NCBI RefSeq assembly: GCF_000419445.1
Contig: NZ_AULK01000002.1
Location: 310,001-374,000, forward strand
DNA from: Gryllotalpicola ginsengisoli DSM 22003
GTDB taxonomy: Bacteria; Actinomycetota; Actinomycetes; Actinomycetales; Microbacteriaceae
Length of the DNA stretch: 64,000 nt
Direction: 5' to 3'
The notes under the pieces are model-generated. The model did no database searches. It worked only from the letters and a program-made list of their open reading frames with translations, and was not told the origin of the DNA. The position numbers and the translations under genes are program-made. How positions within the stretch are numbered: the stretch's first letter is position 1; the number at the start of each line of letters is the position of its first letter. Positions 1 through 64,000 of the stretch are shown here, one piece after another.

Positions 1-628
1 GGGCAAGGCCGCGCTCGTCGAGCGAGCCTTCTCGGGCAAGGTCGCACCGGGCACCCTCGCCGTGCTGAAGGCCGCCGCCCAGCAGCGCTGGTCGCGCCCG
101 GCCGACATCATCGACGGTCTCGAAGAGGCCGGGGTGCGGGCCCTGGCCCAGAGCGCCCCCGACTCGGTGTCGATCACGGACGAGCTGTTCGCCTTCGGAG
201 GGGCCGTGACCTCCGACCCGCAGCTCGAGCTCGCGCTGCGCAGCAAGCTGGCCGAGCCCGCCGCGAAGGCCGGGGTCGTCGAGCGCCTGCTCGGCGGGAA
301 GGTCTCGCCGGCGACGCTCGCGATCGCACGCCAGCTGGTGATGGAGCCCCGGGGACGGGGCATCCGTGAGTCGCTGCGCTGGGCCGCCCAGGTCGCCGCC
401 GACCAGAGCGACGCGGTGCTCGCGACCGTCACCACCGCCCGCCCGCTGACGACGGAACAGCGGGACCGCCTGCGCGGTGCGCTGCAGGCGCGCTACGGTC
501 GGGCGATCGCCATCAACACCGTCATCGATCCGACGATCATCGGCGGCCTGCGCGTGCAGGTCGGCGACGACGTCATCGACTCGAGCATCGCCACGCGCCT
601 CAACGACGTGCGGCTCCAGCTCGCCTAA
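1..628 (+). CDS. atpH: ATP synthase F1 subunit delta, 5' truncated by window edge
   Basis: This is the stator subunit linking F1 to the b-subunit stalk of the F-type ATP synthase at the cytoplasmic membrane. The reading frame is open from base 2, so the N-terminus lies outside the window. About 208 residues are visible, near the C-terminal three quarters of the long actinobacterial delta protein. The C-terminal part reads as the conserved delta domain (AINTVIDPTIIGGLRVQVGD near the end). It is followed 51 bases later by atpA and belongs to the atp operon. The call rests on this motif and on the gene order delta-alpha-gamma-beta-epsilon. Confidence 0.95.
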   Translation, partial: GKAALVERAFSGKVAPGTLAVLKAAAQQRWSRPADIIDGLEEAGVRALAQSAPDSVSITDELFAFGGAVTSDPQLELALRSKLAEPAAKAGVVERLLGGKVSPATLAIARQLVMEPRGRGIRESLRWAAQVAADQSDAVLATVTTARPLTTEQRDRLRGALQARYGRAIAINTVIDPTIIGGLRVQVGDDVIDSSIATRLNDVRLQLA

Positions 629-679
629 CGCACGACTTCACACTGAGGCCAGCCGCCTCGCAGAGCAAAAGGAAACAAG

Positions 680-2313
680 ATGGCAGACATCTCCATCAGC
701 CCCGATGACATCCGGGACGCGCTGAAGGACTTCGTCACGTCGTACGAGCCCGGCAAGGCGACCACCACCGAGGTCGGCCACGTGCTCGACGCCGCTGACG
801 GCATCGCCCACGTCGAGGGTCTCCCCGGCGTGATGGCGAACGAGCTGGTGCGCTTCGCAGACGGCACCGAGGGCCTCGCGCTGAACCTCGACGAGAACGA
901 GATTGGTGTGGTCGTGCTCGGCGAGTTCGACGGCGTCGAGGAGGGCCAGGAGGTCACCCGCACCGGCGAGGTGCTCTCGGTCGCCGTCGGCGACGGCTAC
1001 CTCGGCCGCGTCGTCGACCCGCTCGGCAACCCGATCGACGGCCTCGGCGAGATCGCGACCGAGGGCCGCCGCGCCCTCGAGCTGCAGGCGCCGGGCGTCA
1101 TGCAGCGCAAGAGCGTGCACGAGCCGCTGCAGACCGGCATCAAGGCGATCGACGCGATGATCCCGATCGGCCGCGGCCAGCGCCAGCTGATCATCGGCGA
1201 CCGCCAGACCGGCAAGACCGCGATCGCGATCGACACGATCATCAACCAGAAGGCGAACTGGGAGTCCGGCGACCCCGACAAGCAGGTGCGCTGCATCTAC
1301 GTCGCCATCGGCCAGAAGGGCTCGACCATCGCCTCGGTGAAGGGCGCCCTCGAGGATGCCGGCGCGATGGAGTACACCACCATCGTCGCCGCCCCGGCCT
1401 CCGACCCGGCCGGCTTCAAGTACCTCGCCCCCTACACCGGCTCGGCCATCGGCCAGCACTGGATGTACGGCGGCAAGCACGTGCTCATCGTCTTCGACGA
1501 CCTGACCAAGCAGGCCGAGGCCTACCGCGCCGTGTCGCTGCTGCTGCGCCGCCCGCCGGGGCGCGAGGCCTACCCGGGCGACGTGTTCTACCTGCACTCG
1601 CGCCTGCTCGAGCGTTGCGCCAAGCTCTCCGACGACCTCGGCCACGGCTCGATGACCGGCCTGCCGATCATCGAGACCAAGGCGAACGACGTCTCGGCGT
1701 ACATCCCGACCAACGTGATCTCGATCACCGACGGCCAGATCTTCCTGCAGTCCGACCTGTTCAACGCCAACCAGCGCCCCGCGGTCGACGTCGGCATCTC
1801 GGTCTCCCGCGTCGGCGGCGACGCGCAGCTGAAGCACATCAAGAAGGTCTCCGGCACGCTGAAGCTCGAGCTGGCGCAGTACCGCTCGCTCGAGGCGTTC
1901 GCGATGTTCGCCTCCGACCTCGACGCCGCCTCCCGCCGCCAGCTGGCGCGCGGCGCGCGCCTGACGGAGCTGCTGCGCCAGCCGCAGTACTCGCCGTTCC
2001 CCGTCGAGGAGCAGGTCGTCTCGATCTGGGCCGGCACCAACGGCAAGCTCGACGACGTCGCGGTCTCCGACATCCTGCGGTTCGAGCGCGAGTTCCTCGA
2101 CCACCTGCGCCGCAACTCGACCGTGCTCGACACCCTGCGCGAGACCGGCCAGCTCTCCGACGAGACCGTGGCCGCGCTCACCACCGAGATCGACAAGTTC
2201 AAGCTCGAGTTCCAGACCGGTGAGGGCCAGCCCCTGGTCGCCCCCGGCACGGAGCAGTACGAGGCCCTCGAGGCCGAGTCGGTCGAGCAGGAGAAGATCG
2301 CCAAGGGGAAGTA

Positions 2314-2314
<1 letters not shown>
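680..2314 (+). CDS. atpA: ATP synthase F1 subunit alpha
   Basis: Non-catalytic nucleotide-binding subunit of F1, 544 residues, normal for actinobacteria. The ATG follows an AAGGAAA ribosome site. The P-loop GDRQTGKTA lies near residues 173-181, and the [21 protein letters not shown] stretch typical of alpha subunits follows. The C-terminus carries an acidic/lysine-rich tail. The TAG stop shares one base with the GTG start of atpG, so translation of the two is probably coupled. Confidence 0.98.
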
Positions 2315-4718
<2,404 letters not shown>

Positions 4719-4720
4719 GC

Positions 4721-4984
4721 ATGGCGGGCCTGCTGAAGGTCAGCGTCGTCGCCGCCGACCACAAGGTGTGGTCGGGCGAGGCGGCGATGGTCGTCGCGAA
4801 GACCACCGACGGCGAGATCGGCGTGCTGCCCGGCCATGAGCCGCTGCTCGCCCTGCTCGCCCACGGTCAGGTGCGGCTGACGCTGCCGGGCGGCGAGCGC
4901 ATCACGGCGAACGCCGAGGGCGGCTACTTCTCCGTCTCGGCCGACATCGTCACGATCGTCGCCAGCGAGGCCGAACTGGTCTAG
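4721..4984 (+). CDS. atpC: ATP synthase F1 subunit epsilon
   Basis: Rotor subunit that couples and restrains F1, 87 residues. The short form consists of the N-terminal beta-sandwich (KVSVVAADHKVWSGEA ... GEIGVLPGHEPLLALL) and lacks the long C-terminal inhibitory helical hairpin seen in about 130-residue versions, as in many actinobacteria. The ATG lies two bases after the atpD stop. It is the last gene of the operon, and a strong hairpin follows at once. Confidence 0.96.
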   Translation: MAGLLKVSVVAADHKVWSGEAAMVVAKTTDGEIGVLPGHEPLLALLAHGQVRLTLPGGERITANAEGGYFSVSADIVTIVASEAELV

Positions 4985-5002
4985 CTCCTCGCACTCGCTG
5001 TC

Positions 5003-5043
5003 AGGGAAGTCCCGTCCTCGCTCAGCGGGGACGGGACTTCCTG
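5003..5043 (+). terminator. Rho-independent-type hairpin ending the atp operon
   Basis: A perfect 13-bp stem (GGAAGTCCCGTCC at 5005-5017 with its complement at 5029-5041) encloses an 11-base loop 20 bases after the atpC stop. There is no clear T tract, which is common for high-GC actinobacterial terminators. Confidence 0.85.
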
Positions 5044-5077
5044 TCTGCGCTCCGTTCGCACCGTTCGAAGGGTTCCC

Positions 5078-5854
5078 GTGCTCCTGCTGCTTCCCCCGTC
5101 CGAGACGAAACGGCCGGGCGGCGTGCCCGGCTCGCGCCTCGATCTCGCCTCCCTGCGATTCCCGACGCTGACGGATGCGCGCCGCCGCACCCTCGACGCC
5201 GTGTCGGCCCTGGCCCAGGACCACGACGCGGCGGTCGCGGCGCTGAAGCTCGGACCGAGGCAGCACGGCGAGGTCGCGAAGAACCGGGTGCTCGAGGCAT
5301 CCCCCGTCATGCCCGCCGTCGACCGCTACACGGGGGTGCTCTACGACGCGCTCGACGCCGGCGGCCTGCCGGAGCCGGCCCGCGAGAGGCTCGGCCGCGC
5401 CGCCGTCGTGCACTCGGCGGTGCTGGGGCCGATCGGCGCGCTCGATCCGATCCCCGACTACCGGCTCTCGCACGACGCGCGGCTGCCGGGGGCGCGGCTC
5501 AAGCAGCTGTGGGCCGAGGCGGCGGCCGCCGCGCTCGCGCGCGAGGACGGGCTCATCGTCGACGCCCGGTCTCAGGGCTACTCGGCGCTCGGCCCGCTGC
5601 CGCGCCGGCACGGCGCTGTGCGACTCGAGGTCGTCGCCGAGGACGGCGCCGGCCGCCGCCGGGCGCTGAACCACTTCAACAAGCACGCCAAGGGGCGCCT
5701 TGCGCGCGCCGTCGCCCTGGCGAGCGCACTTCCCGGCACGGTGGGCGAGCTGATCGAGTGGAGCCGCGAGCAGGGCCTGCGGCTGGAGGCCGGCGAGCCG
5801 GCCGCCGACGGCATCGTCGACACCGTCACGCTCGTGACCGCCGGCCCATCCTAA
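5078..5854 (+). CDS. yaaA: YaaA/UPF0246 family peroxide-stress protein
   Basis: 258 residues, the usual length of the YaaA (DUF328) family, which in E. coli limits free iron and DNA damage under hydrogen peroxide stress and binds DNA. The family start LLLLPPSETK is at the N-terminus. Conserved blocks include AVDRYTGVLYDAL near residue 80-95 and FNKHAKGRLARA near 200. The GTG start has a GAAGG ribosome site. The gene is followed by the structured element at 5904-6044 and the converging tag gene. Family membership is clear; the molecular role here is inferred. Confidence 0.9.
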   Translation: MLLLLPPSETKRPGGVPGSRLDLASLRFPTLTDARRRTLDAVSALAQDHDAAVAALKLGPRQHGEVAKNRVLEASPVMPAVDRYTGVLYDALDAGGLPEPARERLGRAAVVHSAVLGPIGALDPIPDYRLSHDARLPGARLKQLWAEAAAAALAREDGLIVDARSQGYSALGPLPRRHGAVRLEVVAEDGAGRRRALNHFNKHAKGRLARAVALASALPGTVGELIEWSREQGLRLEAGEPAADGIVDTVTLVTAGPS

Positions 5855-5903
5855 CGATCTCGTCGACCACATGGCGCGCATCTCATTAGTGAGATATGCT
5901 CAG

Positions 5904-6044
5904 TGGAAGTCGGGCCGAAGGGCACACGTCATCCGGTAGCCGCAACGCGCACCCCCGAAGTCACCACCTGCGGTCGGGCAGTCGTGGTGGCACGCGTTGC
6001 GATGGGAACGGATGCGTCTAGGGGTGCCCTTCGGCCCGACGGCA
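5904..6044. mobile_element. MITE-like palindromic element or structured RNA between converging genes
   Basis: Nearly the whole stretch folds on itself: a perfect 17-bp outer stem (5909-5925 with 6024-6040), then 5926-5928/6015-6017, 5930-5935/6009-6014, 5941-5949/5993-6001, 5962-5967/5984-5989 and 5968-5971/5978-5981. The flanks carry the same hexamer GCTCAG (5898-5903 and 6045-6050), as expected of a target-site duplication, and the tag stop codon lies inside the right copy. There is no open reading frame of note. A TATGCT hexamer at 5895-5900 would place a transcript start at the foot of the stem, so an independent small RNA is the alternative reading. No second copy was seen in the window. 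Confidence 0.5.
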
Positions 6045-6046
6045 GC

Positions 6047-6628
6047 TCAGCCCGCGCGCCAGCAGCCCGCCACATGGTCGTCGACGAGGCCGGCCGACTG
6101 CATCAGGGCGTACATGGTGGTCGGCCCGACGAAGCGGAAGCCGCGACGGCGCAGCTCCCTGCTGAGCGCCGTGCTCTCGGGCGTGACGGCGGGGATGTCG
6201 CCGTCACCGGTCGGCCGCGGACGCGCCGACGCGTCGGGCGCGAACGACCACACCAGCTCGGCGAGCGGCACGTCGAGCTCGAGCATCGCCCGCGCATTCT
6301 GGATCGTCGCCTCGATCTTGCCGCGGTGGCGGATGATCCGCTCGTCGGCGAGCAGCCGCGCGACGTCGGCCTCGTCGAACGCCGCGACGCGAGCCGGGTC
6401 GAAACCGGCGAACGCCGCCCGGAACCCCTCCCGCCGCCGCAGGATCGTGATCCAGGAGAGCCCCGCCTGGAAGCCCTCGAGGCAGATCTTCTCGAACAGG
6501 CGCCGGTCGTCGGTGAGCGGAACGCCCCACTCGTCGTCGTGGTAGGCGATGTAGTCGGGGCTCGAGACCGACCAGGCGCAGCGGAACCGGCCGTCGGCGC
6601 CCTGCACCGCGCTCAGGTAGGCGCTCAT
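6047..6628 (-). CDS. tag: DNA-3-methyladenine glycosylase I
   Basis: Removes 3-methyladenine from DNA, starting base-excision repair of alkylation damage. 193 residues, normal for Tag. The zinc-site residues of the family are visible: Cys and His in CAWSVSSPDYIAYHDDEWG at the N-terminus, and His and Cys in DDHVAGC at the C-terminus. The central block GFQAGLSWITILRRREGFR is diagnostic. The ATG overlaps the ogt stop (ATGA), so ogt and tag form one alkylation-repair operon. The frame stays open upstream through ogt, but that part has no homology to Tag and is not counted. The stop lies in the direct repeat flanking the element at 5904-6044. Confidence 0.95.
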   Translation of the reverse strand: MSAYLSAVQGADGRFRCAWSVSSPDYIAYHDDEWGVPLTDDRRLFEKICLEGFQAGLSWITILRRREGFRAAFAGFDPARVAAFDEADVARLLADERIIRHRGKIEATIQNARAMLELDVPLAELVWSFAPDASARPRPTGDGDIPAVTPESTALSRELRRRGFRFVGPTTMYALMQSAGLVDDHVAGCWRAG

Positions 6629-7125
6629 GCGGCCAGCACGATGCCCTCGTGCGCCAGCAGCCAGAGCTTGGTCGGGATGCCCTCGCCGCCGCTGTAGCCG
6701 GTCACCCGACCGGTGGAGGAGAGCACGCGGTGGCAGCCGATGATGAGCGGCACCGGGTTGGCGCCGACGGCGCCGCCCACGGCGCGCCCGCCGGTGAGCC
6801 GCCCGAGCCGCTGGCCGATCTCGCCGTAGGAGGTGCACTCGCCGAACGGCAGCTCGGCGAGGATCTGCCACACCGCCTTCTGGAAGTCGGTGCCGGCCAG
6901 GTGCAGCGGCAGCTCGAAGGCCGTGCGGGTGCCCGCGAAGTACTCGCCGAGCTGCCGCACCGCCTCGTCGAGCACCGCGTTCGGATTCTCGGGCAGCGTC
7001 TCGAGCGGCAGTCGGCCGCCGCGCTCGATCGACAGCGAGGTGATCGCGTCGCCGTCGCTCGTGAGCTCGAGCCGCCCGATGGGCGAGCTCGTGCGCACCA
7101 GGAAGAGGGGGATCGGGGTGGTCAT
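6625..7125 (-). CDS. ogt: Methylated-DNA--[protein]-cysteine S-methyltransferase
   Basis: Suicide repair protein that moves the methyl group of O6-methylguanine to its own cysteine. 166 residues from the ATG at 7125. An ATG at 7176 would add 17 unconserved residues, while 7125 lies exactly seven bases after a TATGGT hexamer, as in other leaderless genes here. The helix-turn-helix region (FQKAVWQILAELPFGECTSYGEIG) and the active-site cysteine (Cys131) are present. The usual PCHRV motif reads GCHRV, with Gly in place of the Pro before the cysteine. It forms an overlapping operon with tag. Confidence 0.93.
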   Translation of the reverse strand: MTTPIPLFLVRTSSPIGRLELTSDGDAITSLSIERGGRLPLETLPENPNAVLDEAVRQLGEYFAGTRTAFELPLHLAGTDFQKAVWQILAELPFGECTSYGEIGQRLGRLTGGRAVGGAVGANPVPLIIGCHRVLSSTGRVTGYSGGEGIPTKLWLLAHEGIVLAA

Positions 7126-7132
7126 GGCTTCG

Positions 7133-7138
7133 ACCATA
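7133..7138 (-). promoter_or_regulatory. -10 element of leaderless ogt-tag transcript
   Basis: Read on the minus strand this is TATGGT, separated by seven bases from the ATG of ogt, so transcription should begin at or next to the start codon. Confidence 0.5.
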
Positions 7139-7186
7139 GGCCGGGGCGCCGACACCAGCTGGCGGGAATCGGACATCGGTCACAAA

Positions 7187-7213
7187 CTCCGCACACCCGG
7201 CGCCTGTGCGGGG
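7187..7213. repeat. Inverted repeat between ogt and the dipeptidase gene
   Basis: CCGCACA (7189-7195) and its complement TGTGCGG (7205-7211) face each other across nine bases, extendable to nine pairs with one G-T pair. It lies in the divergent promoter region and could be an operator or a leader hairpin of the dipeptidase mRNA; nothing further supports either. Confidence 0.4.
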
Positions 7214-7265
7214 GAAGTCGCGGCACGCGTCGACCAGCCGCCCGCGGGTGCGGAAGGATGAGGGC

Positions 7266-8321
7266 ATGAGCGAGAGCGCCGACATCGTCCGCGAAGCCCT
7301 GGCGAAGCATCCGATCATCGACGGCCACAACGACTGGGCCTGGGAGAGCCGCCTGACGCGCGACTACTCCGTCGAGGGACTCGACGGGCACCTCGAGGGC
7401 TTCGACACCGACCTGCCGCGCCTCAAGGCCGGGGGAGTGGGCGCCCAGTTCTGGTCGGTCTACGTCGCCGACGAGGGCCAGGGCGCCGAGGCGGTCGTGC
7501 AGACCCTCGAGCAGATCGACTGGGTGCACCGCGCCGCGGCCCGCTACCCGGGCGACCTCGAGCTCGCCCGCAGCGCCGCCGACGTCGCCCGGGCCCGCCA
7601 AGGCGGCCGCATCGCCTGCCTGCTCGGCGCCGAGGGCAGCCACCAGCTCGCTGGCTCGCTCGCCGTGCTGCGCGAGTACGCCCGCCTGGGCGTGCGCTAC
7701 CTCACCCTCACCCACAACAGCACGACCGAGTGGGCGGATGCGGCGACCGACGAGCCCCGGCACGGCGGCCTCTCCGACCGCGGCCTCGAACTCGTGCACG
7801 AGCTGAACCGCCTCGGCGTGCTGGTCGACCTCTCGCACGTGGCGCCGGCGACCATGCACGACGCCCTCGACGCGTCATCCGCCCCCGTGATCTTCAGCCA
7901 CAGCTCGTGCCGGGCGCTCAACGACCACCCGCGGAACGTGCCCGACGACGTGCTCGAGCGACTGCCCGGCAACGGCGGGGTGATCATGATCACCTTCGTG
8001 CCGCAGTTCGTCTCGGCCGAGTACCGCGCCTGGCGCGACGGCGGACGCACCGGCGCGAAGCCGCTGGTCGACGTGGCGACCGTGGCCGACCACGTCGAGC
8101 ACGCGCGAGACGTCGCAGGCATCTACCACGTGGGCCTCGGCGGCGACTTCGACGGCACCGACGACATGCCCGTCGGCCTCGAGGGCGTCGACGGCTACCC
8201 CCGGCTGCTCGCCGAACTCGCCCGGCGCGGCTGGTCGGCCGACGAGCTCGCCGCGCTCGCCGGCGGCAACATCCTGCGCGTCCTCGAGCGCACGGATGCC
8301 GCGTTCGCACGCAATCCCTAA
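7266..8321 (+). CDS. Membrane-dipeptidase-type M19 metallopeptidase
   Basis: 351 residues, cytoplasmic (no signal peptide), of the amidohydrolase-fold M19 family that hydrolyses dipeptides, in bacteria often D-amino-acid-containing ones. Binuclear zinc ligands can be seen: His21 and Asp23 in DGHND, Glu123 in GAEGSH, His191 in LSHVA and His212 in FSHSS. The GGDFDGTDD block near the C-terminus is also typical. The ATG at 7266 follows a GGAAGGA ribosome site; an in-frame GTG 60 bases upstream has none. It stands alone, with a leaderless aldo/keto reductase gene downstream. The physiological substrate cannot be told from sequence. Confidence 0.92.
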   Translation: MSESADIVREALAKHPIIDGHNDWAWESRLTRDYSVEGLDGHLEGFDTDLPRLKAGGVGAQFWSVYVADEGQGAEAVVQTLEQIDWVHRAAARYPGDLELARSAADVARARQGGRIACLLGAEGSHQLAGSLAVLREYARLGVRYLTLTHNSTTEWADAATDEPRHGGLSDRGLELVHELNRLGVLVDLSHVAPATMHDALDASSAPVIFSHSSCRALNDHPRNVPDDVLERLPGNGGVIMITFVPQFVSAEYRAWRDGGRTGAKPLVDVATVADHVEHARDVAGIYHVGLGGDFDGTDDMPVGLEGVDGYPRLLAELARRGWSADELAALAGGNILRVLERTDAAFARNP

Positions 8322-8342
8322 CCCGTCCGAGCGCGCGGCCAA

Positions 8343-8348
8343 TAGGCT
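8343..8348 (+). promoter_or_regulatory. -10 element of leaderless aldo/keto reductase transcript
   Basis: TAGGCT followed by seven bases and the ATG at 8356, with no ribosome-binding sequence in between. Confidence 0.5.
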
Positions 8349-8355
8349 CGGAGAC

Positions 8356-9327
8356 ATGCCCGACATCGAATACCGCCCCCTCGGCCGCTCCGGCCTGATC
8401 GTCTCCACCGTCGGCCTCGGCTGCAACAACTTCGGCCGCGCCGGCACCGCGACGGAAACCCAGGAGGGCACGACCGCCGTCGTGCACGCCGCCATCGACG
8501 CCGGCGTCACGCTCTTCGACACCGCCGACATCTACGGCAAAGAGCGCGGCCTGTCGGAGACGCTGATGGGCGCCGCCCTGGAAGGCAAGCGCGACCGCAT
8601 CGTGCTGGCCACCAAGTTCGGCAGCGACATGCAGGGCGCCAACGGCCCCGACTGGGGCGCCCGCGGCTCCCGCCGCTACGTGCGCCGCGCCGTCGAGGCG
8701 TCGCTCACCCGGCTGCGCACCGACTGGATCGACCTCTACCAGCTGCACACGCCCGACCCCGTCACACCCATCGAGGAGACGCTCGAGGTGCTCGACGACC
8801 TGATCACCGAGGGCAAGGTGCGCTACATCGGCCACTCCAACCTGACCGGCTGGCAGATCGCCGACGCCGAGTACCGCGCCCAGCTCGCCGGCCACCCCAA
8901 GTTCATCAGCGCGCAGAACGAGTACAACCTCTTGAAGCGCGCCGCCGAGCGCGAGGTGCTGCCCGCGGTGCGCGCGTACGGCCTCGGCTTCCTGCCCTAC
9001 TTCCCCCTGCAGAACGGCCTGCTCACCGGCAAGTTCACCCGCGAGGGCGGCCCCGCCGACACCCGCATCATGCAGCAGCGGCGCAACCTCGTCGACGAGG
9101 CGCCGTGGGAGCTGCTCGAGCGCTACCAGGTGTTCTGCGAGGAGCGCGGCATCACCATGCTGCAGGCGACCTTCGGCTGGCTGCTGGCCCAGCCGGGGCT
9201 CAGCTCGGTGATCGCGGGCGCGACCAAGCCTGAGCAGGTGCACGCCAACGCGCAGGCCGCCAGCGCGTGGCATCCGTCGCCGGACGACGTGCGGGAGATC
9301 TCGACGCTGTTCGCCGCGTACGTGTGA
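8356..9327 (+). CDS. Aldo/keto reductase
   Basis: NADPH-dependent oxidoreductase of the AKR superfamily, 323 residues as a (beta/alpha)8 barrel. Catalytic tetrad residues are visible: Asp and Tyr in FDTADIYG, Lys in LATKFG and His in LYQLHTPDP. The C-terminal cofactor loop VIAGATKPEQV is present. The ATG at 8356 is preceded by a leaderless -10 hexamer rather than a ribosome site. It belongs to the large group of YajO/YhdN-like reductases; the substrate is unknown. Confidence 0.92.
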   Translation: MPDIEYRPLGRSGLIVSTVGLGCNNFGRAGTATETQEGTTAVVHAAIDAGVTLFDTADIYGKERGLSETLMGAALEGKRDRIVLATKFGSDMQGANGPDWGARGSRRYVRRAVEASLTRLRTDWIDLYQLHTPDPVTPIEETLEVLDDLITEGKVRYIGHSNLTGWQIADAEYRAQLAGHPKFISAQNEYNLLKRAAEREVLPAVRAYGLGFLPYFPLQNGLLTGKFTREGGPADTRIMQQRRNLVDEAPWELLERYQVFCEERGITMLQATFGWLLAQPGLSSVIAGATKPEQVHANAQAASAWHPSPDDVREISTLFAAYV

Positions 9328-9353
9328 CGTTCGCCGCGTTCGTCTGACCGCCC

Positions 9354-9382
9354 TTGCGGAGTGAGTGCTCACTCACTACAGT
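9354..9382 (+). promoter_or_regulatory. tetR promoter with embedded palindromic operator
   Basis: A -35 TTGCGG (9354-9359), a 17-base spacer and a -10 TACAGT (9377-9382) are followed six bases later by the GTG of the TetR gene. The spacer holds the perfect palindrome TGAGTG-CT-CACTCA (9362-9375), the classic TetR-family operator layout, so the repressor should block its own operon. Confidence 0.8.
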
Positions 9383-9388
9383 CGCGGT

Positions 9389-9988
9389 GTGAGTTCGACG
9401 GATGCATCGGCCGAGGCCCCGGCGTCCCGGCGTGCCCCGGCGATGAGCCCCGACGACCGTCGCGCCCACATCGTCGAGGCGACCGTGCCGCTGCTGCTCG
9501 CCCACGGCGCGGGCGTGACGACCAAGCAGATCGCCGAGGCGGCGGGTGTCGCCGAGGGCACGGTGTTCCGCGTCTTCGACGACAAGCAGGCCCTCGTCGA
9601 CGCCGCCATCGCGAAGTACCTCGACCCGCAGCCGCTGCGCGACCAGCTGGCGGGAATCGACCGCAGCCTGCCGCTCGAGTTCAAGGTCCGGCAGGTGATC
9701 TCCATGCTTCAGCAGCGATTCGCGGGCGTCTTCGCGATGATGGCCGCCGTCGGCATGCGGGAGCGGCCCCCGGTCACCGCCGACGCGGGCCGCGGCTACG
9801 GCGAGGTGCTCGCCGAGCTGTTCGCCCCCGACGTGGCCCGGCTCGGCGTGCCGGTCGAGCGGATCGCGCCGCTGCTGCGCCTGCTCGCCTTCGTCACCTC
9901 CATCGAGCCGTTCCACGCCTCGAACCCGGTCGAACTCGACGAGCTCGTCGAGTTCGCCCTCTACGGCATCGCCGGAAAGAAGGACTGA
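9389..9988 (+). CDS. TetR-family transcriptional regulator of the adjacent ABC exporter
   Basis: 199 residues from the GTG at 9389, chosen because it lies six bases after the -10 element (leaderless). A start eight codons upstream would fall within the operator. The N-terminal helix-turn-helix reads TTKQIAEAAGVAEGTVFRVFDDKQALVDAAI, and the C-terminal part is the variable ligand/dimer domain. The stop overlaps the ATG of the first ABC gene (TGATG). Autorepression and control of the exporter by a small ligand, perhaps a transported drug, are inferred from the operator position and the operon. Confidence 0.93.
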   Translation: MSSTDASAEAPASRRAPAMSPDDRRAHIVEATVPLLLAHGAGVTTKQIAEAAGVAEGTVFRVFDDKQALVDAAIAKYLDPQPLRDQLAGIDRSLPLEFKVRQVISMLQQRFAGVFAMMAAVGMRERPPVTADAGRGYGEVLAELFAPDVARLGVPVERIAPLLRLLAFVTSIEPFHASNPVELDELVEFALYGIAGKKD

Positions 9989-11718
9989 TGCTCCGCTCCA
10001 TCCTGACGAGGTTCCTCAGGCCGCACTCTCGCCTGCTGGTCGGCGTGCTCGTGTTCCAGCTCGGGCAGTCCATCGCGAACCTGTACCTGCCGACCCTCAA
10101 CGCCGACATCATCGACAACGGCGTCGCCAAGGGCGACACGGCCTACATCATCACCACGGGCGGCTGGATGCTGCTGATCACCCTGGGGCAGATCGCGTGC
10201 GCGATCACCGCGGTGTACTTCGGCGCCCGGGCCGCGATGAGCCTCGGCCGGGACATCCGTCTCGCCGTGTTCACGCGGGTCGGCGCGTTCAGCGAGCGCG
10301 AGGTGCAGCTGTTCGGCGCGCCCAGCCTGATCACCCGCACCACCAACGACGTGCAGCAGGTGCAGATGCTCGTGCTGATGAGCTGCACCATGATGGTGAG
10401 CGCGCCGATCACGGCGGTCGGCGGCGTCATCCTCGCCCTGCAGCAGGACCTGCAGCTGTCCTGGATCATCGCGGTCGCGGTGCCCCTGCTGCTCATCTGC
10501 GTCGGCGCGATCGTGAGCCGCATGGTGCCCTGGTTCCGGAAGATGCAGGGCCGCATCGACGCCGTCAACCGCGTGCTGCGTGAGCAGCTGACCGGCATCC
10601 GCGTCGTGCGCGCATTCGTGCGCGAGCCGGTCGAGACCGCGCGCTTCGCGGCGGTCAACGCCGACGTGGCCGAGGCGGCGCTCAAGGCCGGGCGCTGGAT
10701 GATGACGATGTTCCCGATCGTCATGCTGATCCTCAACCTTTCCTCGGTCGCGGTGATCTGGTTCGGGGCGTTCCGGGTCGAGGACGGCATGCAGGTCGGC
10801 GCGCTGACCGCGTTCCTCTCCTACCTCGTGCAGATCCTGATGTCGGTCATGATGGCCACCTTCATGTTCGTGATGGTGCCGCGCGCCGCGGTCGCCGCCA
10901 GCCGCATCCGCGAGGTGCTCGACACCGAGCCGAGCGTGGTGCCGCCGGCCCGGCCGGTGACTGAGCTGCGTGAGACCGGCACGCTCGAGCTGTTCGAGGT
11001 GGGGTTCCACTACCCGGGCGCCGAGCAGCCCGTGCTCAGCGACATCTCCTTCCGCGCCGAGCGCGGGCAGACCGTCGCCGTGATCGGGTCGACCGGCGCC
11101 GGGAAGACCACCCTCGTCAACCTGCTGCCGCGTCTGTTCGACGCGACCGCCGGCACCGTCTACGTCGACGGGGTCGACGTCGCCGAGCTCGACCCCGACC
11201 TGCTCTGGAGCCGCATCGGACTCGTGCCGCAGCGGCCGTACCTGTTCTCGGGCACCGTGGCCTCCAACCTGCGCTACGGCAAGCCCGACGCGAGCGACGA
11301 GGAGCTGTGGCGCGCGCTCGAGATCGCCCAGGCCGCCGACTTCGTGCGCGAGATGGAGGGGGGCCTCGAGGCGCAGATCGCGCAGGGCGGCACGAGCGTC
11401 TCCGGCGGGCAGCGGCAGCGGCTCGCGATCGCCCGCGCGCTCGTGAAACGGCCGGAGATCTACATCTTCGACGACTCCTTCTCCGCGCTCGACCTCGCGA
11501 CGGATGCGCGGCTGCGGGCGGCGCTGAAACGCGAGGAGCGCGACGCGACGTTCCTGATCGTCGCCCAGCGGGTCTCGACCATCATCGACGCCGACCTCAT
11601 CCTCGTGCTCGACGACGGCCGCATCGTCGGCCGCGGCAGCCACGAGGAGCTGCTGGCCGGCAATCCCACCTACGCCGAGATCGTCGGCTCCCAGCTGACC
11701 GCCGAGGAGGCACGATGA
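9988..11718 (+). CDS. ABC exporter half-transporter with degenerate ATP site (subunit 1)
   Basis: 576 residues: an N-terminal six-helix exporter domain and a C-terminal nucleotide-binding domain. The P-loop GSTGAGKTT starts at residue 367, the signature SVSGGQRQR follows, and the Walker B is YIFDDSFSALD with Asp495. The next residue, normally the catalytic Glu, is Asp496. This non-consensus site is the hallmark of one half of heterodimeric type-IV exporters such as BmrCD or TM287/288. It overlaps the TetR gene upstream and the second subunit downstream (ATGA). Likely a multidrug or lipid exporter; the substrate is unknown. Confidence 0.94.
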   Translation: MLRSILTRFLRPHSRLLVGVLVFQLGQSIANLYLPTLNADIIDNGVAKGDTAYIITTGGWMLLITLGQIACAITAVYFGARAAMSLGRDIRLAVFTRVGAFSEREVQLFGAPSLITRTTNDVQQVQMLVLMSCTMMVSAPITAVGGVILALQQDLQLSWIIAVAVPLLLICVGAIVSRMVPWFRKMQGRIDAVNRVLREQLTGIRVVRAFVREPVETARFAAVNADVAEAALKAGRWMMTMFPIVMLILNLSSVAVIWFGAFRVEDGMQVGALTAFLSYLVQILMSVMMATFMFVMVPRAAVAASRIREVLDTEPSVVPPARPVTELRETGTLELFEVGFHYPGAEQPVLSDISFRAERGQTVAVIGSTGAGKTTLVNLLPRLFDATAGTVYVDGVDVAELDPDLLWSRIGLVPQRPYLFSGTVASNLRYGKPDASDEELWRALEIAQAADFVREMEGGLEAQIAQGGTSVSGGQRQRLAIARALVKRPEIYIFDDSFSALDLATDARLRAALKREERDATFLIVAQRVSTIIDADLILVLDDGRIVGRGSHEELLAGNPTYAEIVGSQLTAEEAR

Positions 11719-13682
11719 GCCAGCAGCGACCCGTACCCGTGCGGCGCGGCCCGGGCGGCGGCGGCCCGTTCGGCATGGCCATGCCGGTGGAGAAGTCGAT
11801 GAACTTCTGGCCGAGCGCGCGGCGCCTGCTGGGGCGGCTGCGGGGGGAGCGGCTGCTGGTGTCCGTCGTGGTGCTCTTCGGCGCGGCATCCGTCGTCTTC
11901 ACCGTGGTCGGCCCGAAGCTGCTCGGCGACGCGACCAACCTCGTGTTCTCGGGCTTCATCGGCGAGACGGTCGGCAAGCAGGCTCCGGCGGGCACCTCGA
12001 AGGCGCAGATCATCGCCGGGCTCGAGCGCAGCGGCGACCAGCAGCAGGCGGAGCTGCTGCGGCACATCGACTTCACGCCGGGCAAGGGCATCGACTTCGC
12101 CGCGCTCAGCCACGTGCTCGCCTGGGTGCTCGTGCTCTACGCCATCGCCGGCGTGTTCGGCTGGCTGCAGGGCTGGATCATGAACGGCGTCGTCGCCCGG
12201 TTCGCGTTCCGGCTGCGGCAGGACGTCGAGGCCAAGATCCACCGCCTCCCGCTCTCCTATTTCGATCGGATGCAGCGGGGAGAACTGCTCAGCCGCGTGA
12301 CGAACGACATCGACAACGTGCAGCAGAGCCTGCAGCAGACGCTGAGCCAGCTGCTGCAGTCGCTGCTGACCGTGATCGGCGTGCTGTTCATGATGTTCTT
12401 CACCAGCTGGGTGCTCGCGATCATCTCGCTCATCACGATCCCGCTGACCATGGTGGTCACCCAGCAGATCGCGAAGCGCTCGCAGAAGCAGTTCGTGGCG
12501 CAGTGGCAGCGCACCGGCGTGCTCAACGCGCAGATCGAGGAGGCCTTCAGCGGCCACGCGCTGGTGAAGGTGTTCGGCCGGCACCGCGAGGTGGAGGAGC
12601 GCTTCGCGAAGCAGAACGACGAGCTGTTCGCCGCGAGCTTCGGCGCCCAGTTCATCTCGGGCATCATCATGCCGGCGATGATGTTCGTCGGGAACCTCGT
12701 GTACGTCGTCATCGCCGTCGTCGGCGGCCTGATGATCACCAGCGGCGCCCTGTCTTTGGGCAGCGTGCAGGCGTTCATCCAGTACTCCCGGCAGTTCACC
12801 CAGCCGCTCACCCAGCTGGGTTCCATGGCCAACCTGCTGCAGTCGGGGGTCGCGAGCGCCGAGCGGGTGTTCGAGCTTCTCGACGCGGAGGAGCAGACGC
12901 CCGACCCGGAGGACGCCGAGCCGATGCCCGAGGTGCGCGGCCGGGTGCGCTTCGAGGACGTGGTGTTCTCCTACAGCGAGGACGCGCCTCTGATCACGGG
13001 GCTCGACATGGAGGCGCAGCCGGGGCAGACCGTCGCCATCGTCGGGCCGACCGGCGCCGGCAAGACGACGCTCGTGAATCTGATGATGCGCTTCTACGAT
13101 CCCGTCTCCGGCCGCATCACCCTCGACGGCGTGGACACGCGGCGGCTGCGCCGCGCCGAGCTGCGCGGGGCGATCGGGATGGTGCTGCAGGACACCTGGC
13201 TGTTCGCCGGCACCATCCGCGACAACATCGCGTACGGCCGGCCGGATGCGACCGAGGAGGAGATCCTCGAAGCCGCCCGCGCCTCCTACGTCGACCGTTT
13301 CGTGCACTCGCTTCCCGACGGCTATGACACCGTGCTGGAGGACGAGGGGGCGAACGTGTCCGCCGGGGAGAAGCAGCTGCTCACCATCGCCCGCGCGTTC
13401 CTCTCCCGCCCGTCGATCCTCATCCTCGACGAGGCCACCAGCTCGGTCGACACCCGCACCGAGGTGCTCGTGCAGCGGGCGATGAGCGCCCTGCGCGCCG
13501 GGCGCACCTCGTTCGTCATCGCGCATCGGCTCTCCACGATCCGCGACGCGGACCTCATCCTCGTGATGGAGCACGGCGACATCGTGGAGCAGGGCACCCA
13601 CGCCTCCCTGCTCGAGGCGGGCGGCGCGTACGCGCGGCTCTACCAGTCGCAGTTCGCGGGCGCGGCGGTCGACGAGGTGTAG
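11715..13682 (+). CDS. ABC exporter half-transporter, catalytic partner (subunit 2)
   Basis: 655 residues. A Gly/Pro/Arg-rich N-terminal tail precedes a six-helix membrane domain with an enlarged first extracytoplasmic segment (about residues 75-130). The ATPase domain follows, with P-loop GPTGAGKTT at residues 444-452 and a complete Walker B, LILDEATSSVD, with Glu573. Together with subunit 1 this gives one consensus and one degenerate site, as in heterodimeric exporters. The signature motif here reads NVSAGEKQL rather than LSGGQ-like, a common feature of the LmrCD/BmrCD type. The ATG overlaps the stop of subunit 1. Confidence 0.94.
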   Translation: MSQQRPVPVRRGPGGGGPFGMAMPVEKSMNFWPSARRLLGRLRGERLLVSVVVLFGAASVVFTVVGPKLLGDATNLVFSGFIGETVGKQAPAGTSKAQIIAGLERSGDQQQAELLRHIDFTPGKGIDFAALSHVLAWVLVLYAIAGVFGWLQGWIMNGVVARFAFRLRQDVEAKIHRLPLSYFDRMQRGELLSRVTNDIDNVQQSLQQTLSQLLQSLLTVIGVLFMMFFTSWVLAIISLITIPLTMVVTQQIAKRSQKQFVAQWQRTGVLNAQIEEAFSGHALVKVFGRHREVEERFAKQNDELFAASFGAQFISGIIMPAMMFVGNLVYVVIAVVGGLMITSGALSLGSVQAFIQYSRQFTQPLTQLGSMANLLQSGVASAERVFELLDAEEQTPDPEDAEPMPEVRGRVRFEDVVFSYSEDAPLITGLDMEAQPGQTVAIVGPTGAGKTTLVNLMMRFYDPVSGRITLDGVDTRRLRRAELRGAIGMVLQDTWLFAGTIRDNIAYGRPDATEEEILEAARASYVDRFVHSLPDGYDTVLEDEGANVSAGEKQLLTIARAFLSRPSILILDEATSSVDTRTEVLVQRAMSALRAGRTSFVIAHRLSTIRDADLILVMEHGDIVEQGTHASLLEAGGAYARLYQSQFAGAAVDEV

Positions 13683-13780
13683 CGCCACTTCCCCCGCACA
13701 GGCGGCCGGGCGGGCGGGTTGCTGACAGTTCGGACATCCGGGCGCACGCGGCGACGGATGCCTCGCCCATGCTGTCGCGC

Positions 13781-14863
13781 ATGACTACCGCCGACCCCGC
13801 CCCGCTCATCCGCCTCCGCTCGCCTCGCGATGTGCTCGCGACCGTGCCGCGCCTGCTCGGCTATCGCCCGCGGCGCAGCATCGTGTTCCTCAACCTGCAC
13901 GACCGTGCGGGCGTCTCCACCATGCGCATCGACCTGCCCGAGCCGTCCGCCGAGCTCGTCGAGCGGCGCTTCATCACCTCGATCGTGGGCATGCTGTGCA
14001 AGGTCCCCGACATCCGGCAGCTGATCGTCGTGGTCTACGCCGACGGATGCTTCGCGGCCGGCGGCGACGTGCCGCGCGCGTCCTTCGTGCGGCCGCTCAT
14101 CCAGCGGCTGCTGCGCGCCGGGTTCGAAGTGCACGACGCCCTCTGCGTCGCCGACGACGGCTGGGGCGCCTACGATGGCCATGATGCGGGCGAGGTGCAC
14201 CCCCTCGACGAGCTCGAGCAGCCCGCTCCCGGCGACGACGGCACCGCCCCGGTCGCCGACGGCGTCGACGACCTCACCCGGCTGCCGCCGGTCGGTGAGC
14301 TCGCCCGCCGCGGCTTCGTGACGAGCCTCGAGCGGGCGATGCGCGAGCGCGAGGTGTTCCGCCCCGTCGAGGAGGCGGAAGAGGCGCTCGCCTTCGACCC
14401 GTCCCGCGCGTCCAGCGACGAGCTGGCGGGGCTGCTCACCCTGCTGCTGTGGCCCGAGTTCCGCGACGCCGTGCTGTACACCTGGGCGTGGGGCAGCGAG
14501 CGGGGGTTCGAGCTGCTCGACGTCGCCGACCGCATCGCCGAGGGCGAGATCGGGCCCGGCGACGACACGATCGCGCTCGACCTGATGGGGCTGCGGCCGA
14601 CCGACCGCCCCGACGAGCAGCGCATCGGCCGCGCCATCCGCCTCGTGTCGCGCCTGGCCGCGCTCGCCCCCGCCGCGGTCGCGCACGTGCCGCTCACCGT
14701 GCTCGCCTGGCTGCACTGGTCGCAGGGGCGCGGGTCGGTCGCGGGCCGCTTCGTCGACGCGGCGCGCGAGCACGACCCCTCCTACGGGCTCGCCGAGCTG
14801 CTGCAGACCGTGCTCGCGCAGGGCATGCTGCCCGAGTGGGCCTACCTGCGGCCGGGGCGCTAG
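13781..14863 (+). CDS. DUF4192 domain-containing protein
   Basis: 360 residues of the actinobacterial DUF4192 family, of unknown function. The N-terminus IRLRSPRDVLATVPRLLGYRPRRSIVFLNL matches the family opening, and the C-terminal half has the ARGSVAGRFVDAA-like helical region (HWSQGRGSVAGRFVDAAREHDPSYGLAEL). An ATG at 13769 is in frame. The ATG at 13781 was preferred because a CATGCT hexamer sits seven bases before it and the four extra residues are not conserved. Its stop overlaps the stop of the converging lipoprotein gene by four bases. Confidence 0.85.
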   Translation: MTTADPAPLIRLRSPRDVLATVPRLLGYRPRRSIVFLNLHDRAGVSTMRIDLPEPSAELVERRFITSIVGMLCKVPDIRQLIVVVYADGCFAAGGDVPRASFVRPLIQRLLRAGFEVHDALCVADDGWGAYDGHDAGEVHPLDELEQPAPGDDGTAPVADGVDDLTRLPPVGELARRGFVTSLERAMREREVFRPVEEAEEALAFDPSRASSDELAGLLTLLLWPEFRDAVLYTWAWGSERGFELLDVADRIAEGEIGPGDDTIALDLMGLRPTDRPDEQRIGRAIRLVSRLAALAPAAVAHVPLTVLAWLHWSQGRGSVAGRFVDAAREHDPSYGLAELLQTVLAQGMLPEWAYLRPGR

Positions 14864-15462
14864 CCGGTCAACTCGACCGTCACCGGGTCGGCGACGGCGA
14901 CCGACACCCGCGCGACGCCGGGCATTGCGGCCGTCCGGTACGTTCCGGCCGGCAGCGCGGGGATGCTGCCGTCGGGGGAGCAGCGCGGGGGAGGAGGCGA
15001 CTCGAGCGAGGTGCCGCTCGGCTCGAGGCACTCCGTGTAGCGCGTGCTGATCGTCGCCCGATAACTGAATCCTGCGGCGGGGAGCCGCCAGGCCGTGCAT
15101 CCGATGGCGGCGATCGCCGGTTGGAACGGAATCCGCTCGTTCTCGAGCCCGATCGGAACTTTGCCGTTGCACAGGGCCGTAGAGAAGTCGAGTTCCTTCC
15201 CCGTGCGGTTCTCGATGCGCACGGTGGCGGGCAGATCGTCTCCGCGGTGCACGTCGGTGCGGTCGGGGATCACCCGGATGACGACGTCGGCGTCCGCGGG
15301 CGCCGTGGTGGCAGCCGGCGAGGTCGGCGCCGTAGGGGTCGCGGTCGGAAGACCGGACGGCGGAACCTCGACGGAGCCCGCGTCGCCCGGACCGGCGCAC
15401 GCGCCCAACAGCAGGGCGCCGCCGAGAGCGGGGATGAGCACGAGTGCCCTGATGGGCCTCAT
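14860..15462 (-). CDS. Predicted secreted lipoprotein of unknown function
   Basis: 200 residues. A type II signal peptide with lipobox LLGAC gives a lipidated Cys near position 22. A Thr/Ala/Pro-rich linker (about residues 34-58) and a single beta-sandwich-like domain follow. The latter contains DVHRGDDLPATVRIENRTGKEL, reminiscent of intracellular-proteinase-inhibitor (BsuPI) or Ig-like folds. Four later cysteines could form two disulfides. A GGGGAGG ribosome site precedes the ATG. It is divergent from the HAD gene. I do not recognise a specific function. Confidence 0.8.
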   Translation of the reverse strand: MRPIRALVLIPALGGALLLGACAGPGDAGSVEVPPSGLPTATPTAPTSPAATTAPADADVVIRVIPDRTDVHRGDDLPATVRIENRTGKELDFSTALCNGKVPIGLENERIPFQPAIAAIGCTAWRLPAAGFSYRATISTRYTECLEPSGTSLESPPPPRCSPDGSIPALPAGTYRTAAMPGVARVSVAVADPVTVELTG

Positions 15463-15574
15463 CGGTACCTCCCCTCACGCACATCCTGGCGGTGGTGCAC
15501 CCCCGCGGCAATGGTTCGCCGTGGTGGTCAAGTAGCATCCAGGTGACCCGACCCCCGTCTCGCTGAGGACCCGC

Positions 15575-16330
15575 ATGCCCATCGACGCCCGCCTTTTCGC
15601 TTTCGACCTCGACGACACGCTCGCCCCGTCGAAGGCGCCGCTGCCCGGGCCGGTGGCCTCTGTGCTCGCACGGCTGCTCGACCGCGCGGCCGTCGCGATC
15701 ATCTCCGGCGGCCAGATCGCGCAGTTCCGGCAGCAGGTGATCGCCCGGCTGGCCGATGCCTCGCCCGACGGCCTCTCGCGCCTGCATCTCATGCCGGTCA
15801 CCGGCACCCAGTACTGGCGGTACGACGACGGCGAGTGGGCTCTGCGCTATGAGGACGGGCTCACCGCCGAGGAGAAGACGGCCGCGCTCGCCGCGGTCGA
15901 GACCACGGCGAAGGAGTTCGGCTACTGGGAGTCCGAAACCTGGGGGCCGATCCTCGAGGACCGCGGTTCGCAGATCACCTTCTCGGCCCTCGGCCAGCAG
16001 GCGCCGGTCGAGGCGAAGAAGGCGTGGGATCCGACCGGCGAGAAGAAGAACCGACTCGCCGCCGCGGTGCAGCTGCAGCTGCCCGAGCTGTCGGTGCGCT
16101 CAGGCGGCTCGACCTCGATCGACATCACCCGCAAGGGCGTCGACAAGGGCTACGCGATGGAGAAGCTGGCCGCGGCGAGCGGCATCCCGGTCGCCGACAT
16201 GATCTTCGTCGGCGACCGGCTGGACCCCGAGGGCAACGACTACCCCGTCGTGCGCACGGGCGTGCGCACGCACGCCGTCACAGGCTGGGAGGACACGGTC
16301 GCCTACCTCGAAGCCCAGCTGGCCGACTGA
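15575..16330 (+). CDS. HAD-IIB family phosphatase/phosphomannomutase-like protein
   Basis: 251 residues. The HAD motif I FDLDDTLAPSK has both catalytic aspartates near residues 10-12, followed by a Ser motif (IISGGQ), a mobile cap region, and motif IV FVGDRLDPEGND near residue 210. The cap and the SIDITRKGVDKGYAMEKL block resemble eukaryotic-type phosphomannomutases and sucrose-phosphatase-like HAD-IIB proteins. Whether it acts as a mutase or a sugar phosphatase cannot be told. A GAGGA ribosome site lies before the ATG, and a TAGCAT -10 at 15533-15538 gives a leader of about 30 bases. Confidence 0.85.
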   Translation: MPIDARLFAFDLDDTLAPSKAPLPGPVASVLARLLDRAAVAIISGGQIAQFRQQVIARLADASPDGLSRLHLMPVTGTQYWRYDDGEWALRYEDGLTAEEKTAALAAVETTAKEFGYWESETWGPILEDRGSQITFSALGQQAPVEAKKAWDPTGEKKNRLAAAVQLQLPELSVRSGGSTSIDITRKGVDKGYAMEKLAAASGIPVADMIFVGDRLDPEGNDYPVVRTGVRTHAVTGWEDTVAYLEAQLAD

Positions 16331-16350
16331 CGGCGTAAGACGCTCCGCGA

Positions 16351-16371
16351 GGCGGCGACTCGCTCGCCGCC
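16351..16371. terminator. Hairpin between converging genes
   Basis: A perfect 8-bp stem GGCGGCGA (16351-16358) / TCGCCGCC (16364-16371) with a five-base loop, 20 bases after the HAD gene and 60 before the end of the aminotransferase gene; it may end transcription in both directions. Confidence 0.55.
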
Positions 16372-16433
16372 GGACGCAATGACTCGAGAAGCCGACCGCG
16401 GTGAGCCGGGCGGGGACCGGCGCACCAAACAAC

Positions 16434-17846
16434 TCAGATCTTCGTCCAGGCCTCGGTCAGCACGCCCTCGAGGATCTGCCGCATCTCGGCGAACTCGGCC
16501 GGCCCGACGGTCAGCGGCGGCGAGAGCTGGATGACGGGGTCGCCCCGGTCGTCGGCCCGACAGTAGAGCCCGTTCTCGAAGAGCCGGTGCGAGATGAAGC
16601 CCTTGAGCAGCCGCTCGGACTCCTCGTGGGTGAAGGACTCCTTCGTCGTCTTGTCCTTGACCAGCTCGATGCCGAAGAAATAGCCCGCGCCGCGCACGTC
16701 GCCGACGATGGGCAGCGCGAGCAGCTTCTCGAGTTCGGCGCGGAACAGCGGCGAGTTGTCGTGCACGCGCTGGTTGAGCCCCTCCTCCTCGAAGATGTCG
16801 AGGTTCTCGAGCGCGACCGCGGCCGACACCGGGTGCCCGCCGAAGGTGTAGCCGTGGTAGAAGTTGTTCTCCCCGGTGCGGAACGGCTCGTAGATGCGGT
16901 CGCTGACGATCGTCGCGCCGATGGGGGAGTAGCCGCTGGTGAGCGCCTTCGCGCAGGTGATCATGTCGGGCTGGTAGCCGAAGTCGACCGAGGCGAACAT
17001 CGAGCCGATGCGGCCGAAGGCACAGATCACCTCGTCGGAGACCAGCAGCACGTCGTACTCGTCGCAGATCTCGCGCACGCGCTGGAAGTAGCCGGGCGGC
17101 GGCGGGAAGCATCCGCCCGAGTTCTGCACCGGTTCGAGGAAGACCGCGGCGACCGTGTCGGGGCCCTCGAACTCGATCATCTCGCGGATCCGCTCGGCCG
17201 CCCAGATGCCGAACTCCTCCTCGGTGCCGCCCGGGAACCCGGCCTCCGCGGCCCGGTAGTAGTTGGTGTTCGGCACGCGAAACCCGCCCGGCGTGACCGG
17301 CTCGAACTGCGCCTTGATGCCCGGCAGGCCGGTGATCGCGAGGGCGCCCTGTGGGGTGCCGTGGTAGGCGATGGCGCGCGAGATGACCTTGTGCTTCAGC
17401 GGCTTGCCCACGAGCTTCCAGTAGTTCTTCGCGAGCTTGAACGCCGTCTCGACCGCCTCCCCGCCGCCGGTGGCGAAGAAGACCCGGTTCAGGTCGCCCG
17501 GGGCGTAGTCGGCCAGCCGGTCGGCGAGCTCGATCGCGGCCGGATGCGCGTACGACCAGAGCGGGAAGAACGCCAGCTCGCTGGCCTGCTTCGCGGCCGC
17601 CTCGGCCAGCCGGCGGCGGCCGTGCCCGGCGTTCACCACGAACAGCCCGGCGAGCCCGTCGAGGTACGACTTGCCGCTCGCGTCCCAGATGGTGTGGCCC
17701 TCGCCGCGCACGATGATCGGCGTCTCGCCCGCCTCGAGCGGCCCCTGCGAGGCCATGTGCATCCACAGGTGGTCCTTCGCCTTGGTCTTCAGGGCGGCCT
17801 CTTCGGCGGCCGAGTACACGGATGGCGCGTTGACGGTGTCGGTCAT
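16434..17846 (-). CDS. Class III pyridoxal-phosphate aminotransferase, putative putrescine/diamine type
   Basis: 470 residues, full length for class III omega-aminotransferases. The PLP region includes FFATGGGEAVETAFKLAK, Asp in LLVSDEVICAFGR and the Schiff-base Lys in MITCAKALTSGYSPIGA. It most likely transfers an amino group from putrescine or another omega-amine to pyruvate or 2-oxoglutarate. The assignment leans on context: the Lrp regulator gene is adjacent upstream on the same strand, and a divergent aminobutyraldehyde dehydrogenase lies next to it, the same trio seen in Streptomyces polyamine loci. A GGAAGGA ribosome site precedes the ATG. Confidence 0.85.
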   Translation of the reverse strand: MTDTVNAPSVYSAAEEAALKTKAKDHLWMHMASQGPLEAGETPIIVRGEGHTIWDASGKSYLDGLAGLFVVNAGHGRRRLAEAAAKQASELAFFPLWSYAHPAAIELADRLADYAPGDLNRVFFATGGGEAVETAFKLAKNYWKLVGKPLKHKVISRAIAYHGTPQGALAITGLPGIKAQFEPVTPGGFRVPNTNYYRAAEAGFPGGTEEEFGIWAAERIREMIEFEGPDTVAAVFLEPVQNSGGCFPPPPGYFQRVREICDEYDVLLVSDEVICAFGRIGSMFASVDFGYQPDMITCAKALTSGYSPIGATIVSDRIYEPFRTGENNFYHGYTFGGHPVSAAVALENLDIFEEEGLNQRVHDNSPLFRAELEKLLALPIVGDVRGAGYFFGIELVKDKTTKESFTHEESERLLKGFISHRLFENGLYCRADDRGDPVIQLSPPLTVGPAEFAEMRQILEGVLTEAWTKI

Positions 17847-17872
17847 GGTTATCAGTTCCTTCCGGGGCCGGC

Positions 17873-18355
17873 CTAGCGGGTGCCCCAGTTGTAGTGCTGC
17901 TTGTGCAGCTTGAGGTAGACGAAGGTCTCGGTCGAGACGACGTGCTCGATGGCGCGGATCTCGGAGTTCAGCAGTGCGATCAGCTCGTCGTCGTCCTCAC
18001 ACACCACCTCGACGAGGATGTCGAACGCGCCGGCGGTGAGCACGACGTAGTCGACCGCCTCCAGCGCGGCCAGCCGGTCGGCCACGAGGCGGGTGTCGCC
18101 GCTGACCCGCACGCCGATCATCGCCTGGCGGTAGAAGCCGAGCTGCAGCGGGTCGGTGACGGCGACGATCTGCATGACGCCCGCCTCGGTGAGCCGCTGC
18201 ACGCGCTGGCGCACCGCCGCCTCGGAGAGCCCGACCGCCTTGCCGATCTCGGCGTAGGAGCGCCGCCCGTCCTCCTGCAGCTGCTCGATGATGGCCTTCG
18301 ACACGTCGTCGAGCTGCGCGGGTCGCAGCGCACTATGCCGGGTCGCGGTCGTCAT
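17873..18355 (-). CDS. Lrp/AsnC-family transcriptional regulator
   Basis: 160 residues from the ATG at 18355. An N-terminal helix-turn-helix (KAIIEQLQEDGRRSYAEIGKAVGLSEAAVRQRVQRL) precedes a RAM-type ligand domain (MIGVRVSGDTRLVADRLAALEAVDYVVLTAGAFDI). A longer frame begins 12 codons upstream, but 18355 lies seven bases after a CAGAAT hexamer, as in leaderless genes. It stands between the aminotransferase gene (same strand) and the divergent dehydrogenase gene, and probably controls both in response to an amino acid or polyamine. Confidence 0.92.
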   Translation of the reverse strand: MTTATRHSALRPAQLDDVSKAIIEQLQEDGRRSYAEIGKAVGLSEAAVRQRVQRLTEAGVMQIVAVTDPLQLGFYRQAMIGVRVSGDTRLVADRLAALEAVDYVVLTAGAFDILVEVVCEDDDELIALLNSEIRAIEHVVSTETFVYLKLHKQHYNWGTR

Positions 18356-18444
18356 GCGTGCGATTCTGTCAGCGCGAATCATGTGCTGCAAGGGAATCCG
18401 CAGAAGGGCAGCCGTTTGGCGACGGAATCGGTAGACTCCCGCGC
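18356..18444. promoter_or_regulatory. Divergent promoter region of Lrp regulator and dehydrogenase
   Basis: Holds a TAGACT -10 (18432-18437) seven bases before the dehydrogenase ATG and a CAGAAT -10 for the Lrp gene on the other strand. An inverted pair GATTC (18362-18366)/GAATC (18376-18380) and further GAATC copies near 18394 and 18425 are possible Lrp-binding half-sites. Confidence 0.5.
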
Positions 18445-19884
18445 ATGTCGACGACGCGTACTCTGCAGAATTTCATCAACGGCGAGTTCACGGATGCGCG
18501 TGCCGAGCGCACCCTCGACCTGATCGATCCCGCGACCGAGGAGGTCTACGCCGAGGCCCCGGTCTCGACGGCCGCCGATGTCGACGCCGCCTTCGCCGCG
18601 GCATCCGCCGCCTTCGAGACGTGGCGGGAGACCACGCCGGCCGAGCGCCAGCTCGCCCTGTTCCGCATCGCCGACGCGATGGAGCAGCGGGCCGAGGAGT
18701 TCGCCGACCTGGAGAGCCAGGACACCGGCAAGCCGCGCGCGAGCCTCGTCGAGGACGAGATCCTGGTCTCCGTCGACCAGATCCGCTTCTTCGCCGGAGC
18801 GGCGCGCAACCTCGAGGGCCGGGCGGCCGCCGAGTACATGGCCGACCACACGAGCTTCATCCGGCGCGAGCCGATCGGCGTCGTCGGGCAGGTCACGCCC
18901 TGGAACTACCCGCTGAACATGGCGGTGTGGAAGTTCGCCCCTGCGCTCGCCGCCGGCAACACCACCGTGCTCAAGCCTTCGGACACCACGCCGCTGTCCA
19001 CCCTGCTGCTGGCCGAGGTCGCCGCAGAGTTCCTGCCCGCCGGCGTGCTGAACGTGATCGTCGGCGACCGGGGCACCGGCGCCGCCATGGTCGAGCATCC
19101 GACCCCGCAGCTGGTCTCGATCACCGGGTCGGTGCGCGCGGGCATGGAGGTGGCCCGGGCCGCGGCATCCGATCTCAAGCGCGTGCACCTGGAGCTCGGC
19201 GGCAAGGCGCCCGTCGTGGTGTTCGCCGACGCCGACCTGGAGAAGGCGGTGGAGGGCATCGTCGCCGCCGGGTACTTCAACGCCGGCCAGGACTGCACCG
19301 CCGCCACCCGGCTGCTCGTGCAGGAGGAGATCCACGACGAGTTCGTCGCGGCGCTCGCGGCGTACGCCCGCGACAACGCGAAGACGGGCGCGCCGCACGA
19401 GGAGGGGATCCTGTTCGGCCCGGTGAACAACGCCGCCCAGTTCGAGCGGGTCACCGGCTTCCTCGACCGGCTGCCGGGCCACGCCTCGGTGGCGCTGGGC
19501 GGCACGCGGCACGGCGAGAAGGGCTACTTCCTCGACGCGACGATCCTCGACGGGCTGCGGCAGGACGACGAGCACATCCAGAACGAGATCTTCGGGCCGG
19601 TGATGACGGTGCAGACCTTCCGCGACGAGGCCGAGGCGCTGCGCTGGGCGAACGGCGTGCAGTACGGCCTCGCCTCGAGCGTGTGGACGCAGAACCACGG
19701 GCGGGCGATGCGCTTCGCCAAGGGGCTCGACTTCGGCTGCGTGTGGATCAACACGCACATCCCGATCGTGGCCGAGATGCCGCACGGCGGCTTCAAGCAC
19801 TCCGGCTACGGCAAGGACCTGTCGCAGTACGGCTTCGAGGACTACACGCGAGTGAAGCACGTGATGTCGTTCATCGGCGAGTGA
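18445..19884 (+). CDS. Aldehyde dehydrogenase, probable 4-aminobutyraldehyde dehydrogenase
   Basis: NAD(P)-dependent oxidation of an aldehyde to an acid, 479 residues. The catalytic residues are visible: Glu in LELGGK and Cys in NAGQDCTAATR. The Rossmann motif SITGSVRAG and the C-terminal MPHGGFKHSGYGKD block are present. The FNAGQDCTAATR active site is typical of gamma-aminobutyraldehyde dehydrogenases, which complete putrescine breakdown to GABA after transamination. The context with the Lrp gene and the aminotransferase supports this. The transcript looks leaderless. Confidence 0.88.
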   Translation: MSTTRTLQNFINGEFTDARAERTLDLIDPATEEVYAEAPVSTAADVDAAFAAASAAFETWRETTPAERQLALFRIADAMEQRAEEFADLESQDTGKPRASLVEDEILVSVDQIRFFAGAARNLEGRAAAEYMADHTSFIRREPIGVVGQVTPWNYPLNMAVWKFAPALAAGNTTVLKPSDTTPLSTLLLAEVAAEFLPAGVLNVIVGDRGTGAAMVEHPTPQLVSITGSVRAGMEVARAAASDLKRVHLELGGKAPVVVFADADLEKAVEGIVAAGYFNAGQDCTAATRLLVQEEIHDEFVAALAAYARDNAKTGAPHEEGILFGPVNNAAQFERVTGFLDRLPGHASVALGGTRHGEKGYFLDATILDGLRQDDEHIQNEIFGPVMTVQTFRDEAEALRWANGVQYGLASSVWTQNHGRAMRFAKGLDFGCVWINTHIPIVAEMPHGGFKHSGYGKDLSQYGFEDYTRVKHVMSFIGE

Positions 19885-19978
19885 GCGGGTGCCGGCCCCG
19901 GCGCACGGCGGAATGCGCGGTGCCGCTAAGGTACAGGGAAGAACATCCCCTCGACGCCCCTCCACGCAGGAGACCTCT

Positions 19979-20830
19979 GTGACTCAGATCGGTCGCAGCA
20001 GCCGCCGGCACGACATCGTGCTGCCCGACCGCGACGGCGCACGCGTGAGCCTGGCCTGGGCGGCGGTCAGCGACAAGGGCCACCGGCGGGCCGTGAACGA
20101 GGACAGCCTGCTCGCGCGCTCGCCGATCTTCGCCGTCGCCGACGGCATGGGCGGCCACACGGCCGGCGACTTCGCCTCGGCGGCGGTCGTCACGCGACTG
20201 GCCGAGCAGCTCGGCAGCGGCTTCGTGGCGCAGGACGCGGTGAGCGACGCGCTGCGCGCGGCCGTCGACGACATGAGCCGCGGGGTGGGCCTCACCGATC
20301 TCGGCACGGGCACGACGGTCTCCGGCATCGCCCTCACGCTGCACGACGGAGAGGCGTACTGGCTGGTGTTCAACATCGGCGACTCCCGCGTGTACCAGCT
20401 GCTCGACGGCACCCTCGACCAGCTCACCGTCGACCACAGCATCGTGCAGCAGCTGCTCGACGCGGGCATGATCACCCCCGCCGAGGCGGAGGTGCACCCG
20501 CACTCCAACGTGATCACCCGCGCGGTCGGCTTCAACGAGGATCCGGTTCCCGACTTCTGGCTCATCCCGATCAGCGCCGGCGCCCGCCTGCTGGTGTGCT
20601 CCGACGGTCTGACCAAGGAGCTCACCGAGCACGGCGTGCGGCACTTCCTCTCCATCGGGGACTCGCCCGCAGACGCCGCGAACCGGCTGATGGAGGCGGC
20701 GCTGGGCAACGGCGGGCGCGACAACGTCAGCGTGATCGTCGTCGACGTGCTCGAGACGCCCGAGTCGTCCGCCGGCCGCCCCCGCACTGGGGGTCGGCGC
20801 CGGGCGCGCAGCGGGCCCGTCACGGCGTGA
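19979..20830 (+). CDS. PP2C-family protein serine/threonine phosphatase
   Basis: 283 residues, cytoplasmic, no membrane helix. PP2C motifs with metal-binding aspartates are in order: GHRRAVNEDS, VADGMGGHTAGD, GTGTTVSGI, GDSRVYQL, CSDGLTKEL and GGRDNVSVIVV. The GTG at 19979 has an AGGAGA ribosome site. It is the first gene of a co-oriented group with an FHA protein (66 bases downstream) and an FtsK/EccC-like ATPase. No kinase gene lies in the window. Dephosphorylation of phosphothreonine peptides recognised by the FHA partner is an inference from context. Confidence 0.93.
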   Translation: MTQIGRSSRRHDIVLPDRDGARVSLAWAAVSDKGHRRAVNEDSLLARSPIFAVADGMGGHTAGDFASAAVVTRLAEQLGSGFVAQDAVSDALRAAVDDMSRGVGLTDLGTGTTVSGIALTLHDGEAYWLVFNIGDSRVYQLLDGTLDQLTVDHSIVQQLLDAGMITPAEAEVHPHSNVITRAVGFNEDPVPDFWLIPISAGARLLVCSDGLTKELTEHGVRHFLSIGDSPADAANRLMEAALGNGGRDNVSVIVVDVLETPESSAGRPRTGGRRRARSGPVTA

Positions 20831-20896
20831 CGGGTCTTCGCGCCGCCGGCCGCGGGTTATCGTGAGGTCGGCACCACCCGAAAGGACCCGACACCC

Positions 20897-21466
20897 ATGA
20901 GATGCCGCGTGTGCGGAAGCGAGCTGTACGAGGGGGCGATCTTCTGCGGCGAGTGCGGCAGCGCCGTCGAGGCGACGCCGTACCTGCGGGCTCCCGTCGA
21001 CGACCGGCGCGCGTCGGACACCTCCATCGTCTCCGGGGCCGTGGTCGACGGGCCGACCGCCCGCCCCGTCGCGCCGAGCATGCCGGCGCCGGTGATCGAG
21101 GCATCCGCTCTGCCCGACCAGGGCAACCTCGCCGAGCCGGTGCCGACCTGGGTGATCGCCGCCTCGACGGGCGAGCGCGTCATCGTCGCCGGCAGCGGCC
21201 TGCTCGGCCGCAAGCCGGTCACGCCCGCCGGCGAGCAGTTCGACCAGCTCATCACCATCGCCGACCCGACCCGGTCGGTGTCGAAGACGCACCTCGAGTT
21301 CGGGGTCGAGGCCGGCGAGCTGTGGGTGCTCGACCGCTACTCCGCCAACGGCACGGCGGTGGTCTCGCCGGACGGGCAGCGGCGGGTGTGCGAACCCGGC
21401 CGCCGCTACCGGGTCGCCCGCGGCTCCCGCGTCGAGATCGGCGACCAGCACCTCACCATCGGGTAG
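20897..21466 (+). CDS. Zinc-ribbon and FHA domain protein
   Basis: 189 residues. The N-terminal zinc ribbon has Cys3, Cys6, Cys17 and Cys20 (CRVC ... CGEC). A linker rich in Ala, Pro and Val runs to about residue 90, and an FHA domain follows (GRKP, SVSKTHLEF, DRYSANGT). The FHA residues that bind phosphothreonine (Arg of GRKP, Ser and His of SKTH, Asn of SANGT) are kept. FHA proteins of this type are targets or partners of Ser/Thr kinases and of type VII secretion ATPases. It lies between the PP2C and EccC-like genes. An AAAGGA ribosome site precedes the ATG. Confidence 0.88.
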   Translation: MRCRVCGSELYEGAIFCGECGSAVEATPYLRAPVDDRRASDTSIVSGAVVDGPTARPVAPSMPAPVIEASALPDQGNLAEPVPTWVIAASTGERVIVAGSGLLGRKPVTPAGEQFDQLITIADPTRSVSKTHLEFGVEAGELWVLDRYSANGTAVVSPDGQRRVCEPGRRYRVARGSRVEIGDQHLTIG

Positions 21467-21527
21467 TTCTCCACAGCCCGCCGGCAGGGCGGGCGACGGA
21501 TGCGCGCACCGTGGTTCCCTGGACCGC

Positions 21528-24311
21528 GTGACCAGCCCGCTCAGCCTGCCGCCGCGACCTCCGCAGCCGCGCCCCGCGCGCATGTCGTGGGCGGCCTTCC
21601 TCACGCCCGTCGTCATGGCGGCCGTCATGTGGCTCATCACCCGCTCGCCGTACGCGCTCGCCTTCGCGGCGCTCGGGCCGATCGGCGCGGTGATCTCGCT
21701 CGTCGAGGCGCGCCGGGGCGGCGGCCGCGAGTCGAAGGCGGCGCGGGCCGAGCGCGCCGCCGAGTTGGACCTGCTGCGGGAGCGCATCGACGCCGCCCAC
21801 GACGACGAGCGGCGGATGCTCGAGCGCCGCGCCCCCGGAACCGCTGCCGCCCTCGCCTCGGTCGCCGGCGCCGCCCTGTGGAAAGCATCCGGAGACCCGG
21901 TCGTGCGCCTCGGCACCGGGGTGGTGCGCAGCGCCCTCGCGCTCAGCGGCGACGCGCGCGAGGTCGACGAGCAGGAGCTGCAGCGCCGGGCGGGCAGGCT
22001 CGAGGCCGCACCGGTGCTCGCTTCGCCCGGGGAGGGCGTCGCCGTGTGCGGGCATCCCGTGCTCGCGCGCGCCTACGCCCGCGCGCTGCTCGTGCAGCTG
22101 TACGCCGCCCACCCGCCCGGCGCGCTCGGCGCACCCGACGTCGCCGACCCCGCCGGGTACGCGCTGGGGGAGTGGGACTGGCTGGCCGGCCTGCCGCACG
22201 CCGACGCCCCTGCGACGGCCGCGGCGGCGGTGCGCATCGGCCTGTTCCCGGAGGCGAGGGCCGTGCCGCCCGGCTACCGGGCGCTCGTGACCGTCACGGC
22301 CCCCGGAACCGCGCGGGTGGAGCAGTACGGGGCCGAGGCGCCGCTCGAGGCGTCCGTGGTGCCCGAGCTCGTCTCGCGCGAGCAGGCCGAGCGCTTCGCC
22401 GCCGAGCTGGGTCGCCGCGCGGCCGGTCTGGGGCTCGGCGCGGCCGCGCGCTCCCTGCCGACCGAGGTGTCCTTCGCCGACCTGCCGCCGGCCGGCGGAC
22501 GCGGCCTCGCCGCCAACCTCGGGCGCACCCTGCGCGGGGTGCACGGTGTCGACCTCGTCACCGACGGTCCTCACGCCGTCGTTGCCGGCGTGACCGGCAG
22601 CGGCAAGAGCGAGCTGCTGGTGACCTGGGTGGCCGGCATGGTGGCCGGCCGCGGCGTCGACGAGGTCGTCGTGCTGCTCGTCGACTTCAAGGGCGGCACG
22701 GCCTTCCGGCCGCTGGAGCGGCTGCCGCACTGCGTCGGCGTGATCACCGACCTCGCCCACGGCGAGGCGGCCCGGGCGCTCTCGAGCCTCGCCGCCGAGC
22801 TGCGGCACCGCGAGGCCGAGCTGGCGCGCCTCGGCGTGCGCGACGTCGCCGAGGCGCGCGGCGCACTGCCGCGCCTCGTCATCGTCGTCGACGAGTTCGC
22901 GGCGATGATCGACGCCTTCCCCGACTTCGGCCCCCTGTTCATCGACATCGCGGCCCGCGGCCGCGCCCTGGGGGTGCACCTGATCCTCGCCACGCAGCGG
23001 CCGGCCGGCGTCATGCGCGACGCCCTGGTGGCCAACTGCCCGCTGCGGCTCAGCCTGCGCGTGCAGTCGGCCGCCGACAGCCGCTGGGTGGTCGGCTCGG
23101 ATTCTGCCAGCCTCATCTCGGCGTCGACGCCCGGGCGCTGCGTCATCGCGATCGACGGCGCCGAGACCGCCGTGCAGATCGCCCGCACGGATGACGCGGA
23201 CATCGCCGCGCTCGTCGATGCGGCCGCCGCGGGGCCCGCGCCGCGCCGGCCGTGGCTCGACCCGCTGCCGCCGGTGCTCACCCGCGCCCAGCTGCCCGCG
23301 GCCGGGCCCGAGGTGATCGGCCTCGTCGACCTGCCCGACGAGCAGCGGCAGGACGCCGTGCGCTTCGCCCTGTCCGAGACCCCGCTCGTCGTCTCCGGCG
23401 CCGCCCGCAGCGGCAAGAGCTCGCTGCTGCGGCTGATCGCCCGGGCGAGCGGGCTCGAGACGGTGCAGGTGGGCGCCGAGCGCGAGTCGGCGTGGGATGC
23501 GGTGGAGGCGGCGGCCGAGCGCTGCGACGCCCCGTTCGGCGCAGAGGCGCGGGTGCTGCTCGCGATCGACGACGCCGACGCGGTCGTCGCCAGGCTCGGC
23601 GACGACTACGCGGCGGTGTGGTGCGAGCGGCTCGCCCGCGTGCTGCGCGACGGCCCCGCGGCCGGGGTGCACGCCGTCGTCTCCGTGCAGCGTGCGAGCG
23701 GCGCGCTGCGCTCCGTGCTCGAGCTGGCCCGCGAGACCGTGCTGCTGCGCCAGGCCACCCGCCAGGACCACCTCCTGGCCGGGGCGCCGGCCGAGCTGTT
23801 CGACGAGGCCATGCCCGCAGGCGGCGGAGTGTGGCGCGGACGGCGCGTGCAGTTCCTCGCACCCGAGCTGCGCCTCGAGAGCGCCCCGCCCGCGGCCGAG
23901 CCCCCGCACGAGGTGCCGCTCGTGCCCGGCCCGGGGGAGATGAGCGTCGTGGTGACCCGCAGCCCGGCGCGCGTGATCTCCCGCGCCCGGGCCCTCGGCC
24001 TTCCCGCCGAGCGCATCGTCGACCTGTGCCGGCCGCCGCTGCCGGGCGAGCCGGTGCCCGAGTCGCTCCTCGCCGACACGGTGCAGGGGCTGCTGCTGGT
24101 CGGCGACCCGGACGCGTGGCTGGGGCGCTGGGGCTTGCTCGCCGCGCTGCGGCCGCGGCATCCGCTCGTGTTCGTCGGCTGCGACGCCTCCGACGTGCGC
24201 GCCGTCGCGCGCAGCCGCGTGCTGCCGCCGCCACTGGCACCCGGCTCGGGCGCGTGCTGGCTCGTCGCCCCCGACGGACGCACCCGCCGCTGCACCCTGC
24301 AGGCCGCGTGA
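21528..24311 (+). CDS. FtsK/SpoIIIE-type ATPase resembling type VII secretion EccC
   Basis: 927 residues. Two membrane helices near residues 20-58 are followed by a coiled, charged segment. The first P-loop ATPase domain has GVTGSGKS around 353-361, Walker B VIVVDEFAAM, and the ATQRPAGVM and RLSLRVQSAADSRWVVG blocks typical of FtsK/EccC. A second domain has GAARSGKS around 624-631 and a weaker Walker B, LLAIDDADAVV. EccC has the same membrane-anchored architecture but usually three ATPase domains. No WXG100 substrate or EccB/D/E gene is in the window. Export powered by this pump is therefore inferred, and a DNA translocase is the alternative. Confidence 0.82.
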   Translation: MTSPLSLPPRPPQPRPARMSWAAFLTPVVMAAVMWLITRSPYALAFAALGPIGAVISLVEARRGGGRESKAARAERAAELDLLRERIDAAHDDERRMLERRAPGTAAALASVAGAALWKASGDPVVRLGTGVVRSALALSGDAREVDEQELQRRAGRLEAAPVLASPGEGVAVCGHPVLARAYARALLVQLYAAHPPGALGAPDVADPAGYALGEWDWLAGLPHADAPATAAAAVRIGLFPEARAVPPGYRALVTVTAPGTARVEQYGAEAPLEASVVPELVSREQAERFAAELGRRAAGLGLGAAARSLPTEVSFADLPPAGGRGLAANLGRTLRGVHGVDLVTDGPHAVVAGVTGSGKSELLVTWVAGMVAGRGVDEVVVLLVDFKGGTAFRPLERLPHCVGVITDLAHGEAARALSSLAAELRHREAELARLGVRDVAEARGALPRLVIVVDEFAAMIDAFPDFGPLFIDIAARGRALGVHLILATQRPAGVMRDALVANCPLRLSLRVQSAADSRWVVGSDSASLISASTPGRCVIAIDGAETAVQIARTDDADIAALVDAAAAGPAPRRPWLDPLPPVLTRAQLPAAGPEVIGLVDLPDEQRQDAVRFALSETPLVVSGAARSGKSSLLRLIARASGLETVQVGAERESAWDAVEAAAERCDAPFGAEARVLLAIDDADAVVARLGDDYAAVWCERLARVLRDGPAAGVHAVVSVQRASGALRSVLELARETVLLRQATRQDHLLAGAPAELFDEAMPAGGGVWRGRRVQFLAPELRLESAPPAAEPPHEVPLVPGPGEMSVVVTRSPARVISRARALGLPAERIVDLCRPPLPGEPVPESLLADTVQGLLLVGDPDAWLGRWGLLAALRPRHPLVFVGCDASDVRAVARSRVLPPPLAPGSGACWLVAPDGRTRRCTLQAA

Positions 24312-24348
24312 TCTGCAGCCCGCGTGATCAGCCCGGCGGCAGGGCCGC

Positions 24349-25473
24349 TCAGGCCGCGATCGCCAGCGCCTCGGCCAGGTTGCCGCTGGGCAGGCCGTGC
24401 GCCTCGGCCACCGGGGCGTTCACGACGCTGCCGGCGTGCACATTCAGCCCGAGCGCGAGCGCCGGGTCGGCGGCCAGGGCGCGCTGCCAGCCGACCCCGG
24501 CGATCGCCCGGATGTACGGCAGGGTGGCGTTGGTCAGCGCATAGGTGGAGGTCTGGGCGACCGCACCCGGCATGTTGGCGACGCAGTAGAAGATCGAGCC
24601 GTGCACCGGGAAGGTGGGCGCGGTGTGCGTCGTCGGGTGGCTGTCGGCGAAGCATCCGCCCTGGTCGATCGCGATGTCGACGAGCACGCTGCCCGGGCGC
24701 ATGCGCGAGACGAGCTCGTTGCCGACGAGCTTGGGCGCCTTCGCGCCGGGGATCAGCACGGCGCCGACGACGAGGTCGGCCTCGGTGACGGTCCGGTCGA
24801 TCTCGAACGGGTTGGAGGCGATGGTGCGGATGCGCCCCTGGTAGAGGTCGTCGAGTTCGCGCAGCCGGTTGATGTTCGTGTCGAGCACGGTGACCGTCGC
24901 GCCGAGCCCGACGGCGGTCGTGATCGCGTTCGATCCGGCGACGCCGCCGCCGATGATGACGACGTCGGCGGGGCGCGTGCCGGGCACGCCGGGGACGAGC
25001 AGGCCCGGCCCTCCGGCCGGCTTCATCATCGTCGCGGCGCCGACGATCGGCGCCAGGCGGCCGGCCACCTCGCTCATCGGCGCGAGCAGCGGCAGCTGGC
25101 GGTTCGGCAGCTGCACGGTCTCGTACGCGATGGCGGTGACGCCCGAGTCGACGAGCGCGCGGGTGAGCTCGGGGTCGGCGGCAAGGTGCAGGTAGGTGAA
25201 GATGACGAGGCCCGGGCGGAAGTAGCCGTACTCGGGGAGAATCGGCTCCTTCACCTTGAGGATCAGCTCGGCGTCGCCCCACACCCGGGCGGGATCGGCG
25301 ACCAGTTCGGCGCCGGCCGCCGCGTACTCCTCGTCGGAGATCGACGAGCCGAGGCCGGCCCCGCTCTCCACGACGACGGTGTGGCCCGCACCCACCAGGG
25401 CGTCCACGCCCGACGGGGTGATGGCCACCCGGAACTCGTTGTCCTTGATCTCCCGGGGGACGGCGATACGCAT
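24349..25473 (-). CDS. ald: Alanine dehydrogenase
   Basis: Interconverts L-alanine and pyruvate plus ammonia with NAD. 374 residues, normal length. The N-terminus MRIAVPREIKDNEFRVAI, the catalytic Lys in ELILKVKEP, His in LHLAADPELT and the Rossmann loop VIIGGGVAGSNA are all present. The transcript is probably leaderless (TACTCT seven bases before the ATG). It lies 31 bases downstream of the asparaginase gene on the same strand, suggesting a shared role in nitrogen release from amino acids. Confidence 0.96.
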   Translation of the reverse strand: MRIAVPREIKDNEFRVAITPSGVDALVGAGHTVVVESGAGLGSSISDEEYAAAGAELVADPARVWGDAELILKVKEPILPEYGYFRPGLVIFTYLHLAADPELTRALVDSGVTAIAYETVQLPNRQLPLLAPMSEVAGRLAPIVGAATMMKPAGGPGLLVPGVPGTRPADVVIIGGGVAGSNAITTAVGLGATVTVLDTNINRLRELDDLYQGRIRTIASNPFEIDRTVTEADLVVGAVLIPGAKAPKLVGNELVSRMRPGSVLVDIAIDQGGCFADSHPTTHTAPTFPVHGSIFYCVANMPGAVAQTSTYALTNATLPYIRAIAGVGWQRALAADPALALGLNVHAGSVVNAPVAEAHGLPSGNLAEALAIAA

Positions 25474-25480
25474 GCCACCC

Positions 25481-25486
25481 AGAGTA
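25481..25486 (-). promoter_or_regulatory. -10 element of leaderless ald transcript
   Basis: TACTCT on the minus strand, seven bases before the ald ATG; it lies in the short gap after the asparaginase gene, so ald has a promoter of its own. Confidence 0.5.
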
Positions 25487-25504
25487 GTGCGGCCTCTGTT
25501 TCGG

Positions 25505-26551
25505 CTAGATGACGGGCCGGATCTCGCCCACCGGCACGCCGCCGCCGAGCACCGGCTCGACCACCTCGGGCAGCACGGCCGCGACGGATGCCGCAGGCAG
25601 TGCTCCGGCTTTGACCAGCAGGGTCAGCGCGGTGATGGCCGCCGCCCGGTGCGACCCGTCGAGCACTTTCAGCGCGACGGTGGTGCCGTCCGGCGCCGCG
25701 ACCACCAGCACGCCCTCCGCGCCGCGCTTGGAGAACACGCCGAGCGACGCGGCCAGCACCGAGTCCGGCCGGCCCGGCCCGGCGATCGCCCACGGCTCGG
25801 CGCGCACCGCGCCGGTGATGGCCGCCGCCTTCTTGTACAGCGGGAACGGGGAGCTCGCCTGCGCGGTCGCGATGCGCTGGACGCCCCGCGCGAGGCCCGT
25901 CAGCGTGATGGCGTGCGTCGGCGCCCCGCATCCGTCGGTCGCCGTGGCGACGACCTTCTCGCCCGTGAGCCGCTCGATCGTGTCGACCACGTGCTTCTGC
26001 ACGGGGTGGTCGGCCGCGAGGTAGTCGGCCGGGTCCCAGCCGTTCACGACGCAGGCGAGCAGCATCGCCGCGTGCTTGCCCGAGCACTCCATGAAGACCG
26101 GGGCGGGCGCGGCGCCGGCGGCGCTGACGGATGCCCGCGCCTCGGGGTCGCCCGGAAGCGCCGGCGGGCACTGTAGCGCCGTCTCCGGCAGCCGGGCCCT
26201 CGCGAGGATGCCGCGCACCGCCTCGACGTGCTCCGCAGTTCCGGAGTGGCTGGCGGTCGCCACCGCGAGCTCGGCGCCGTCGAGTTCGGCGCCGGCGGAG
26301 AGCGCGGCGAGCGCCTGGAAGGGCTTCAGCGCGGAGCGGGGGAAGACCGGGGCGGACGGGTCGCCGAGCTCGCGCAGCACGGTCGCGTCCTGCCCCAGCA
26401 CGACGGCGCTTCCGGCGTGCCGGGACTCGATGAAGTCGCCGCGCGCGACCACGGCCAGTTCGGCCGAGTCGGCGACGGTCGCCGTGCCCGCGGCGCGGGA
26501 GCGCACCGAGGTCAGATCCGAGATTCCAGGGGTTCGCGCCGTGTCGCTCAC
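25505..26551 (-). CDS. Asparaginase II family protein (Rhizobium etli thermolabile type)
   Basis: 348 residues of the family typified by R. etli asparaginase (PF06089-like), which hydrolyses L-asparagine to aspartate and ammonia. Residues thought to act in catalysis are visible: Ser73 and Lys76 in RSALKP, Cys156 with Lys159 and His160 in ECSGKHA, and Cys208 in DGCGAPT. The GTG start at 26551 has no ribosome site and overlaps the stop of a 20-codon leader ORF (GTGA), so its translation probably depends on that ORF. ald follows 31 bases downstream. Confidence 0.9.
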   Translation of the reverse strand: MSDTARTPGISDLTSVRSRAAGTATVADSAELAVVARGDFIESRHAGSAVVLGQDATVLRELGDPSAPVFPRSALKPFQALAALSAGAELDGAELAVATASHSGTAEHVEAVRGILARARLPETALQCPPALPGDPEARASVSAAGAAPAPVFMECSGKHAAMLLACVVNGWDPADYLAADHPVQKHVVDTIERLTGEKVVATATDGCGAPTHAITLTGLARGVQRIATAQASSPFPLYKKAAAITGAVRAEPWAIAGPGRPDSVLAASLGVFSKRGAEGVLVVAAPDGTTVALKVLDGSHRAAAITALTLLVKAGALPAASVAAVLPEVVEPVLGGGVPVGEIRPVI

Positions 26552-26610
26552 CGTGCCGCCCGCGCCTCGTCGTTCACGTCCGCGGACTGGGGCGAGAGGG
26601 TGTCGGTCAT
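26548..26610 (-). CDS. Leaderless 20-codon upstream ORF coupled to asparaginase gene
   Basis: The ATG at 26610 lies exactly seven bases after TACACT (26618-26623), the same geometry as the leaderless genes nearby. The frame encodes a polar peptide (MTDTLSPQSADVNDE, ending in AARAAR-like residues), and its TGA overlaps the GTG of the asparaginase gene by four bases. It could be a leader peptide whose translation lets ribosomes reinitiate at the asparaginase start, or the remnant of a longer N-terminus. No regulatory codon run (such as Asn repeats) is obvious. Confidence 0.5.
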   Translation of the reverse strand: MTDTLSPQSADVNDEARAAR

Positions 26611-26617
26611 GCTGTGC

Positions 26618-26623
26618 AGTGTA
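26618..26623 (-). promoter_or_regulatory. -10 element upstream of the asparaginase leader ORF
   Basis: TACACT on the minus strand, seven bases from the leader ORF start codon. Confidence 0.5.
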
Positions 26624-26666
26624 GCCGCGGGCCCGGCGCCCCCTGCCGCGGTGCGAGACTGGCGGC

Positions 26667-27173
26667 GTGGATCTGACGCATCGCTACGCCGTGTCGCTCG
26701 AGTGGACCGGCAACCGCGGCACCGGCACGAGCGGCTACCGCGACTACGGGCGCGACCATGTCGTGCGCGCCGAGGGCAAGGCCGAGCTGGGCGGCAGCGC
26801 CGACCCGGCGTTCCGCGGCGACGCCGACCGGTGGAACCCGGAGGAACTGCTGCTGACCGCGCTCTCCCAGTGCCACCTGCTCAGCTACCTGCACGTGGCG
26901 GCGAGCCACGGGCTGACGGTGCTCGCCTACGCCGACGAGCCGGTCGGCGAGATGCAGCAGACCGCCGACGGCGGCGGGCACTTCACGCAGGTCACCCTCA
27001 GGCCGCGCGTGACGGTGGCGGATGCCTCGCAGCTGCAGCTGGCCAACGAGCTGCACCACGAGGCGGCGCGCAAGTGCTTCATCGCCGCATCGGTGAACTT
27101 CCCCGTGCGGCACGAGCCGACCGCCGTGGCCGCGGATGCGGCTAGCGGCGCTCCGGGTGCAGCATCCGCTTGA
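26667..27173 (+). CDS. OsmC/Ohr-family protein
   Basis: 168 residues. The two redox cysteines of the OsmC/Ohr peroxidase fold are present: ALSQCHLLSYL near residue 72 and ARKCFIAASVNFPV near 134. The family reduces organic hydroperoxides with thiol help. The N-terminus has a loop with GTGTSGYRDYGRDH before the domain, as in the YhfA/SACOL1771-like subgroup. The GTG is six bases after GAGACT, suggesting a leaderless message. The last 32 bases overlap tail-to-tail with plsC. Confidence 0.9.
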   Translation: MDLTHRYAVSLEWTGNRGTGTSGYRDYGRDHVVRAEGKAELGGSADPAFRGDADRWNPEELLLTALSQCHLLSYLHVAASHGLTVLAYADEPVGEMQQTADGGGHFTQVTLRPRVTVADASQLQLANELHHEAARKCFIAASVNFPVRHEPTAVAADAASGAPGAASA

Positions 27174-27945
27174 CCCGCTCGACGGTGTTCGCCGGCGGCG
27201 ACTCGTTGTACACGCCGGCCTCTTCCTGCCCCGAGAGCCGCCGGATCGCGGCCATGATCTCGTCGGTGGCCTGGCGCCTGGCCTTGCCCGACGTCGCGGG
27301 CCCGTAGTGGCTCAGGTCGATCGGCTCGCCGAACTCGATGGTGATCCGCTTGAACCGCGGGATCTTCGCCCCCACCGGCAGGAACTCGTCGGTGCCCTTG
27401 AGCCCGACCGGGACCACCGGGGCGCCGGTCGTGAGCGCGAGCCAGGCGGCGCCGGTGCGGCCCTTGTAGAGCCGGCCGTCGAGCGAGCGGGTGCCCTCGG
27501 GGTAGAGCGCGAACGCACTGCCCGACTCGATGATCCGCCGCGACTGCTCCAGCGCCTCCTGCGCGGCGCTGCCCGCTCCGCGCACCACGGGCACGGCGCC
27601 CACGGCGGTGAAGAACAGCCGCTGCAGGCGGCCCGACAGGCCGGTGCCCTCGAAGTACGCGGACTTGGCGAGGAACTGCACGCGCCTGGGCGCGACCATC
27701 GGGATCGCGACCGAGTCGATGAACGACAGGTGGTTGCTCGCGATGATGACCGGCCCGGTCTTCGGCACGTTCCCCCGCCCGATCACCCGCGGCCAGTAGA
27801 TGAGCCGGGCCAGCGGTGCGATCGTCCACTGCGCGAGGCGGTACAGCCGGTCGTTCGCGCGGGAGACGCGCCCGGCCTCGGCCGGCTCGTCGGCGTCCTC
27901 CGCGACCCGGCCCGCGTCGTCGCCGGGCCCTGCGTTCTCAGCCAT
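27142..27945 (-). CDS. 1-acyl-sn-glycerol-3-phosphate acyltransferase (PlsC-like)
   Basis: Acylates lysophosphatidate at the membrane in phospholipid synthesis. 267 residues. The NHLSFID motif (the HX4D catalytic pair) is near residue 70 and YPEGTRS near 150, with PVVPVGL afterwards. The ATG at 27945 is seven bases after TACTCT and also has an AGGGGG stretch. The frame is open far upstream but overlaps the neighbouring gene there. An acidic Ala-rich N-terminal tail of about 25 residues precedes the domain. Its 3' end overlaps OsmC on the other strand. Confidence 0.92.
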   Translation of the reverse strand: MAENAGPGDDAGRVAEDADEPAEAGRVSRANDRLYRLAQWTIAPLARLIYWPRVIGRGNVPKTGPVIIASNHLSFIDSVAIPMVAPRRVQFLAKSAYFEGTGLSGRLQRLFFTAVGAVPVVRGAGSAAQEALEQSRRIIESGSAFALYPEGTRSLDGRLYKGRTGAAWLALTTGAPVVPVGLKGTDEFLPVGAKIPRFKRITIEFGEPIDLSHYGPATSGKARRQATDEIMAAIRRLSGQEEAGVYNESPPANTVERVKRMLHPERR

Positions 27946-27965
27946 CCCCCTGAGAGTAGTCCACG

Positions 27966-28874
27966 TCAATTCCCCGAGCGGCATGTACTGCCGCCGAGGT
28001 GCGAGAGGCATTCTCCCCACCACAGCGGCACGTGCGTGGCGCGCGAGTCGCCGAACCAGGCGTTGTAGAGCCGGAAGAAGTTCAGGTTGCCGTAGGCGGA
28101 GCAGCGCGTGCCGGGCCCCGACGGGTTTTCCCGGGTCTGCGCGTCCGGCTGGTAGGGCGTGTAGTTGTACAGGTTCGCCGTGGCCTGGTTCTCGATGTCG
28201 ACGACGGATGCCCCGCACGAGGCGTCCGGGGAATACGCGATGCGCACCCGGCCCACGTGGTACCGCCAGCCGTCGCTCGCGTCGCCGTACTCGCGGAACT
28301 GCCACGCCGCCTTGTAGAGCTGGTTGAAGAAGCCGAAGTACTTCGCATCGCACGGCGCCGTGTCGGGGCACGCGTAGCCGGTGGCCCGCTGGTAGCCGTA
28401 CGCGCTCGGGCGGGTGATGAGCGACTGCTCCTTCTGCACCAGCACGAGCAGCACGCGCGGGCTGATGCCGCAGGCGTGGGCCACCTTGTACACGATCTGC
28501 GCCGCCGTCTCGTCGGCCTCGCCCTGGTAGGCGCTGCAGTTGCCGTCCGCGGCGACGGTGCGCGTGGCCTGGTGGTAGAAGGCGAGGCACGGGGAGAGAT
28601 CGGTCGGCGCGCACGGCATGGCCAGCAGCCAGTCCTGGATGCCCTGCTCGGTCATCGCGTCGGCGTCGTAGAAGGCGTCGTCGCTGATGATGTCACCGGC
28701 CTCGAACCGGGGCAGCTCGTGCGCCCGCGTGGGCGAGACGGCGCCGGCCGCGGCATCCGCCCTCGACGCGTGCACGGTGGAGGAGGTGAGGATGCTGAGC
28801 GCGACCACGATCACGACCAGCACGGCGGCGGCCGCGGCGCGGGCCGCCCACAGGGCACGGTCGCGGGAGCTCAC
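27966..28874 (-). CDS. Secreted protein with lysozyme-like domain, function unknown
   Basis: 302 residues. One N-terminal hydrophobic segment (about residues 10-34), a signal anchor or signal peptide, precedes an exported domain. GISPRVLLVLVQKEQSLIT has the helix-with-Glu pattern of transglycosylase/lysozyme-like folds, and YFGFFNQLYKAAWQFREYG follows. Nine or ten cysteines suggest disulfides in the exported part. Similar proteins are often labelled hemagglutinin in Microbacteriaceae without evidence. The GTG lies six bases after TAGGGT (leaderless). A role in cell-wall cleavage is plausible but unproven. Confidence 0.75.
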   Translation of the reverse strand: MSSRDRALWAARAAAAAVLVVIVVALSILTSSTVHASRADAAAGAVSPTRAHELPRFEAGDIISDDAFYDADAMTEQGIQDWLLAMPCAPTDLSPCLAFYHQATRTVAADGNCSAYQGEADETAAQIVYKVAHACGISPRVLLVLVQKEQSLITRPSAYGYQRATGYACPDTAPCDAKYFGFFNQLYKAAWQFREYGDASDGWRYHVGRVRIAYSPDASCGASVVDIENQATANLYNYTPYQPDAQTRENPSGPGTRCSAYGNLNFFRLYNAWFGDSRATHVPLWWGECLSHLGGSTCRSGN

Positions 28875-28956
28875 GCCGACACCCTACGTGGAGGCGGGAC
28901 AAAGGCGGGTGGGGCAGACTGGGGGTTCGCCCCCGATCCCAACGAGAGTGTCTTCC

Positions 28957-29985
28957 GTGCGTCGAATCGCCCCCCTCCTGTCCATCGCGGCCGTCGCCGC
29001 CCTGCTGCTGACCGCGTGCTCCGGATCCGGTGGGTCGTCCGACTCGTCGAGTTCGACGTCGATGCCGTCCGCGTCCTCCGCCGCCCTGAGCGGCTGCTCG
29101 GTGAAGAGCGGCGCCCAGTCCGAGGCCGTCACCGTCTCCGGCGACGTGGGCAGCGCGCCCAAGGCCACCGTTCCCGCGAAGCTGGCGGCGAAGACGCCGC
29201 AGCGCACCGTCGTGACCACCGGTGACGGCGCGAAGGCCCAGACCGGCCGCACCCTGTTCGGCGCCTTCAGCTTCTACGACGGCACCACCGGCAAGGAGAT
29301 CGACGCCGAAGGCTACTCGGGTCAGGCCGCGTTCTCGTTCACCGCGGGCAGCGGCGAGGCCGTTCCGGTCTTCGACGACCTGTTCGGCTGCGTCACCGAG
29401 GGCTCGCGCGTCGTGCTGGCCGAGACCGCCAAGACCGCGTTCGGCTCCAGCGTCGACTCGACGCAGTTCGGCGTCGCCGAGACCGACACCGTGGTGTTCA
29501 TCGGCGACCTGCTCTACGTCGCCCCCGACCTGCCGTCCACCGCGAAGGCGAATGGCAAGGCGCAGGCGGCCAAGAGCGGCTTCCCCGCCGTCAAGACCGC
29601 GTCCTCGGGCAAGCCCACGGTGACGATCCCGAAGAGCGCCAAGGCGCCGACGAAGACGCAGGTCGAGGTGCTGAAGAAGGGCACCGGCGCGACCGTGAAG
29701 TCCGGCGACTTCGTCACCGTGCAGTACCAGGGCGTGAACTGGCGCACCGGCAAGGTCTTCGATGAGAGCTGGGGCCGCGCGGTCGCCACCTTCCAGACCA
29801 ACGCCGTGGTCGCGGGCTTCACCAAGGGCCTGGTCGGCCAGACGGTCGGCTCGCAGGTCGTGACGATGATGCCGCCCGCCGACGGCTACGGCTCCAGCGG
29901 CAACTCCGACGCCGGCATCAAGGCCACCGACAGCCTCGTCTTCGTGATCGACATCCTCGTCACCTCGCACGGCGCGGCTGGCTAG
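28957..29985 (+). CDS. FKBP-type peptidyl-prolyl isomerase lipoprotein
   Basis: 342 residues from the GTG at 28957, which has a GAGAG site eight bases upstream. A signal peptide with lipobox LLTAC gives an exported lipoprotein, followed by a Ser-rich linker. There appear to be two FKBP-like domains. The first (about residues 60-190) is divergent; the second (about 230-342) has [23 protein letters not shown] and [15 protein letters not shown], typical of active FKBPs. It probably helps fold exported proteins at the outer membrane face. The TAG stop is part of the -10 hexamer of dxr. Confidence 0.92.
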
Positions 29986-29988
29986 GCT
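29983..29988 (+). promoter_or_regulatory. -10 element of leaderless dxr transcript
   Basis: TAGGCT, whose first three bases are the stop codon of the FKBP gene, seven bases before the dxr GTG. Confidence 0.5.
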
Positions 29989-29995
29989 GGGGCGC

Positions 29996-31081
29996 GTGCG
30001 TCGCGTCGTCATCCTCGGCTCCACCGGATCGATCGGCACGCAGGCCCTCGACGTGGTGCGCGCCAACCGCGACCGCTTCGAGGTGGTCGGGCTGAGCGCG
30101 GGCACGGATGCCGCGGGCCTGGCCGCCCAGGCGGCGGAGTTCGGCGTCCGGGCCACCGCACTCGGAGCCGCCGAGTCCGAAGCGCTCGTGCGTGAGGTCG
30201 ACGCCGACGTGGTGCTCAACGGCATCACCGGCTCAGTCGGCCTGGGGCCGACGCTGGCCGCCCTCGAGTGCGGCCGCACCCTGGCGCTGGCCAACAAGGA
30301 GAGCCTGATCGTCGGCGGCGAGCTGGTCACCCGGGCGGCCGCGCCCGGCCAGATCGTGCCGGTCGACAGCGAGCACTCGGCGCTGGCCCAGGCATTGCGC
30401 TCCGGCGCGCACGCCGAGGTGCGCCGACTGGTCGTGACCGCGTCCGGCGGCCCGTTCCGCGGCCGCAGCCGCGAGCAGATGCGCGAGGTCACCCCGCGGG
30501 AGGCCCTCGCCCACCCGACCTGGGACATGGGGCTCGTGGTCACCACCAACTCCGCGACCCTCGTCAACAAGGGCCTGGAGGTGATCGAGGCGCACCTGCT
30601 GTTCGACGTGCCCTTCGACCGCATCGAGGTCACGGTGCACCCGCAGTCCGTGATCCACTCGATGGTCGAGTTCGTCGACGGGTCCACGATCGCGCAGGCG
30701 AGCCCTCCCGACATGCGCCTGCCCATCTCCCTGGGCCTCGACTGGCCGCACCGGGTGCCGGGAGTCGGCGCGCCGATCGACTGGAGCGCCGCGCACTCCT
30801 GGACCTTCGAGCCCCTCGACGAGGCGGCGTTCCCGGCCGTCGCGCTCGCGAAGCGCGTCGGCGAGGCGGGCGGCACCTATCCGGCCGTGTTCAACGCCGC
30901 CAACGAGCAGGCGGTCGCGGCCTTCCACGCGGGATCGATCGGATTCCTCGACATCGTCGACACGGTGCAGCGGGTCGTCGACGCCCACCAGCCCGAGGCG
31001 CCGCTCAGCCGCGAGAGCCTCGCGGCCGCCGAGGAGTGGGCCCGGCGCGAGGCCGACCGGCTGATCGCCGCCGTCGGCTGA
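29996..31081 (+). CDS. dxr: 1-deoxy-D-xylulose-5-phosphate reductoisomerase
   Basis: Second enzyme of the MEP isoprenoid pathway, turning DXP into MEP with NADPH and a divalent metal. 361 residues, slightly short of the usual 385-400. The NADPH loop [16 protein letters not shown] is at the N-terminus, [12 protein letters not shown] near residue 98, the metal-site Asp/Glu in PVDSEHSA, and the ASGGPFRG and HPTWDMG blocks follow. ispG of the same pathway lies 3.3 kb downstream, with a site-2 protease gene between, an order common in actinobacteria. One base separates its stop from the converging epimerase gene. Confidence 0.97.
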
Positions 31082-31082
31082 G

Positions 31083-32021
31083 TCAGCTGAGCGGCCGGTA
31101 GCTCTGGGCCGTCTCGCGCAGGGCGGCCGGCCACGGGGTGGCCTGCACCCCGAGCATCCGCTCGGTCTCGGTCGCCTCGAGCACGAAGGGTGCCGTGAAC
31201 TGGTAGCTCGACTCGTAGACGCCCCGCCACTGCGGGCTGAACAGGCCGAGGCCCGCCAGCAGCCACTGCGGCACCCCGGCCGCCTTGCCGTGCGCGTCGA
31301 ACCAGTCGTTCAGGGTGTCGGCGATCTCGTGCCGCGAGTGCGGCAGGCCCGACGGCACGTGCCACACCCGGCCCCACGGGCCGGTGTGGTCGGCGGCGGC
31401 GACGAGCGTCGCGGCGATGTCGGGCAGGTAGCTCCAGCTGTGCGGCATCGCCGGGTCGCCGACGACGTAGGCCGTCTTCGACGCCATGATCGGGCCGAAG
31501 AAGCGCTCGCCGAGATGCGCGGTGCCGCCCGCCCCCGGGCCGAAGTAGTCGCTCGCGCGCACCTCGACCGCGCGGATCTCGCCGGCGTCGTGCGCTGCCT
31601 TCACCGCCGCCCAGCCCTCCCTGCGCACCACGCCCTTGGCCTCGGTGGTCATCTCGGGCGAGCACTCGGTCATCGGCCCCTCGGGCTTGCCGTACGGGTA
31701 CAGGTTGCCCATCACGACGAGCCCCGCACCGCTCGACCGGGCCGCCTGGATGGCGGCGCGGAAGATCGGCGGCCACACCCGCTGCCACTCGTCCGCCGCG
31801 TACACGGCCGGATTGCTGCACAGGAAGATCGTGTCCGCGCCTTCGGCGGCCCCGATCAGCGCGGCGGCATCGGATGCGTCGGCGGTCACCGCCTCGGCGA
31901 GCGGCAGCCGCGTGCCGCTGCGGGTGGCGACGAGCACCTGGTCGCCGCGCTCGGTGAGCTGGTGCACGAGCTCGCGGCCGATCGGGCCCGCGCCGATCAC
32001 CAGGTGGTTGCCGCCCGTCAT
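31083..32021 (-). CDS. NAD-dependent epimerase/dehydratase family protein
   Basis: 312 residues with an extended SDR-like Rossmann fold. The dinucleotide loop HLVIGAGPIGRELV is at the N-terminus, TIFLCSNPAVY takes the place of the usual second motif, and GNLYPYGKPEGPMTE holds the Tyr of the active-site region. The catalytic YxxxK motif is not evident in the usual place, so enzymatic class is uncertain. A TAGCCT hexamer six bases before the ATG suggests a leaderless message. Confidence 0.8.
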   Translation of the reverse strand: MTGGNHLVIGAGPIGRELVHQLTERGDQVLVATRSGTRLPLAEAVTADASDAAALIGAAEGADTIFLCSNPAVYAADEWQRVWPPIFRAAIQAARSSGAGLVVMGNLYPYGKPEGPMTECSPEMTTEAKGVVRREGWAAVKAAHDAGEIRAVEVRASDYFGPGAGGTAHLGERFFGPIMASKTAYVVGDPAMPHSWSYLPDIAATLVAAADHTGPWGRVWHVPSGLPHSRHEIADTLNDWFDAHGKAAGVPQWLLAGLGLFSPQWRGVYESSYQFTAPFVLEATETERMLGVQATPWPAALRETAQSYRPLS

Positions 32022-32065
32022 GCCTTGAGGCTAACGGGCGGCACCCCCGGTGTCAGCCCGCCGCG

Positions 32066-32986
32066 TCAGCCCGCGGACGACGCGCTCGGCGTCGGCGTCG
32101 CGGTCGCGCTGGTCGTGCCCTTCGCTACCGATTCGACGAAGGACTTGAACGCCGCGGCGTCGGTGATGCTGCCGGTGTACTTCTTCCCGTTGACGAGCAC
32201 GGTCGGGGTGGCGAAACCGGTGGATGCGACCTTGACGGACGAGTTCGGGAACTTGGTGCCCACGGGCGTGATGCGGTCGGTCGCCTCGGTCACCCAGCCC
32301 TTGAACTTCTCGGACTTCACGCACGCGGTCACCTTCGACGAACTCACGCCGCCCGCTTTGATCTTGGCGATGATCTCCTTGTCGGTGGCGCCGCCCGTGT
32401 TCTCCTCGGGCTGGTCGTCGTAGAACGCCTTGTTGACGGCCCAGAACTTGCTCGGCTCGTACTGCGCGACGCAGGCGACCGCGTTCGCGGCGCGGGAGGA
32501 GTAGCGGTTGCCGCCCGACATGCGGTCGAGGATCGCGATCGGGTGGATCTCGATGGTGGCGGTGCCCGCGTCGAGCCACGACGCGATCTGGTCGTCGTTG
32601 GTCTCCTCGAACGACTGGCACGCCGGGCACTGCAGGTCCTCGTAGAGCAGGATGTGCGCCTTGCCGTCGTCGTTGTCCTGCTTGGTGGGGGTCGGCTTTC
32701 CGCCGTTCGGGATGGCGGGGGTCGAGACCGCCTTGGTGGTGCTGGTCAGCACGATGCCGTCGCTGGCCATGTTCTTGGGTCCGGCGGTCGAGGCCGGCTT
32801 GGCGATCTGCACGATGACGATCGCGGCGACCACGAGCACGACGAGGATGCCGGTTCCGACGCCCACCTGGGTGAAGATGCGCCGCCTGCGGGCCTTCTTC
32901 TTGGCCTCTTCGCGAAGCTGGCGGGCGTGCTCTCTGGCGGCGTTCTGCCGCTCCTTCTTGGTGGGGCGGGCGGATCCGTTCGTCAT
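32066..32986 (-). CDS. Membrane-anchored DsbA-like thiol-disulfide protein
   Basis: 306 residues from the ATG at 32986. A lysine/arginine-rich cytoplasmic N-terminus (about 36 residues) precedes one transmembrane helix (about 38-60) and an exported thioredoxin-fold domain with active site CPAC in YEDLQCPACQSFE. A cis-Pro loop (FATPTVLVNGKKY) and a Ser/Thr/Ala tail follow. This matches the Thioredoxin_4 group that oxidises or reduces disulfides in exported proteins. It may serve the cysteine-rich secreted protein and the FKBP lipoprotein nearby. Confidence 0.9.
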   Translation of the reverse strand: MTNGSARPTKKERQNAAREHARQLREEAKKKARRRRIFTQVGVGTGILVVLVVAAIVIVQIAKPASTAGPKNMASDGIVLTSTTKAVSTPAIPNGGKPTPTKQDNDDGKAHILLYEDLQCPACQSFEETNDDQIASWLDAGTATIEIHPIAILDRMSGGNRYSSRAANAVACVAQYEPSKFWAVNKAFYDDQPEENTGGATDKEIIAKIKAGGVSSSKVTACVKSEKFKGWVTEATDRITPVGTKFPNSSVKVASTGFATPTVLVNGKKYTGSITDAAAFKSFVESVAKGTTSATATPTPSASSAG

Positions 32987-33089
32987 GACCTCAGAGCCTA
33001 GATGAGCAGCGGATGCTCGCGCCTCACGCGCGACGACCCGCATAGCCTGCTTACGGCACCTTCAAAGCCGGCGCGGTTATCGTCCCCGC

Positions 33090-34388
33090 GTGGTCTCCGC
33101 GCTCCTCTTCCTGTTCGGCATCGTCGTGATCGTCGCCGGCATCGGCATCTCGATCGGCCTGCACGAGCTCGGGCACCTGACCGCCGCCAAGATCTTCGGC
33201 GTCAAGGTCACCCAGTACTTCGTCGGCTTCGGCCCGACGCTGTGGAGCCGGAAGAAGGGCGAGACCGAATACGGGGTGAAGGCGCTGCCGTTCGGCGGCT
33301 ACATCGCCATGACCGGCATGTTCCCGCCCGGGCCCGACGGCGAGCAGCCGCGCCGCGGCCGCCTCGCGGAGCTGATCGACAGCGCGCGCCAGACCAGCGC
33401 CGAGACCGTGCAGCCGGGTGAGGAGCACCGCGCCTTCTACGCCGCGGACCCGTGGAAGCGGATCATCATCATGTTCGCCGGCCCCGTGATGAACCTCGTC
33501 ATCGCGGTCGTCGTCATCGGCATCATCACGGTGGGCGTCGGCGTTCCGGGGTCCTCGACGACCGTCGCATCCGTCGCCCAGTGCCTCAAACCCGCGACCT
33601 CCACCTCGCAGAGCTGCGACTCCTCCGACGCGGCCTCGCCCGCCGCCGCGGCCGGCCTGCGCGCGGGCGACAAGGTGCTGTCCGTCGACGGCACGCCCAT
33701 CCGCACCTTCGACCAGCTCTCGAGCATGATCGAGAAGGCGGCGGGGCGCCGGCTCACGGTCGTCGTCGAGCGCGACGGCAAGCAGCGCACCCTGCACGTC
33801 ACCCCGGTGCGCTCGAGTAAGGCCGTCTACGACGCAGAGGGCCACGAATCGATCGTCGAGACCGGCGTCGTGGGCATCACGCCGACCACGGCGTACATCC
33901 GCCAGCCGGTCTCCGCCGTGCCCGGCATGGTCGGCGACAACCTCGGCCGCGTCGCCGGCATCTTCCTCAACCTGCCCCAGCGGATGGTGCAGGTGTGGAA
34001 CGCCGCCTTCGGCGCGGAGGCGCGCGACCCGAACGGCCCGGTCGGCCTGATCGGCGTGGGCCGCTTCGCGGGAGAGGTCGCCAGCGACACCTCGCTCGCG
34101 TTCACCGACCGCCTCGAGTGGCTGCTGTCGATCATCGCGGCGCTCAACATGTCGCTGTTCGTGTTCAACATGATCCCGCTGCTCCCGCTCGACGGCGGCC
34201 ACATCCTCGGCGCCCTGTGGGAGCAGGGCAAGCGATGGTTCTTCGCCATCTTCCGCCGGGGCAAGACCCCGAAGCACGTCGACATGGCGCGGCTCATGCC
34301 GATCACCTTCGGCGTCGTCACGGTGCTCATCGCGATGGAGCTGCTGCTCGCCTACGCCGACATCGTGAAGCCCATTTCCGCGGGCTGA
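33090..34388 (+). CDS. M50 family site-2 intramembrane metalloprotease with PDZ domain
   Basis: 432 residues, homologous to RseP and mycobacterial Rip1, which cut anti-sigma factors or other membrane proteins within the bilayer. The zinc motif HELGH is at residues 25-29 in the first helix. A PDZ domain with AGLRAGDKVLSVDGTPI lies near 185-215, and the second metal motif PLLPLDGGH near 365. It sits between dxr and ispG as in many actinobacteria. The GTG is six bases after TATCGT (leaderless). Confidence 0.94.
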   Translation: MVSALLFLFGIVVIVAGIGISIGLHELGHLTAAKIFGVKVTQYFVGFGPTLWSRKKGETEYGVKALPFGGYIAMTGMFPPGPDGEQPRRGRLAELIDSARQTSAETVQPGEEHRAFYAADPWKRIIIMFAGPVMNLVIAVVVIGIITVGVGVPGSSTTVASVAQCLKPATSTSQSCDSSDAASPAAAAGLRAGDKVLSVDGTPIRTFDQLSSMIEKAAGRRLTVVVERDGKQRTLHVTPVRSSKAVYDAEGHESIVETGVVGITPTTAYIRQPVSAVPGMVGDNLGRVAGIFLNLPQRMVQVWNAAFGAEARDPNGPVGLIGVGRFAGEVASDTSLAFTDRLEWLLSIIAALNMSLFVFNMIPLLPLDGGHILGALWEQGKRWFFAIFRRGKTPKHVDMARLMPITFGVVTVLIAMELLLAYADIVKPISAG

Positions 34389-34417
34389 ACATTCAGGTGC
34401 GGTTGCATCCGCATCCG

Positions 34418-34423
34418 TAGACT
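34418..34423 (+). promoter_or_regulatory. -10 element of leaderless ispG transcript
   Basis: TAGACT seven bases before the ispG GTG; no ribosome site is present. Confidence 0.5.
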
Positions 34424-34430
34424 GCCCTTC

Positions 34431-35585
34431 GTGGCAGCAATCAATCTGGGCATGCCCAAGGTGCCCGAGACCCTCGCTCCTCGTCGCAAGTCCCGCCAGA
34501 TCCGCGTGGGCAGCGTGCTGGTCGGCGGCGACGCCCCCGTCAGCGTGCAGTCGATGACGACGACGCCCACGACGAACATCAACGCCACGCTGCAGCAGAT
34601 CGCCGAGCTGACCGCCTCGGGCTGCGACATCGTCCGTGTGGCCGTGCCGAGCCGCGACGACGCGGAGGCGCTGCCCATCATCGCGAAGAAGAGCCAGATC
34701 CCGGTCATCGCCGACATCCACTTCCAGCCCAACTACGTGTACGCCGCCATCGACGCCGGATGCGCGGGGGTGCGGGTCAACCCGGGCAACATCCGCAAGT
34801 TCGACGACCAGGTGGGCGAGATCGCCAAGCGCGCCGCCGCCGCCGGCGTCTCCCTGCGCATCGGCGTGAACGCCGGATCGCTCGAGCCGAGCATCCTGCA
34901 GAAGTACGGCAAGCCGACCGCCGAGGCCCTCGTCGAGTCGGCCGTGTGGGAGGCGTCGCTGTTCGAGGAGCACGACTTCCACGACTTCAAGATCTCCGTC
35001 AAGCACAACGATCCGGTCGTGATGGTGAAGGCCTACCGCATGCTCGCCGAGCGGGGCGACTGGCCGCTGCACCTCGGCGTGACCGAGGCGGGGCCCGCGT
35101 TCCAGGGCACCATCAAGTCGGCGACCGCGTTCGGCATCCTGCTCGGCGAGGGAATCGGAGACACCATCCGCGTCTCGCTCTCCGCCCCGCCCGTTGAGGA
35201 GGTCAAGGTCGGCCTGCAGATCCTACAGTCGCTGAACCTGCGCGAGCGCAAGCTCGAGATCGTCTCCTGCCCCTCCTGCGGCCGCGCCCAGGTCGACGTG
35301 TACTCGCTGGCGAACAACGTCACCGAGGGCCTGCAGGGCATGAGCGTGCCGCTGCGCGTCGCCGTGATGGGCTGCGTCGTGAACGGCCCCGGCGAGGCGC
35401 GCGAGGCCGACCTCGGCGTCGCCTCCGGCAACGGCAAGGGTCAGATCTTCGTGAAGGGCGAGGTCATCAAGACCGTGCCCGAGGCGGAGATCGTCGAGAC
35501 GCTGATCGCCGAGGCGAACCGCATCGCCGCCGAGATGGGGGCCGACGCACCGCTCGGCGAGCCGACGGTCACCGTCGGCCACTGA
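34431..35585 (+). CDS. ispG: 4-hydroxy-3-methylbut-2-en-1-yl diphosphate synthase
   Basis: Iron-sulfur enzyme of the MEP pathway that reduces MEcPP to HMBPP. 384 residues. The barrel opening [19 protein letters not shown] and the DIHFQPNY block are conserved. The three [4Fe-4S] cysteines are in SCPSCGR and [10 protein letters not shown] near the C-terminus. Its order with dxr and the site-2 protease gene supports the call. Confidence 0.97.
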
Positions 35586-35606
35586 GCCGGCGAGTCACAG
35601 CGGCTC
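35584..35606 (+). terminator. Weak hairpin after ispG
   Basis: GAGCCG (35584-35589) and CGGCTC (35601-35606) form a 6-bp stem across 11 bases right at the ispG stop, before the converging toxin gene. Confidence 0.35.
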
Positions 35607-35645
35607 GAAGTGCGGCGCTCTCGTCGCAACGGCTGCGTGACCCGT

Positions 35646-36026
35646 TCACCGACGCGATCGGATGTTCGCCTCCATCACCCCTGCGATGGCCTCCGCATCG
35701 TCAAGCACGCCCGACGCGACCTGCTTGGTGAAGACGTATGCCTCGTCATTGCTCATCGTCAGCTGGAATCCGTTCATCCAGAGGAACGTGAGCAGCGCCG
35801 ACAACGCGAGCCGCTTGTTGCCGTCGACAAGCGCACGGTTCTTGGCGATGGAGTGCATCAATGCCGCGGCCTTCAACGGCACGGTCGGATACAGCTCTTC
35901 GCCGGCGTAGCTCGCCTGCGGCCTCGCGATCGCGGACTCGAGCAGACCGAGCTCGCGCACGGCCGCATCGCCGCCCAGCGCCACGGAGGCCAGCAAGAGG
36001 AGATCGTCGACGTCGTGGTAGATCAC
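35646..36026 (-). CDS. Doc (death-on-curing) family toxin
   Basis: 126 residues, Fic/Doc fold. Doc toxins phosphorylate elongation factor Tu. The family core reads HSIAKNRALVDGNKRLA. The DGNKR part (residues 68-72) is kept, but the residue corresponding to the catalytic His of NHPF/NHAL-type homologues is Arg64 (codon CGT, one transition from CAT). The GTG start overlaps the antitoxin stop by four bases, giving the usual antitoxin-first operon. It is inserted between the housekeeping genes ispG and proS. Confidence 0.88.
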   Translation of the reverse strand: MIYHDVDDLLLLASVALGGDAAVRELGLLESAIARPQASYAGEELYPTVPLKAAALMHSIAKNRALVDGNKRLALSALLTFLWMNGFQLTMSNDEAYVFTKQVASGVLDDAEAIAGVMEANIRSRR

Positions 36027-36232
36027 TCTTCCTCACCGAGCCGACGCAGAGCCTCGGCGTACCGCGTCAGCTCGCTGTCCATGGCCTGCTGCAGCAGCTC
36101 CCGCTTGCTCGTGGTCTCGATGTAGCGGCGCACGGCCTCGCGTGCGACCTCCTGCATGGAACGGCCCTCGAGTTCTGCGCGCTTGCGCAGGGCTTCGGTC
36201 TCGTCATCCGTCAAGCGCAGCGTCATGGCCAT
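36023..36232 (-). CDS. Ribbon-helix-helix antitoxin paired with Doc toxin
   Basis: 69 residues. The N-terminal strand [35 protein letters not shown] is a ribbon-helix-helix DNA-binding domain, and the acidic/helical C-terminal tail would bind the toxin. The ATG at 36232 lies seven bases after TACCAT, so it is probably leaderless. A perfect palindrome overlaps that promoter and would allow autorepression. An in-frame ATG two codons later is possible. The longer open frame upstream belongs to the opposite strand's proS region. Confidence 0.85.
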
Positions 36233-36239
36233 GGAGGAT

Positions 36240-36260
36240 ATGGTATCGCGGATGATACCA
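36240..36260 (-). promoter_or_regulatory. Antitoxin promoter with palindromic operator
   Basis: TGGTATC (36241-36247) and GATACCA (36254-36260) form a perfect 7-bp inverted repeat. Its left arm contains the -10 TACCAT (36240-36245, minus strand) seven bases from the antitoxin ATG. Confidence 0.65.
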
Positions 36261-36296
36261 GTCAGGCTGCTCGGCGGACTGTGGAAAAATCGTCCC

Positions 36297-38063
36297 GTGC
36301 CCACTCGTCTCTCCACGTACTTCCTGCGCACGCTGCGCGAAGACCCCTCCGACGCCGAAGTCGCGAGCCACCGGCTGCTCGTGAGGGCGGGATACATCCG
36401 CCGGCAGGCGCCGGGCATCTTCGCCTGGCTGCCGCTCGGGCTGAAGGTCAAGGAGCGCATCGAGCGGATCATCCGTGAGGAGATGGCCGCGGCCGGCGCG
36501 TTCGAAGTGCACTTCCCGGCGCTGCTGCCGCGCGAACCCTACGAGGCCAGCGGCCGCTGGGAGAAGTACGGCGACACCATCTTCCGGCTCAAGGACCGCC
36601 GCGGCGCGGACTACCTGCTGGCGCCGACGCACGAGGAGATGTTCACGCTGCTCGTCAAGGACCTGTACTCGAGCTACAAGGACCTGCCGCTGCAGATCTT
36701 CCAGATCCAGGACAAGTACCGCGACGAGGCCCGGCCGCGCGCCGGCCTGCTGCGCGGCCGCGAGTTCACGATGAAGGACGCCTACTCCTTCGACTACACC
36801 GACGCGGGCCTCGACGCCTCCTACCAGAAGCAGCGCGACGCCTACGAGCGCATCTTCCAGCGCCTCGGCATGGACTACGTCATCGTCAACGCCGACAACG
36901 GACTGATGGGCGGCGCGCGCAGCGAGGAGTTCCTGCACCCCACCCCCATCGGCGAGGACACCTTCGTGCAGTCCGCCGGCGGATATGCCGCGAACGTGGA
37001 GGCGTTCCGCACCACGGCCCCCGCGCCGCTGCCGGTCGACGGGCTGCCCCCCGCCCAGGTCTTCGACACCCCCGACACCCCGACGATCGCGACGCTGGTG
37101 GCCGCCGCGAACCGCGACCACCCGCGCGACGACGGCCGGCAGTGGCAGGCCGCCGACACGCTGAAGAACGTCGTGCTCGCCCTCACCCAGCCCGACGGCA
37201 CTCGCGAGCTGGTCGTCGTCGGCGTACCCGGCGACCGCGAGGTCGACGACAAGCGCGCTGAGGTGGCGTTCGCCCCGGCCGAGGTCGAGGCCGCGACCGA
37301 GGAGGATTTCCGGGCGCACCCCGAGCTCGTGAAGGGCTACATCGGGCCGGTGCGCGGGCAGGCCGCCGTGCTCGGGGAGCACGGCAGCTCCGGCATCCGC
37401 TATCTCGTCGACCCGCGCGTCGTCGACGGCACCGCGTGGATCACGGGCGCGAACGAGCCCGGCAAGCACGTCTTCGGCCTCGTCGCCGGCCGCGACTTCA
37501 CCGCCGACGGCGTGGTCGAAGTGGCCGAGGTGAAGCCGGGCGACCCGGCCCCCGACGGCTCGGGGCCGGTCACGCTCGAGCGCGGCATGGAGATCGGCCA
37601 CGTGTTCCAGCTCGGCCGCTTCTTCGCCGAGAGGCTCGGCCTCAAGGTGCTCGACGAGAACGGCAAGCTCGTCACCGTCACCATGGGCTCCTACGGCATC
37701 GGCGTCACCCGGATCCTGGCCGCCATCGCCGAGGACAACCACGACGAGAAGGGCCTCATCTGGCCGGAATCCGTCGCGCCGTTCGACGTGCACGTCGTCG
37801 CCACCGGCAAGGACGACACGGCGTTCACGGTCGCCGAGCAGGTCATCGCGCGGCTCGAGGAGGCCGGCCTCGACGTGCTCTACGACGACCGCCCCAAGGT
37901 GAGCCCCGGGGTGAAGTTCGGCGACGCCGAGCTGATCGGCGTGCCGCGCGTGCTCGTGGTCGGCCGCGGTGCCGCCGACGGCCAGGTCGAGCTGTGGGAG
38001 CGCCGCAGCGGCTCGCGCGAGACGATGCCCGTCGCCGACGCCGTCGCGGCCCTGTCGGCATAA
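36297..38063 (+). CDS. proS: Prolyl-tRNA synthetase, bacterial type
   Basis: Charges tRNA-Pro. 588 residues, full length for the ProS form with an insertion (editing) domain. The class II motifs are present: motif 1 around [23 protein letters not shown], motif 2 [33 protein letters not shown], motif 3 [13 protein letters not shown]. The editing domain occupies about 225-400, and the C-terminal anticodon-binding domain contains [16 protein letters not shown]. The GTG at 36297 lies six bases after AAAAAT; the open frame further upstream is not conserved. Confidence 0.96.
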
Positions 38064-38091
38064 CGGCGCCGGGCGAGGGGTTGCAGGCGCA

Positions 38092-39114
38092 GTGAAGAAG
38101 ATCGGATTCCTCTCCTTCGGCCACTGGACGCCGTCGCCCCACTCCCGAGTGCGCTCGGCCTCCGACGCGCTGCTGCAGTCGATCGAGCTGGCGGTCGCCG
38201 CCGAGGAGCTCGGCGCCGACGGGGCGTACTTCCGCGTGCACCACTTCGCCAGGCAGCTCGCCTCGCCGTTCCCGCTGCTGGCCGCCGCGGGCGCGCGCAC
38301 CTCGCGCATCGAGCTCGGCACGGCCGTGATCGACATGCGCTACGAGAACCCGCTCTACATGAGCGAGGACGCGGGCGCCGCCGACCTGATCTCGGGCGGC
38401 CGGCTGCAGCTCGGCATCTCCCGCGGCTCGCCCGAGCAGGTGCTCGACGGCTGGCGCTACTTCGGCTATGAGCCCGAGGACGGCCAGACGGATGCCGACA
38501 TGGCACGCGCCCACGCCGAGGTGTTCCTCAAGGTGATCGAGGGGGAGCCCTTCGCCGCGCCGAGCCCGCGGCCCATGTTCCCGAACCCGCCGGGGCTGCT
38601 GCGCCCCGAGCCGCACTCGCCGGGCCTGCGCGAGCGCATCTGGTGGGGCGCCGGCTCGAACAGGACCGCGCAGTGGGCGGCGCGGCTCGGGATGAACCTG
38701 CAGAGCTCGACCCTCAAGGACGACGAGGACGGCCGCCCCTTCCACGTGCAGCAGGCCGAGCAGATCCGGCTGTTCCGCGAGGAGTGGAAGGAGCAGGGCT
38801 GGGAGCGCGAGCCGCGCGTCTCGGTCAGCCGCAGCATCTTCGCCCTGGTCACCGACGAGGACCGCGCCTACTTCGGCGCCGGCCGCGAGGAGGAGGACCA
38901 GATCGGCTACCTCGACCAGAACACCCGGGCGATCTTCGGCCGCAGCTACGCCGCCGAGCCCGACGAGCTCATCGAGCAGCTCGCCGAAGACGAGGCGATC
39001 GCCGCCGCCGACACGCTCCTGCTCACCGTTCCGAACCAGCTCGGCGTCGAATACAACGCCCACCTCATCGAGTCGATCCTGACCCACGTCGCCCCCGCGC
39101 TCGGCTGGCGCTGA
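38092..39114 (+). CDS. LLM-class flavin-dependent oxidoreductase
   Basis: 340 residues, luciferase-like TIM barrel using FMN or F420. The N-terminus KKIGFLSFGHWTP, RVHHFARQLASPFPLLAAAGARTSRIELGTAV and GGRLQLGISRGSP are typical of the group. GTG start with GAGGGG about 11 bases upstream. It follows proS by 28 bases and occupies the place next to nusA where rimP is usual. The substrate is unknown. Confidence 0.9.
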   Translation: MKKIGFLSFGHWTPSPHSRVRSASDALLQSIELAVAAEELGADGAYFRVHHFARQLASPFPLLAAAGARTSRIELGTAVIDMRYENPLYMSEDAGAADLISGGRLQLGISRGSPEQVLDGWRYFGYEPEDGQTDADMARAHAEVFLKVIEGEPFAAPSPRPMFPNPPGLLRPEPHSPGLRERIWWGAGSNRTAQWAARLGMNLQSSTLKDDEDGRPFHVQQAEQIRLFREEWKEQGWEREPRVSVSRSIFALVTDEDRAYFGAGREEEDQIGYLDQNTRAIFGRSYAAEPDELIEQLAEDEAIAAADTLLLTVPNQLGVEYNAHLIESILTHVAPALGWR

Positions 39115-39115
39115 C

Positions 39116-39151
39116 CGGCGGCACGGGCGCGGCTGGGGCCTTCAGCCGCCG
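39116..39151 (+). terminator. GC-rich hairpin after the LLM oxidoreductase gene
   Basis: CGGCGGC (39116-39122) can pair with GCCGCCG (39145-39151), or CGGCTG (39130-39135) with CAGCCG (39143-39148); both forms lie just before the nusA promoter. Confidence 0.5.
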
Positions 39152-39164
39152 CCGATTGTTCCGC

Positions 39165-39170
39165 TAGACT
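39165..39170 (+). promoter_or_regulatory. -10 element of the nusA operon
   Basis: TAGACT hexamer; transcription would start near 39177, giving a leader of about 104 bases that holds the hairpin CCCGCG/CGCGGG (39181-39198), the palindrome CACTGTTCAGTG (39199-39210) and a short tandem repeat. Confidence 0.5.
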
Positions 39171-39228
39171 CGCCGTTTAGCCCGCGGGGCGACGCGGGCA
39201 CTGTTCAGTGCGCGTTTCCCGCGCCGAT

Positions 39229-39264
39229 TTCGAACTTAACACCGAACTGAATACCGAAGTGAAT
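39229..39264 (+). repeat. Three tandem 12-base units in the nusA leader
   Basis: ACCGAACTGAAT (39241-39252) and ACCGAAGTGAAT (39253-39264) differ by one base, and a looser copy TTCGAACTTAAC precedes them. The stretch is unusually AT-rich for this genome and ends 16 bases before the nusA GTG. Confidence 0.7.
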
Positions 39265-39280
39265 AGGGGAGGCCGGAGAC

Positions 39281-40318
39281 GTGGACATCGACCTCAGTGT
39301 CCTGCGACTGATGGAGCGCGAGCGGGAGATCCCGTTCGACGAGCTCGTGACGATCATCGAGCAGGCGATCCTGACCGCCTACCTCAAGCACACCGGCCAG
39401 GCCGACCACCGGCACGGCGCGCCCGCGCACCCCGGGCAGAGCCAGCAGGTGACGGATGCCGCGGCGAAGGCGCCGGCGGCCCGCGTGCACCTCGACCGCA
39501 AGACCGGCCACGTCAGTGTCTTCGTGCCCGAGTACGACGAAGACGGCAACGTCATCGGCGAGGCGGAGGACAGCCCCAGCGACTTCGGCCGCATCGCCGC
39601 CTTCGCGGCGAAGCAGGTCATCAACCAGCGCCTGCGCGACATCCAGGACGAGTCGGTGCTCGGCGAGTTCAAGGGGCGCGAGGGCGACATCGTCGCCGGC
39701 ATCATCCAGCAGGGCCCCAACCCGCGCATGGTGCACGTCGACCTCGGAACGGTCGAGGCGATCCTGCCGCCCGAGGAGCAGGTGCCGGGCGAGGAGTACA
39801 CGCACGGCTCGCGCATCCGCGTCTACGTGACCTCGGTCGCCAAGGGGGCCAAGGGCCCGCAGATCACGGTGAGCCGCACGCACCCGGCTCTGGTCCGCAA
39901 GCTGTTCGCGCTCGAGGTGCCCGAGATCGCGGGCGGCCTGGTCGAGATCGTGTCGCTGGCGCGCGAGGCGGGCCACCGCACGAAGATCGCGGTGCGGGCC
40001 ACCGAGCCGGGCATCAACGCCAAGGGCGCGTGCATCGGAGAGATGGGCTCGCGCGTGCGCGCCGTGACCGCCGAGTTGAACAACGAGAAGATCGACATCG
40101 TCGACTACTCGCCCGACCTGGCGGCGTTCGTCGCGAGCGCCCTCAGCCCGGCGAAGGTCACCAGCGCATATGTCGTCGACGAGAGCCTGAAGGCCGTGCG
40201 GGCGCTCGTGCCCGACTACCAGCTCTCCCTCGCCATCGGCAAGGAGGGGCAGAACGCGCGCCTCGCCGCGAAGCTGACCGGGGCGAAGATCGACATCCAG
40301 CCCGACTCGGCCGAGTAG
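39281..40318 (+). CDS. nusA: Transcription termination/antitermination factor NusA
   Basis: Binds RNA polymerase and nascent RNA to set pausing, termination and antitermination. 345 residues: an N-terminal RNA-polymerase-binding domain, a short actinobacterial His/Pro/Gln-rich loop (about 42-58), an S1 domain around 135-200, and two KH domains with [19 protein letters not shown] and [19 protein letters not shown]. The acidic C-terminal repeats of E. coli NusA are absent, as is usual in Gram-positives. The GTG has a GGAG site. ylxR and infB follow; rimP is missing upstream. Confidence 0.96.
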
Positions 40319-40369
40319 GCCGCGGGGGAAAACCGCCGGTGGCTCGGCCGTGTGGGTCAGGGGTCTAGA

Positions 40370-40615
40370 ATGGAACCCGTCAGAACGTGCATCGGGTGCC
40401 GTTCTCGCGCTCCCCGGTCCTCTCTTCTGAGGGTCGTCGCCCAAGGATCCCAAGTCGTGGTGGATGAATCCGCCGCACTTCCGGGCAGGGGCGCGTGGCT
40501 CCACCCGACCACGCAATGTATGCAGAAGGCTCTGCAGCGCAAGGCATTCGGCCGCGCACTGCGGGTGCCGGGCGTGCTGGACACGCAGCAGATAGAGAAC
40601 AGGCTGAACGGCTGA
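40370..40615 (+). CDS. ylxR: YlxR/DUF448 family RNA-binding protein
   Basis: 81 residues, basic. The diagnostic RTCIGCR block is at the N-terminus and VVDESAALPGRGAWLHP follows, matching DUF448 proteins that bind RNA or DNA and influence transcription or RNase P. It lies between nusA and infB as almost everywhere in bacteria. The ATG at 40370 was chosen over a GTG six codons earlier, as the MEPVRTCIGCR start fits the family. Confidence 0.93.
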   Translation: MEPVRTCIGCRSRAPRSSLLRVVAQGSQVVVDESAALPGRGAWLHPTTQCMQKALQRKAFGRALRVPGVLDTQQIENRLNG

Positions 40616-40664
40616 TGGACAACAACTGATGAGCGGCTCGAAATGAGACCCGTCCACCACTAGC

Positions 40665-40688
40665 GCCTGCCCTGATCCGAGGGCGGGC
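40665..40688 (+). promoter_or_regulatory. Hairpin in the ylxR-infB spacer
   Basis: GCCTGCCCT (40665-40673) and AGGGCGGGC (40680-40688) form nine pairs, one of them G-U, with a six-base loop, ending 17 bases before the infB GTG. It may shape infB translation or act as a weak attenuator. Confidence 0.4.
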
Positions 40689-40705
40689 CTCGGAACAGGA
40701 GAGAT

Positions 40706-43468
40706 GTGGCTGCAAAACCACGCGTACACGAGATCGCATCCGAGCTGGGTATCGACAGCAAGGAAGCGGTCAAGATCCTCAATGACGAACTGAAGGAGTT
40801 CGTCAAGGGTCCTTCATCGACGATCGAGCCGCCCGCGGTGCGCAAGCTGAAGGCGCACGTCGCGTCGAACCCGGCTCTCGTCACCAAGACGGCCGCGAAC
40901 GAGTCGGCCAAGCCGGCCGCCAAGCCCGGCCCGGCCAAGCCCGCGGCCCCGCGCCCGGCCCCGGCACCCGCCGCCGAGGCGGCACAGCCGACGACGGCAC
41001 CCGAGACCCCCACGCAGCAGAAGCCGGAGAAGCCGGCCGCCTCGCGCCCGCAGCAGTCGGGCGGCCAGCCGGCGGCGGCGGATGACTCCCGCGGCGGCTC
41101 CGCGCAGACCTCGGCGCCCCGCCCGCAGGCGCCCCGCCCCCAGGGCACCCCGCGCCCCGGCAACAACCCCTTCTCGTCCCAGCAGGGGATGGGTCAGCGC
41201 CCGGCGGGCACGCCCCGCCCGGGCAACAACCCGTTCTCCTCGCAGCAGGGGATGGGCCAGCGCCCGAATCCGGGCAACATCCCGCGCCCGCAGGCTCCTC
41301 GCCCGGGTGCTCCGCGCCCCGGCGCGCCCCGCCCCGGTGCTCCGCGCCCCGGCGGCGCGCGTCCCGGGCAGGGCTTCCAGCGGCAGGGCGCCGGCGGCGG
41401 CGGCAACCGGCCCGGCGGCTTCCAGCGCCCCGGCGGCGGTGGCGGCGCGGGCGGCGGCTTCCAGCGGCCCGGCGGCGGCTTCGGCGGCCCGCGCCCCGGT
41501 GGAGGCGGCGGCCGCGGCCGCGGCCCCGGCGGCGGCACGGCCGGCGCGTTCGGTCGCGGCGGCGGCAAGAGCAAGGCCCGCAAGTCGAAGCGCACGAAGC
41601 GGCAAGAGTTCGAGATGCGGGAGGCGCCGTCGATCGGCGGCGTCAAGGTTCCGCGCGGCGACGGCAACACCGTCATCCGTCTGCGTCGCGGCGCGTCGAT
41701 CAGCGACTTCGCCGACAAGATCGACGCGAGCCCTGGCGACCTGGTGACCGTGCTGTTCCACCTCGGTGAGATGGCCACGGCGACCGAGTCGCTCGACGAG
41801 GCCACCTTCGAGGTGCTCGGCGACGAGCTGGGCTACAAGATCCAGATCGTCTCGCCCGAGGACGAGGACAAGGAGCTCCTCGAGGGCTTCGACATCGACC
41901 TCGACCAGGAGCTCGAGGACGAGTCCGACGAGGACCTGCTGCCCCGGCCCCCGGTGGTCACGGTCGTCGGCCACGTCGATCACGGTAAGACGCGACTGCT
42001 CGACGCGATCCGCGAGACGAACGTCATCGCGGGCGAGGCCGGCGGCATCACGCAGCACATCGGTGCGTACCAGGTGCGCACGGAGCACGAGGGCGTCGAC
42101 CGCGCCATCACCTTCATCGACACCCCGGGTCACGAGGCGTTCACCGCCATGCGTGCCCGCGGTGCTCAGGTCAGCGACATCGCGATCCTCGTGGTCGCGG
42201 CGGACGACGGCATCATGCCGCAGACGATCGAGGCGCTGAACCATATGCAGGCGGCGAACGTGCCGATCGTGGTGGCGGTCAACAAGATCGACAAGCCCGA
42301 CGCCAACCCGGCGAAGGTGCGCCAGCAGCTCACCGAGTTCGGCCTCGTGGCGGAGGAGTACGGCGGCGACACCATGTTCGTCGACGTGTCCGCCCGGGAG
42401 AAGATCGGCCTGACCGATCTGCTCGACGCGGTGCTGCTCACCGCCGACGCCGGTCTCGACCTGCGCGCGAACCCGAACAAGGCGGCGCGCGGTGTCGCGA
42501 TCGAGGCGAAGCTCGACAAGGGCCGCGGCGCGGTGGCCACCGTGCTCATCCAGTCCGGAACGCTGCACGTCGGAGACTCGATCGTGGCGGGCACGGCCTA
42601 CGGCCGCGTGCGCGCCATGCTCGACGAGAACGGCGACACCGTCGAGGAGGCGCTGCCCTCGCGCCCCGTGCAGGTGCAGGGTCTGTCGACCGTGCCCCGC
42701 GCCGGCGACACGTTCATCGTGACCGAGGACGACCGCACGGCCCGTCAGATCGCCGAGAAGCGCGAGGCGGCCGAGCGCAACGCCCAGCTGGCCCGCGCCC
42801 GCAAGCGCATCAGCCTCGAGGACTTCACCCGTGCTCTCGAAGAGGGCAAGGTCGAGTCGCTCAACCTCATCATCAAGGGTGACGTCTCCGGTGCCGTCGA
42901 GGCGCTCGAGGAGTCGCTGCTCAAGATCGAGGTGGACGATTCGGTCCAGCTGCGCATCCTGCACCGCGGCGTCGGCGCGATCACCGAGTCGGATGTGGAC
43001 CTCGCCACGATCGACAACGCGATCATCGTCGGCTTCAATGTGCGGCCCGACGTCAAGGCGCGCGAGCGTGCGGCCCGCGAGGGCGTGGACATCCGCTTCT
43101 ACTCGGTCATCTACAACGCGATCGAGGACATCGAGAACTCGCTCAAGGGCATGCTCAAGCCCGAGTTCGAAGAGGTCCAGTCGGGTCTGGCCGAGATCCG
43201 CGAGGTGTTCCGTTCCTCCAAGTTCGGCAACATCGCCGGCGTCTACGTGCGCAGCGGGACCATCACCCGCAACGCCAAGGCGCGGGTCATCCGCGACGGC
43301 GTCGTGGTCGGCGACAACCTCGCCATCGAGTCGCTGCGCCGCTTCAAGGACGACGTCACCGAGGTGCGCGCGGACTTCGAAGCCGGTATCGGGCTCGGCA
43401 AGTTCAACGACATCCAGGTCGGCGACGAGATCGAGACGATCGAGCTGCGGGAGAAGCCGAGGGTCTGA
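40706..43468 (+). CDS. infB: Translation initiation factor IF-2
   Basis: GTPase that places initiator tRNA on the ribosome. 920 residues. The IF2N helix ([23 protein letters not shown]) is at the N-terminus. A long low-complexity Pro/Ala/Gly/Arg region runs over about residues 60-300, including two copies of a 20-21 residue unit and several APRPG repeats. The G domain has GHVDHGKT at 422-429, DTPGHEAF and NKIDKPD, and domains II-IV fill the C-terminus. The GTG has an AGGAGAG site. The stop overlaps the rbfA ATG. Confidence 0.97.
41144..41266 (+). repeat. Tandem coding repeat in the IF-2 linker
   Basis: Two neighbouring units (residues 147-167 and 168-187) encode the same [20 protein letters not shown] sequence and differ only by a few silent changes, pointing to a fairly recent duplication of about 63 bases. 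Confidence 0.85.
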
Positions 43469-43914
43469 TGGCTGATCCGGAACGCGCGCGGAAGCTGGCC
43501 GACCGCATCAAGGTGATCGTCGCGCAGCGGCTCGAGAAGGGGATCCGCGATCCCCGGCTCGGCTTCGTGACGATCACCGACGTGCGGGTGACCGGCGACC
43601 TGCAGCACGCGAGCGTCTTCTACACCGTGTACGGCACGGAGGAGGAGCGCCGCGCCTCGGCCGCCGCACTGAAGTCCGCGACCGGCATGCTGCGCAGCGA
43701 GGTCGGGCGCAACATCACGGCGCGCCTGACCCCGACCCTCGAGTTCATCGCCGACGCGATCCCCGAGAACGCCGCGCACATCGACGAGCTGCTCAAGCAG
43801 GCCGCCGCGCGCGACTCCGAGGTGGCGGCGCTGGCGTCGTCGGCCCGGTACGCGGGCGACCCCGACCCGTACCTCACGCCGCGCGAGGACGACGAGGACG
43901 AGGACGACGACTGA
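43468..43914 (+). CDS. rbfA: 30S ribosome-binding factor RbfA
   Basis: Helps 16S rRNA maturation and 30S assembly. 148 residues with a single KH-like domain: RIKVIVAQRLEKGIRDPRLGFVTITDVRVTGDLQHASVFY near the N-terminus, PTLEFIADAIPENAAHIDELL after it, and an acidic tail of Asp/Glu. Its ATG overlaps the infB stop (TGATG). It is the last gene of the nusA operon. Confidence 0.96.
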   Translation: MADPERARKLADRIKVIVAQRLEKGIRDPRLGFVTITDVRVTGDLQHASVFYTVYGTEEERRASAAALKSATGMLRSEVGRNITARLTPTLEFIADAIPENAAHIDELLKQAAARDSEVAALASSARYAGDPDPYLTPREDDEDEDDD

Positions 43915-43937
43915 CGTCGACGACGGATGCGTGAAGG

Positions 43938-43972
43938 AAAGCGCCCCGGAGCTCCAGGCTCCGGGGCGCTTT
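43938..43972. terminator. Strong terminator between rbfA and the siderophore operon
   Basis: A perfect 15-bp stem AAAGCGCCCCGGAGC (43938-43952) with its complement at 43958-43972 and a five-base loop. A-rich and T-rich ends make it usable for both converging transcripts. Confidence 0.92.
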
Positions 43973-44012
43973 CGTGTCTCCGTGACGTCCAGAACCGTCC
44001 GGAGGCGTGCGG

Positions 44013-45040
44013 CTACCCGGCCGCCTTCGCCGCCGCCGATAGCGCCTTGACGTAGTCGTCGAGGCCCCACGACAGCGACAGCGCGGTGGGCGGGGAGACG
44101 GCGGAGATGAAGGCCGGGCCGGTCAGCTTCGCGACGGCGCCCTTCTTCACCTGCTGCATTCCCGAGCCCCAGCTCGAGGTGAGGAACTGCTGCTGCGCAG
44201 CATCCGTGTCGGCGTAGGAGACCAGCACGTCGCTCGTGAGCTGATCGACCTTCTCATGGCTGAGCGTGTAGTAGAAGCTCTGGTCGCCGTTCGCGAGCTC
44301 CTCGACGCTGGGGGCCGAGGTGAAGCCGAGGTCGAGCGCGAACTGCACCCGCGGGTCCTCCTTCTTGTACACGTAGAAGGTGTCGGAGGAGTCCCACACC
44401 TCGGCGATCGTCTTGCCCTGGAACTCGGGGTGCTCCTCGGCCGCCTTCGTGATCTTGTCGTCGATCTCGTCGATGACCTGCTCGGCCTTGTCGGGCTCGA
44501 ACAGCGCCTTGCCGGAGATCGTGATGATGTCCTTCCACGGCGTCGCCCACGGCTGGTCGGGGTACGCGACGGTGGGCGCGATGGCCTTCAGCAGGCGGTC
44601 CTGCTTCGCGGTGAGCCCGGAGTACGGGGCGAGGATCAGGTCGGGCTTGGCCGCCGCGATCGCCTCATAGGGCGGGTCGTCGGTGGTGTTCGGCAGCACC
44701 GTGGGCATCTTCATGCCCTTCTCCTCGATGGCATCCTTGATCCACGGCAGCACGCCGTTCTTGTCGCCCGCGTACTGCTGGAACGGCATCGCGACCGGGT
44801 CTACGCCGAGCGCGATGGCCGCGTCGGTGGAGCCCCAGCCGAGCGTGACCACGCGCTTCGGCTTCTCCTTGATCGTCGTCTCGCCGAAGGCGTCCTTGAT
44901 CGTCACCGCCGATGAGGAGGTGCTCGATTGGTCGCTCGACCCGGCGGAGGGCGAGGTGCCCCCGCTCGAGGAGCAGCCGGCGAGGGCGAGGGCCGCGGCC
45001 ACCAGGGCAGCGGCGGCGCCGAGGAGGCGCGCCCGTGTGG

Positions 45041-45044
<4 letters not shown>
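44013..45044 (-). CDS. Siderophore ABC transporter substrate-binding lipoprotein
   Basis: 343 residues. A signal peptide with lipobox LALAGC and a Ser-rich linker precede a class III (FhuD/FepB-like) binding domain: KPKRVVTLGWGSTDAAIALGVDP, KPDLILAPYSGLTAKQ and a long connecting helix. It catches a ferric siderophore outside the membrane for the FecCD-type permeases upstream in the operon. An AAAGGAAG ribosome site lies within the preceding ATPase gene, and its ATG overlaps that gene's stop (ATGA). Ligand identity is unknown. Confidence 0.92.
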
Positions 45045-45873
<829 letters not shown>

Positions 45874-45877
<4 letters not shown>

Positions 45878-46926
45878 GCGGACGCTCCTTCCGTGCGGGT
45901 GAGAAGCCAGAGCAGGTACGGCGCGCCGATCACGCCGGTGACGAGGCCGACCGGCGCCTGGAAGTCGCCGAGGTGCGCGGCGATCGCGTCGGCGGCGGTG
46001 ACGAGCACGACGCCGGTGAGAGCGGATGCCGCCGGCTGCAGCCCGCCCGCACCGACCAGGCGCCGCGCCACCGGCGCGCTGACGAACGCCACGAATGCGA
46101 CGGGACCCGCGACCGCCGTGGCCGAAGCGGCCAGGGCCACGCCCACCGCGATCGCGCCGATCGTCGTCCGGGCCGGCCGCACCCCCAGCCCGTGCGCGGC
46201 ATCGTCGCCCAGCGCGAGCACGGAGAGCGGCCGGGCCAGCCAGAAGGCGAGCGGCACGAGCACGACGAGCACGGCGGCGAGCAGCCCGGTCTCAGCCCAG
46301 CTGGGATCGTTCACGCTGCCGACCGTCCACACGAGGGCCTGCTGCGCATCGCGCACGTCGGCGCGGGTGAACAGGTAGCCGAGCCCGCCGTTGACGAGGA
46401 ACGCGACCGCGATGCCGATCAGCACGAAGCGCTGCCCGGCGAAGCCCTCCCGCCAGGAGAGCAGGCCGATCACCGCCGCGACGACCGCGGCGCCGCAGAA
46501 GGCCGCGATCGGCACCGCGGGACCGGTGGCATGGAACACCAGCATGGCGGCGACGGCGGCGAGGCTCGCCCCGCCCGAGACCCCGATCACGTCGGGGCTC
46601 GCCAGCGGGTTGCGCAGCGTGCTCTGGAACAGCGAGCCGGCCAGCGCCAGCGCGAGCCCCACGAGCGCCCCGGTGACCCAGCGCGGCAGCCGCAGCGTGA
46701 ACACGACCAGGTTCTCCAGCGGGTCGCCCTGGCCGACGAGGGTCGCGGCGAGCCGGGCCGGGGAGATCCCGACGTCGCCCACGGAGAGGGTCACGGCGGC
46801 GACCAGCACGACGGCGGCCGCCAGGGCGGCGAGCACGAGCAGGTGCCGGCGGCGGGCCGCGGCGAGGGCGCGCCGCACGGCCGCGGCGGGCTCGGCCGCG
46901 GCATCCGTGATCGTGGTCGCGCTCAT
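45874..46926 (-). CDS. FecCD-family siderophore permease (second subunit)
   Basis: 350 residues, about ten transmembrane helices after a cytoplasmic start. GSLFQSTLRNPLASPDVIGVSGGASLAA is the diagnostic FecCD block, and GPVAFVAFVSAPVARRLVG the cytoplasmic coupling region. It pairs with the preceding permease. ATG overlaps the upstream stop, and all five genes of the operon overlap or touch. Confidence 0.95.
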
Positions 46927-47927
46927 GCGGCCACCTGCAGGCGCGGGCGGCGCACCAGCGCGATCATGACGGGCGCCCCGATGATCGCGACGACGATGCC
47001 GGCCTCGAGCTCACCGGGCGGTGCGACGAAGCGGCCCACGACGTCGGCGGCGATGAGCAGTGCGGGGCCGACCACGGCCGACAGCACGACGATCCAGCGG
47101 TAGTCGGCGCCCGCGGCCCGGCGTGCGGCGTGCGCGGCGACGAGCCCGACGAACACGATCGGCCCCGCGATCGAGGTGGCGGCTCCGGCGAGCAGCACGA
47201 CGGCGAGGGCGCACACGCCGCGCGCCAGGCGCACGTTCTGGCCGAGGCCGCGGGCGACGTCGTCGCCGAGGCCCAGGATGTTCAGCGAGCGGGCCCCGAC
47301 GAGGGCGAGCGCCGCGCCGACGGCGGCGAACGGCGCGGCCAGCCCCACGGCGGAGAGCCCGCGGCCGGTGAGCGAGCCGACCTGCCAGAACCGGAACTGC
47401 TGGAACACGTCGCTGTGCGACAGCAGCACGAGCGTGACGACCGAGGTGAGGCCGGCGGTGAGCGCGGCGCCGGCCAGTGCGAGCTTCACGGGGGTCGCCC
47501 CGCCCGCCCCGGTCGTGCCGACCAGGTAGACCAGTGCGGCCGCGACGGCGGCGCCGGCCAGGGCGAACCAGACGTAGCCCGCGGGAGAGGTGACGCCGAA
47601 GAGCGTGATCGCGACGATGACCGCAAGCGACGCGCCGGCGTTCACGCCGAGCAGCCCGGGGTCGGCCAGCGGATTGCGGGTCACGCCCTGCATGACCGCG
47701 CCCGCCATGCCGAGGGCGGAGCCGGCGACGAGTCCCACGAGGGTGCGCGGCAGCCGGAGGCCGTTCACGATGCGCTCGGCCTCGTCGGTGCCGTGCGGGT
47801 GCACGACGGCGTGCAGCACGGCCGCCGGCGACAGCGGCTGCGCCCCGAGGCCGAGGCTCAGCAGCACGAGCACGGCGAGCGCGATCACCCCGCCCGCGAG
47901 CACCGCGGCCGGCCTGCCGGCGGCCAC
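46923..47927 (-). CDS. FecCD-family siderophore permease (first subunit)
   Basis: 334 residues from the GTG at 47927, one base after the stop of the siderophore-reductase gene. A GTG at 47978 would put 50 bases inside that gene and add unconserved residues. GAVMQGVTRNPLADPGLLGVNAGASLAV is the FecCD signature, and GPIVFVGLVAAHAARRAAG the coupling region. About nine to ten membrane helices. It forms the channel with the second permease. Confidence 0.94.
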   Translation of the reverse strand: MAAGRPAAVLAGGVIALAVLVLLSLGLGAQPLSPAAVLHAVVHPHGTDEAERIVNGLRLPRTLVGLVAGSALGMAGAVMQGVTRNPLADPGLLGVNAGASLAVIVAITLFGVTSPAGYVWFALAGAAVAAALVYLVGTTGAGGATPVKLALAGAALTAGLTSVVTLVLLSHSDVFQQFRFWQVGSLTGRGLSAVGLAAPFAAVGAALALVGARSLNILGLGDDVARGLGQNVRLARGVCALAVVLLAGAATSIAGPIVFVGLVAAHAARRAAGADYRWIVVLSAVVGPALLIAADVVGRFVAPPGELEAGIVVAIIGAPVMIALVRRPRLQVAA

Positions 47928-47928
47928 G

Positions 47929-48912
47929 TCAGGAGAGCTCCGCTCGGCCGCGGCGCCAATACCCCATGAAGGCGACACGGCTGCGGTCCACGCCGACCTC
48001 GCGCACCAGGTGGCGGCGCAGCGTCACGACGGTGGAGGTCTCGCCGGCGATCCAGGCGTAGAAGCCGTCGTGGGCGCCGTCCGGGGCGTCCCACACCAGG
48101 CCGGCCTCGACGTCCGACTCGTCGAGCGCGACGGATGCGCCCGGGCGTACCGCCGCGGCGGCATCCGGCGTCACGATGTGCCGGTGCTCGGCGACCCACC
48201 CCCGCACCTGCTCGACCAGCTCTGCGCCGCGCTCGCGGCCGCCGCGCGGCAACCAGGTGAGTTCGTGCCCGGGGGCGAGCCGCACGTCGAGCACGTCGCC
48301 CGGCTCCGGCACCTCGAGGAACGCGGTGGCCCGCACCTCGTCGCCGAGCGACTCGAGGATGCCGCAGACCGCGGGAACGGCGGTCTCGTCACCGACGAGG
48401 AGCAGCTCGCCGCAGCCGCCGGGGCGCCAGTCGATGCCGACGAGCCGGCCGGCGGAAAGGTCGTCGGGCCCGACGACCACGAGTTCGTCGCCGGGTCGGG
48501 CGCGGTTCGCCCAACGGCTGGCCGGGCCCGCGTCGCCGTGCAGGGCGAAGTCGACGTCGATCTCGCGCTGCTGCTGGCGCACGGCCCGCACCGTGTAGGT
48601 GCGGAAGGGGTTGCGCAGCTCCTCCGGCAGGGCGCGCCACCGGTCGTACCAGGCGCCCTGCGCGATGCAGTCGGGGTCGAAGACGCCGAGGTGGTCGAAG
48701 CCGCGGGGAGCGTCGTCGGCCTCGTGCGGGAAGATCACCTTGATCCGCTGATCGAGGCACGCGCTGCCGAACACGTCGAGCTCGTCGCCGGTGAAGGTGA
48801 CGCGGCGGAAGGTCGGTGAGAGCTCGGCGACCGCACGCACCGCCACGCGGTACGGCCGATAGGCGGGGCGCTCGGCCCGCACGCGATCGGGGGCGGTCGG
48901 TAAGGTAAGCAT
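47929..48912 (-). CDS. Siderophore-interacting protein (FAD-dependent ferric reductase)
   Basis: 327 residues of the ViuB/SIP family, which releases iron from imported ferric siderophores by reduction with FAD and NAD(P)H. The FAD-binding barrel has RTYTVRA, the NADPH domain has LLVGDETAVPAVCGILE, and the C-terminus carries AFMGYWRRGRAE. The ATG at 48912 lies inside the iron box; a GTG at 48882 (VRAERPAYRPYRV) is an alternative start closer to the family consensus. First gene of the five-gene iron operon. Confidence 0.92.
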   Translation of the reverse strand: MLTLPTAPDRVRAERPAYRPYRVAVRAVAELSPTFRRVTFTGDELDVFGSACLDQRIKVIFPHEADDAPRGFDHLGVFDPDCIAQGAWYDRWRALPEELRNPFRTYTVRAVRQQQREIDVDFALHGDAGPASRWANRARPGDELVVVGPDDLSAGRLVGIDWRPGGCGELLLVGDETAVPAVCGILESLGDEVRATAFLEVPEPGDVLDVRLAPGHELTWLPRGGRERGAELVEQVRGWVAEHRHIVTPDAAAAVRPGASVALDESDVEAGLVWDAPDGAHDGFYAWIAGETSTVVTLRRHLVREVGVDRSRVAFMGYWRRGRAELS

Positions 48913-48919
48913 TACCTAA
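48901..48919 (-). promoter_or_regulatory. DtxR/IdeR-type iron box
   Basis: The 19 bases TAAGGTAAGCATTACCTAA match the DtxR consensus at 16 of 19 positions and form an interrupted palindrome over the start codon of the siderophore-reductase gene. Iron-loaded DtxR would shut off the whole uptake operon. Confidence 0.88.
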
Positions 48920-48965
48920 ATCCTCTGACGCGGACGGGTCCTGCGCAAGTCGGATCCGCAGATTG

Positions 48966-49904
48966 TCAGATGAAGCGCAGCCCCTGCTGCAGCCGCGTGC
49001 GCACCTCGAACAGGTCGACGCCCTGCGCCCGGGGCGCCCCCGGAACCCCGGTACGCAGCAGGTGGCCGAGCACCGAGTGCTGCACCGCCAGGAGTGCGAT
49101 GCCGCGGCTGCGGCCCGCCTCGACGACCGGCTGCTCGAGCGCGTCGTCGGGCAGCACGACGATCGCGCCGGCGAACTTCACGCCGAGCGCGCGGCCCAGG
49201 TGGCGGGCCCGGACGCCGAGGTCGTGCAGCGGCTCGCCGTCCAGTTGCACGCCGTCGGCGGCTGCAACGAGCTCGCCCCGGCGCACCGTCACCGGGCCGC
49301 CGTAGTCCTCCGACTGCACGGCGAAGAGCCCGGTCGGCCCGAGCACGATGTGGTCGATCTTGCTCATGCCGTCGACGGCGAGCACGTCGTGCCACACGGT
49401 GTAGCCGATGCCGAGCTCGGCGAGCTGCCTGGCCGTCGCCTCCTCGGCGAGCGCGTCGGCCAGCGTGTGGCGGATCTCGTACGGCGCGCTGCGCACCAGC
49501 GCAGGGTCGTACGGGTCGGGCAGCTCGACGCCTCGGCCCGCCCACTCGCGCATCAGGGCGAGGTACCGCTCCCGGCGCCATCCGCCGGGATGCCCGTAGC
49601 TGCGCGCCCGGGGACGGGTGTCGCGCCGCTCCGCGCCGCGGCCCGCCGCCGAGGCGACGAAATCGCCGTCGTCGGCGCCTCGGGCGTAGCTCGGGCCGCC
49701 CCGGTCGAACGCCGCCCGCGCCTCGGGGGTGCGGATGCGCTCCCACGCCTCCTGCACGGCGCGGAACTCCTCGGCCGAGCCGCCGGTGTCCGGGTGCGTC
49801 TCGCGCAGCCGGCGCCGGTAGGCGCGCTTCAGCTCGTCGTCGCTCGCACCGGCGTCGACCCCGAGCACCGCGTACGGCGAGGCGGAGAGCGGGGAGTCGG
49901 GCAT
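48966..49904 (-). CDS. J-domain protein with C-terminal NERD-like nuclease domain
   Basis: 312 residues. The N-terminal J domain (residues 8-70) has the HPD tripeptide at 37-39, needed to stimulate DnaK. An Arg/Gly-rich linker follows, and the C-terminal half resembles a nuclease-related domain (ARQLAELGIGYTVWHDVL, KIDHIVLGPTGLFAVQSED). The usual ExK of NERD domains is here QSED, so nuclease activity is doubtful. TAGCCT six bases before the ATG suggests a leaderless message. The fusion suggests a role where DnaK meets DNA, but no function is known. Confidence 0.82.
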   Translation of the reverse strand: MPDSPLSASPYAVLGVDAGASDDELKRAYRRRLRETHPDTGGSAEEFRAVQEAWERIRTPEARAAFDRGGPSYARGADDGDFVASAAGRGAERRDTRPRARSYGHPGGWRRERYLALMREWAGRGVELPDPYDPALVRSAPYEIRHTLADALAEEATARQLAELGIGYTVWHDVLAVDGMSKIDHIVLGPTGLFAVQSEDYGGPVTVRRGELVAAADGVQLDGEPLHDLGVRARHLGRALGVKFAGAIVVLPDDALEQPVVEAGRSRGIALLAVQHSVLGHLLRTGVPGAPRAQGVDLFEVRTRLQQGLRFI

Positions 49905-49913
49905 CCCGTCAGG

Positions 49914-50492
49914 CTACAGCCGCTTCCGCATCACGAGCCGGGGCAGGCGGCCGCTCGTGGCGAGTGTGGAGCCGATCACTTCGAACCCCTCTGCGGCGAA
50001 GGTGGAGGCCGTGCCGACGTACAGGAACGCGCTGCTCACCCAACCCCCGGCCGGGTCGATCGGATAGCCCTCGATGGCCGGCGCGCTGTGCGCCCGGGCG
50101 AACTCCGTGGCGCCTCGCAGCAGCTCGCGGGTGAGCCCGCGCCCCGTGAAGCCCTTGCGCACGACGAAGCACAGCACGCACCACACCGGCACGTCGTCGA
50201 CGGGCAGGATCGTGCGCGAGCGCTGCAGCCGCCCGATCGCCGCGCGCGGGCCGGTGTTGACCCAGCCCGCGACCTCGCCGTCGACGTAGGCGAGCAGACC
50301 GGGGACGACCGGCTGCCGGGTGAGCTCTCGCACCTTCTCCTCCCGCTGAGGGCCGACGAGCCGCGAGTTCTCACTCGAGGTGAGCCGGCACGACAGGCAC
50401 CAGCACGCGTCGCCGCCGGGCGTGCTCGGCCCGATGATCGTCGCCAGATCTTCGAAGCGCTCGGCCGTCGCCGGCACCACCTCGACCGTCAT
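49914..50492 (-). CDS. GNAT-family N-acetyltransferase
   Basis: 192 residues. The acetyl-CoA loop appears as VRKGFTGRGLTRELLRGATEFA, preceded by a beta strand VWCVLCFVV. The N-terminus has a Cys-rich stretch DACWCLSCRLTSSE shared with a subgroup of actinobacterial GNATs. TACTGT lies six bases before the ATG (leaderless). The substrate is unknown. Confidence 0.88.
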   Translation of the reverse strand: MTVEVVPATAERFEDLATIIGPSTPGGDACWCLSCRLTSSENSRLVGPQREEKVRELTRQPVVPGLLAYVDGEVAGWVNTGPRAAIGRLQRSRTILPVDDVPVWCVLCFVVRKGFTGRGLTRELLRGATEFARAHSAPAIEGYPIDPAGGWVSSAFLYVGTASTFAAEGFEVIGSTLATSGRLPRLVMRKRL

Positions 50493-50525
50493 GCGGCGAC
50501 AGTAGCGTCTGCCGCCGACATCCGG

Positions 50526-51419
50526 TCACGGCAGCGCGTAGCCGTCGCCCTCCCGCACCGCCAGGCCGTCGGCGATGAGCCCGTCGAGGGCCCGGGCGAG
50601 CTGCCGCCGGTCGTCCCAGAGCGGCTCGAGCCCGGCATCCGTCACGGGCGCGTGCGCCGCACGCAGCTCGCGCAGGATGAGGCCGCGCACGTGCCGGTCG
50701 CTGCCCTCGTACTTCTTCTGCACCGGCCGGCGCGGCCCGTCGTAGGCCGGGTAGCCCGCCGCCCGCCACGCGCACGCGTCGGCGATCGGGCAGTCCACGC
50801 AGCGCGGGGCGCGGGCTGTGCAGGCCACGGCGCCGAGCTCCATCGCGGCGGCGTTGAACACGCGCGCGTCGAGCGGATGCTCCGGCAGCAGCGCCTCCAT
50901 CGCGGCGAGGTCGCGCGCGGTGGACGGCGGACCGGGCTCGGCGTGGCCGTTGACGGCGCGGGCGATGACCCTGCGCACATTGGTGTCGACGACGGGCACC
51001 CGCACCCCGTAGGCGAAGGCGGCGACGGCGCGCGCCGTGTACGGGCCGACGCCCGGCAGAGCCAGCAGCGTGTCCACGTCGCGCGGCACCTCACCGCCGT
51101 GCATCTCCGTGATCGCCACCGCGCAGGCGTGCAGCCACAGCGCGCGCCGCGGGTAGCCGAGCCGGTTCCACGCGCGCACCGCCTCGCCGGGCGGCACCGC
51201 CGCGAGGTCCGCGGGGCGCGGCCAGCGCTCGAGCCACGCCCGCCACTGCGGCAGCACCCGGGCGACGGGGGTCTGCTGCAGCATGAACTCGCTGACGAGG
51301 ATGCCCCAGGGGGAGCATCCGCTCTCGCGCCAGGGCAGCTCGCGCGCATGCTCGCGGAACCAGCCGTTCACCCGCTCGGCCAGCGCCTCGGGGCCGGCGG
51401 AGACGGGGGCGGGCATCAC
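50526..51419 (-). CDS. mutY: A/G-specific adenine DNA glycosylase
   Basis: Removes adenine mispaired with 8-oxoguanine. 297 residues. The catalytic Glu is in SEFMLQQTPVARV, the helix-hairpin-helix in ALPGVGPYTARAVAAFAYG, and the catalytic Asp in VDTNVRRV. The [4Fe-4S] cluster cysteines are in CTARAPRCVDCPIADAC. The C-terminal MutT-like 8-oxoG recognition domain is reduced to about 60 residues, as in other actinobacterial MutY. The ATG has a GGAGGGG site. Confidence 0.95.
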   Translation of the reverse strand: MMPAPVSAGPEALAERVNGWFREHARELPWRESGCSPWGILVSEFMLQQTPVARVLPQWRAWLERWPRPADLAAVPPGEAVRAWNRLGYPRRALWLHACAVAITEMHGGEVPRDVDTLLALPGVGPYTARAVAAFAYGVRVPVVDTNVRRVIARAVNGHAEPGPPSTARDLAAMEALLPEHPLDARVFNAAAMELGAVACTARAPRCVDCPIADACAWRAAGYPAYDGPRRPVQKKYEGSDRHVRGLILRELRAAHAPVTDAGLEPLWDDRRQLARALDGLIADGLAVREGDGYALP

Positions 51420-51425
51420 CCCTCC

Positions 51426-51435
51426 AGCGTAGGCT
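51426..51435. promoter_or_regulatory. Overlapping divergent -10 elements
   Basis: TAGGCT (51430-51435, plus strand) is seven bases before the ATG of the kinase-like pseudogene. TACGCT on the minus strand (51426-51431) serves mutY. The two share the TA step, so the promoters exclude each other. Confidence 0.5.
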
Positions 51436-51442
51436 GGCGGCC

Positions 51443-52012
51443 ATGCAGCTCGTGTCGACTCCGCGCATCTAGTTCCTGCGCGGCCTGCGCGACGAGATCG
51501 CCGGAAACTACCCGCGCGGTCGCCGCATCATCGGCGTCGACGGCTTCCCCGGCTCGGGCGCCGACGCCGTCGCCGACGACCTCGCCGCCGTATTCGCCGA
51601 GGCCGGCACGCCGGCCTTCCGCGCCTCGATGCGCGACTTCCTGAAACCGCGCGCCGACCGCGGCGCGGGGGAGCGCGCGTACGACGAGATCACCTTCCGG
51701 CGGGTGCTGATCGACCCCTGGCGGATGGGCGGCAGCACGGGCTTCCAGACCGCCGCGTTCGACGCCGAGCGCGACCAGCCCGTCATCAGCGAGTGGAAGA
51801 CCGCGCCGGCCGACGCCGTGCTCCTCGTCGACGGCGCCTACCTGCTGGGCGGCCTGAAGGGCATCTGGCATTACACCGTCTACGTCGACGCGCAGGGCGC
51901 TCAGGCCGACGAGCAGTACCTGGCCGACGCCTCGCCGTTCTTCTCCGCCTCCGCCGTCGTGGACACGAGCGACCCGAAGGCGCCGAAGCGCATCCTCAGC
52001 GACTCCTGCTGA
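51443..52012 (+). pseudogene. Uridine-kinase-like gene with early nonsense codon and ruined P-loop
   Basis: The ATG at 51443 sits seven bases after TAGGCT and begins MQLVSTPRI, but the tenth codon is TAG (51470-51472), a single transition from CAG. The frame then runs intact to 52012, about 189 codons in all. The downstream protein reads like actinobacterial uridine kinase-like proteins (GRRIIGVDGF, FRRVLIDPWRMGGSTGFQTAAFD, ADAVLLVDGAYLL). The P-loop is GFPGSGAD, lacking the Lys and Ser/Thr that bind phosphate. No good start lies between the stop and the P-loop. A decayed gene is most likely; a sequencing error at 51470 would still leave a kinase without its lysine. Confidence 0.75.
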
Positions 52013-52994
52013 CCCGGGCCACGCGTGCCGCGACGAGCGCGGACAATTCGGCCGGCGTGAAGAAGCGCCCCGAGCGCTCGACCTCATGCACGCCATCCGT
52101 GATCGCGGCGTTCACGGGCGCCGCGAGCCCCACCTCTGCGGATTGCGCGACGACGGCGCCGTTCAGGTAGTCGATCTCGGTGCGCCGGCCGCGACGGATG
52201 CTCTGCAGGGTCGACCCCAGGTTCGGCACCTCGCCCATGCGCCGCGCCATCAGCCGCGGCACCAGCGCGGCCGCCCACGGCGGCGCGACCGCGACCAGCC
52301 GTACGACCGGGTGGCTGAGCCCCTGGATGGCGTCGAAGCGCACGCCGTGCGCGAGCCCCGCCCGCGCCGCCTCGCGGATCAGCCCCGTCACGACCGGTCG
52401 CAGCAGCGGGTCGGCGACGGTCTGCTGCACCGACAGTCCCGTGGCGGCCGGGGTGCCGTTGACCATGTTGATCACGAGCTTGGTCCACTGCGCGCCGCGG
52501 AACCGGTCGGTGACCCGGGCCGGCATCACCGAGGCGAGCAGCGCGGTCGCCTCGCGCGACCGGTCGACGACGGTCGTTCCGGCGGCGGTGACGGTCACCC
52601 GGCCCGGCTCGACGTTCTGCGCGGCGTACAGGGCGAGCGCGCCGAACGCCTCGACGCCGGGCAGAACCCGGTGCACCGTGTCGAGCCCCTCGAGCCCGTT
52701 CTGCACCACGACGAGCGGCGTCCCGCGCAGGTGCTCGGCGCTGGCGGTGAGCGCCGCCTCCGCGTCCTGCGCCTTGGTGGTCAGGAACGCGAGCTCGGGG
52801 GTTCGCGTGAGCGTCTCGGACGCCGCGAGGCGCGCCGTGTGCTCGCCCCAGGCCCCGTCGAGGCGCAGCCCGTGCTCCCGGATCGCCGCGAGCGTCGCCC
52901 CGCGCGCGGTCACCTCGACCTCGTGCCCGGCCCGATCCAGCAGCGAGGCGATGGTGCCGCCGACGGCCCCGGCTCCGATCACTGCCACGCGCAT
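51996..52994 (-). CDS. panE: 2-dehydropantoate 2-reductase (ketopantoate reductase family)
   Basis: NADPH-dependent reduction of ketopantoate to pantoate for coenzyme A synthesis. 332 residues. The Rossmann loop RVAVIGAGAVGGTIASLL is at the N-terminus, the LTTKAQDAEAAL block follows, and the catalytic Lys is in QWTKLVINMVNGTPAA. TAACCT lies seven bases before the ATG. The last 17 bases overlap the end of the kinase-like pseudogene. The symbol is by family; paralogues with other substrates exist. Confidence 0.85.
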   Translation of the reverse strand: MRVAVIGAGAVGGTIASLLDRAGHEVEVTARGATLAAIREHGLRLDGAWGEHTARLAASETLTRTPELAFLTTKAQDAEAALTASAEHLRGTPLVVVQNGLEGLDTVHRVLPGVEAFGALALYAAQNVEPGRVTVTAAGTTVVDRSREATALLASVMPARVTDRFRGAQWTKLVINMVNGTPAATGLSVQQTVADPLLRPVVTGLIREAARAGLAHGVRFDAIQGLSHPVVRLVAVAPPWAAALVPRLMARRMGEVPNLGSTLQSIRRGRRTEIDYLNGAVVAQSAEVGLAAPVNAAITDGVHEVERSGRFFTPAELSALVAARVARVSRSR

Positions 52995-53037
52995 GCCTCC
53001 CAGGTTATGGGCTCGCGGCGGTCACTACCCTGGGCCT

Positions 53038-53964
53038 GTGACCTCCCCGCACGGCATCCTGCTGCTCGACAAGCCGCAGGGTCTCACCAGCCATGATGTG
53101 GTCGCCCGGGTGCGGCGCGCGGCGAACACCCGGAAGGTGGGGCACGCCGGGACCCTCGACCCGATGGCCACCGGCCTGCTGATCGTCGGCCTCGGCATGG
53201 CCACGCGCCTGCTCACGCACGTGGTCGGCGCCGACAAGGTCTACGAGGCGACGATCCGGCTCGGCGAGGCGACGAACACCGACGACGCCGAGGGCGAGCA
53301 GACGGGCAAAGCGGATGCCTCGGCCGTCGCCGCGCTCGCCGACGCGGAGCTCGCCCGCGCCGTCGCCGCGCTGACCGGCGACCTCCTCCAGGTGCCGAGC
53401 TCGGTCAGCGCCATCAAGGTCGACGGCGAGCGGGCATACGCGCGCGTCCGCGCCGGCGAGCAGGTGGAGCTCGCCGCACGGCCCGTCACCGTGAGCGCCT
53501 TCGAGGTGCGCAGCATCCGCCGGCTGCCCGAGCAGGGCGTGATCGACCTCGACGTGCGCGTCGCCTGCTCCTCGGGCACCTACATCCGGGCGCTCGCCCG
53601 CGACCTCGGTGCCGCGCTCGGGGTCGGCGGCCACCTGACCGCCCTGCGCCGTACCGCCGTCGGCCCCTTCGACGTGGCCTCGGCGACGCCGCTCGCGGCG
53701 CTCACCGACGGGGCGGTGGCGCCGGCCGACGTGCTGCTGGCGCCGGCCGACGCCGCCACTCGGCTCGTGCCCCGGCTCGATCTCGACGAGCAGCAGGCCG
53801 TAGACCTCGGCCACGGCAAGAAGCTGGCGCTCGCGCAGGCCGGCGGCCCCGGCATCCGTGCCGCCATCGCACCCGACGGGCGCCTGGTCGCCCTCGTCTC
53901 CGTCTCGAAGACGGGCGTCGTGCGCGTCGAGACGGGTTTCCCGCAGCCGGAGGCGCAGCCGTGA
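53038..53964 (+). CDS. truB: tRNA pseudouridine(55) synthase
   Basis: Makes pseudouridine 55 in the T loop of tRNAs. 308 residues. The catalytic Asp is in [14 protein letters not shown] near residue 40. The [20 protein letters not shown] and [16 protein letters not shown] motifs follow, and the C-terminal domain is of the actinobacterial type. GTG start six bases after TACCCT (leaderless). The stop overlaps the next small gene (GTGA), and ribF lies two genes on, as is common. Confidence 0.96.
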
Positions 53965-54329
53965 TCGAGTGGTTCATGTACGCGCAGATCGCGGTCGCCC
54001 TCGCCGCGGGCCTGCTCTGCCTCGTGCTCGGCATCGTCGGCAGGGCGCCGAACGACCTCAGCATGGGGGCGATGGCGCTCGTCGGCCTGCTGCTGCTGGC
54101 GCAGGTGGTGGTCGCGATCGTCGCGCCGCTCGCGGGCAACCCGCCCACCGGCAGCCTGCTGGAGTTCTGGATGTACCTGGTCTCGGCCACCCTGCTGCCG
54201 TTCCTCGGCATGGCCTGGGCGCTGGTCGAGCGCAGCCGATGGAGCGTCGTCGTGCTCGGCGTGATCGGCCTCGCCGTCGCGGTCATGCTGTACCGGATGG
54301 GCGTCATCTGGTGGGTGCAGGGCGCCTGA
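53961..54329 (+). CDS. Small four-helix membrane protein
   Basis: 122 residues with four predicted membrane helices (about 5-27, 38-60, 67-88 and 92-114) and almost no loops. GTG start overlapping the truB stop by four bases. I do not recognise a family; similar small proteins occur between truB and ribF in related genera, so the position rather than the sequence is telling. Probably translated with truB. Confidence 0.8.
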   Translation: MIEWFMYAQIAVALAAGLLCLVLGIVGRAPNDLSMGAMALVGLLLLAQVVVAIVAPLAGNPPTGSLLEFWMYLVSATLLPFLGMAWALVERSRWSVVVLGVIGLAVAVMLYRMGVIWWVQGA

Positions 54330-54362
54330 GGCGCGCATCCGCGCCCCTAGAATCGAGAAGCG

Positions 54363-54821
54363 ATGTCTGAGACCAAGTCCGTCACCGAGCGACTCTCGGC
54401 CGCCATGCCGAGGATCGTCGACACGGGCACCCTGGCGGTGCTGGTCGCCGTGTACGGCGTGCTCGTGCTCGCGGCGGCCGGTCGCAGCGTCTACCAGATC
54501 ATCGACCACTTCTCGAAGGCGCCGGTCGCGATCAGCGTCTCCGCCGCATCCGCCGTCGTCTACATCCTCGCCACGGTCGCGCTGATCGTGCACCGCGGCG
54601 TCTGGTACCGCATCGCCTGGATCACCGTCTCGATCGAATTCGCCGGCGTCATCGTGATCGGATGCGTCACCGCGTTCCTCCCCGACGCGCTCGGCCCCGG
54701 CTCGGGCAACGCCTTCGGCGACACCGCGACCGTGTGGACGGTGTTCGGCCAGGGCTACTTCTTCGTGCCGCTCGTGCTGCCGCTGGCCGGCATGTGGTGG
54801 CTGAGGGCGCACCGCCGGTGA
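54363..54821 (+). CDS. Small membrane protein upstream of ribF
   Basis: 152 residues with a 20-residue cytoplasmic start and four predicted membrane helices (about 20-40, 55-77, 83-105 and 125-147). The last ends in WWLRAHRR. TAGAAT (54348-54353) and a GAGAAG stretch precede the ATG. Its stop overlaps the ribF GTG by four bases, tying it to that gene. No recognised family; a transport or structural role cannot be told. Confidence 0.8.
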   Translation: MSETKSVTERLSAAMPRIVDTGTLAVLVAVYGVLVLAAAGRSVYQIIDHFSKAPVAISVSAASAVVYILATVALIVHRGVWYRIAWITVSIEFAGVIVIGCVTAFLPDALGPGSGNAFGDTATVWTVFGQGYFFVPLVLPLAGMWWLRAHRR

Positions 54822-55783
54822 GGGTCTTCCGCGAGCTCATCGAGGTGCCGGCCGACTTCGGGCCGAGCGCCGTGGCCATCGGCAAGTTCGACGGCGTGCA
54901 CTCGGGGCACCGGGCGGTGCTCGGCAGGCTGGTCGGGCGATCGCGCGAGCAGGGCCTCGTCTCGACCGTGGTCACCTTCGACCGCAACCCGCTCGAGGTG
55001 ATCGCCCCCGAGCGCTGCCCCGACTCGCTGGTCAGCCTCGACCAGAAGCTCGACCTGCTCGCCGGGACCGGCGTGGACGCGGCGCTCGTGCTGCACTTCG
55101 ACCGCGAGCTCGCCGACGTCGCCGCAGAGGACTTCGTGGTGCGCTACCTCGTGAACGCGCTGCACGCGAAGCTGGTGCTGGTCGGCTCCGACTTCCGCTT
55201 CGGCAAGGGCAACGCGGGCGACCTCGCGCTGCTGAACGGGCTCGGCACCCAGCACGGATTCGACGTCGAGCTGATCGACGACGTGGTCGGCGAGACGGGG
55301 GAGCGGGTCTCCTCCACCCGCATCCGCGAGCTGCTCGCCGCGGGAGACATCGCCGAGGCGCAGCGTCTGCTCGGCCACCCGCCGACCGTGCGCGGGGTCG
55401 TCGTGCACGGAGCCAAGCGCGGCCGCGAGCTGGGCTTCCCGACCGCGAACCTGTCGCCGCAGTCGGAGGGGCTGATCCCGGCCGACGGCGTGTACGCGGG
55501 CTGGCTCGCCGACGGGGGAGTGCGGCACCCTGCCGCGATCTCCGTCGGCAACAACCCGACCTTCGAGGGCGTGCCGCAGAAGCAGGTCGAGGCGCACGTC
55601 ATCGGCGAGGAGCTCGACCTGTACGACCACGAGGTCGAGGTGAGCTTCGTGGCGCGCATCCGCGGCATGGTCGCCTTCCAGGGCGTGCCCGCGCTGATCG
55701 AGCAGATGGGCCGCGACGTGGTCGAGGCGCGGGCGCTGCTCGCCGCCGACGCGGCCTCCCGCCCGGAGCAGCCCGAGGCGTGA
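54818..55783 (+). CDS. ribF: Bifunctional riboflavin kinase/FAD synthetase
   Basis: Makes FMN and FAD from riboflavin. 321 residues. The N-terminal adenylyltransferase domain has IGKFDGVHSGH and the RVSSTRIRELLAAGD motif. The C-terminal riboflavin kinase domain has KRGRELGFPTANL with the PTAN motif and VEVSFVARIRGMVAF. GTG start overlapping the preceding membrane-protein stop. Confidence 0.96.
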   Translation: MRVFRELIEVPADFGPSAVAIGKFDGVHSGHRAVLGRLVGRSREQGLVSTVVTFDRNPLEVIAPERCPDSLVSLDQKLDLLAGTGVDAALVLHFDRELADVAAEDFVVRYLVNALHAKLVLVGSDFRFGKGNAGDLALLNGLGTQHGFDVELIDDVVGETGERVSSTRIRELLAAGDIAEAQRLLGHPPTVRGVVVHGAKRGRELGFPTANLSPQSEGLIPADGVYAGWLADGGVRHPAAISVGNNPTFEGVPQKQVEAHVIGEELDLYDHEVEVSFVARIRGMVAFQGVPALIEQMGRDVVEARALLAADAASRPEQPEA

Positions 55784-55816
55784 GCCCCGTCTTCCTGGAC
55801 CGCGAGCCCGCGGCGC

Positions 55817-56770
55817 CTACCTGGGCGGCAGCAGCTCGCTCCTGAAGATCAGCGCCGCGGCGCCGATCAGCGGGCCCTCGCCCGACAGCCCGGAGGGCAC
55901 CACCTTCACCTTGCGCACGAACTCGAAGTGGTGCGCGGCCACCTGCTCGCGGATGAAGTCGAACAGGTCCGGCGTGGCCTGCGAGAACCCGCCGCCGATG
56001 GCGACGACGTCGAGGTCGAGCAGCGCGGCGGCGCTCGCGATCGCCTTGCCGACGGCTCGGCCGGTGCGCTTCATCGCATCGACGGCGACCGGGTCGCCCT
56101 CGCGGTACGCGGCGGCGAGCTCCTCCCCGGTCGCGCCGGCGAACCCGTGCCGCCGCGCATAGGCGACGGTGTGCGGGCCGCTCGCGATCGCCTCGAGCAC
56201 CTCCCGGTTGCCGAAGGTGTCCTCGCCGACGATGCCGGCGACCTCGACGTGCCCGATGTGGCCGGCGTTGCCGGTGCGGCCCGTGATCACCCGGCCGTGC
56301 GCGATGATGCCACCGCCGACGCCGGTGGAGACCACCATGCCCATCACGTTGTCGACGCCCTGCGCGGCGCCCACCCAGTGCTCGGCCAGCACGATCGCGA
56401 CGCCGTCCATCTCGAGCGCGACCGGCACGTCGAAGCCGGCCCGCGCGACCGCGTCGCCGATCAGCTCCCGCATCGGGTAGCCCCGCCAGGACGGCACGTT
56501 GAGGGGGGAGATGGTGCCCGCCGTGCGGTCGACCGGCCCCGCGCATCCGATGCCCACGCCGGCCAGCTCGAGATCGCCCCGCGCGCGCAGCATGTCGAGC
56601 GCATGCCGCACGACCCCGCGCACCGACGCCTCGAGCGCGGCGACCTCGGCCTCGCGGCCGGTCGCCAGACGGCTGCGCGAGCCGGGGATCAGAACGCCCG
56701 CCCCGTTCACCAGGGCGGCTTCGACCTTGGTGCCGCCGAAGTCGACGGCGAGCACGACGGATTCAGGCAT
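55817..56770 (-). CDS. ROK-family sugar kinase-like protein
   Basis: 317 residues with the actin-like ATPase fold. Phosphate 1 motif AVDFGGTKVEAALV is at the N-terminus, a hinge GIGCAGPVDR follows, MDGVAIVLAEHW holds the sugar-site region, and MGMVVSTGVGGGIIAHGRV is phosphate 2. The conserved GHIGH is kept, but the cysteine-rich zinc motif usual for ROK glucokinases (CxCGxxGC) reads EDTFGNREVLEAI with no Cys. It may be a kinase with a different fold support or a sensor. TAGGCT is seven bases before the ATG. Confidence 0.85.
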   Translation of the reverse strand: MPESVVLAVDFGGTKVEAALVNGAGVLIPGSRSRLATGREAEVAALEASVRGVVRHALDMLRARGDLELAGVGIGCAGPVDRTAGTISPLNVPSWRGYPMRELIGDAVARAGFDVPVALEMDGVAIVLAEHWVGAAQGVDNVMGMVVSTGVGGGIIAHGRVITGRTGNAGHIGHVEVAGIVGEDTFGNREVLEAIASGPHTVAYARRHGFAGATGEELAAAYREGDPVAVDAMKRTGRAVGKAIASAAALLDLDVVAIGGGFSQATPDLFDFIREQVAAHHFEFVRKVKVVPSGLSGEGPLIGAAALIFRSELLPPR

Positions 56771-56817
56771 GCTTCCCAGCCTATTGGCGACCGATCGGAT
56801 GCCTGGCGCCGCGGCCC

Positions 56818-58128
56818 CTACACGCCGAGATGCACGGCGCGCCGGGCCACCCGGACCAGGCTGCCGCCCCGCCGCTTGACCAGCACGGCGCCCGCCACGA
56901 GGGAGACCAGCAGCGGCACCGCCCCGGAGACGACCATGCCGGTGTGGGCGCCGAAGCGGTCGACGATCTGACCCATGATCGGTCCGCCGATGGACTGGCC
57001 GCCGAGCTGGATGAGCACGAACACGCCCATCACCCGGCCGCGGATGGCGATGTTGCTCGACATCTGCACGAGCGAGTTCGACGCCGTGAAGTAGAGCAGC
57101 TGGGCCATTCCCGCGCCGATCAGGAGGATCGCGAACGGCACGATCTGCGGGGCGATGCCGGCGAGGCCCTGCACCAGGCCGAGGATCGCTCCGCCGACGA
57201 TCACGAGCCGCAGGCTGACGCCGCGCCGGCGGGTGGACAGCAGCGCGCCGCTGAGCGCGCCCACCGCGACCAGCGAGTTGAAGATGCCGTAGCCGCTCGG
57301 GCCGACGCGGAAGACGTGGTCGGCGTAGGCGGTGAGCAGGACCGGCATCGTGTAGATGAACAGCGACACGGCGCACAGCACGACGAGGGTGAAGCGGATC
57401 TCGTCCTTGCGGGCCGCGTACTCCAGGCCCTCGCGCAGCTGGCCCTTGCGGCGCGTCGCGGGCGGCGCGGCGATCAGCTGCGCCGGGTTCATGCGGCTGA
57501 GCGCATACACGGTGCCGAGGCAGGCGAGGGCGTTCAGCGCGAACGACCAGCCGCCGCCCACGGCGGAGAGCAGCACGCCGCCGACCGCCGGCCCGATCAG
57601 CGCCCCGAGCTGGAAGGTCGAGGAGTTGAGGCTGAGCGCATTGCGCAACAGGGCGGGCCCGACGACCTCGGAGACGAAGGACTGCCGGGCCGGGTTGTCG
57701 AGCACGGTGGCGAAGCCGCCGAGGGTGGCGATGATCCAGATCATCCAGACCTCGATGGATCCGGTCAGGATGAGCACCGACATGGTGGCCGCGAGCAGCG
57801 CGGTGACCGACTGAGTGACCTGCAGGATGACCCGCTTCGGGTAGCGGTCGGCGACGACGCCGCCGATGAGGCCGAAGAGCAGCATCGGCGCGAACTGCAG
57901 GGCGACCGTGACGCCGACGTCGGCGACGTTGCCCGAGAGCTGCAGCACGATCCAGTCCTGCGCGATGCGCTGCATGCCCTGCGCGGTGGTCGCCACGATC
58001 TGTCCGGTGGCGTAGAGGCGGTAGTTCGGCACGCGCAGAGAGGCGAACATGTCGCGCCACCGCGGGCGCTCGTCGAGGGTCAACAGGGGCTCGGTGGGGG
58101 GATTCGCGGCGCTCACAACGGATGCCAC
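56818..58128 (-). CDS. Major facilitator superfamily transporter
   Basis: 436 residues with about 12 membrane helices. LFGLIGGVVADRYPKRVIL is the MFS loop 2-3 signature, and DNPARQSFVSEVV with the GALIGPAVGGVL block marks the MFS_3/enterobactin-exporter-like group (EntS-type). It may export a drug or a siderophore. It lies next to a divergent LysR gene. The GTG at 58128 was chosen; a GTG at 58116 is possible and no ribosome site is evident. The frame stays open far upstream but is antisense to LysR there. Confidence 0.88.
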   Translation of the reverse strand: MASVVSAANPPTEPLLTLDERPRWRDMFASLRVPNYRLYATGQIVATTAQGMQRIAQDWIVLQLSGNVADVGVTVALQFAPMLLFGLIGGVVADRYPKRVILQVTQSVTALLAATMSVLILTGSIEVWMIWIIATLGGFATVLDNPARQSFVSEVVGPALLRNALSLNSSTFQLGALIGPAVGGVLLSAVGGGWSFALNALACLGTVYALSRMNPAQLIAAPPATRRKGQLREGLEYAARKDEIRFTLVVLCAVSLFIYTMPVLLTAYADHVFRVGPSGYGIFNSLVAVGALSGALLSTRRRGVSLRLVIVGGAILGLVQGLAGIAPQIVPFAILLIGAGMAQLLYFTASNSLVQMSSNIAIRGRVMGVFVLIQLGGQSIGGPIMGQIVDRFGAHTGMVVSGAVPLLVSLVAGAVLVKRRGGSLVRVARRAVHLGV

Positions 58129-58136
58129 GCTAGTCG

Positions 58137-58149
58137 TATCGTTTCGATA
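58137..58149. promoter_or_regulatory. LysR-type T-N11-A operator between MFS and LysR genes
   Basis: TATCG-TTT-CGATA is a perfect inverted repeat of the T-N11-A form recognised by LysR regulators, lying between the two divergent genes and six bases upstream of a TAGAAT -10 (58156-58161) for the LysR gene. Confidence 0.65.
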
Positions 58150-58225
58150 AGTCCTTAGAATGGCGTCAATAACTCCCATTACGAACGGCAATGCCCCGCG
58201 GGCGGGGCGGAGGACGAGGACGACG

Positions 58226-59074
58226 ATGTTCGACCCGGTGCTGCTGCAGACCTTCCTGGCGGTCGCCGAGACCGGCAGCTTCACCCGCGCCGGCGCGCAG
58301 CTGCGGCTCAGCCAGCCGACCGTGAGCCAGCATGTGCGCCGGCTCGAGAGCGCGTGCGGGCGCGTGCTCGTCGACCGCGACACCCGCCAGGTGCGGCTCA
58401 CCGACAACGGCGACGCGATGGCCGGCTTCGCCCGCAGCATCCTCGCCGCGCACGCGGCGGCGGACGCGTACTTCTCCGGCAAGGCCATGCGCGGACGGCT
58501 GCGCTTCGGCGCCGCCGATGACTTCACGATGACGCAACTGCCGCGCATCCTGAGGGAGTTCCGGCAGCGGCATCCGCAGATCAATCTCGAACTCACGGTG
58601 GGGCAGTCCGCTTCGCTGCACCGGCGGCTCGCGGCCGGCCAGCTCGACCTGATCTTCATCAAGCAGAACCCGGGCGCGGGCGAGGGCGTGCGGGTCAGCA
58701 CCGACCAGATGGTGTGGATGGCGCTCGACGGCATCCAGCTCGCGCCCGATGAGCCGGTGCCGCTCGTCTCGTACCAGGACCCGTCGATGAGCCGGCAGAT
58801 GGCGATCGGCGCCCTCGAGAAGGCCGGGCGCACCTGGCGCATCACCTGCAACACGCGCGAGGTGAACGGGGTGCTGTCGGCCGTGCGCGCGGGTCTCGGC
58901 GTCGCCGTCTTCCCCCGCACGCTCATCCCGGCCGACCTGGTCAAGGTCACGAACCGCCTGGGCCTGCCCGAGATCGGCGACATCGACTTCACCCTGATCG
59001 CCAACCCGCACGCCGCCGCGGAACCCGTCGACGCCCTGAGCAGCGCCATCATGGGCCGCACGCTCGTGCACTGA
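58226..59074 (+). CDS. LysR-family transcriptional regulator
   Basis: 282 residues from the ATG at 58226, with a GGAGGACGAGGA ribosome site; an upstream in-frame start would add 22 unconserved residues. The winged helix-turn-helix reads LLQTFLAVAETGSFTRAGAQLRLSQPTVSQHVRRLE, and the effector domain begins near 90 (GRLRFGAADDFTMTQLPRIL). It probably controls itself and the divergent MFS gene. Confidence 0.92.
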   Translation: MFDPVLLQTFLAVAETGSFTRAGAQLRLSQPTVSQHVRRLESACGRVLVDRDTRQVRLTDNGDAMAGFARSILAAHAAADAYFSGKAMRGRLRFGAADDFTMTQLPRILREFRQRHPQINLELTVGQSASLHRRLAAGQLDLIFIKQNPGAGEGVRVSTDQMVWMALDGIQLAPDEPVPLVSYQDPSMSRQMAIGALEKAGRTWRITCNTREVNGVLSAVRAGLGVAVFPRTLIPADLVKVTNRLGLPEIGDIDFTLIANPHAAAEPVDALSSAIMGRTLVH

Positions 59075-59087
59075 ACCGGCGACCGGG

Positions 59088-59093
59088 TACCGT
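59088..59093 (+). promoter_or_regulatory. -10 element of leaderless SGNH hydrolase transcript
   Basis: TACCGT seven bases before the ATG at 59101. Confidence 0.5.
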
Positions 59094-59100
59094 AGGTCGC

Positions 59101-59691
59101 ATGGGCGAGATGCGGGACGACGGTGCTCCCCGCGTGACGGCGTTCGTCGGCGACAGCCTGACCGCCGGCGGCGACTGGCAGGCGTGGCTGCCCGACGAGT
59201 CGGTGATCAACTTCGGTGTCGGAGGCAACACGACCGACGACCTGCTCGAGCGGCTCGACGACGTGATCGCCGCGCAGCCCCAGACGGTGGTGCTGCTGAT
59301 CGGCACCAACGACTTCGCCTGGCGGCAGCCGGTGGAGCACATCGTGCGCAACACCGAGACGATCCTGTTCAAGCTGCGCAAGGCGCTGCCGGATGCGCAG
59401 CTGCTGGTGATCGGCATCCTGCCCCGGCAGCCGGAGTACGCGCACGTCATCCGCGAGGTCAACACGCACGTGCGCCAGTACGCCTCCACGGTGCGCGCGC
59501 AGTACCTCGACGCGTGGCCGGTGCTCGCCTCCGACGATGGCGGGCTGAAGCACGAGTACACGGAAGACGAGCTGCATTTGACGCCCGCCGGGTACCAGGC
59601 GCTGCTGTCCGAATTGAAGCCGGCGCTCGAGACTCTCCGGGGCCAGCCGCCCTCCTCGCGGGCGATCATCCTGCCGCGCAGCACGCGCTGA
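59101..59691 (+). CDS. SGNH/GDSL-family hydrolase
   Basis: 196 residues, cytoplasmic. Block I FVGDSLTAGG has the nucleophile Ser, block II FGVGGNTTDDL the Gly, block III LIGTNDFAW the Asn, and block V DELHLTPAGY the Asp and His. These are the four catalytic blocks of esterases and acylhydrolases of this family. The substrate is unknown. Leaderless start; a GC-rich hairpin follows. Confidence 0.92.
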   Translation: MGEMRDDGAPRVTAFVGDSLTAGGDWQAWLPDESVINFGVGGNTTDDLLERLDDVIAAQPQTVVLLIGTNDFAWRQPVEHIVRNTETILFKLRKALPDAQLLVIGILPRQPEYAHVIREVNTHVRQYASTVRAQYLDAWPVLASDDGGLKHEYTEDELHLTPAGYQALLSELKPALETLRGQPPSSRAIILPRSTR

Positions 59692-59704
59692 CGAGGGCCG
59701 CGAC

Positions 59705-59729
59705 ACGCCCCACCCCCGCACGGGGGCGT
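59705..59729 (+). terminator. GC-rich hairpin after the SGNH hydrolase gene
   Basis: ACGCCCC (59705-59711) pairs with GGGGCGT (59723-59729) across 11 bases, with an alternative CCCCC/GGGGG pairing inside; no T tract. Confidence 0.5.
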
Positions 59730-59808
59730 TGGCGCTCGGGTGCTGCACGGCTTACTGTCTCCTCGGGGTTGAGGGGAGTCATTCACGGCACGACTGAGAG
59801 GCAACCCC

Positions 59809-60246
59809 GTGCTCAAAAACCTCGACCCTCTGCTCACCGGCACGCTCCTGACCGCACTCGACGAGATGGAGCCTGGTCAGTGGCTGACGCTGACCGCCGG
59901 CGAGATCGACGTCTCCGATGCGTCTCGACCGTGCCCGGTCATCGACCTCTCCGGAGTGTCGACCGAGGCCGCGGCATCCGCGATCCTCAGCGTTCTTCCG
60001 CTGGACCGCTCCGGCGCTCCGATCGTCTACCTCGACGACGTCGCCGACGGCGAGGAGCTGCCCGACGTCGTGTTCGCGATCTGCGGCATCGCCGCCGACG
60101 CGGAACTGCGCCGGGTCCCCATGTCCCGGCTCGAGGAGACCGACTTCCGGCTGCTGGCCGGGCAGTCGACCGTCTCGGTGCGCTCGCACTGCGCGGGGGC
60201 TCCGTCGGCGTTCCTGCTGCGCAAGGGCGCCTCGGCGATCGACTAG
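59809..60246 (+). CDS. Divergent RbsD/FucU-like protein lacking the catalytic histidine
   Basis: 145 residues. The opening MLKNLDPLLTGTLLTALDEM and the closing LLRKG match D-ribose pyranase/L-fucose mutarotase proteins (RbsD/FucU). The MGH that supplies the catalytic His20 reads MEPG, and the ADANFPA-like strand is replaced by GEIDVSDASRP. It therefore looks like a non-enzymatic paralogue. The GTG has an AGAGG site nine bases upstream. It is not next to ribose or fucose uptake genes. I am fairly sure of the fold, not of the role. Confidence 0.65.
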   Translation: MLKNLDPLLTGTLLTALDEMEPGQWLTLTAGEIDVSDASRPCPVIDLSGVSTEAAASAILSVLPLDRSGAPIVYLDDVADGEELPDVVFAICGIAADAELRRVPMSRLEETDFRLLAGQSTVSVRSHCAGAPSAFLLRKGASAID

Positions 60247-60270
60247 GCCTTCGCCAAGTAAAGTTGCCGG

Positions 60271-60606
60271 GTGCCCCGCCCCAGCAACGCCCCGCAGCCC
60301 GTCCGCATGGCCCTCGCGCCCGGCTTCCTCGGCGCGATCGTCGCCATGGCGGGCCTCGCGCTGATCGGCACGGACGGCTACGTGTGGATCGACTACAGCG
60401 TGGCGATCCTCGCCGCCATCACGGGATGGTTCGCCGTCCAGGGGCGGCAGTGGTGGTGGGCGGCCGTCATGGCGGCCGTCGTCGTGCTGTGGAACCCCGT
60501 GTTCCCGCTCGCCCTGCCGGGCGTCGTGCTGAGCGGTCTGTCGATCGCCGCGGCCGCGAGCTTCATCGCGTGCGGCGTGCTGGTGCGGGTGACGCCCGGT
60601 TCGTGA
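60271..60606 (+). CDS. Small membrane protein of unknown function
   Basis: 111 residues with four predicted membrane helices (about 13-30, 34-50, 55-75 and 80-103). Trp-rich central segment (FAVQGRQWWWAAVMAAVVVLW). GTG start six bases after TAAAGT (leaderless). Actinobacterial proteins of this size and hydropathy (DUF6804-like) exist, but I cannot assign a function. Confidence 0.75.
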   Translation: MPRPSNAPQPVRMALAPGFLGAIVAMAGLALIGTDGYVWIDYSVAILAAITGWFAVQGRQWWWAAVMAAVVVLWNPVFPLALPGVVLSGLSIAAAASFIACGVLVRVTPGS

Positions 60607-60640
60607 CCGGCGCGGCGGATGCCTGTGCCGCATCTTCCTG

Positions 60641-60786
60641 TAAACTGGCCCACAGCGACGGATTCCCGCTCCGTCGCGGCCCGTGCAGGTTCTCCAGCAC
60701 GCTCGTGCCGCGGCCTGGGTCCCGTCCCAGATCGGCCGAAAGCGTCCCTGCGGCGCGTGCGGCCACGAACACGTTCGTGGAGGACC
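60641..60786 (+). promoter_or_regulatory. Promoter and structured 5' leader of the SNF2-type helicase gene
   Basis: TAAACT (60641-60646) would start a leader of about 133 bases. It can form GCGACGGA/TCCGTCGC (60655-60662 with 60670-60677), CTGGG/CCCAG (60715-60719 with 60726-60730), GGCCG/CGGCC (60734-60738 with 60760-60764) and CCACGAAC/GTTCGTGG (60763-60770 with 60773-60780). The last hairpin buries half of the GGAGGA ribosome site. The frame beginning GTG at 60683 encodes a CGACGHEH...C pattern like a mini zinc finger, overlapping into the helicase gene. Confidence 0.55.
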
Positions 60787-62955
60787 ATGTCCCAGACCGG
60801 TGAACGCGTCGCGCAGCAGCGGCGCACCGGACGCCGTCATCAGAACAACGACGGCCTCATCCCCGTGCTCGCCCGGCGCGTGCGCGAAGTCGAGGCGAAG
60901 GCCCAGGGCGGCAAGAAGCTCGGGCCGACGAACCGCACCAAGTTCCAGGTCATCGCCCTGCTGATGCGCGAGGAGCGCGCGCGGGCGAAGTCCGATCCCG
61001 AGCTGAGCGACGCGCAGCGCGCCGAGCAGCTGAAGCGGCTCGACGGCATCGCGCAGATCCTCGCCAAGACGGCGGCGCGCGACACGAGCCTGATCCAGCT
61101 GCTCGAGTCCGACTCCGCCCCGTCGGCGGCGGCGCAGAAGCTGCGCCGCGACTGGCTGCTGGAGTCGGGCACGGAGCTCAGCCCCGACGACCTGATCATC
61201 ACCGTCGAGGAGCCGAAGGTGCTCGACGTGAAGCCCGTGCTCACCGCCGAGCTCGCCGAGAAGCAGGTCATCCCGCAGTCGGTGAAGGCCAAGCAGCTGT
61301 CCAACCCGTTCCTGGCCCCCGACTTCTCCCGCTACGCCGCGCAGGCCGCCCCCACACCGCGCCGCCGCCTCGATTCGTGGGAGCTCCTCGGTCCGCTCTT
61401 CAAGTCCTTCGAGCAGGGCTCCGGCGGCCGCATCGCGAGCATGGAGCTGCCGCCGGCGCCGCGCATCGACCGCTACGCCCCGCCCGGAATGGAGCTGATG
61501 AAGCACCAGGCCGAGTTCGTCGAGGCGGCGCGCCTCGGCCACCGCACCTTCCTGCTCGCCGACGAGCCGGGCCTCGGCAAGACGGCGCAGTCACTGCTCG
61601 CCGCATCCGTCGCCGGTGCGTACCCGCTGCTCGCGGTCGTGCCCAACGTCGTCAAGGTGAACTGGGCGCGCGAGGTGGAGCGGTGGACGCCGCACCGCCG
61701 GGCGACGGTCATCCACGGCGACGGCGAGGGCCTCGACGCGTTCGCCGACGTCGTCATCGTGAACTACGAGGTGCTCGACCGGCACCTCGCCTGGATCTCC
61801 GAACTCGGGTTCCGGGGCATGGTCGTCGACGAGGCGCACTTCATCAAGAACCTGCACTCGCAGCGCTCCCGCTACGTGCTGGGCATCGCCGACACGATCC
61901 GCAAGACGGCCCCCGGCGGCGAGCCGCTGCTGATCGCCCTGACCGGAACGCCGCTGATCAACGACATCGACGACTTCCGCGCGATCTGGCAGTTCCTCGG
62001 CTGGATCGACGGGGACAAGCCGAACCGCGAGCTGATGGACCGGCTCGAGGAGACCGGCCTGACCCCGGCCGACCACGAGTTCTACCCGGAGGCCCGCGAG
62101 GCGGTCATCGACATGGGCATCGTGCGCCGCCGCAAGATCGACGTCGCCGCCGACCTGCCCTCGCGCCGCGTGGTCGACCTGCCCGTCGAACTGGACGACG
62201 AGCTGGGCCGCTCCATCCGCGCCGCCGAGCGCGAGCTCGCCGCCCGCCTCGTCTCGCGCTACGAGCGCGCACTCGCCGCCGGCGTCGGCCGCGACTTCGA
62301 GGGCGACTCGGAGGCCCGCACCGAGCACCTGATCCGCATGGTCGCCCACGCGGAGCTCGAGGAGTCGAAGAACGCCAAGACCGGCGACAACGTCTTCACC
62401 ATGGTGCGCCGCATCGGCCAGGCCAAGGCGGGCCTCGCGGCCGACTACGCCGCGCAGCTGGCCCGCTCGGCCGGCAAGGTGGTCTTCTTCGCCAAGCACA
62501 TCGACGTCATGGACCAGGCGGAGGAGGCGTTCGCCGCCCGCGAGCTGCGCACCGCGTCGATCCGCGGCGACCAGACCTCGCTCGAGCGCCAGCGCCAGAT
62601 CGACGCGTTCCAGAACGACCCCGACGTCGCCGTCGCGGTGTGCTCGCTCACGGCCGCGGGCGTCGGCCTGAACCTGCAGGTCGCCTCCAACGTGGTGCTC
62701 GCCGAGCTGTCCTGGACGGCTGCCGAGCAGACCCAGGCGATCGACCGCGTGCACCGCATCGGTCAGGAGGAGCCGGTGACCGCGTGGCGCATCATCGCCG
62801 CGCAGACGATCGACGCGAAGATCGCCGAGCTCATCGACGCGAAGCAGTCGCTCGCGGCGCGGGCGCTCGACGGCTCCGACGTGGACCCGACGTCCGAGGC
62901 ATCCGTGCAGCTCGACGCGCTGGTCGCGCTGCTGCGCGACGCGCTGGGCCGCTAG
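60787..62955 (+). CDS. SNF2-family DEAD/DEAH-box helicase
   Basis: 722 residues. A charged N-terminal region of about 230 residues is followed by the SNF2 ATPase core: motif I DEPGLGKT (259-266), motif II DEAH (348-351), motif III LTGTPLIN, and, in the second lobe, motif VI QAIDRVHRIGQ. Walker A lacks the typical DEMGLGKT Met, having Pro. Such proteins remodel protein-DNA complexes in repair or defence; no methylase, nuclease or other defence partner lies beside it. The ATG has a GGAGGA site. The stop overlaps a converging acidic small gene by four bases. Confidence 0.9.
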   Translation: MSQTGERVAQQRRTGRRHQNNDGLIPVLARRVREVEAKAQGGKKLGPTNRTKFQVIALLMREERARAKSDPELSDAQRAEQLKRLDGIAQILAKTAARDTSLIQLLESDSAPSAAAQKLRRDWLLESGTELSPDDLIITVEEPKVLDVKPVLTAELAEKQVIPQSVKAKQLSNPFLAPDFSRYAAQAAPTPRRRLDSWELLGPLFKSFEQGSGGRIASMELPPAPRIDRYAPPGMELMKHQAEFVEAARLGHRTFLLADEPGLGKTAQSLLAASVAGAYPLLAVVPNVVKVNWAREVERWTPHRRATVIHGDGEGLDAFADVVIVNYEVLDRHLAWISELGFRGMVVDEAHFIKNLHSQRSRYVLGIADTIRKTAPGGEPLLIALTGTPLINDIDDFRAIWQFLGWIDGDKPNRELMDRLEETGLTPADHEFYPEAREAVIDMGIVRRRKIDVAADLPSRRVVDLPVELDDELGRSIRAAERELAARLVSRYERALAAGVGRDFEGDSEARTEHLIRMVAHAELEESKNAKTGDNVFTMVRRIGQAKAGLAADYAAQLARSAGKVVFFAKHIDVMDQAEEAFAARELRTASIRGDQTSLERQRQIDAFQNDPDVAVAVCSLTAAGVGLNLQVASNVVLAELSWTAAEQTQAIDRVHRIGQEEPVTAWRIIAAQTIDAKIAELIDAKQSLAARALDGSDVDPTSEASVQLDALVALLRDALGR

Positions 62956-63182
62956 TCGTCGTCGAGGTCGTCGAACTCGTCGTCGTCCTCGTACTCGTCG
63001 TCGAAGGGCACCGGGCGCTCGTCGTCGGGCAGCGCCTCGTCGTCTTCGTCGTAGTCCTCGACGTCGACGTCATCCGGGTCGTACAGCTCGTCGTCGGGCT
63101 CGTAGTCCTCGACGTCTTCGGGCGCCTCGTCCTCAAGGTCGAGGTCGTCGTCGTCGAAATCATCCACGCGACTGTCGCTCAT
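62952..63182 (-). CDS. Very acidic small protein
   Basis: 76 residues, more than half Asp or Glu, with few hydrophobic residues, so it is probably unfolded or a DNA mimic. The ATG at 63182 is six bases after TACTCT (leaderless). It converges on the helicase gene and overlaps its stop by four bases. The codons are mostly GAC/GAG, and the repetitive GTCGTC/GACGAC pattern can also arise from low-complexity drift. The promoter and full-length frame support a real gene; the role is unknown. Binding to nucleic-acid-binding surfaces of the helicase is a guess from position. Confidence 0.6.
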   Translation of the reverse strand: MSDSRVDDFDDDDLDLEDEAPEDVEDYEPDDELYDPDDVDVEDYDEDDEALPDDERPVPFDDEYEDDDEFDDLDDD

Positions 63183-63262
63183 GCGGTCAGAGTAGCCCGA
63201 GCCGACAGGGGGAGTCGAGTGCCGATTCGGGATGAATCCGGCCCGTGCCGCAGACTGTTCAC

Positions 63263-63886
63263 ATGAGCAGCACGGGCGTCGAGATCGAGCGCAAATACGA
63301 CGTCGACGAGGGCGCACGGATGCCCGATCTCACGGGCCTGCCGCGGGTCGTCGCCGCCGACGAACCGAACGGATTCGACCTCGACGCGACCTACTTCGAC
63401 ACGCCGGAGCTCACCCTCGCCGACCGGCACGTCGCCGTGCGCCGTCGGGTCGGCGGCCATGACGCCGGCTGGCACATCAAGTGGCCGCCGCAGGCCGAGG
63501 GGCGCACCGAGCAGCAGTTCCCGCTGGGGGGCGAGGAAGTCCCGGCCGAGGTGCGTGCCGCGCTCGCCGAGCTGGTCGGCGACGCCGAGCTGGTGCCGAT
63601 CGCGCGCATCCGCAACCACCGCGTGGCGACGGTGCTGCGCGATGCCGCGGGCGGCGCGCTCGTCGAGCTGGCGGATGACCACGTCGCCGCGACCGATCTG
63701 CTGCACGGCGTCGAGCGGCGGTGGCAGGAGTGGGAGGCCGAGCTGCTCGACGCCGGCAGCGCCGGAACCGCCGCCGACCGGGCGGCGCTGCTCGACGCGA
63801 TCGAGGAGCGCCTGGTGGCGGCCGGGGCGCGGCCGGCGTCGTCCGGGTCGAAGCTCGCCCGCGCCCTCGGGGTATCCGGCCGGTGA
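63263..63886 (+). CDS. CYTH-domain protein
   Basis: 207 residues. The signature EIERKY is at residues 8-13, with AVRRRVGGHDAGWHIKWP and other strands of the triphosphate tunnel fold following. The family includes inorganic triphosphatases and class IV adenylate cyclases; this short actinobacterial form is more likely a triphosphatase. ATG six bases after CAGACT (leaderless); a GTG six codons upstream is in frame. pfkA follows 40 bases on. Confidence 0.88.
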   Translation: MSSTGVEIERKYDVDEGARMPDLTGLPRVVAADEPNGFDLDATYFDTPELTLADRHVAVRRRVGGHDAGWHIKWPPQAEGRTEQQFPLGGEEVPAEVRAALAELVGDAELVPIARIRNHRVATVLRDAAGGALVELADDHVAATDLLHGVERRWQEWEAELLDAGSAGTAADRAALLDAIEERLVAAGARPASSGSKLARALGVSGR

Positions 63887-63926
63887 CGGCACGGAATAGA
63901 GTCACTGAGCGAAGGAGCGCAGCGCG

Positions 63927-64000
63927 ATGCGTATCGGAATCCTGACCTCGGGCGGCGACTGCCCCGGTCTCAACGCCGTGATCCGCGGCGCGGTGCTCAA
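63927..64000 (+). CDS. pfkA: 6-phosphofructokinase, 3' truncated by window edge
   Basis: Only the first 24 residues are visible: [20 protein letters not shown], the N-terminal nucleotide-binding glycine loop of ATP- or PPi-dependent phosphofructokinase. A GAAGGAG ribosome site precedes the ATG. The rest lies outside the window. Confidence 0.88.

What the first reader, a model, noticed from the sequence alone, without database searches (positions are those of the whole stretch)
19979..24311. PP2C phosphatase, zinc-ribbon/FHA protein and two-domain EccC-like ATPase as one module
Seen: three co-oriented genes with short spacers. Known: FHA proteins read phosphothreonine, PP2C removes it, and membrane-anchored FtsK/EccC ATPases drive type VII secretion. 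Inferred: a phospho-switched export or DNA-translocation machine. Unusual points are the two ATPase domains instead of three, a zinc ribbon fused to FHA, and no WXG100, EccB, EccD, EccE or mycosin gene nearby. It could be a reduced or novel secretion system whose substrates lie elsewhere.
Basis: partly seen in the sequence, partly recalled or inferred. Interest (0 to 1): 0.7.

Follow-up and report, generated by a model that had tools for sequence, protein, structure and literature searches.

The report
Split, stripped-down type VII secretion motor
The three genes are the motor end of what looks like a stripped-down protein export system: the motor is a cut-down relative of the type VII secretion ATPase, and its likely cargo is one small protein encoded far away beside groEL that is kept or lost together with the motor in 147 of 150 related genomes.

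Summary
The trio is real: PP2C 19979-20830, zinc-ribbon/FHA 20897-21466, EccC-like ATPase 21528-24311. Profile comparison aligns the ATPase to this genome's own full-length EssC from the membrane hairpin through D0, D1 and D2 (E 1e-113). It lacks EssC's N-terminal FHA and most of D3. Its best solved structure is T. curvata EccC, and it groups with EccC/EssC, not FtsK. In most Microbacteriaceae the trio's parts frame a longer operon (PP2C, kinase, Fn3/Ig giant, MoxR, DUF58, TgpA, ZnR-FHA, EccC). The window is that locus without the middle. A lone WXG100 gene in the order response regulator, histidine kinase, WXG100, groEL occurs with the short ATPase in 111 of 150 family genomes. Both are absent from 36, and 3 are discordant, two of them incomplete. 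Genomes with only full-length EccC lack it. Fifteen genomes hold one WXG100 and no listed full-length EccC. In streamlined genomes the ATPase is only 318-349 residues, and the WXG100 with its YxxxE export motif persists. I infer a minimal WXG100 exporter split over loci, probably phospho-regulated. Export is not shown, and EccB/D/E were not searched genome-wide.

The parts
19979..20830 (+). PP2C-type Ser/Thr phosphatase, 283 aa; same family as the PP2C that opens the long operon in relatives
   Evidence: tblastn of window PP2C to the operon PP2C, E down to 6e-126
20897..21466 (+). Zinc-ribbon/FHA adaptor, 189 aa, with CxxC..CxxC and the phosphothreonine-binding signature GR..SxxH..NGT
   Evidence: orthologous frames in 68 of 80 loci, signature in 67 of 69 frames, zinc ribbon in 65
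21528..24311 (+). Short EccC/EssC-type ATPase, 927 aa: 2 TM helices (19-61), stalk, D0, intact D1 (about 326-560), degenerate D2 (about 595-780), D3 reduced to a remnant without P-loop; no N-terminal FHA
18358..19884 (+). Aldehyde dehydrogenase: conserved left neighbour of the locus, including in streamlined genomes (boundary marker, not part of the machine)
24349..25473 (-). Alanine dehydrogenase, convergent: conserved right neighbour in many relatives (boundary marker, not part of the machine)

Best explanation
The trio is the motor locus of a reduced type VII-like exporter of Microbacteriaceae. The motor is an EssC that has lost its N-terminal FHA domains and most of D3 but keeps the membrane hairpin, D0, an intact D1 and a degenerate D2 (shown). 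Its cargo is most likely one dedicated WXG100 protein, encoded elsewhere as response regulator - histidine kinase - WXG100 - groEL (own genome C5:45870-46163, 97 aa), probably a homodimer carrying WxG and a C-terminal YxxxE signal (co-occurrence and motifs shown; export inferred). D1 ATP hydrolysis would drive the WXG100 dimer through a hexameric channel lined by the motor's own helices (inferred from EccC/EssC). The separate zinc-ribbon/FHA protein, whose phosphothreonine residues are intact, would replace the fused FHA of EssC and couple the motor to a Ser/Thr kinase, with the PP2C resetting it (inferred). The kinase lies in the same operon in most relatives; here kinases lie at other loci, two of them inside further Fn3-MoxR-DUF58-TgpA clusters.
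For: Profile alignment of 24 orthologues to 10 EssC: 797 columns, probability 100, E 1e-113. Best fold match T. curvata EccC 4nh0, E 4e-31. D1 tree: inside EccC/EssC, FtsK apart at 100/100. Profile over the same 150 genomes: 111 both, 36 neither, 1 ATPase only (75% complete), 2 WXG100 only (83% and 97% complete); Fisher 4e-31; 61 genera both, 22 neither, 2 discordant. The lone WXG100 does not follow full-length EccC: 35 of 37 genomes without it have one, against 56 of 113 with it. Fifteen genomes have one WXG100 in total, at the groEL locus, and the short ATPase as the only listed EccC relative. Concordant changes on two gene trees: 6 supported independent pairs, all concordant (EssC tree); 3 concordant, 0 opposed, 2 undecided (FtsK tree). 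All 36 WXG100 orthologues read keep WxG and YxxxD/E. groEL flanks 29 of 30 and a histidine kinase 28 of 30. In six streamlined genomes the ATPase shrinks to a 318-349 aa TM+D1 protein, in two still directly beside the aldehyde dehydrogenase, and the WXG100 remains.
Against: No secretion data. Co-occurrence and co-loss are correlations; the trees are single-gene proxies, and the EssC tree separates the two g55 genomes, so some changes there may be transfer. G066 (97% complete) has the WXG100 and no detected ATPase. In EccC the EsxB tail binds D3, which is reduced here and absent in the small forms, so recognition would have to differ. EccB/D/E, EssA/EssB/EsaA and YukD were not searched genome-wide. 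FHA and PP2C are missing in some relatives, so phospho-control is not essential.
Confidence: 0.7

Rival explanations
1. The short EccC serves the linked Fn3/Ig giant - MoxR - DUF58 - TgpA surface system (export or assembly of the giant, or its regulation). The WXG100 would be a secondary passenger or an indirect correlate.
For: In at least 41 of 80 named loci the ATPase closes an Fn3-MoxR-DUF58-TgpA-FHA operon, and a PP2C and Ser/Thr kinase lie upstream in 10 of 10 genomes read further.
Against: In the window's group (18 loci), the PP2C-ATPase group (10 loci) and the streamlined genomes the Fn3 block is gone from the locus, while ATPase and WXG100 both persist. The own genome's two other Fn3 clusters have no EccC of their own.
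Confidence: 0.14
2. The co-occurrence is shared ancestry: both genes are ancestral in the family and were lost together in a few lineages, with no direct functional link.
For: Negatives cluster by genus; on the single-gene trees only about 4 to 7 changes are needed.
Against: Changes are concordant and none is opposed. The two genes are unlinked. The ATPase is an EccC relative and the partner a WXG100 with an intact export motif, which is the known motor-substrate pairing. Full-length EccC shows no such positive association.
Confidence: 0.1
3. The short ATPase is a second motor subunit of the genome's canonical EssC system, sharing its membrane parts and substrates.
For: The own genome also has an FHA-EssC locus with WXG100 and LXG-like genes at C8:61952-73245.
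Against: 57 genomes with the lone WXG100 have no full-length EccC in the listed matches, and many EssC genomes lack the short ATPase. The list was cut at E about 1e-55, so 57 is an upper bound.
Confidence: 0.04
4. It is a DNA-acting FtsK/HerA machine or an anti-phage system such as MADS or Ssp.
For: Weak PADLOC hits to mads_8 (3e-30) and SspH (4e-28).
Against: EccC/EssC models score far better (2e-62), FtsK is excluded in the D1 tree at 100/100, and the locus is a conserved chromosomal site between housekeeping genes in many genera.
Confidence: 0.02

Closest known systems
Type VIIb secretion system (EssC/EsxA; YukB of B. subtilis)
   Same: EssC-type motor with matching membrane hairpin, D0, D1 and D2; a single WXG100 gene as in homodimeric EsxA; FHA domain involved
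   Different: Motor lacks fused FHA domains and most or all of D3; FHA is a separate zinc-ribbon protein that keeps phosphothreonine residues (EssC FHA domains lack them, PMC10765036); no EssA/EssB/EsaA/EsaB beside it; WXG100 gene is at a groEL locus, not with the motor
Type VIIa / ESX (EccC of T. curvata, mycobacterial EccC5)
   Same: Best solved-structure match; WXG100 with YxxxE in an actinobacterium
   Different: No EccB/D/E/MycP nearby (ESX-5 needs five membrane components, PMC10597459); one lone WXG100 instead of a bicistronic pair, which PMC3935865 reported for all actinobacterial WXG100 genes without exception; no PE/PPE
PFNA operon of Bifidobacterium (pkb2, fn3, aaa-atp, duf58, tgm, prpC, hypothetical, fha)
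   Same: Kinase, Fn3 giant, MoxR-type AAA, DUF58, transglutaminase-like, PP2C and FHA genes; matches the long version of this locus in relatives and two other clusters of this genome
   Different: No EccC-like ATPase is described in PFNA (PMC8430577); here the locus ends in ZnR-FHA and short EccC, and in the window the kinase-to-TgpA block is missing
WXG100 plus FtsK/SpoIIIE pairs noted in some Gram-negative species
   Same: Two-part inventory: a WXG100 and one FtsK/SpoIIIE-family protein
   Different: Only mentioned in review PMC10765036 as unconfirmed; here the motor is placed as a short EccC, the partner is unlinked, and the pairing rests on 150 genomes

Membership tests
Type VII secretion system | EccC/EssC-type membrane ATPase | tested here: met
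   hhalign E 1e-113 to EssC; fold match 4nh0; D1 tree; below NCBIfam equivalog cut-offs for EccCa/EssC
Type VII secretion system | WXG100 substrate with C-terminal YxxxD/E | tested here: met
   Lone WXG100 C5:45870-46163 over the Pfam and NCBIfam cut-offs; WxG and YxxxD/E in 36 of 36 orthologues; link to this motor by co-occurrence only
Type VII secretion system | Full four-domain motor D0-D3, D3 binding the WXG100 tail | tested here: not met
   Alignment ends at EssC 1254 of 1499; only a P-loop-less remnant follows; streamlined genomes keep TM + D1 only
Type VII secretion system | EccB, EccD, EccE, MycP (T7SSa) or EsaA, EssA, EssB, EsaB (T7SSb) | tested here: inconclusive
   None among the conserved neighbours of the motor or the WXG100; not searched genome-wide. 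The same genome's full EssC locus also shows none nearby
Type VII secretion system | ATP-dependent secretion of the WXG100 | not testable with these tools
   needs an experiment
PFNA operon | Core order kinase, fn3, aaa-atp, duf58, tgm | tested here: not met
   Absent at the window locus; present in the long version in 10 of 10 relatives read upstream and at C9 and C10 of this genome
FtsK/SpoIIIE DNA translocase | Clusters with FtsK rather than EccC | tested here: not met
   FtsK forms its own 100/100 clade in the D1 tree; the genome has its own FtsK at C2:416353
MADS / Ssp anti-phage systems | Specific match of mad8 or SspH and their partner genes | tested here: not met
   Weaker than EccC/EssC matches; no PADLOC hit for the FHA protein and only a weak one for PP2C

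The most novel reading that the evidence does not exclude
Microbacteriaceae carry a two-part WXG100 exporter consisting only of a truncated EccC and one groEL-linked WXG100, without EccB/D/E or D3-based recognition. In streamlined lineages it is reduced to a roughly 320-residue, single-ATPase-domain motor, the smallest type VII-like machine, with phospho-control by a separate FHA protein as an optional layer.
Probability: 0.42. Interest if true: 0.9.

Novelty: new variant of a known kind. Interest (0 to 1): 0.77.

Why it matters
Type VII secretion is described as a large multi-protein machine whose motor reads its WXG100 cargo with the last ATPase domain. A motor without that domain, in some lineages a single ATPase domain, that tracks one WXG100 through 150 genomes would define the minimum needed for WXG100 export. 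It would also provide small, non-pathogen model systems for the channel, and make the long-standing question of how motor and cargo recognise each other directly testable. It would further overturn the generalisation (PMC3935865) that actinobacterial WXG100 genes are always paired and inside a type VII operon. I found no paper in the held library combining WXG100 with Microbacteriaceae.

Tried and rejected
DNA translocase or FtsK paralogue: rejected by the D1 tree and fold search. Anti-phage system: only weak shared-fold PADLOC hits. WXG100 at the EssC locus as the partner: rejected, because genomes with only EssC lack the lone type and the association with full EccC is negative. First EssC proxy tree was invalid, since eight rows were antisense frames; redone. 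First D1 tree lost EssC and FtsK rows through a bad pattern; redone. In one search the short and mini forms together were not held as one clade (AU p 0.045), most likely because long-branch D2 rows joined them, so single origin of the mini forms rests on position and motifs in only some lineages. Class-level alignment search failed and was replaced by a protein search: in 247 Actinomycetia-level genomes the short form appeared only in this family, but only three candidates per genome were scored. FHA-ATPase and ATPase-WXG100 complexes could not be modelled (single chains only).
Full report
WHAT IS THERE. The three genes are present as described, co-oriented, with 66 and 61 bp spacers. PP2C (283 aa) keeps its metal-binding motifs. 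The 189-aa protein has an N-terminal CxxC..CxxC zinc ribbon and a C-terminal FHA domain with the phosphothreonine-binding signature (LGRK, SKTH, NGT), both just above Pfam cut-offs. The 927-aa protein scores best with EccCa and EssC models, though below their equivalog cut-offs. The window lies at C2:310001-374000 of a 2.94-Mb genome of the family Microbacteriaceae, judged from its named relatives.

WHAT THE ATPASE IS. A profile of 24 orthologues (A1) aligns with a profile of ten full-length EssC of the same family (A2) over 797 columns, probability 100, E 1e-113, from the membrane hairpin through stalk, D0, D1 and D2, ending at EssC residue 1254 of 1499. So the protein is EssC without its N-terminal FHA region and without most of D3. 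The model (mean pLDDT 85) shows a short C-terminal alpha/beta remnant. The best solved match is T. curvata EccC. D1 motifs (TGSGKSE, DFKGG, VDEF, ARGR, TQRP) are near-invariant, while the second Walker A is lost in several orthologues. In a D1 tree the window sits in a short-form clade inside EccC/EssC, with FtsK separate at 100/100.

WHERE THE LOCUS COMES FROM. In 80 named relatives, FHA is next to the ATPase in 69. Forty-six loci show the arrangement (Fn3-MoxR-DUF58-TgpA)-FHA-ATPase, some cut by contig ends; 18 show PP2C-FHA-ATPase as in the window; 10 show PP2C-ATPase; 5 FHA-ATPase on cut contigs; 1 ATPase alone. Reading further upstream in ten genomes of the first kind gave, in all ten, PP2C and a Ser/Thr kinase before the Fn3 giant, in nine an extra FHA protein, and in several the same aldehyde dehydrogenase that flanks the window's PP2C. 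The window is best read as the two ends of this long operon with kinase-Fn3-MoxR-DUF58-TgpA missing. The same genome has two other clusters of that kind at C9:42-57 kb and C10:39-58 kb. The long operon resembles the Bifidobacterium PFNA operon, which has no EccC (PMC8430577).

THE LIKELY SUBSTRATE. The genome has a normal FHA-EssC locus with WXG100-like and LXG-like genes (C8:61952-73245). It also has a lone WXG100 (C5:45870-46163, 97 aa, over Pfam and NCBIfam cut-offs) between a HAMP histidine kinase/OmpR-type regulator pair and a convergent groEL. That order is conserved: groEL in 29 of 30 and the kinase in 28 of 30 loci read, and also in streamlined genomes. I compared its distribution with that of the short ATPase over the same 150 family genomes. 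Both are present in 111 and absent in 36; one genome (75% complete) has only the ATPase, two (83% and 97% complete) only the WXG100 (Fisher 4e-31, not corrected for kinship). By genus code: 61 both, 22 neither, 2 discordant. Full-length EccC shows the opposite trend. Among 22 genomes whose best EssC match is the short ATPase, all have a WXG100, and 15 have exactly one, always the groEL-linked one.

HOW INDEPENDENT. On an EssC tree of 50 genomes the pair changes together 7 times, 6 on supported branches, never apart. On an FtsK tree of 35 genomes independent pairs are 3 concordant, 0 opposed and 2 undecided because of the incomplete or discordant genomes. These are gene-tree proxies, so I claim several concordant losses, not an exact number.

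HOW FAR IT SHRINKS. In six genomes (1.1-1.7 Mb) a sensitive search found only 318-349 aa ATPases: a short hydrophobic N-terminus and one D1 domain with Walker A, DFKGG and a DE-type Walker B. In two of them the gene lies directly after the aldehyde dehydrogenase. All six keep the lone WXG100. Every one of 36 WXG100 orthologues read has WxG and YxxxD/E near the C-terminus, matching the extended T7SS signal of PMC3935865 (Y..E......F).

MECHANISM. Shown: motor homology and architecture, FHA/PP2C/kinase linkage in relatives, co-occurrence with the WXG100, conserved export motif. Inferred: WXG100 homodimer export by D1-driven hexamers; recognition not by D3, since D3 is reduced or absent while in EccC it binds the EsxB tail (PMC10765036); FHA in trans replacing the fused EssC FHA and reading a kinase mark removed by PP2C. 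FHA and PP2C are dispensable, because relatives with only PP2C-ATPase or only ATPase exist.

KNOWN OR NEW. The parts are known; the combination is a new variant. PMC3935865 states that actinobacterial WXG100 genes are bicistronic and within T7SS operons without exception; ESX-5 needs five membrane components (PMC10597459). No paper in the held library contains both WXG100 and Microbacteriaceae. PMC10765036 mentions unconfirmed WXG100 plus FtsK/SpoIIIE pairs in a few Gram-negatives.

LIMITS. No genome-wide test for other T7SS parts; single-gene trees; match lists were cut at about E 1e-55, so counts of genomes lacking full EccC are upper bounds; presence calls rest on E-values and frame length; no experimental data.

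Noticed in passing
L170 and L171 (own genome C9:42013-57410 and C10:39002-57890): Two further PFNA-like clusters: kinase, one or two giant Ig/cadherin/Fn3 proteins (1780-2223 aa), MoxR, DUF58, TgpA, FHA, and at C9 also PP2C. The C10 cluster stops 0.5 kb before a contig end, after an FHA protein similar to the window's.
   Followed up: partly
L008/L009 (own genome C8:61952-73245) and L357-L364: Full-length FHA-EssC loci of the family carry WXG100-like and LXG/T7SS_signal-like proteins and small proteins of unknown family (206-214 aa), with no EccB/D/E- or EssA/EssB/EsaA-like neighbour recognised by Pfam.
   Followed up: partly
L172:5254-10014 (own genome C5:43253-48013): Conserved order OmpR-type response regulator, HAMP histidine kinase, WXG100, convergent groEL, cold-shock gene; the two-component system may control the WXG100.
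   Followed up: partly
L283-L288 (streamlined genomes G010, G092, G013, G095, G081, G144): 318-349 aa EccC-like proteins with one ATPase domain, far below the length of any EccC/EssC in the searched set.
   Followed up: partly
L293 (G067) and G131: Short ATPase gene truncated (ORF 564 aa stop-to-stop, about 545 from the first start codon) or interrupted by a TGA in this genus, with a weakly conserved WXG100 (30-31% identity): possibly a decaying pair.
   Followed up: no
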